31,844 nucleotides of DNA from Phlegmacium glaucopus (Eukaryota > Basidiomycota > Agaricomycetes > Agaricales > Cortinariaceae), in the NCBI GenBank assembly GCA_015039465.1, contig MU130162.1, positions 1 through 31,844 of the forward strand, read 5' to 3'. Every line of letters begins with the position of its first letter. Within the stretch, counting starts at the first letter, position 1. Below, piece by piece: positions 1 to 31,844 of this stretch. The notes beneath the pieces are model-generated. The model worked only from the letters and a program-made list of their open reading frames with translations. It was not told the origin of the DNA and made no database searches. Both the position numbers and the translations under genes were made by a program.

Positions 1-170
1 TCTATACCCTTGTATTTTCTACAATCTAATACTTGTGACTAAAATTTTACATAGTCAACCTTTCTGGCAGTCCAATATGTGCTCTTGTATTGTCCACATT
101 CCAATACTTGTGACTAAAATTTTACATATTCGGTAATTCTTACATGCTCTTGCATGCTTGGCAATCCATG
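1..170. repeat. 75-bp tandem duplication at left edge
   Basis: A 26-base block beginning AATACTTGTGACT occurs at 28-53 and again at 103-128, a period of 75 bp. The bases before it (a CTTGTATT stretch followed by a CAAT or CCAAT block) also match between copies. A degenerate third start may lie near 150-180. There is no coding signal. The array may continue left of the window. Confidence 0.75.
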
Positions 171-399
171 CAGCCCCTTGTAAATTGTTGCTGGAGTTGT
201 AGAGTTCACATTTATTGTCGTGGATTGTATATTTTTAGTTGGAAGCATTCACATGTATCTATTTACACGAATTTCGAAGTTTACAGGTATTTTATTACTA
301 TGTTTATGTATGTATCCAGATACAAACATCGTGATGTTTTGGTGATGTCAATTTTACTTACTCTTTGAAATTCACAACCCACAACCTCTCTAAAAGCTA
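171..399. other. AT-rich non-coding stretch
   Basis: No spliced or unspliced frame here looks protein-like. The 74-codon frame over 144-368 has no recognisable motif and no intron structure. I see nothing else. Confidence 0.6.
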
Positions 400-592
400 G
401 AGAAAAAAAGGCAGAATCAACAAAACAGCTAGCAATGAAAGGTTAGATGGGTGTAAAACTGTCTTAACTTGATTAATTTAATTGCATTCAAAGTGCACTC
501 TACCTGGTTTGAACTCACCACCTCAGGAGCAGACCAACAGACCAGCATTACTCTTGGATCATTGACCACTACACTATCAGAGTAATTAAGAC
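400..592 (-). mobile_element. tRNA-derived SINE-like element
   Basis: Read on the minus strand this has an RNA polymerase III promoter layout. A box A-like TAGTGTAGTGG lies at 576-566 and a box B-like GAGTTCAAACC at 516-506, with box starts about 60 bp apart. The first bases, CTCTGATAG near 582, resemble the 5' end of a tRNA, and AGAG after box B could close an acceptor-like stem. A T-run on the minus strand at 409-403 could be the Pol III terminator and 3' end. The spacing is wider than in an ordinary tRNA and the arms do not fold cleanly, so a SINE or tRNA pseudogene is more likely than a working tRNA. No second copy is visible in this window, so repetitiveness is inferred. Confidence 0.6.
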
Positions 593-1426
593 AAACACAT
601 TAATATGCTATATATTCCATTAGGTAGCAGCCACACACTAGGGCTATTGTTGCATCTTAGCTTATATATTAATAAACTCAAATACAATTACCATTTGGGC
701 AATAAAGCTCTGAGATGTCTAGTCTTCAATTGGAGAGAGGGAAAAACTGCTCTCTTATACCATTGGCTTGTGGGTGTCTTAAGAGTTATGAGATCTTGAC
801 TGTGACCCTGATGTAAATTTGTGTGTGCAATGCCCAGTAGCTCATCATTCTAAGATTACTAGTGATGTCCCTGATGGTTTTCTTGTAGCAGAGTGATGGG
901 CAACCATGCATATCACTCCCAGACCAGTTATGATCATTTTCAGTGACCCTTTTTCCCTTAAAACAGTGATCAGTAACTATGCACTCAGCTCCAAACCACT
1001 GGTCAAGTTCATGACCATCAACCATGTTTATTTGCTGAAGAATAATGTCATACTAACAACTCAAACAAGAGACAATAGAGAATTTACAGGGCAAAATCTA
1101 GGTACTCAGACTAATGAGCAGAGGCATAACTATGGGTTTCATAGTCATGCTCTCAGCTCACCCCTGGTTGATAAAGATGGAATCCGAAGAATTGTAAATC
1201 TCTGTTTTGAATTTCTGATCTCCAAATTCCATCAAGTGGCTTCCACTCCCAAAACCATTAGTATCTCTACTTAGATGATATTTCTACTACTCTAGCATGT
1301 CGCAACTTCACAAGGCAATCAGAATTTTGATTAGTAGCAAAGCGGGTGTCAACTTCACTTTCCTCAGATTATATAACAACAAAATTCAAGACACCAGTTC
1401 TGAATTGAATCTCAAAATGGAGGCAA
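593..1426. other. non-coding region downstream of the ABC transporter gene
   Basis: No frame here has codon structure or recognisable motifs. The 122-codon plus-strand frame at 906-1274 has no family resemblance. The right part, up to 1426, would include the 3' UTR of the minus-strand transporter gene. I see no clear polyadenylation element. Confidence 0.55.
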
Positions 1427-4400
1427 CTACCTTACACGAGACGTCGAGGCTATTCCATCTGCCATGTCATATAGCACATCCTTATCACCACTGCCGTCCA
1501 CTAAAGACTTCAGGAAACCATCTGTCTTTTGGAGCAAAATTTTCGGACTGTCGAATTCAGCCTAGAGGAAGCTATCAGTGAAAATCCATGTTTCAATTTC
1601 GAAGATAACCCACAATCCGTCCATCATCAAGGACCATCTGAGCTTGGTGTTTAGTAAAAACGGAAAAGAAAAGTTACATTGACATACTATTCTGTCGGCA
1701 TCCATGATTGTCTGCAGTCGATGAGCAATGGTGATGATAGTAACATCTGAACTCATTTTGTGTCGCAAAGTAGTTTGTATGATGGAATCTGTCTTATAAT
1801 CTGAAATCATACGTTATAAAAAGGCCAAAGAGAAGCAATCATAATGGTCAAACACACCGATGGCAGAGGTTGCTTAAAAAAGAAAACTGGAGTCAACGTT
1901 CCGAAGTCCACAAAAGACCGCACAACCCACCTTCATCTAAAATCAGGAGCTTGCTTCCTCGAACAATTGCACGAGCCAAGGCAATGATCTGTCGCTGACC
2001 AACAGATAGGTTACCGCCACCACTAGCTATGTTGCTGTCCAAAGTTAGACGAGCTTCCTCAAGTTCTTCTTGGAGTGAAAACAGTCCCGCAGCACGCAAG
2101 GCATCATTCAAAGTAGCATCGTCATGTTGCTCGAACGGATCCAAATTACGCCGGAGTGTACCTACTCCACTTAATAAGCCAGAAGCGGTAAAATGCTTTT
2201 GATGAGTACGCACCACTTAAAAGTTCGGGCTTAGAGGAGAGGTTATATCAGTAATCAACGACAGTGCTCATCACACCCACTCACAGTTTGCGGAATGATG
2301 GTGATATTTGATCTCAATGCATCCAGATTGATTTGGTTGGTAGGAATTCCGTCATAGTATACCGTACCTTCTGTGAGTATACATCGCAATAAAGCGAGGG
2401 TCAATGAACTCTGTGAAACAAATGAGTTATGGCTGGAGTTGGGTGGAAAGTCAAACACTATACCTTTCCGCTGCCCGTCCTGCCCACTAGGTTTCACTAA
2501 ATTAGCCATAACGTTTTATGAACTGTGGAGACAAGACTTGCCAACTCCTATGCGTTGTCCTGACTGGATATGGAAGGAAATATTGTGAAGAACCGCTGGG
2601 CCTGTCTGAGAAGAATCGTGAGCTTCTGATTGTGCTTTCAACATGAGCCACACCTCTGAATAGCGAGCTGAAAGCTTTTCCACACGGAGATCGCCACTAG
2701 TAGGCCATGCAGCAGGGGGCTTCCCAGTCTCAGTCGCTTCTGGTTCATGTTCGATATCAATGTATCCTTGGATGCGCTCCAGACTACACGGGATGATGTT
2801 AAAGTTGTTTATGCACCATAAATCGTGATGCTTCTCACCTGTTGCCTTGCACTTCAAACTCGTTGAAATATCTAACCCACCACAAGATCATAGTGCAAAA
2901 TTCAACGACCATATTCAATGAGAATCCGGTATTACCAGCTCCAACCGAACGGCCGTAAACTAGATAAGAAGCTAGTGCAGCAGTGAAAATAGCCCCCAAG
3001 ACGTCGATTCTTACACCAATCCATCGATTCAGATTGTAGGACATTCGGGCAACTCGGACATAGTGATTTATTCGTTCCAGAGACTCGGTTTTGAAAGGAA
3101 CCTGGGCACCATAAGCGCGAATCGAGACTTTTTCGCATTAATAGTATGTTTAAGTTAAGAAGTAGACGAACGTTACCTATACCCACAATTGCTGCGCTAA
3201 AATGAGCCAGTAGCGGGGAACGTGCATTGCTGGATAACAGATGTAAATGATATATCAATGATAACTAGTGTTTGCCTACCTCATCTCGCGTTTGACGGAT
3301 AATTGGGCTCGCAGATAGAGATTACCCAGACAGGCACCCAAAATTGCGACCGCCATTCCAGGGAACAAGAATATTGGGGTGAAGATGACGATAACAGCAA
3401 GTTTAGTGAGCATCGTTGTCCCAATTTCATTCAGCGTCGCAACTACATCGGGTATAGGACCGTCGACAGCGCGTATATCCTGTGTACATCGAGCAATTAT
3501 CCTTCCTGTCGGCGTCTCATCCAGCCATCTAAGAGATGTCCTGAGTTCTTCAGTGATTAGCTAAACCCCTTCGAACTCACCGAAGTGTGCTTCCCAAGAC
3601 CGAACTAACCAATGAAGCGCTGATACTCCTGGATGCCCTGAGAGTTCCATAGACATAGAAGATAGATGACGCAGTGTAAATGACAACCATTGTAAAGAGA
3701 ATAAGAGAATATTGCGTGAGGTAACTGATTTTGGGCAAGTCATCAATTATGGGCCGAATAGATGAAAGAAAGAGCCTTACGGCAATGGATTGACCTCAGG
3801 GGACGTGTGGGTTTCGTACTGAGACCCCCAATATCCAAGGAACCAGACTTGGAAAGTGTCCACCCAATCTGTTAGGAGTGTAACAGAAATCCAGATCGAA
3901 AAGAAGATAAGAGGATAGTCTCCTCCTAACCCAGAAAGGTATAGTTTCATAGATTTCCATGTAACATGTCCTTCTGCAATTTCTTCTGCAATCACGAGCT
4001 TTCCATCTGTAGGCTTGTCCCTTTTGATTGTAGGCTTGACTTCTTCAGTGACTGTCCCCAGAACTTGATCTACTTCTGATACTGGAGAGAGGTCATTGGC
4101 TAAAGTAGAAGCGAAGTGTTCGATCCCTTGACTTCGTACAGTACCATCTTGACCAATCGACACCACATGTTGAGCAATGGGCGTAGCAAGGGCGACATTA
4201 TGCGTCTTTCAGGAGACGTTGTCAACCAGAGAATTTTCCCAAAAGAATTGTTTATTTCTTACCACGAGCAAAATCGTTCTTCCCTTCACTAAATCGCCTC
4301 GCAAACACCGGTCAATGATCCAGGACGACCTAATCGCCAGCCTGGTTCAGCACAAAAAAACACAGGGAATGGATAGCACGTACGTGTGCACATCCAGGGC

Positions 4401-7400
4401 AGCGAGAATGTCGTCAAGCAGAAGTATCTCGGCCGACGAATAGATGGCTCTTGCCAGAGTGACTCTAGCCTATCAAAAAGATAAAACAGTGCTCGCAAGA
4501 GCGCTTTGAGGCGTCTCACCTTCTGCCCTCCGCTAGTACGAAGATATCAAAAGACTGTCCAAGAGATCTTGGATGATGGCTAACCTTAACGTAAGTCCTC
4601 GTTCGCCAACTTCTGTCTTATCACCAGCGTCAAATAGCTCCAGATCACGTTCCAAAGCGCACTGGTGGAGGACTTGAAAAGTTTGGCTCAGGGGAAGTAA
4701 CAAGAGTCAAAACGAGCATGTTTCCTACCTTTGCGGTATCGAACTTCATCATACGCAGAACCGAACAAGATGTTATCGCGGATTGTTTCGTTCTGAACCC
4801 ATGATTCTTGTGCAGCATATGCCACACCTCCTTTCCTGGGGAGATTGAACCATGCATCAGCGGTTGATGGAATGAAGTGCATCTCTCCTATCCATTATCG
4901 ACTATTAACTGTAATAAGGTTGAAAAAACATCATCCGAACTCACCAAGTAAAGCCATCAGCATAGACGTTTTCCCCGATCCACTGCAAATGATTACAATT
5001 CATATTAGTTATGTATAAAACACGAAAACTCACGTAGGTCCGATGATCAGATTGATACAATTACGTTTGAACAATTGCTCGCCACTGATATGCAGCCGGA
5101 ACATCCGGTTGGATGGCGTTGAAGTACCACTAGGGGATTCAACAGACCAGGAGAATGTGGCGTTGTTGAATCCAATCTCGTCTTCATACTGAGTTGTGGT
5201 TGGGATATCAACCATATTCGGCTTATCTGCGAACGAGTCCAACAATTCTGTATTCTGCAGAAAGTCGGTCATACGATCTAATGAGACTTTGCCTGAACAG
5301 CAAGCGTGAGCGAAAGATCAAACGCAACCGATCAGGGCACACCTTGAATCGTAGTGAGGACTTGATTTGACAAGCGGTATAACTGCATCCTCAACAAAGA
5401 AAACACCGTCATAGTAGAGAAGATCTTGGAAGCTGGATATATAGTCCTTTTAGCAGTAATTTTGCATTGCTATGTTTGACATACCAGCAAGCTCTTGTTT
5501 CATAATGACAGTATAGGTGGCGTAGGTGACCAACATAACAATGGTAGGGATGATGTGGCTGTAAAACATTGAGTTCTTCCTCCTAAATAAACGATAGCGC
5601 AATCGGCGACGCTCACTTTGCGATCCCACCCAATGTCTCTAATACCTAGCATATGATATCAAAGACAGGCAGATTGAAGGAAATGTTATTCTGCCAACCT
5701 TAAGCTTCCATAACCAACCAAGTTCATCATTTCGCTTCTCCCTAATCCTCTCCGACATACTACGTTCCCACCCGAAAAGCTTGATCATTCGTATAACATT
5801 GACGGCTGCGAATATAAAAACTCATCCGTCTGAGATCATGATTGCGTGCAATATACCTTCTGTAACATCTTGTACTCGGGCGTCCGTCTTGAATTTCAAC
5901 AGAAAGTCAGGTGGGATGAGGAAGAGAAACACCAAATGTGACAGTACCATTTTCATCCTCTGAATTTGTGCATCTTGAACCTTTTTGGCGATATATCCGG
6001 GTATCGGAAACATGACGAACATGGTAGTGAGACCAACGAAGGCGCTTTAATATGAGAAAAGTGAGATTACTCTTTCAATTCAGAATACGAAGGCAAGCCG
6101 ACCTCCATCCAAGTACTTGATACAAGAACACGGTGCACAGAACCAGTTGAAGTGGGACATTTAAGACTAGCTGGAGTATCAGACAATAATTCTAAACTCG
6201 AACAAAAGGACTGAAGCGCACTGATGAAGAGGAAGTCCCGTGCTTGAACAATATTGCCTAAATCTGTGGTGACTAGATTGTTGATTTTACCGATGAGATT
6301 TTGTGCGCCCTTTGTGCTCTTGCTTGCTTGCTTAGCGTCACTCTTGAGAGTCGATGAGTCGTCCTTATCCTTTCCCTTCACACCAGCCTTTGAGGTGGAT
6401 TGAGAGTCACTGGAGGAATCCAGAGATACGGCCGTCGAAGCTTGGGAAGGTTCGCTGGCTCTTTCATCCGAATTTGAATCGATGGCTTTGCCCTCAGCGA
6501 CGGATGCGCTATCTGGCGTTCCAACGACAGTAACATTATCTTCTTCAATCTTTTCATTTGAAGCTTCAGCCTTTAAACGAATCCGTAAGCTATGTTCGAA
6601 GACTAGCTGTGTGAGCAATCCCTCTGTGCGAACCAACGTCCTCGTTGCAATGAAGATATACCACTGGAAGCATATATTTCTGATAAGCGGCCCAACAAGA
6701 AGCCATAAGATCCAGAACCATGGCCGAATACGAGCACCTGCGCCACCGGTTTCCAGGTAACTGGAGGTAATAATGAATAAGGAATCGTTTACACAAATTA
6801 TAATAACTGACTTCAGTAGCCTATTTATGCCGATCGGTGAAGCAAAGATGGCACTGGTTTGTCCAATGAGACACAACGAAAGGATCGTATACTCCACGCC
6901 TGCCATCAAGACGTGTAATTATTGGTTATGAAATTTGCTAGCACTCGAACTCACGAAAAACGCGCATTAAACCAAAGAACAAGTGTCTCCGTTTAGCACC
7001 ACAGTAAGGATCTAGATGCTATACATCAAACTCAGCATGTGTTTTGGTTGTGTCAAAGATAAATATAATACCGGAAAGGCGTTCTTAGTGATATGTTTGG
7101 AATAATCCGAATCTGAAAGAGGAGGAAGTTGATCGAATCGCAAATGTGGAACACGATAGCCTAGCATGATAACCGGATCCAGATATGTATAAAACACCAA
7201 AGCAAAAAGTGAGCACGTCTGTTCTGGATTTGGTTCTGGCATTGGATCCTATGTATTCAGAAATAGGTCAGCGCCTGGAAATAACATTGACCGAATGGAT
7301 TAATGAACCTTTGGATTAACTGGCACATATCGACGAGGAATAAATAGTGGGATGACCACGGCCGTCAACGTAACGATACTCAATTTGATCCAAAGCATGT

Positions 7401-8127
7401 AACCTTCCTGCAGATCTTTCGGTTCCTCTGTGAATGTAGCAAGGGGCCAGATATCTCTGTAGAGGTAAACTCCAAACACGCTTAACAAAACCAGGATATT
7501 GTATCGCGTCGCTGAGACACTCCAGTCCTTTATGGTAATGGATACTATTGCCATCATAGAGGAATAGAACTAGAATTGTTTATGACTTCAGGTATTGCAA
7601 AACAAACGAACAGAAGGGGATTCACGAATGTCACAGTCATAAGAACCTCCGGACAACCGACGAAGAGATGCTCAAAAAGTGTGCCGACTATGTTTGAATG
7701 ATTCCTCTGGCACTTTAGCAAGGAGTTCACAGAAAGAGCGAAAAGGACGAGACATCCAAATAAACGTGCCACCATGAACGAGTAGATCGTCCATCCACCG
7801 TGACTTTTCACCTTCTTCTTTACTGAATGAGAAAATGTGGAAGCCGTTACATCAACCAAAGGCTCAGTCTCAAGGACGGAACCAGGCTGCCGGAAGGTGT
7901 TGATCCAATACAGGAGTATGTGGATAGTTTGAAGGAAGAGACAGATACATGAAATCGCGAAGGACACAGACCAGGAATCAGATGGAAAGCTAATGAGAGA
8001 AATGAAATGAGAGTCTATATGTGAGAAACGTCGTGTAGAATACTTGCTTCAATTTCAGCCCTTTCGCTCTAATCTGCGCATTTAGCACGAAATTTATTGC
8101 GTTGTATTCCCTCCAGGTATCTATCAT
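1427..8127 (-). CDS. ABC transporter, ABCC/MRP type, 36 exons
   Basis: Full-length ABC exporter of the ABCC (MRP/bile-pigment) class, expected to move conjugates or drugs across the vacuolar or plasma membrane using ATP. Exons, minus order: 8127-8048, 7989-7626, 7569-7309, 7248-7072, 7018-6955, 6899-6812, 6760-6222, 6166-6103, 6044-5948, 5887-5857, 5805-5699, 5645-5617, 5582-5485, 5432-5343, 5292-5034, 4982-4945, 4887-4729, 4672-4585, 4532-4520, 4469-4384, 4329-4263, 4205-3781, 3724-3581, 3528-3280, 3229-3177, 3127-2839, 2783-2654, 2605-2542, 2486-2464, 2410-2285, 2229-2214, 2161-1931, 1872-1858, 1800-1688, 1637-1614, 1561-1427. They total 4836 nt (1611 aa plus stop). NBD1: GPTGSGKTS near 780, LSGGQK near 878, LLLDD near 900 (Asp where the catalytic Glu usually sits, common in ABCC NBD1), then LVTHN. 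NBD2: GRTGSGKSS near 1385, NLSVGQRQ near 1494, LLILDEATSAID near 1515, TIAHRL near 1548. Membrane helices precede NBD1 and lie between the NBDs. A Ser/Lys-rich insert lies in the first membrane domain (exon 6760-6222), recalling the Ybt1/Vmr1 subgroup. The ATG at 8127 is the first after an in-frame TGA. Confidence 0.9.
2487..2541 (-). other. GC-AG intron inside the NBD2 Walker A coding region
   Basis: The exon ending at 2542 stops after GTTG and the intron begins GCAAGT, the usual donor of GC-AG introns. It ends CCTAG at 2487. Joining at GC restores the expected [10 protein letters not shown] reading, whereas the GT donors nearby break the frame. Length is 55 nt, like its neighbours. Confidence 0.8.
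7990..8047 (-). other. first intron of the transporter gene, probable GC-AG
   Basis: Exon 1 (8127-8048) ends in phase 2 before GCAAGT, the same six-base donor as the NBD2 GC intron. The acceptor is CATTAG and the length is 58 nt. The overlapping GT donor (GTATTC) would put exon 2 out of frame. It rests on exon 1 being correct, which is less certain than the rest of the gene. Confidence 0.55.
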
Positions 8128-9763
8128 TGAGACAGGTATGGGCTGTCAAATGGGATCTCGCAAGTCGACAACACTCTGGTTGAGTTTTGAGCCTGTACTG
8201 ACGATGTGGGAGAAGAAGAGAAAAGTTTAACGTGGTTACTCGGTGAGGTTCCTTTATTTAAGTCGGTATCGGTCAAAATGATCCGCTGTTCGTGAAACGA
8301 TGCGCAGGCCGTGGTCGTCGCATACAACTGCTAATGATTCAAACACCTTCTCAAATTTTACTGCATACTGCTGCAAGTACTTCTTGCGCCCGTGTGCCTG
8401 CCTAGATCCACTTGAATCCAATTTCTTCGCTCACATCGTCAGAAAACAAATGTACTCACAGAGAAGATGGCCAAATCCAATTTCGCAGCGACCGTGCGCT
8501 GGGAATTCTTAATTTGTTATTCCACATGGTCCGATAAGGATTGATGGTCATGGATTCACTGAGTCATAGAGAGTCAGGGGCTGTCAGGGGTCCTTTTAGG
8601 TCCCGTTACCGCTCTATTGTAGTCTGTTTACAGGAAAACTCGGTGTGCGTTGCCTATGCGACATGTCGTTGTATCGGTAGGCAAAATGTACATAAGCATC
8701 AACGTATAGAGCTATTAAGAACAGATGACCAACGTCAGAAGGCGCACGTTTTGGATCTGAGAGAGGAGTCAAGATTAATTGGCCAACGATAATCAAGTTC
8801 CAGTGATGGGGACAAGTTGAGATGAGGCAGTGGTACTACTAAGTAAGACTCCAGGTGACCTTCATAAGAAGCTGGCAGAAGCGTCTATTCAGACCATAAA
8901 GATAACCTCCTTTAAATGGAAACACGTTTAGACAGGGCAGGGACGAGGAGGGTTTCATCATGATAATTAAGTGCTACATATATGTAAGTATAGGTATATA
9001 CGTATGCCCATATGCGTATGCATCATCTCAATAACAAAAAGAAGGGAGAACTAGAACATAAAAACAGGAACAGGAATAGAAAAGAAAAACGGAAAGAGAA
9101 AGAAAAAAGAAAAAAATACAAGGACAGAACGGCGGTATAATCGTTTGATCAAGGAGAGCCTATGCTCGCTTGCTCCTTTGCTCGTTCGCCGGTGGTGCAT
9201 CAAGCCATATGCAAATGGAAGAAAGGGAAGGCATTTATGGGAAGGCAGACTGTTTATGTGTATTCGTATGTGGAGTGGAACGGATGGTTCGTGAGACATC
9301 AAGAGGCGGGAGGAAAGGCGGTAAGGAGAGACGCAGAGAAGGGCGTGCAAGAATCTCTGGAACAAATATTTTGAAAAAGGTATGCATTGGCTGAGAGGAA
9401 CGGGTACAGAGGAAGAACAGAAAGAAATGAAAAAGAGAAATTGATAAATAGCGTGAATTGAGAGGCAAGGAACAGAAAATGAAAATGAAAAAAAAGGAGA
9501 AAGTCATGCAGACAGTTCACAATTTTTTTTATCAATAGAGTCCAAGAACCCAAAGAAAATAGGCACCGGTAAACTCAAACACAAGAAAAGGTAGAGTCCG
9601 GACGACTTCTGTCAAGCAAGTCATCAGCCGGAGGGGGAGAGAAACAGAGCATAAGTGACGAGGGGGAGAGAGGGCAAACGCACAAAACGCTGAACAGGGA
9701 AAAAAAAAACAAGGCTTCCCAACACCCAGTCAACCAACCAGCCCTCGCACAAGAGAAAATTCA
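8128..9763. other. intergenic region with a long purine-rich tract
   Basis: Lies between the start of the transporter gene and the stop of the next minus-strand gene, so it holds the transporter promoter and the neighbour's 3' UTR. From about 9030 to 9720 the plus strand is strongly purine-rich (GAA, GGA and AAAAG runs, with only short pyrimidine breaks), so the transcript of the upstream gene would carry a CU-rich 3' region. The ORFs here are low-complexity shadows of that bias. Short TATG/ATAC alternations occur near 8975-9025. I see no gene. Confidence 0.6.
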
Positions 9764-12700
9764 TTAATGAGGCCAAATATCAGTGACCGTTCGCCTTCGT
9801 TCACGTCGATTAGCAGGTCCTGGGTGTTGTAAAAACGTAGAGGCGGCGCTCCTGTCAGCTGCATGGGTATCCCATAACATCCTTCGACTCCCACCACCAC
9901 CGCCACCACCGCCAGAGGTGCTTGAAACGCCAGCGCCAGGATTACCTCCCAAATCCACTGCCCCCGCGCCACCAGCAGCATCTGAAAAACCACCACGATA
10001 ATCCTCATCATAGGTCGTCTGCTCAACAAGTCCATCCAAAGACATCCTCGCACTTCTCATATTACCAACCGTTCGTCTCTTGGCTTCCCTCTCTCCCCCC
10101 CTCTCTTTTTCCTTCTCCCGTTCCCGTTCACCGGCACTAACACCTGCACTCGACTCCCCACCTCCACTCCTAAACTGCATCTGCAGCCCCGTCAAGGCAG
10201 CAGTCACCGAAACACTGGCACTTTCCGAAGGTCTCGAAAAAGTAACTTGTGAACGATCCGATCTCCCCGAAGCAGTTCTAAGTAATGGAAACGCAGACGC
10301 TGAACCGGACCCAGAGGAACTGGAGATATGGCCGCTGGAATGAGAGCTAGAGTTTGAGACGGTGTGTGGTGTGAGGGCGGTTGTGGCATTGCTTGGTGTG
10401 GTGAGAGATGGGAATGAGGGAAGGCTACCTCTGATAGTGGATCTGCGGTCTCGACTTGTTGTAGTAATGGAAGTAGAAGAAGGCGCGGGAATACGTTCGG
10501 CATTGTTATTTGTAGACTGTCGTCTCCCAAGCGTTTCAGAAGGTAAGGTCGGTAATGGTTTCGGAATATTCAATGGCGGAAGCATTCGTGTTCTTTCCCG
10601 TTCTTGAGTATTAAGCACACCACCTCGAGTCCGCGAGGCAGGTGTAGGCGACGGTTCATGACTTCGAGGCAAGTCATGTAGAGGTTGAACCGTTTCTTGA
10701 GAATCGTGCGTCGGGATCCCGCCCCCACGACCAGGAGAAAACTTGGCATCCAACATCTGTTCACGCTGTTCTCTAGGTGTAAACAACTTCCTTGCAGGAT
10801 CAGTTCGATCTCCAAGTGCAGGAAGTGATTTCCTAATACTGGCTTGTCTGAAATGTTGTGACTGCTGATGTGAAGGAGGCGTCTCATACTGCAACTCCCG
10901 ATCTCCAGACCTCAAATTCTGATACGTAGCAGGCGACGCTCTAGTTAGCACACTTTCCGATCTTTGTCCACCTGCTCCCGCGCCGCCGGAACCAGAAGAA
11001 ACGCCAGCACCAGCGATCCTATCCCGCTCTCCAGGCTCCCAACTATTCCTCGACGAGGCACTCCGTCTACCGCTTCCCGCGCTCCCCACATCCGGACTAA
11101 CACCTCCCCTCCTCAATCTCAACCCCTCATCGGCAGCAGCATCAAGACTCGCATGTTTTCCACGCACCGAAGGCGATCCTCCTCCTGGATAGTCCGCCAA
11201 CAAGGAAGAAGAGGATAGAGAAGGACCAATATCTCTCATAACTCTTCCAATACCTAATAAAAACCCCGTCATCCCTCTAACCAGTTCATCTGCAACTCTG
11301 GAGTTTTCCCTATACTCAGCGGCAACTCTATTCCATATATTGCCGATTTCTTGAGTATCGCGTCCAGTTCTGCTACTGCCGCTGCTTCCTTCCACCTCAG
11401 CTTCTACTTGTTCTTCAACAGCCCGACCATTCCCCTGCTTCAAGAGCCCACTAAGCCGTTCGGCAGCGTACACCATACTTTGTGCGTTCTTTGCCAACTC
11501 GGTTTGCGATGCACCCGTCCCTGCGCTACCGCTACCAACGGCTTTCCCAAGAGGTAGCCTATTCAACTGAGTTTCGAACATGGTCAAACTCTCCAACATC
11601 AATTTGATATGTTCAGTTTGATTTGATGAACTACCACCCGGGGTTTGGGAATTAAGTCGGCGAGTACCGAATGGACTTGCGGTTGATATTCGTTCATGCA
11701 TATGGTGTGGTGTGGCTAGTAGAGGAACGGGGGAAGGTGTATGAGCATGGCTGTTGTGGTTGTAGCGACTGAGTGATGATCCAGCCCGATCCATCGGCAT
11801 TGAATCTCGTTCGCGTTCTCTCTTCGCCGAGGAAGCTTCAACTCTCGCCAACGAACTCTCTCGATCCCTTGATGAAAATTGACGAGTGGATCGATCAGAA
11901 TCGCGATATCGCTTGTCCAGATCGTCTTCTTTGTCCAGATATCGATAATCAGCCATTGACGTAGCAGCTCTCGGGGGATGTCGTCTCTCCCTTTCTGGCA
12001 ACACACTCTTCCGCTCCTCATCCTGAGGACTCCAATCCACTCTCCTGTCACTCCGTTCCTCTTCCCTCCTCCTACTCAACCCAGCAGCTCTCAACCCCTC
12101 TCCAATCAAACTCCTACCACCAGGACTTAACAAAGCACTCTCTGCACTACCCCCACGCATTGTTTGTCGCCTTTCCCTTTTTGGATTGCCATCTTCGTTT
12201 GAATGTGATGTGTTGTATTGGCGATCACGAACAGTTGCTGGTGGCCTGAAACCGTCTACCGACCATCGAGGATTTGGCCCACCACTACGTCGGTAATCGC
12301 GGACAGTGGAAGGTCTGCTGCCTCTGAATGGGGTTACAGGTTCTGCAGGTTGCTGTATAGGCAAATGAGTAACTAGGGGACGGAAAAAAGTCAAATATAT
12401 GCGCTTACCTTCCAACTTGCTCGCCCAAGATCTACATCTACACTCGCCCTTTGTGTATCATTACCGGCCACGCTCCTCCTACCCGTACTAGGACCTGCCG
12501 GGGTTGGACTATCATCAACTAAATCTGATCTAAATTCTTTGGGTAGAGCCGCTCTCCGTCTAGAACCCAGGGGGCTCCTTCTTGAAGAAGCGACAGCTGC
12601 CAAGGCACTTTGAGCGATTAAATCTCGTTCGTTGAGAGTTCTATCAAGTGTTCGATTCCTGGCTGTCCCCGTGGCTGTTTGTGGTCCATCGTTGTCTTCT

Positions 12701-13545
12701 TCCTCATCGAAATCTGCAAGTTGTAGAGTTGACATTGAAGCTCTTTTCCGCCGCCTACTGTGACTTGAATTTGAGGATGATATTGATGTAGGAGCGGAGA
12801 TACGGCGTGGGCGGTTGTATTCTGAGGATTCATGAGAGAGATTGACTGAGGAGAGAGAAGGGGAGGGTTGATGGTGTGATGAAGATGATTCACGTTCTGT
12901 TTCCGAGCCTGAGCGGGGCGGAGAGGGTCGATGAGAATGAGGGGACGGCGAGCTGATACGGGATAGCTTGTGTAGAGCCTTTGATGAGAAGTCGAGCAAG
13001 TAGGACACCATGATGGTTAAGAGTATAATAAAATAAAATAATAAAATAAGTCTTACCATTCGATTCCGCTCTGCTAAATTCTTCACTCTTTGCAACGCCA
13101 TCACATTCTCATTCAATCTTGCTGTGTCATCGTTGCTATCGTTGTCGTTATCGTTCTCTTTATCATAATCGTCGTCAACTCCGGTGTCACTCTCATTAAA
13201 ACTTCGTTTCATCGGCGTTGACACGGTTCCACTACTCGTGCTGTTGCTGCTGCTGCTGTGATGCGACAGAGGTCGTTCTCGGAAGGCAATAGTCGCAGGG
13301 TCTCCAGTACTTCCGCTGCCAGTAGAGTTCGTCGCAGGTGGTGAGGGTAATCCAGATTGAACAGATCCAATGCTAGAACTAGGACTAGGAGGTTCCGGAA
13401 GGTCAGGTAGCCCAGGAGGCGTACCCTCCGTGTGGGATGACAGGGATGATGCCGGCTGTGATACGTTGGAATTGGCGCCTTTACCAAGGTATATCGCGGA
13501 TACAGGTCTATTTTGCTTCACCTTGAGTACTGGCCGAGGGGGCAT
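9764..13545 (-). CDS. Ser/Arg-rich low-complexity protein of unknown function, three exons
   Basis: Three exons in phase 0 (13545-13057, 12978-12409, 12352-9764) give 1215 residues plus stop. I do not recognise the family. Residues 1-120 are Pro/Ser-rich, followed by an acidic Asp/Asn run. A short predicted helix reads LNENVMALQRVKNLAERNRM, with exon 2 continuing ALHKLSRISSP, and may be a coiled coil. Exon 2 is Ser-rich with basic patches. A second likely helical domain lies around residues 597-730 (LMLESLTMFETQL, then AAERLSGLLKQ and WNRVAAEYRENSRVADELVRG). The C-terminal half is Ser/Gly/Arg-rich and ends DIWPH, with a poly-Gly run near residue 1175. The composition suggests a cytoskeletal, septum or spindle-pole scaffold, but that is a guess. 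The Met at 12415 lies within intron 2 and the end of exon 2 and is not the start. Confidence 0.8.
12979..13056 (-). other. 78-nt intron with open frame encoding a hydrophobic segment
   Basis: Donor GTAAGA, branch-like CTTAAC, acceptor TCAAAG. The intron is a multiple of three, has no in-frame stop, and if retained would insert 26 residues of which about 20 are strongly hydrophobic (LILLFYFIILLTIMVSYLL). Removing it joins a continuous helical stretch, so splicing is the default reading. Confidence 0.6.
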
Positions 13546-14261
13546 TGATATCGTTCCAGTACCACCGGTCGTCCAGTTACACGAATGGTCTTTCTTCTTT
13601 CGTTTGGGTTGCTAGCCTTGAAAGAAACGGAAATGTTGACAGAAAACAAAGGATATAAAAGATTGTTGAGTATATGGTAAATAGCAAGGGTAGAAAATCA
13701 TGAAAGTTGGGCTGCTCGTCGACCGCAGCGACGGCAAAGGCGGTTTCAACAATGTCGGAGGCAAGGGGGATAATTTATTAAGTAACCCTTATTTGGTGAT
13801 CTCAAAAATAATAATAATTTCTTCCAACATTTATGATTTAACCATTCTTCGAAAGCAAAAGAATCATGCATGATGACTGACGAATGCAGTTTCAATTTAT
13901 CGTACATTATATCAACATATGCGAGTCTGCCTAATCTTGTTACTTCGTCTTGAGTTCGATGATAATCCTCCTGCAAAGCGGGCTGCGGAATGCCATTTAT
14001 CGGATATCCTCGTCATTCAACAGAGCTGCGTAACTTATACTATGTAATGCATTCCATGAAATTTCGAATTCTTACTTATCTTTGTGGAATCATTTGCTGA
14101 ACAGCAAATTAAAAAGAGATCGGGGATGGCTAAAGAGAAATAAAATCTCATTAATTAGATCTCATTATTTAACTTATCATGTCACAGAACGTGATGCCTG
14201 CGTCGCTACACACCATTCAGAATCAGATCCTCCTCAGCGCTATATAAACCACTTCCTTAGC
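13546..14261. promoter_or_regulatory. region between divergently transcribed genes
   Basis: It separates the minus-strand Ser/Arg-rich gene (start 13545) from the plus-strand codon-exon gene (start 14262), so both promoters should lie here. A TATATAAA box is at 14241-14248, only 13 bp before the chosen ATG. If that box is functional, transcription would begin at or after this ATG, or the real promoter is elsewhere. The frame is open upstream to an ATG at 14082. The 76-codon minus frame at 13746-13976 has no recognised motif. Confidence 0.45.
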
Positions 14262-17200
14262 ATGGATCGCTTGTTGTCCAGCAAACCTGTGAGCAACCAA
14301 CCGCTCGCCAATACAAACTATTTGCTTGAAGGCCCTCAGTCTCAGTCACCATCATCATATAGCGCCTTCTTTCCTAACGCAAGTGGTTTTAGCCTCAACC
14401 GAAGTACATTCGCTGTCGTTCATGGAAATATGAACCTTCACGCTAGTGAACATCCATCTCACGTACGTAAGGTCGAGTTGACTACAGCCCGAAAACTGAA
14501 TACATTCAAGTGGAACAAGTACCGATGGGTCGACTTCGATCAGCAAACACTGCAACTTCTACGTACCAGTTCCACGGGCCTTGTGACCATGGAGATGGAA
14601 CCAATGGCATTGACCTCGCGTGTTAAAATGTATCGTATCCATTGGTACAAGGATAGGAAAGATACCTTTCACAATCATCTGGAGTTTGCCAATTCACCGT
14701 GCGTTTTGTTGCCTTGCCATACCATTCCAAGTTTCTGACACATACTGTAAAGACTGGCTCGTCAGCTAGATATATCCCAGTTCCTCGGAACTTCTATTGA
14801 TAATGAGGATGGTGATCGATTTGTTGTCCTTTCTGGTGGTATGAGTGTAGCCTTATAAATATATCTTATGTGTCCCTCACATTGCATTTCTGCAGGTGGT
14901 TTGTCTCTGTCAAATGTTTTCAACGGAAGTCACACAGACTTAGATATAATAAAGATAGCCTCTGTATGTTCTGACTGATTGATTTTCTGCCATCCTTTCA
15001 TGATGTTAACTGACCATTGGCAATTGCAGTTCTTTCAGTTAATGGTGAGCATTTATATTGATATATATCTGAAGGGGAAAAAAAAACCTGGGAAATTGTA
15101 GGACATATTCAGCACAAGCCCCTTCACTGTGTTACACTGGAGTTGGTCAAAACTTTGGGATCTACCCATATTTTCTTCAAATTATGGACTTCTTGTGGAT
15201 GTTATTCTCCTTGAATCATATGGCTTACTAACAAGTTCCAAAGGGGGTAGGAAGAGGGTAATATATAATCACTGAGCAACATAAAACTATGAAATGTGTA
15301 CTAACTTGTTCATCATAGGGCCCAAATATTGTAAATTTCCATGCAAGACTACAAGATCAAATATGTGAGTGGTGTGGCCTTCATCAAAGAAGTAGAAAGA
15401 GTCTCACTGTGGTTTGTGATGCAGCACCTGGTGATATGGAAAGAATATTGCATTTCAAGCCAGACATGGTCATCTTAAGAGAGACTGTTAGAAAAAGCCT
15501 CAAGGTGGCAAGAAAAATAGTCAGTAACTAAAATCAATCCTGGCTGCCATCCCTAACTAACAAAAATGACCTCTCTACATTGCAGTATGTGAGTGCTCTC
15601 TCTCCTGGTTGTCATCCCTAGCTGACAACAATGGCATCTCTTCATTGCAGTGGGTGAGTCCTCTCTCTCCTAGCTGTATTCCTAGCTGACAACAATGATG
15701 TCTCTTTGCATTTCAGGATGTGAGTACTCTCTCCTGGCTATCATCCCTAGCTGACAACAATGACTTCTCCCTGCATTGCAGCAGGTGAATGCTCTCTCTC
15801 CTGGCTGTCATCCCTACCTGACAACAATGATATCTCTCTGCATTGCAGTTAGTGAGTGCTCTCTCTTCTGGTTGTCATCCTTAGCTGACAACAATGATGT
15901 CTCTCTGCACTGCAGTATGTGAGCACTCTCTCTCCTGGCTGTCATCCATAGTTGACAACAATGATGTCTCTCTGCATTGCAGTGGGTGGGTGCTCTGTCT
16001 CCTGGCTGTCATCCCTAGCTGACAATGATGATGTTTCTCTGTATTGCAGTATGTGAGTGCTCTGTCTCCTGCTGTCATCCCTAGCTGACAACAATGATGT
16101 CTTTCTGCATTGCAGTTAGTGAGTGCTCTCTCTTCTGGTTGTCATCCCTAGCTGACAACAATGATGTTCTCTCTGTATTTCAGGATGTGAGTACTCTCTA
16201 AGTCTCTCCTGGCTATCATCCCTAGCTGATAACAATGGCATCTTTCTGCATTGCAGTTGGTGAGTGCTCTCTCTTCTGGCTGTCATCCCTAGCTGATAGT
16301 ATGGTGTCTCTCTGTATTGCAGCTTGTGAGTGCTCTCTCCTGGCTGTCATCCTTAACTGACAACAATGATGTCTCTCTGTGTTGCAGTGGGTGAGTGCTC
16401 TCTCTCCTGGCTGTCATCCTTAGCTGACAACAATAACCTCTCTCTGCATTACAGAATGTGAGTGCTCTCTCCTCCCTGTCATCCCTAGCTGACAACAATG
16501 ACCCCTCTCTGCATTGCAGGATGTGAGTGCTCTCTCTCCTGGCTGCCATCTCTAGCTGACAACAATGACCTTTCTCTGCATTGCAGGAGGTGAGTGCTCT
16601 CTCTCCTCCTGGCTGTTGTCCCCTGACATAACAATGGTGTTTTCTCTGCATTGCAGGATGTGAGTGCTGTCTCTCCTGGCTATCATCCCTAGCTGATAAC
16701 AATGATGTCTCTCTGCATTGCAGCATGTGAGTGCTCTCTCCTGGTTGTCATCCCTAGCTGACAACATGTCTCTCTCTACATTGCAGCTTGTGAGTGCTCT
16801 CTCTCCTGGCTGTCATCCCTAGCTAACAATAATGATGTTCTCTCTGCATTGCAGTTTGTAAGTGCTCTCTCTCCTGGCTGTCATCCCTAGCTGATGACAA
16901 TGATGTTCTCTCTGCATTACAGTTTGTGAGTGCTCTCTCTCCTGACTGTCATCCTTAGCCAAAAATGACCTCTCTCTGCATTGCAGGATGTGAGTGCTCC
17001 CTCTCCTCCCTGTCATCCCTAGCTGACAACAATGACCTCTTTTTGCATTGCAGTGGGTGAGTGCTCATTCTTGGTTGTCATTCCCAGCTGACAACAATGC
17101 CCTCTGCATTACAGGATGTGAGTACTCTCTCTCCTGGTTGCCATCCCTATCATTGAGCTACTTTGATACTAAATGCTACTAACCAGGCTCTCAACACATC

Positions 17201-18062
17201 TAGAATTGAAGAACTCAGTGATGGTCAGTTTGTCTGTTTATTTATTTTCCTGGTTTGATTATCATAGGGTCATTCAGATGCAATGCATGTGGATTCTGTG
17301 AGTACTTCCTCTTGGCTGTCATCTTTACCTGACTATAACAACCTCATAGGATGTAGGTTTTCTCTGACCTGGCTGTCATCCTTAGCTTTTCTCTGACCTG
17401 GCTGTCATCCTTAGCTGACAATAATATCCTCTTTCCATATTGCAGTTTGTCTGTGCCTCTCCCTATCATTATATTATGTTTCTATGCTTAATGTTACTAA
17501 TTAGTTTTCAAACAACTCAACATCTAGGATTGAAGAACTTAGTGATGGTGAGTCTGTCTATTCATGATATCTCCATTTTGTGATTATAATATAACATTCA
17601 GATGCAATGCATGTAGATTATGTGAGTGCTCCTGCCTGGCTGTCATTTATAGCTGACAATATCTCTCTGTATCACAGCTTGTGAGTGTGCTATCTGCTGG
17701 ATGTTATTCCTAGCTGACAGCACTGACTTCTGTCTGCATCACAGGATGTAAGTGTTCTCTAACCTGACTGTTATCCTTATCTGACAACAATGTCCTCTTT
17801 CCACATTGCAGTCTGTGAGTCCCTTTCTCTATCATTATACTACAGTATACTTTTATGCTTAAGACTATTATTATTAATCAGGCTTCAAACAACTCAACAT
17901 CTGGAATGCAAGAACTCAGTGATGGTGAGTGTGTCTATTCATGATATCTTCTTTTTGTGATTATGATACTGTTATCCAGATGAAATGCATGTGGATTCCT
18001 GCTCTAGCAAGGGACTTTTTAATGTTGGGAGTTCAGAGAGATGCCAGAACATAGACCATTAG
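14262..18062 (+). CDS. codon-exon gene: 41-exon model with 29 three-base exons
   Basis: Ordinary exons: 14262-14698, 14753-14838, 14896-14963, 15030-15044, 15102-15257, 15319-15519. Three-base exons start at 15586, 15651, 15717, 15782, 15849, 15916, 15983, 16050, 16116, 16184, 16257, 16323, 16388, 16455, 16520, 16587, 16657, 16724, 16787, 16855, 16923, 16987, 17054 and 17115. Then 17187-17223, 17278-17297, 17350-17352, 17446-17448, 17505-17547, 17602-17621, 17678-17680, 17745-17747, 17812-17814, 17882-17924 and 17980-18062 (TAG). Total 1296 nt, 431 aa. Residues 1-146 include FFPNASGFSLN and FAVVHGNMN, a pattern I recall near the N-terminus of agaricomycete-specific kinase-like or NLR-like proteins. 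Residues 147-321 match no family I know. Residues 322-345 come one per exon, and 346-431 come from three module copies plus five single codons. No signal peptide or membrane segment is evident. Start and exon 4 (15030 or 15039) are uncertain. A chain skipping the 24 array codons is also in frame. Confidence 0.65.
15520..17186 (+). repeat. tandem array of intron units separated by single codons
   Basis: Twenty-five consecutive intron-like units, mostly 60-67 bp (range 58-70). Each starts GTGAGT or a close variant (GTCAGT, GTGAAT, GTGAGC, GTGGGT, GTAAGT). The body is pyrimidine-rich with CTGGCTGTCATCCCTAG, and most have CTGAC about 30 nt before the end (CTAAC or CTGAT in some). They end in a pyrimidine stretch plus TTGCAG, TTTCAG or TTACAG. 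Between each AG and the next GT lie exactly three bases, 24 times in a row. The first unit (15520-15585) aligns with the others although its donor side is diverged. It opens exactly at the end of exon 6 in phase 0. The last unit (17118-17186) has a different 3' half leading into the module exon. Confidence 0.95.
17187..17996 (+). repeat. three copies of a two-exon module alternating with codon exons
   Basis: Module copies: 17187-17297, 17505-17621 and 17882-17996. Each has a 37- or 43-nt exon ending in a codon run reading IEELSD or MQELSD, a phase-1 intron of 54-55 nt, and a 20-nt exon reading AMHVD plus one residue (EMHVD in copy 3, where it opens the terminal exon). Two single-codon exons lie between copies 1 and 2 and three between copies 2 and 3. 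Exon sequence and intron sequence both match between copies, so the module plus flanking codon exons was duplicated as DNA. Confidence 0.85.
17358..17415 (+). repeat. 29-bp duplication inside an array-type intron
   Basis: 17358-17386 and 17387-17415 are identical 29-base blocks (TTTTCTCTGACCTGGCTG and onward). They enlarge the intron 17353-17445 to 93 nt, the longest of its type, without creating a second acceptor. Confidence 0.9.
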
Positions 18063-19520
18063 ATTCAGAATTCTACACCTTCTGAAATTTCCACCATGCA
18101 GTGACTATGAGTTCTACCTGGTTCTGGGGGCTGATGCTCTGCATGGCAGTACTAGTCTTACTAATTTTTATTTTTATTTGTAAATTTCTGCCTGTGATAT
18201 ATTTGTGTGTGGTCAGTGTTTTTGTGGTTGTTTTGGTATTTTTAGAACTGTTGAAGCTAGATAAAAACCTTGAAATTTGTGCTAAAGTCAGTCTACAGAG
18301 CTGAAAAATGTGTTCTTTCCACCCACTTGAATAACACAACTTTAACAGTTTTGCTGTAGCTACAACAGTTCCAAAAATACTAAAAATAAATTCCACAATC
18401 TTGGTGCTTGCCTTGAAAATTGGATGAATTTCCACTTCAAATTCCACCCTTAGCAAAAATTCCCACCACTTCAGTCCATTAGATACTAGTACACTTTGCT
18501 TCAAATCAATTACTGGTATCACCAATGTAAATGTTGAGAATACACACATCATATAGTATGAACTTTCAAAGCTCTCAATGAAATAATGACCAAAATTGGA
18601 GCTTCTGCCAAAGGTCAAAAATTTCACAAAATTTCACAGGGAACATCATTGGTGCCAGCTATCTAGCATGCTATATATAACTTAGCTGTCCTTCCATTGT
18701 ACTGATACAACCTAGTCTTCAGGCCCTGTGATGCATGACCTTCATGAAGAGATAGGCAACTCTTCAAAAGTGCCTGGGATACATGACATTCTGAAAATCT
18801 CTTGTCTTCATGCTGATTTCATTGACACTCCTGTTAGGTATAATGAAGACCCCAAAAAATCTTTCTAAATTTCTTACAAGTTTGAAGCAAATATTATGGT
18901 GGTCAGGCACACTATACTTTCTGTCCTGTCAAATGTTTATACCTACTGGATCACAGTTGCTAGAGTGGTGAGAATTAAAAGGATGGAAATTAATCAGAGT
19001 CACTGAGCTACATGACATCCTCTAGTCATAATACTCATGTCTTCTCAGATCTTTTTAACTCTGCAGCCACTTGATAGGTGGGAAACAGGTTCTACCTTAT
19101 TTTCTATTCTATTTTTATTTTAAACCCAACCAGCCTCTACTCATTATTAGATGCAATCATTTTACTGATGGGATGTGCTTGTTATCTCTTGGGTTGCTGG
19201 TGATATGATTTAAATCTGCATAAGCATGGTTTTTGCAATTGTTATCGATTATTTCAGCATAAATATTAATTAATGCACCAATAACTTGTTAATACAGCTG
19301 ATGATTAAAGAAGGGAATTAGAGTTGTCTACCCTACAACTACTGATTAAACCTATTACTGTGTGACTTAAATGCATATAGTTAACAACTATGGTCAAGGG
19401 ACTATTATTTGTTATGCTACAAATTGCATGTCTGGATTAAAACCAATAAATGCATGATTATCCTTATAAACTTGGCACAGGAAAAGTTAAATAAATATAT
19501 TGGGGTTAACAAATGTCATG
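18063..19520. other. AT-rich region downstream of the codon-exon gene
   Basis: Begins with the 3' UTR of the codon-exon gene. A 184-codon minus frame at 18073-18627 overlaps a stretch with recurring AAATTTC and AATTCCAC motifs. It is Ser/Thr/Lys-rich without recognisable motifs, so I treat it as chance or a decayed element. Between 18660 and 19520 I see only AT-rich sequence with no splice-consistent frame. Confidence 0.5.
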
Positions 19521-19524
19521 TGTG

Positions 19525-19668
19525 ATGTGGAGCAACAGAATATTATCAATAAATATTCAGGGGAAGATTGGTGCCCTAGCAACAGTATTGGACTAAAATA
19601 ACCAAAATGTGATCTGGTGGGAATTAGATGATCTGAAATGATCAGGGCTGATATAAATCATTGTTTGT
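19525..19668 (+). mobile_element. 5' piece of an interrupted LTR
   Basis: This stretch (GCAACAGAATATTATC, then CAGGGGAAG, CTAGCAACAGT and AATAACCAA) matches the start of the LTR at 31301-31470 in order. The matching continuation is found at about 21638 instead of here, so about 2 kb of other repeat DNA has been inserted within the LTR. Confidence 0.65.
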
Positions 19669-19767
19669 GTTGTTATAAAACACCAACCAGAGGGAACTGG
19701 ACCAGACTTTAGGTCAGAATATCCCCCTGTGTTTGTTTAGGGAAGGTATAACCAGAGACTAGTAAGT

Positions 19768-20337
19768 GTTAAGTTTGAGAACTCTATTCTGGAGTATCGG
19801 ACGGAGTTTGATCGGAACAGAACCATGGAATGGGAAAGGACTACAGCCTCAGCGTATGCTGTGCTACCCTAAACCTTTGTGTCCTAATTTCGGAGTAAGA
19901 ACAGAACAGAGTGGAACCGGAAGTTGCAGTAACTTAGAGGAAGACAAGGAGGAGGAAACTATGTTGATATTCAAACTGAGGGAAAACATACAAGTTCGAG
20001 TACTTAAATAATAAAAGGAATTGCAACCAAAATATAAAGTATAAATATAATGTGCTGTGTTCTGTTCCCGAAAGGTCCTGCATTCTTGAGGTGAATAATC
20101 CATGGCTGGTGTGCTGACTGATAGTGGGAACGTGATGACAAAGAAATAGTGGTAGTGGCAAAGAAGTGGTAATGAGTGCAGAGTATAGACGGAGAATCTG
20201 GAATGACACGGAGAGGTCTTGGAGTTGAACGTAGAAGGAGTAGTTCAGGATGTGAGGGAAAGCACTGTACGGAGTACGGACTACCGGAGACAACTCCGAC
20301 AGAGCTGGACCGGAGTAACATATGATGGAATGTAACA
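19768..20337 (+). repeat. repeat family R1, copy 1
   Basis: A non-coding element rich in CGGAGT/CCGGAG and GGAAC motifs. It starts near GTTAAGTTTGAGAAC, includes GAGGAGGAAACTATG at about 19950, and ends ACCGGAGACAACTCC, then GGAGTAACATATGATGG, then AATGTAACA. Matching copies are at 22683-22996 (inverted) and 25620-27293 (interrupted). The purpose is unknown; it behaves like a dispersed transposon or solo LTR. Confidence 0.7.
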
Positions 20338-21637
20338 GTAAGCACACTTGGTTAGAAGAGAGTAGGGGAGGATGAGGATGAAGATCTTGGAAGATGAAAG
20401 GTAGAGGACGAGGATGAGGATGGGTAAGAAAGAGTCTTCAGTAAGACTATAGTGGTTGACAGTAGAGGACAGTGACAGTAAGGGACTGAAAAAGCGAACT
20501 TAGAGGGAGGAATTCACTGGAATTCCACTGAGAGGATGACTGTTGGGGAGTAAGAATGAATTGAGGTAAACTACCTATCCTGGTACAAAAGAGCAGTATT
20601 TATACCCTAAGGATGAGGCTATGTAGAACAATAAAAAAGAAAGAAGTACGTGCTGTCAAAGGAAGAAAGATAAAGAGAGGACAGCTGTGAGAAGAAAAGA
20701 ACAATGGAAAAGAAGAAGGAACAATAAAAAAATCTGTAAAGTGTCAAAGTGCAAGAGAAAAGAAAAGAAGGCAGTGTACATAGTCCAATAGCAAAAATAT
20801 ATCAACTCCATAGGCGTGTGGTCATGTCAAAAATGTGAAAGGTCCTGAGTCAACACTTGAAAGGCGCAGCCTTGTTCCCGAGAAAACACTACTTGCCCAT
20901 GATCCCATGTCGCGCAGCCTTGATAACACTTGACACACTGCGAGAATAATCCTCTGCTGCTGATTCATCTGCAATTCCTGCTTAGTCGTGATCCTCCTGG
21001 ACTTCCTAAAGTTGTCATAAAGAGGGTGGGAAGGCTTCATGTACCGCGTGAATGATGGTTTTGGCAGTGAATGATAAGATAAGAGGTAGATAATTGAGGA
21101 TAGGGGACTGAGTGAGATCCAGGAGCGAGGGATGGCAAGATAGATGGCTGAGGGGAAGACTTGTGGGTCCATAGCCACAACAATGATGACAAAGCCTTTT
21201 ACATAATGGGAGATGTAGTTGATGTGTCCATAAAAGGGCCATTCTTGAAATGATGGACCAAAGATACAATCAAATGCGAGCCGATGACCAATGCAAATAG
21301 TAGATTGATCGCTTTGTTGGATCACTAGCCAAGGAACAAATGGATGGTAGATGCTTAGGAGCATGTCGATAGTGAAAACAATGGAGAGAATAGTGTGAGA
21401 CATTGAGAGTATGATGAGCGATGAGGGTGATAATGTTGAATGAATGATTTGTCAACCAGGAACACGATTCAGGGCTGCTTCCAAAATAGGTAAGTGAATT
21501 CAAAGTCCGCTTATTTTCATGATGGCAACTTTTAAGCTTTCTTCTCGCGCTACCAATCAGTATTGGTGTGCGATACCGATCAGGAACAGAGTAGTGATTG
21601 GATATGAAGGAAGTGATCTAAAATGATCAGAACCATG
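20338..21637. other. repeat-derived filler inside the interrupted LTR
   Basis: Purine-rich on the plus strand from 20340 to 20780, with a TATTTATACCC promoter-like motif near 20600 as seen in LTRs. From 20822 to 21503 there is a 193-codon minus frame with hydrophobic stretches but no family motif. I do not call it a gene. Confidence 0.45.
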
Positions 21638-22045
21638 GTTTCCAGGCACAGGGGGCACAGTTACCATCAAAAGAGGTGGAAACTACCTAAAACAGTGAAA
21701 TGAGGTTAAAAATAGGCAACCTCTATCTTTTCAGGCACAAAGAGTGCACATGGTGCCAGAACCAAAGTAAAGGTACCAGGAACCAGTATATCTATTTTTG
21801 GAGTCAACAGACTATTATTTATTTTTAAACATGTGAGTTGTATAAAATACCCCCAGGACTTTGTAAATAGGTAGAAAATTGGATTCTTTCTTTCCCCCCT
21901 CATTTGCAACCTAGTACAGCTCACTGTCTCAGACATTGAGCAAGAATACTTGTTTTTGAGACTTGGGCATTGAATAATAAAATCAGTTTCTCAGTGTGTT
22001 GGTGACTTGTTGCAACAATTGTGAATTGTTGTGATAATAGTGAAC
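21638..22045 (+). mobile_element. 3' piece of the interrupted LTR
   Basis: Nearly collinear with 31461-31844: TTTCCAGG, GGTGGAAACTACCTAAAA, GTGCACATGGTGCCAGAAC, TATATCTATTTTTGG, a TGTATAAAATAC box at about 21838, CCCCTCATTTGCAACCTAGT and a poly(A)-type AATAAAATCAG near 21975. Box order (TATA, then poly(A) signal) fits U3-R-U5 transcribed on the plus strand. Confidence 0.75.
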
Positions 22046-22120
22046 TTTGTTGAAGTCATAGCAGAAGTCTTAGAGTCTTCTAGTGTATGCAATATTTGTG
22101 AAGTTGTAACAAAGTCTTGG

Positions 22121-22168
22121 ACTTGTGTGTACACAGTTTAAATCAATCAGAAAAGTCTTAGGAATTAT
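22121..22168. repeat. left arm of a perfect 48-bp inverted repeat
   Basis: The 48 bases from 22121 to 22168 are exactly the reverse complement of 23028-23075. The left arm lies just after the LTR end, at the start of the presumed internal region. The right arm follows the inverted R1 copy. Confidence 0.95.
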
Positions 22169-22640
22169 GGTAGATGCCAGTGGTTGGGCCTTGACCTCTT
22201 CTTCACCTCAAACTCAATCCACCAAAGATGTCAAAATTAAATATGCAATTTTGCTGGTTCTTGGTCCATCTTATACGAGTCAGATTCGCCCACAATACAT
22301 GATACCAATCTCCATATCAACACAGACCCTTGAGTTTTGGTGGCAAGTTTTGGAGACCCCAGGTTTTGTCAGTTTGTGTGTGTCCTCCCATCATGTGCAG
22401 TTAAAGTTTTCAGCTTTCCAGGATTTTCAGCTTTCCAGGAATATGATCCACCTCATCAACTCTCAAGTTTTCCTTATTTATAATTCATCATTCCAAGGAG
22501 ACCGGGTCCAAGTTCCTATTACATACTATATATGGTTGGGACATGCAACAGGATGGTGGACCAGACATGCAAAATTGTTGATGTCTACCCCTTCCCACCA
22601 CTTCCCAGGCTCAAAAAAAAAACATGTTCCATTGTACTAA
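22167..22640 (+). CDS. possible retrotransposon leader/gag-like reading frame
   Basis: A 157-codon open frame beginning MVDASGWALTSSSPQTQST starts about 125 bp after the LTR end, where the first gene of an LTR retrotransposon would sit. I see no zinc knuckle, protease or polymerase motif, and the frame stops just before the inverted R1 copy. It may be the remnant of the element's first gene, or chance. The position is the main evidence. Confidence 0.3.
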   Translation: MVDASGWALTSSSPQTQSTKDVKIKYAILLVLGPSYTSQIRPQYMIPISISTQTLEFWWQVLETPGFVSLCVSSHHVQLKFSAFQDFQLSRNMIHLINSQVFLIYNSSFQGDRVQVPITYYIWLGHATGWWTRHAKLLMSTPSHHFPGSKKKHVPLY

Positions 22641-22682
22641 TTTGGATCAATTAAAGGATGATCAAACTTTCAAGCACTTTTG

Positions 22683-22996
22683 TTACATTCTGTTACATGA
22701 CTCCGGTCCAGCTCCATCGGAGTTGTCTCCGGTACTCTGTACTCTGTTCCAGTACCCAAAACTTGTATGAATTCCTCAGTTTGAATATCAACATAGTTTC
22801 CTCCTCCTATTCTTCCTCTAAGTTCCCACAACTTCTGGTTCCACTCTGTTCCATTCTTCCTCTGAAATTAGGACATGAAGGTTTAGGGTAGCACAGCACA
22901 TATGCTGAGGCTATAGTCTTTTCTGTTCCGTGGTTCCATTCCAATCAAACTCCATCCGATACTCCAGAACAGAGTTCTTGAACTTAACAACTTTTC
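22683..22996 (-). repeat. repeat family R1, copy 2 (inverted, internally deleted)
   Basis: Reverse complement of copy 1: it contains the complement of TCTGGAGTATCGGA, of CTAAACCTT and of GAGGAGGAAACTATG, and ends with the complement of CCGGAGACAACTCCG. It lacks the roughly 250-bp middle section of copy 1. Confidence 0.8.
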
Positions 22997-23027
22997 AATT
23001 TATGGCTTGCACCAACAAATCAGCAAA

Positions 23028-23075
23028 ATAATTCCTAAGACTTTTCTGATTGATTTAAACTGTGTACACACAAGT
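23028..23075. repeat. right arm of the perfect 48-bp inverted repeat
   Basis: Exact reverse complement of 22121-22168. It indicates that a second copy of the LTR-element leader lies here in opposite orientation, broken off on both sides. Confidence 0.95.
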
Positions 23076-23493
23076 ACGGTGTGCCAGAAGTGCCAGGCAG
23101 GATTTTAAGATAAAATGGACTTATGCTTGTCATTATTAATTTATTTCCAAACTATTTATGTTATATATGATATAATATAGAATATGATAGCCATTGCATG
23201 TGTCTGCTACTTCATACTCCAAGTCACTCAGTGTGGTGTATTCACCACTCACAGTTGCTATAGCATTTCTGGTACTTCTGCCTCTCAAGCTCTTGATGCA
23301 CCCAAGTCTTGACAACACCTTTATTTTGCAAGAGATATTGTTCATTCTTGGAGAGTAATGGTCATTTGTAAGGGGTCAGGAGGTGGAAAAAACAAATAAA
23401 CATAGGGGCTATAAAAAATGACTGCATAATTAGTATTACATATGGTTTGTATATCCAACAACCCATAGCAATATTCCCTCACTTCCTCCCTGC
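23076..23493. other. AT-rich spacer before the transposon gene
   Basis: No coding signal on either strand. A 69-codon minus frame at 23136-23345 has no motif. The end may hold the promoter of the integrase-core gene. Confidence 0.5.
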
Positions 23494-25078
23494 ATGGTGT
23501 CTGCATCAAACAACAATCCTGCTGGGGTAAACCAGTTCAAGGACTGTTGTTTGTGTTGAAATCTCAATATGTTATGTGATAATCTAACTGTCTGATTTTA
23601 GCAAAGTCCAATGACGCTCATGTGGAGAGCTTGGTTTGGGACTATGATCATTGTAACATAGTCAATAAGGATCTGGTTAGCAAGATGCTCCTCACTGAGC
23701 ATGGTATTCAGATGAGGTATGTAATTTCATTCTTGCAAGTTGCTGTACTGAATTAATTGTGAAATGATGCACTGTAATACACAGTTCAAGAACAGTTGTA
23801 TGCCACCGTAAATCATATGGGCTTCTGGGTAGTGGTGCCACAACTTGTGCGCTGCCATTGCCAGAGAAGCGGCAGCTTGTGCTTGATCAGCTAGCCAAGG
23901 ATCCCACAAGCAAACAAGGTCCAAAGACAATTGGTGAAGGCATCGTGTTAACAAGGGCGTCCACCTGACTAGGTATGACATATACCTGCTTCTCAACATG
24001 TCTTATCTGATATTTCTTTGACTGTGGTAGATCTTTCATATGATCAGAGATGCACCTCCATGATCCAGCAGGCTTTGCAATCTGTGAACCTGCCACTATG
24101 AAGATACAAAGGGGTGTATTGGTATCTCTTGGGCCCTACCATGAATGGAGTGGCCATGGCCATGACAAGTTAGCCAAAGTTGGATTTCCCATATGGGGAG
24201 TATGCGACAAATGGTTGTCTAAGTGGCTGGGTCTCTGGGTGCTTCCTAACAACCACCTCAAGAAAGCTATTGCGCTCTTGTATCTCAAGCTCATTAAGGA
24301 ACAAGGAGGTGAGCATTACAACTTATGTAATGAGGTGCATAATCAATGTCCAAACTTTCTACTTAGGTATGCCTATTCAAATGAGCACTGACTGTGGAAG
24401 TGAGACAACCAAAGTCTTTGGTCTTGCTAATGCACTGAGGTAGATACTATTCATACCATCAAGTGATATACATATTCAGAGGTGGTTTTAGAGAACTCTT
24501 CGCAAACCATCTTTCCATTAGTGAACTTCCTGCACACTGGTTTTTGAAAAGCATACACAACATTACAATTGAGTGGGGATGGCTTTGCCTGTGCCTCCAG
24601 TGGGGTGACAATGTCACAGTATTCTGGGAAGCTGGTGCTGATATATATGTTGAGTCAAACCCTGATCACTAGTATGTCATTTCATTATTCCAAATCCCAG
24701 ATCCTTCACAACTTTTGAAACAGCAACCTTGTTCAATGGCTGTGGTCAACTCTGATCCAGGCTGACCTTGACAAACTCCACCACCATTTCAACAACCATG
24801 TAACAAGAAAAGACCATGGAAAGCAACTGCCCTCTGGATGCTCACCTCATGTTGAAATGACCCTTTACTCGCAGTTTGGTGCCAAGAATTGTTTACAACC
24901 GGTGGATACTGACATTATTGATGCATTGATAATGGAGATAGGCAGTGATGATGTCCTTCAGTTTGTCACCCCAGCATATGCTGAGCAAGCACAGGGGATA
25001 TATGATGACCTTCAGATTGGTGAGCTAATGTTCCAGAATGTCTGGAGTATTTTCACCAAAATGCTGCCTTGTATGTAA
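23494..25078 (+). pseudogene. integrase-core (DDE-type) transposon gene, decayed
   Basis: Seven exons with introns of 52-68 nt: 23494-23548, 23602-23716, 23785-23972, 24031-24308, 24367-24439, 24492-24671, 24724-25078. I recognise the agaricomycete integrase-core family from LVSLGPYHEWSG, KLAKVGFPIWGV, STDCGSETTKVFGLANALR, SIHNITIE and QWGDNVTVFWEAGADIY, with a C-terminus reading FVTPAYAEQAQG to NVWSIFTKML. As I recall, such proteins are transposase/integrase homologues cutting and joining element DNA in the nucleus. Two lesions kill it. A one-base deletion near 23949 shifts the end of exon 3; the exons sum to 1244 nt, one short of a multiple of three, as expected. An in-frame TGA lies at 24041-24043. 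Where I recall GDGHDK in relatives this copy has GHGHDK, which would remove an acidic, possibly catalytic residue. Splice sites are intact, so decay looks recent. Confidence 0.8.
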
Positions 25079-25619
25079 TAAATATGTGAACAGTTAATCA
25101 CATTCAATATTTGCAAGATTTAAGACATATATTATGATGTTGACCAAGAAAAACAATAAATACCCTCTCAACAAGTGTGAGAAAAGCCTATGCGGAGTGG
25201 GTCACAACGGGTGTTAATATCCTTCAATTTTAGCTTTTTGCAAAGTTCTTGCACTTGTGCACTCCTTGCCACACCCTGACCTCAGCAGAGCCACCATCCC
25301 AAAACCCAGTGTCTTTGGCTAATCTATCAAAATAAATTGTCAAGGCCAACATGGGGTAAAAAAATGATCAACATATGATTGTGCTTGAGGATCAAACAGA
25401 ATAACACACTGGTTTGGTCCCACAACGCCTGATAATGGACCAACAATCAAGACCCCACTCCATGAAGTATTGATATAACATACCTTGAAGGTCAGTAAGC
25501 AAAGGGTCCCATCAGAGTCAACGAGTACATGGTGGGCATATGCATCAATAGCTGACCCACAACATCAATACTGTGCCCAGCAGTTGTACTACCACTTGTT
25601 AAGTTTAGACAAAGGGGTA
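25079..25619. other. downstream of the transposon gene, nothing recognised
   Basis: AT-rich with no open frame of note. No terminal repeat of the integrase element is evident by eye. Confidence 0.5.
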
Positions 25620-26008
25620 ACATTGGAGTAACTCCAGAATGGAACCGGAACAAGTAACAGAAAGGACTTTGGCCTCAGTGTATGTGCTGTGCCGCCCAGC
25701 TCCTATAATGTCCTGATTTTGGAACCAGAAGAGAACGGAAAGATGGAAGACCTCAGTGACTTAGAGGACGAACAAGAGGAGGAAACTAAGTTGATATTTG
25801 AACTAAGGAAAACATACAAGTTTTGAGTACTTAAATAATAAAAGGAATAGCAACCAAAATATAAAGGATAAATATAAAGTGCTGCATTCTGCTCCTGGAA
25901 GGTTCTACATTCTTGGGTGAATAATCCATAGCAGGTGTGCTGACTGATAGTGGGAAAGTGATGACAAAGAAATAGTAGTTGTGGCGAAGATGTGGTAATT
26001 ATTTGGAG

Positions 26009-27172
26009 TACTGTCGGAAGAGCCAGTGATACACTTGTCAGTATGCTAAGTGCTGTACCAACTGAGGGTGTGATGCGGCTCGGGGCTTTGGTGGCCTAAA
26101 CACTGAGTCAAGTGTATGCAGAAAAGTTCCAACTAAGGTAGGGCAACGAGATATGAGACAAGCAAAACAAGGAGCAATGTAATGACGAAAGGGCAACAAA
26201 GTAACAAAGTGGCAACAAAGTAACAAAAGGGCAACAAAGTAACAAAAGGGCAACAAAATAATGCAGGGGCGACGCAGTGACAAAGTATAATTGCTGTATG
26301 GGTGATTTGCACTAAAAATGCAATGAAATGAGGGTGAACAATGAGAGAGATGATGACAAGACTTAATTCTAAACTCTGGGGAGAGAGGCGAATACTTTCT
26401 TATTGTCCTTTGTAACTAAATTACAGGAGGTTTTTATAGTAGGTAAGGAGATCACATGGCTAAGTTGCACATGGGTATCTATAAAACAAATCAAAATGAT
26501 GAAACAGGAGTCCAGGAGGGACTAGGCAAAATGGGGAGGCAAAACATCAGGGATAGTGGAAGATAAATGAAAGAGGACCGGTTGTCACTCCGGGGACCGG
26601 CAGGAGACTTGTGGTATAGAGAGGTGATCAAGGAGCAAGGGTAAATGTATCAAAAATAAAGGGAATGAGGTGTTTGATGGAACAGAAGAGAAATAAAAGA
26701 ATATAAATGATCAGCGACCTAAAATACCCAATGGTGTTAAGGGACTTCTCGATCCGATGATTGTCACTGGATAGGAATGGCTGGTAGGGTAATGACAATG
26801 CTTTAACATAGAACAATTTGGTGTAGTGTAAGAGGATGTCAGCCTGGGCAGTGGATGTGCCTACAACTCCTAGACGAATAAGCATTACCAAATATGGAAA
26901 AAGTGTGACTAGACACGTGACCAATGGTGAAAGGGAGTGAAATGGAGGCAGAACACATAATGTCGTCCAGGTACTGCCAGAAAAGGGGGCGATAATACAA
27001 GTGAAATATAGCCAAGGTGTTTAGGAAGATTCTGGGACAGAGGGGGCAACAACTGAATAGCCAGAGACTTATCTATGTGATAAAATAGCAAATAGTCGGT
27101 GTTAGGGCAACGTAGGGCAACATCGCTGCCAAAAATGCGAAAAACAAAGGCAGGGAACCAGCATGTTCATCA
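26009..27172. mobile_element. 1.16-kb insertion within R1 copy 3
   Basis: Flanked by an 8-bp inverted pair, CCAGTGAT at 26023-26030 and ATCACTGG at 27169-27176, which could be chance. It contains an 18-bp tandem repeat and a TTTTTATAGTAGG promoter-like box near 26432. The two minus frames (26628-26924, 26909-27091) have no motif. It could be a solo LTR or a non-autonomous DNA element. Confidence 0.45.
26189..26260. repeat. 18-bp tandem repeat, about four copies
   Basis: Unit close to GGGCAACAAAGTAACAAA, repeated about four times with single-base changes. The translations across it are low-complexity shadows. Confidence 0.85.
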
Positions 27173-27293
27173 CTGGAATGATATGGAGAAGTCTCAGAGT
27201 TGGACATAGGAGGAGTAGATCCAGAGACAAGGGAAGTACTGGAACGGAGCATGGACAGAGCTGGACCAGAGTAATGTATAATGGAATGTAACA

Positions 27294-27684
27294 CCACTGA
27301 ACTTTCTTTCAGTATACAAACTGGATGACATATCTAAAAGTGGTGCTGCAAGGAAAGTTTGAAAGACGAGGCTTGATGTATCATCCAAGTAAGCATTGGT
27401 GATAGCACCAATGAAGGCACCATGAGTGTTCCAATGTATATCTAGACCTCAATGGACAAAGAATAATCAATGATATGATATGGCTTACCTGGGATTTGGA
27501 CACTGTATGTTTGTGCATGCTGTGCAAATGAATCTGCAAAGTACTGCCCATGAACAAGCAATTTCATTTCTGCCATCAAATTTGCATGATTTGACATCTC
27601 ATCAACACCAGGACGTGCCTTGCACTGGAAAATTGCATAAGAAGCACCTTTGTATTGGCCCTGCTATGTACCTTAGTTGTTAAA
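27294..27684. other. spacer between R1 copy 3 and the alpha-kinase-like fragment
   Basis: No supported gene. The 67-codon plus frame at 27480-27683 runs against the minus-strand gene and has no motif. Confidence 0.45.
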
Positions 27685-29233
27685 TTAAAATTGGGAAATT
27701 TCATCAAGCACCGTGAATGCAAACTTGGTAGCACCTTTCAAGAGATATCCATCCTCAGGTTTATCACCTTCACAAAAGGAGCACCAGTCCTTTGAGATTT
27801 TGATCTTTTTGTCAAGGCTAAGAACTTCATTGAGGTTCCCATGCTTGTCAATTGTAATTGTCGTCTTTTGAAAGTTGTACTGGTCATGTGCAATTTCAGG
27901 ACTTGTATGGACTGTCAACATTAACTTTCAAGGGCAAAATGAGCTAGTGTACTCTGTCACGGTTGAAATACCTATCAAAACACTTCAGGTATATTAGAAA
28001 TTGCAGCTCTGAATGATGACCTACTGCCGGATGCCTTTCATTTCACACTTGGCTTCAAGGAAATGTGAATTTTGGAGCATTGTGTAGATGGTTGGCCCCA
28101 AGAACCACTAGACAGCTGGCAGACAGAACTGAAATCTTCATCTTCATCTAGAATCTTCATCTGGATTAGTGAAGTGAAAAGAAGAGTAGTTATACTACCA
28201 TACAGATTGTGCCTTGTATGCAAAAACATGGAGACTGAGCTGCCATTCCTTAATGTCAGACTTGGAGATCTTGGAATCTGCCTTAAGCCTGTTGAACATG
28301 CCTTCAATGCTACCAAGGATATGATCCTCCATCAGCTTAAAATTGTAAACTGACTTTGCCAATTGGTTTATCCCAAACAGAACACTAGAATTTTTTTAAA
28401 CCTCAGATTAGAATGGAAGGTAAAAACTCTCACTCCATGAAATTCAAAACATTCATGCCACCAATATTTGAGGCAGGTGATTCTTCCCAAGCTTTCAGAA
28501 GTTCACTTCATGCATGATCTAACACTGATTTAGCAGGATCTGTTCCAAAAAATTTTCAGGACAGGTAAAAGCTGAGCCTTCAATGGTACAATATCAGTGA
28601 AAAGTATGAGACTCAGATATGTGGAAATTTACCTTTCTTGCAGCAGCACCACTCTTTGGAAAATAGAAGAGTGTCACCTCCATAGTGATTGTGTCCCCTT
28701 TAACCTGTTTTTTGAGGTTAAAAATCTTGGCCTTGAGTTGCGCAGCATTGGCAGCTTGAAGTCCAGCATTCAGTGTAGGTGGCTGGTTCAGCCAATGCTG
28801 AGATGTGGTTGATTGATATTTGGCTGCATGTGAAAGGATGTCACTTGCTGTTTTGTTGGCTGCCCACAGAACTTAGCGAGATGCTGAAAATATGTATAAA
28901 TAATACTCACCATCCCTCACAGACAAAGCTGGCACTATGACAGTCAGTTTGGGCCAATATCTGATTACAGCAGAAACTGCCACTCACCATCCATACAGGT
29001 GCCACAAAGGACATTTTTCATGTATAGATATACCACAGAGCATTGTTCACACTGTGGTTGCTTCTATAATTTAAATGAGTAGATTCTCAAGAGTCAAGAA
29101 GCAGCAACATTGAGCTAACCTCAATTGCCTCACGCTCTGTAGATGAAGGTGCAGCTGCAAGCTTGATACACTTCATACAAAGCAGTCCATTGAGACCACA
29201 GAATAGCACTGCACATCCAGTACAGAGACCCAT
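27685..29233 (-). pseudogene. alpha-type protein kinase-like gene lacking the kinase domain
   Basis: Exons, minus order: 29233-29120, 29063-28988, 28934-28911, 28871-28633, 28577-28434, 28384-28204, then less certain 28160-28038 and about 27930-27685. The N-terminus has two Cys-pair knuckles, CTGC with CMKC and CEQC with CGTC (QCEQCSVVY, NVLCGTCMD). I recall this layout from agaricomycete alpha-kinase genes. A helical middle part follows (LWAANKTASDILSHAAKY; FNLKKQVKGDTITMEV; LMEDHILGSIEGMFNRLK). The last exon reads TTITIDKHGNLNEVLSLDK and GYLLKGATKFAF, like the stretch I recall just before the kinase domain, then stops at ISQF. Two lesions lie in exon 28577-28434: one extra T in a T6 run and an in-frame TGA after DHA. 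The catalytic domain is absent. Intron 28872-28910 is only 39 nt. A decayed, truncated copy is the best reading, with the family assignment from remembered motifs. Confidence 0.6.
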
Positions 29234-30281
29234 GATGAAATTTCCGCTGCAGAGTAAAGAGACTGCTGTTGATGACGAGGCTTATGAGGCTTAAAGAACC
29301 AGGTTGAGACACTACAGTGTGTCGTACCATATGATTCCCAGAACGGACACAGTGTGTCGGATGGTGCAGGTTCCCAGAATGCACTAAATCCGGGAATACC
29401 ACCTACCATATATAGAAATACACACACTGTGTTGTACCATACCAATTCCAGGAATGGGCCATAATGCCTGCTGTTCATCCCAATGCCTGTACTATGCCGG
29501 CGCTAGCGTGGTACGGTCAGCCAGTTGCCCTGTCCCTGGAACGCTGCAGATGGACTGGCAACCAGTATTAGTGAGTGAGCCATCCGGTACCATTGGACCC
29601 CCGGGCAGCGAATTCCTGCTGCCGGTATAATCGGCCGTGCCATGTGCCTGGTGCCTGGCACACTTTGAATGAGTATGCCAGCCATCAGCCGTCCAGATTG
29701 GTGGTGCATCAAACCCGGTGCTGGGAGGATCAGCCATGTCATTTGGCCTCTTCCTGGCACCCTTGGATGACCGGCAGTCAAAAACCACAAATATCAGTGC
29801 CGTTGTTACCAGCCCTGCCAGTTGGCACGGTTAGATGACTGGCAGTCGGACTTAATATCTGCCGGTGTCATGTATGCCATAATGCATTGGGAATGCCGGA
29901 TTCTCTTGGAACGACAGTGCATGACTATCTGAGCCTGGACCTTAATATTGCTCCTCACTAAATTCTAGGGCCATCATCACTTTGGGCACCTGGTGGCCCA
30001 TATGGATGACCGGCATTGGAAGAGCACAAATGCTGGGGCCAGTGTCAGGATCCATGCCGGTATCATCAGATATGCCGGTATTACCAGACATGTCGGCAGA
30101 TCCCTGGCCCAACTTCAATGACCGGCAGTCGAGCCTAATGACTGGCAGTTGGGCCGAATGACCGGGAGTTGGGCCTAATGTCCACCATCACTGTGCCAGG
30201 ACACATTTGGAATGCCGGAATGGGTGTACATGGCTGGACATTTACAAGGGACACATTTTTCCTTATTCTAACTTAGTGTAA
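29234..30281. repeat. GC-richer block studded with CCGG and CCGGCAGT motifs
   Basis: No coding exon is supported. The motif TGACCGGCAGT and variants (GACTGGCAGT, GACCGGGAGT) recur, with three near-tandem copies at about 30117-30175 spaced roughly 25 bp. ATGCCGG recurs throughout. Near 29318-29457 a GTGTCGTACCATA/TTCCCAGAA block occurs twice. The composition differs from the AT-rich surroundings. The overlapping frames here are shadows. Confidence 0.6.
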
Positions 30282-31209
30282 CTAAATGCTAGCCTGACTA
30301 TCTCTCTGAGCACCTGATCCACTGTTGCCGGGGTCAGTGGTCAAGGAGGTTTCAATGTTACGAACTTGGTCGTATGCCGAACCAAGTGTGTACTCTGTGA
30401 AGGCCTGCAAGTTGGCGAAGGCCTTATACATCCTCTCGTCCGACTTCATTCTCTCCAGTTCTGCCATATATAACCGATGTGCAGCATCTTTGTATGATAG
30501 ACCGAGCCGTTCCTGAAGAGCCAACACCTCGGCATGTGCCGATAGACGTTCACGGTCACTAGTTCCCTAGAGCCGTCTGAGTATGTTGGCATGGCATGAT
30601 GTGTTCAAACTCACAGGAATTGTTGGGGCCATTACTTTACCTTCTCCAATTACATTAAACACCGGGCTATTAAACTCATGCACCTGCACATGTTAATGAG
30701 CACTAGTATGAATGAGAAGAGAACCGGCATATCAGCCAGCTTGGTTCATGGCCCGGCACGGCATAGCGTCCTGACCAGCATCATACAGGAATCGGCATCA
30801 GCTAAACAGCCAGTTGTGGCCGGGATTGTGCACGGACCAGCGGGGCATAGGCATCATGCACACATGTACGCCGGCATGGCATACCCAGGATACACCGGCA
30901 TGACATATTTATACCAGCATATGATCACCGGCATTAGCCGTAACATGGGACCGACAACCCGGCATCACGCACACATATACACCGGCATGGCATACCCACC
31001 GGCATCTGGATATACAACGGCATGGAAATATACCGGCATATGATCCAGGCAGTAGCCGTAACATGGGATGGACAACATGTCTGTATTAGGCCAGGTGAGA
31101 AACTGAGTCCACTCACAATGCCTATAGCTGTAAAAAGTGTGCCTCCATAGACTGTCCTTGTTACGATATCCTTCAAATCATCTGATGGAGTACGGGCACC
31201 ATGAATATC
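30282..31209 (-). CDS. spliced gene of unknown function, 5' end not found
   Basis: Three exons in phase 0 on the minus strand: 31209-31117, 30683-30615 and 30566-30282 (TAG), 148 residues as seen. The last exon reads ERLSAHAEVLALQERLGLS and YKDAAHRLYMAELERMK, a confident amphipathic helical segment. I recall similar SYKDAAHRL proteins in agaricomycete genomes but know no function. Exon 1 reads DDLKDIVTRTVYGGTLFTA and opens after TATATAG, so further exons probably lie upstream, perhaps cut off by the LTR at 31301. The 433-nt intron between the first two exons carries a tandem repeat and one arm of an inverted repeat, far longer than other introns here. The 48-nt intron 30567-30614 is typical. 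It may be a transposon-associated gene or an old host gene. No lesion is seen in the exons present. Confidence 0.55.
30794..30849. repeat. left arm of an approximately 56-bp inverted repeat
   Basis: Starts GGCATCAGCTAAA and continues GTTGTGGCCGGGATTGT to GACCAGCGGGGCATA. Its reverse complement, with a few changes, is at 31248-31306. The arms are about 400 bp apart. Confidence 0.85.
30851..31075. repeat. tandem pair of about 110-bp units rich in CCGGCATG
   Basis: Unit 1 (30851-30958) and unit 2 (30961-31075) share GGCATCA-GCACACAT, ACGCCGGCATGGCATACCC or ACACCGGCATGGCATACCC, CAGCATATGATC or CGGCATATGATC, and AGCCGTAACATGGGA. They lie between the arms of the inverted repeat, within the long intron of the minus-strand gene. 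Confidence 0.8.
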
Positions 31210-31247
31210 CTATATAGCCTTGCCACAGGAAAAGTGTAAATAAACAA

Positions 31248-31306
31248 TATGCCCCGCTGGTCCGTGAACAATCCCGGCCACAACTGGGGTCTGATTTAGC
31301 TGATGC
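31248..31306. repeat. right arm of the approximately 56-bp inverted repeat
   Basis: Reverse complement of 30794-30849 with minor differences (for example GTTCACGG against GTGCACGG). Its outer end, GCTGATGC, touches the first bases of the LTR at 31301. Confidence 0.85.
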
Positions 31307-31844
31307 AACAGAATACTATATAATAAATAGTCAGGGGAAGCTATGCCGTGCCGGGCCTAGCAACAGTGGAAGCAGAATAACCAAGATAGTGGAACCATGT
31401 GATTGTGTGGGAATCATGATGATTAAGGATAGGGGGAGTGCTGAACAATCATAAAGATTGTTTCCAGGTACAATAGGCACAGTTCCCATCAAGAGGGGTG
31501 GAAACTACCTAAAATTAGTAACATGGGGCTAAAAATAGACAACCCCTATATTTTCAGGAACAATGAGTGCACATGGTGCCAGAACCAAAGTAAGGGTACC
31601 AGGAACCAGTATATCTATTTTTGGACATTATCTATTTTTAAATATCTCAAATGTATAAAATACCTCCCAGGGTTTGTAAATAGTCAGAAAATTGGATTCT
31701 TTCTTTCCCCCCCTCATTTGCAACCTAGTACGGCTCACTGTCTTAGACATTGAGCAAGAACACTTGTCTTTGAGTAGTGGACTTGAAAATAAATCAGTTT
31801 CTCAGAGTTGTTTGACTTGTTGCAATAATTGTTGAATTGTTGTA
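31301..31844 (+). mobile_element. LTR of the same family as 19525/21638, running off the window
   Basis: Collinear with the interrupted LTR on the same strand: GCAACAGAATACTATA, CAGGGGAAG, CTAGCAACAGT, GGTGGAAACTACCTAAAA, GCACATGGTGCCAGAACC, TGTATAAAATACC near 31655, CCCCCTCATTTGCAACCTAGT, AATAAATCAG and TTGAATTGTTGT at the window end. Being intact and on the same strand, it could be the 3' LTR of one large disrupted element or an independent insertion. Confidence 0.8.

Follow-up and report, generated by a model that had tools for sequence, protein, structure and literature searches.

The window, the whole 31,844-nucleotide stretch of DNA analyzed here from Phlegmacium glaucopus, an agaric of the Cortinariaceae, holds a predicted gene on its + strand (14262-18062) with 43 exons, 29 of which consist of one codon, and a predicted product of 395 residues (Table 1). 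Eight upstream exons (14262-15519), placed by comparison of seven paralogues, lead into an array of short intron-like units. Downstream of the array, three copies of a module (e.g., STSRIEELSDDAMHVDS) alternate with five predicted one-codon exons, and the coding region ends at 18062.

The array had been noticed in a preliminary description made from the letters of the window. Direct reading and parsing confirmed the 25 intron-like units at 15520-17186 and the length of 3 nt for all 24 spacers, which span 15586-17117. The first donor, GTCAGT, lies at 15520, and the last intron occupies 17118-17186. Phase 0 at both ends, as first described, was also found: the upstream exon ends at 15519 and the downstream exon starts at 17187. 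The array introns are 58 to 70 nt long and, in agreement with the original reading, their lengths are not tied to multiples of three, with all three classes modulo 3 present. The array thus stands at its place, but its extent had been underestimated, with five more predicted one-codon exons lying downstream. Tandem Repeats Finder (TRF) returned a 67-bp repeat in 24.3 copies with 80% matches. When both strands of the window were scanned for chains of at least three members with spacer lengths of 1 to 12, only length 3 on the + strand was found, in a chain of 24 members at 15586-17117 and another of three at 17678-17814.

After splicing, the frame of exons 1 to 8 is open in all seven copies of the gene. 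Between copies, the exons differ in length by multiples of 3 and the introns do not, and the mean dN/dS of these exons is 0.55 (21 paralogue pairs). For the C-terminal modules, pN/pS is 0.80 with a 95% range of 0.50 to 1.36, so no clear constraint is seen. The N-terminal protein of the window had no Pfam match at an E value of ≤10, and Pfam and PDB sequence searches with the N-terminal domain gave only two chance-level matches (0.12 and 0.13). Ankyrin repeats were found by Pfam neither in this protein nor in any of the 10 A1 members, which included two full spliced models. The structure predicted for the public model P0002 (16 sequences) reached a mean pLDDT of 47.6, and Foldseek returned no PDB match for it at an E value of ≤0.001. 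A kinase-like look of the N-terminal domain therefore remains a guess by eye and was not retained.

Table 1. Features of the predicted gene in the window; starts of the one-codon exons within the array are hand sums of parsed intron lengths
Feature	Position	Strand	Basis or content
Predicted exon 1	14262..14462	+	Start codon ATG at 14262; spliced frame open in paralogues
Predicted exon 2	14511..14698	+	Paralogue comparison
Predicted exon 3	14753..14838	+	Paralogue comparison
Predicted exon 4	14896..14963	+	Paralogue comparison
Predicted exon 5, 15 nt	15030..15044	+	Paralogue comparison
Predicted exon 6	15102..15257	+	Paralogue comparison
Predicted exon 7	15319..15364	+	Paralogue comparison
Predicted exon 8, phase 0 end before array	15425..15519	+	Paralogue comparison
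Array: 25 intron-like units and 24 predicted one-codon exons	15520..17186	+	Predicted peptide YWDQLYWYLDLLWNDEDHLFFDWD
Array one-codon exons 1-6	15586 TAT, 15651 TGG, 15717 GAT, 15782 CAG, 15849 TTA, 15916 TAT	+	
Array one-codon exons 7-12	15983 TGG, 16050 TAT, 16116 TTA, 16184 GAT, 16257 TTG, 16323 CTT	+	
Array one-codon exons 13-18	16388 TGG, 16455 AAT, 16520 GAT, 16587 GAG, 16657 GAT, 16724 CAT	+	
Array one-codon exons 19-24	16787 CTT, 16855 TTT, 16923 TTT, 16987 GAT, 17054 TGG, 17115 GAT	+	
C-terminal module 1, first exon, ALNTSRIEELSD	17187..17223	+	Predicted
C-terminal module 1, second exon, DAMHVDS	17278..17297	+	Predicted
One-codon exon GAT	17350..17352	+	Predicted
One-codon exon TTT	17446..17448	+	Predicted
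C-terminal module 2, first exon	17505..17547	+	Predicted
C-terminal module 2, second exon	17602..17621	+	Predicted
One-codon exon CTT	17678..17680	+	Predicted; also in chain scan
One-codon exon GAT	17745..17747	+	Predicted; also in chain scan
One-codon exon TCT	17812..17814	+	Predicted; also in chain scan
C-terminal module 3, first exon	17882..17924	+	Predicted
Last coding exon, stop codon TAG	17980..18062	+	Predicted

Seven paralogues with arrays

The single array first noticed is real but is one of many in the P. glaucopus genome. The window gene (W) belongs to a set of seven paralogues on six contigs (W, C17, C41, C93a, C93b, C209, and C241), and every copy carries an array, with 24 spacers in W and 31, 32, 25, 28, 22, or 19 in the others. 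With a parser that took only lengths of 3 or 6 nt, 180 of the total of 181 spacers were 3 nt long and one was 6 nt long. The parser reached to 58 to 73 nt before the first C-terminal exon in six copies and, in C241, to the point where the copy breaks off. The unit pattern of this family, with 2 mismatches allowed, occurred at 97 + 48 places; the matches listed all fell within the six contigs that carry the seven loci.

Fully regular gene models were obtained for W and C41 only. C17 has a stop within the second C-terminal module, the last exon of C93b stops early, and C93a requires one non-AG acceptor. In C209, the last exon lies outside the usual frame and GTG stands in place of the usual ATG; in C241, no ATG is found at the usual place (the start was set by us) and the 3' part is absent.

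The motif CTRAY was present 10 to 48 nt before the 3' end in 163 of the 181 array introns of the seven copies, compared with a fraction of 0.18 in shuffles, and retention of an array intron gives an in-frame stop in 128 of 181 cases. Between paralogues, divergence is 13.4% in the introns that precede the array, and the array introns are therefore not unusually slow. When unit order was compared by best hits, the rank correlation was not significantly positive in any of the 21 paralogue pairs; the order is not common to the copies, which indicates that the arrays turn over. Some neighboring units have apparently been duplicated together, for example, C241 units 8-9 and 11-12.

Codon-like behavior of the spacers

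No stop codon occurs among the 181 spacers of the window family, versus 8.2 expected when the three positions are permuted, and only 1 of 20,000 permutations contained none; such permutations handle the units as independent, and the units are related by descent. This test is blurred, since most of the expected stops are TAG, which also makes a second acceptor. If spacers changed in length like introns, the expected number of frame-breaking spacers would be 5.6, and the probability of finding none is about 0.004. Triplets of the form NAG (2 versus 13.6 expected), GTN (0 versus 17.8), and NGT (6 versus 17.0) were rare, as if unclear splice sites had been purged, which favors use of the sites. 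AGN spacers were not rare (3 versus 2.8 expected).

The spacers also vary more than the introns around them. Among the 67 columns of 173 window-family units, spacer positions 1 and 2 were the most variable by entropy; their pi values were 0.64 and 0.69, compared with an intron mean of 0.196, although one intron column also reached 0.64. Changes at these two positions comprised 151 transversions and 40 transitions, versus 449 and 825 in the introns (P = 2e-30), and position 3 showed 39 transversions and 0 transitions. Within 25 disjoint closest unit pairs, the introns differed by 0.083 and spacer positions 1, 2, and 3 by 0.40, 0.60, and 0.28. In each of the three closest pairs of all, the two units have the same codon. 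The pN/pS of 2.99 for the window-family spacers is inflated because none ends in C (CpG loss). Donor selection was considered as the cause of the missing C at position 3 and was dropped, the region having lost CpG.

Arrays elsewhere in the genome

The whole assembly was scanned for three GTRAGT donors with 44 to 72 bases, AG, and k bases between them, with k = 2 to 5. For k = 3, 1445 triples were found (93 in the reversed control), compared with 0 for k = 2 (control, 5), 29 for k = 4 (control, 103; one minisatellite type at two places), and 1 for k = 5 (control, 4). The window and 12 loci hold 220 of the 1445 matches; if these are typical, the genome would contain, as a rough figure, about 80 array genes. 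Long chains of one-codon spacers were found at L015 (63), L019 (68), and L018 (25), with further chains at L016 (18 and 16), L017 (5, 9, and 11), and L020 (8, 15, and 8). In a search by family consensus, in which spacers could be up to 40 long and only the units nearest to consensus are detected, 145 of 148 spacers measured 3 nt and the remaining three measured 1, 4, and 6 nt. Arrays beyond the window family are built from other introns, giving at least four intron sequences overall that look unrelated by eye. Chains with a spacer length of 1 in the examined loci (32 members) were produced by AGA spacers and the antisense strand and were set aside.

In family B (L015, L018, and L019), the 149 spacers include 1 stop, which is one of the 68 spacers of L019, versus 14.1 expected, and 0 of 3000 permutations were as low. 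NAG was not avoided in this family (18 versus 18.9 expected), which removes the doubt about TAG as an acceptor that attaches to the window-family test. GT within the spacers was rare (10 versus 29.3 expected). The pi values of the three spacer positions in family B (0.69, 0.72, and 0.67) were all above each of the 53 intron columns (maximum, 0.46). Family C had no stops in 28 spacers (4.0 expected; P = 0.0013), and families D and E were uninformative in this respect. Variation above that of every intron column was confined to spacer positions 1 and 2 in families C, D, and E and did not extend to position 3.

Variable spacers between nearly constant introns were also seen in family D (L017, L027, and L028). 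A consensus search limited to intron copies without gaps and with no more than 6 substitutions found 59, of which 50 were identical to the consensus. Of the spacers, 51 of 53 were 3 nt long; one of 4 nt and one of 14 nt, both in L017, were dropped. In the 51 units, 6 of 3417 intron bases departed from the consensus, compared with 39 of 102 bases in the first two spacer positions (P = 2e-57), and 733 of the 1035 unit pairs with letter-identical introns had different spacers. It is possible that selection on the codon, targeted change, or both make three-base windows vary between introns that hardly vary. An ordinary minisatellite, in which variation would be spread over the unit and spacer length would be free, fits poorly, as the variation sits in the spacer and the spacer length is almost always 3.

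Different genes adjoin these arrays. An NPHP3_N/NACHT frame lies upstream of the L016 array (NPHP3_N, 2.8e-28; NACHT, 1.2e-4, the latter below the curated cutoff), and a nine-spacer chain of an L016-like kind on C16 lies downstream of an NPHP3_N match with an internal stop. Small GTPase exons were found upstream of L018 and L019, with matches to MMR_HSR1 (2.1e-5, for exons joined by eye) and Arf (3.4e-5, for one unjoined L018 exon); the L019 exon scored below the cutoffs. By eye, similar small GTPase-like exons are seen at L015, L017, and L020. Judging from position, these arrays would be part of the adjoining NLR or GTPase genes. No array was found within 4.5 kb downstream of any of six other NPHP3_N matches, so the arrays are not general to NLRs.

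Public gene models and probable transcripts

A protein search with the spliced upstream exons matched public P. glaucopus proteins, one of them 98% identical. None of six public models of the window family holds the array codons: in P0001 and P0002 (P. glaucopus) the protein ends inside the first array intron (VSN), in P0003 and P0004 the array is skipped, and P0005 and P0006 do not reach it. Since exons of 3 nt are hardly allowed by gene finders, codon-free public models are weak evidence either way.

Three further matches lack introns and are thus probably transcript assemblies of related fungi. P0009 (352 aa, 1110-nt contig) and P0007 (336 aa, 1273-nt contig) contain the upstream exons without introns, with part of exon 6 missing in P0009, and P0010 (281 aa, 1324-nt contig) is intron-free from exon 2 on. 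In P0009, the last N-terminal exon is followed, near the array start, by KKDFEFDDELFDLDFFLDDFFFKEDELFDLDFFFG, a stretch made up of D, F, E, L, and K; this tail scored 24.1 bits toward the array composition, compared with -1.0 for the best of 1880 control windows. In P0010, a 46-residue linker separates the N-terminal domain from STSKIEELSDDEMDIGS, a stretch that looks like the C-terminal module. For array composition, neither this linker (-25.0 bits; 23% of control windows scored as high) nor that of P0007 (-8.1 bits; 16%) rose above controls. Used as a protein query, the C-terminal part of P0010 recovered only P0010 itself.

Probable splicing of the array

Tandem introns with one-codon exons, the structure originally proposed, are the best-supported reading on three grounds: the paralogue comparison, the genome-wide test of spacer length, and stop avoidance in family B. 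Very probably, the 24 spacers are one-codon exons joined by the removal of 25 short introns one at a time, which would give the protein a variable tail. Each intron (about 64 nt) would be removed by ordinary intron definition, probably in sequence, since neighboring splice sites three bases apart could hardly be bound at once. Each step would add a codon, and the next donor would then stand at the end of the lengthening upstream exon. The tail would join the N-terminal domain to the repeated acidic C-terminal modules. The array would expand as intron-plus-codon units duplicate in tandem and their codons then diversify. Because all array boundaries are in phase 0, any codon could be skipped and any subset would be in frame, so that one gene could give many tails. 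The tail is likely a fast-changing interaction surface, judging from its composition, its variability, and the NLR genes that have such arrays within or next to them in Tuber and in this genome.

As a special case of one-codon splicing, the codons may mostly be variably skipped, so that each mRNA carries another subset and no single tail exists. The likeness of the introns, the phase of the codons, and the open frame of every subset fit this, as does alternative splicing of the Tuber nank microexons, reported as cited in PMC4986451, PMC10197012, and PMC3689799. Inclusion of many codons is favored by the one long residue run of P0009, and on the sequences at hand we give variable skipping somewhat less than an even chance.

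The array could instead be an intronic minisatellite within a single long intron (15520-17186), the removal of which would join exon 8 straight to the C-terminal module. Such an outer junction is in phase 0, its product is in frame, and it is what P0003 and P0004 depict. However, an intron of 1.67 kb would be far above the other modeled introns (47 to 73 nt, one of 93), and P0010 has its 46-residue linker near this junction. Near-invariant 3-nt spacers that are more variable than the introns, the stop avoidance of family B, and the rarity of internal GT and NAG would also be unexplained, which makes a single long intron improbable. Successive insertion of introner-like introns into an ordinary ancestral exon, with old codons and only the introns as repeats, could account without selection for similar introns around different codons. 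To our knowledge, insertion every three bases in phase 0 would be unexpected for known introners; the unit order that no paralogue pair shares and the neighboring units of C241 that look co-duplicated also count against insertion, and we regard it as very unlikely. The least probable alternative is that the protein terminates in the first array intron (...KIVSN, stop) and the downstream part is untranslated or dead, as in models P0001 and P0002; VSN or VST plus a stop stands there in six of the seven copies and the C-terminal modules lack clear constraint, but C209 has no stop there, the frames of W and C41 are open downstream to a stop, and P0010 runs on into module-like sequence, which argues against such an end in that relative.

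Comparison with known systems and implications

Several known systems share features with the one-codon arrays. The micro-exon genes (MEGs) of schistosomes have tiny symmetric exons, so that skipping leaves the frame intact, as it would for the predicted array exons; unlike these, MEG exons are mostly 6 to 36 nt long, are not tandem copies of one intron, and encode secreted products. The bicycle genes of aphids, like the window gene, have many short exons per gene, but these exons are longer than one codon, the products are secreted, and there is no near-identical intron array. Fungal introners, or introner-like elements, are near-identical introns in many copies, as in the array; they are dispersed by insertion, often with target duplications, whereas the array units stand head to tail with three bases between copies. 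Schistosome MEGs and a 20-nt microexon of Trichoderma are mentioned in PMC11121469.

The preliminary description held that no such array had been described in a fungus, which proved wrong. In Tuber melanosporum, the nank NLR genes contain 3-bp, codon-sized microexons by the tens, which undergo alternative splicing (Iotti 2012, as cited in PMC3689799, PMC4986451, and PMC10197012) and have been proposed to diversify the sensor protein (PMC3689799, PMC4986451, and PMC10197012). As far as nank is described there, the present genes resemble it in forming a paralogous family, in what appear to be tens of tandem one-codon exons (24 in the window, 19 to 32 in the paralogues, and 63 and 68 at L015 and L019) and in the L016 array, which lies downstream of an NPHP3/NACHT frame. 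They differ in that the window protein has no Pfam match to NACHT or ankyrin repeats; that the Tuber microexons are reported for one NLR family of an ascomycete, whereas here a basidiomycete has four or more array intron sequences that seem unrelated on inspection by eye; and that the arrays lie in or beside three unlike proteins, namely, an orphan domain, NPHP3/NACHT, and a small GTPase. Among the open-literature matches listed, no further report of one-codon (3-bp) exons or tandem microexons in fungi was found. Compared with Tuber, what appears to be new is the basidiomycete host, the several host types, and the hypervariability of codons between near-identical introns.

These genes escape gene finders, as the six public family models without the codons illustrate. 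If the array is spliced as proposed, splicing handles dozens of consecutive 3-base exons, which tests the limits of exon size and of intron definition. The variation of codons whose flanking introns are letter-identical points to a process that diversifies single residues. We tentatively propose, at a confidence approaching even, a system by which proteins are diversified codon by codon across the genome, in many genes of unrelated families (NLRs, GTPases, and the orphan domain), with near-identical introns isolating single hypervariable codons. Under such a system, codons could be swapped, added, lost, skipped, or preferentially mutated singly with the frame intact, and a mushroom would possess an RNA-spliced, receptor-like repertoire. 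As the arrays adjoin NLR and GTPase genes, they may supply variable recognition elements for non-self sensing in fungi. The presence of arrays in fungi of two phyla suggests either a repeated origin or an overlooked common strategy.

CpG depletion in the array half of the gene

Zero CpG was found in a 4-kb segment of the window that includes the array (see the table), whereas the observed/expected CpG ratio ranged from 0.56 to 1.29 per 500 bp across positions 1501-14500. Across the seven paralogues, CpG was retained in exons 1-4 and nearly absent from exons 5-8. This loss points to CpG methylation that has long been present in the array half of the gene, and it would also explain why C is absent as the last base of the spacers.

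Table. Further features of the window
Feature	Positions	Strand	Location
Pair of long open frames (883 aa and 384 aa)	9764-13545	-	Upstream of the array gene
Segment with zero CpG	15001-19000
29-bp tandem duplication	17354-17416		Within the intron separating predicted one-codon exons GAT and TTT

The second of the two open frames gave a single weak Pfam match (PBP1_TM, 0.0041), which was under its cut-off. In the paralogue on contig C241, unrelated sequence replaces the 3' part directly after the last array unit (locus L013, from ~4170), and the one frame of it that was searched had no Pfam match.

Arrays and repeats elsewhere in the genome

More arrays were present in the same assembly on contigs C87, C124, C60, C181, C219, and C176. 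The introns of some differed from those of the other arrays, and in some the introns were letter-identical while the three-base spacers varied. A single minisatellite type (C203, 153.6-155.1k; C249, 10.0-11.2k), in which AG and GTRAGT are four bases apart, accounted for all 29 genome-wide matches at that distance.

NLR repertoire and a Flammula alnicola model

NPHP3_N (NLR-type) domain matches were obtained for all 150 candidates scored, from 317 candidates, and the predicted NLR repertoire of this genome is very large. The public Flammula alnicola model P0012 terminates in VVSH near the expected array donor position, resembling the VSN ends of the P. glaucopus models P0001 and P0002; an array may follow in Flammula alnicola too.
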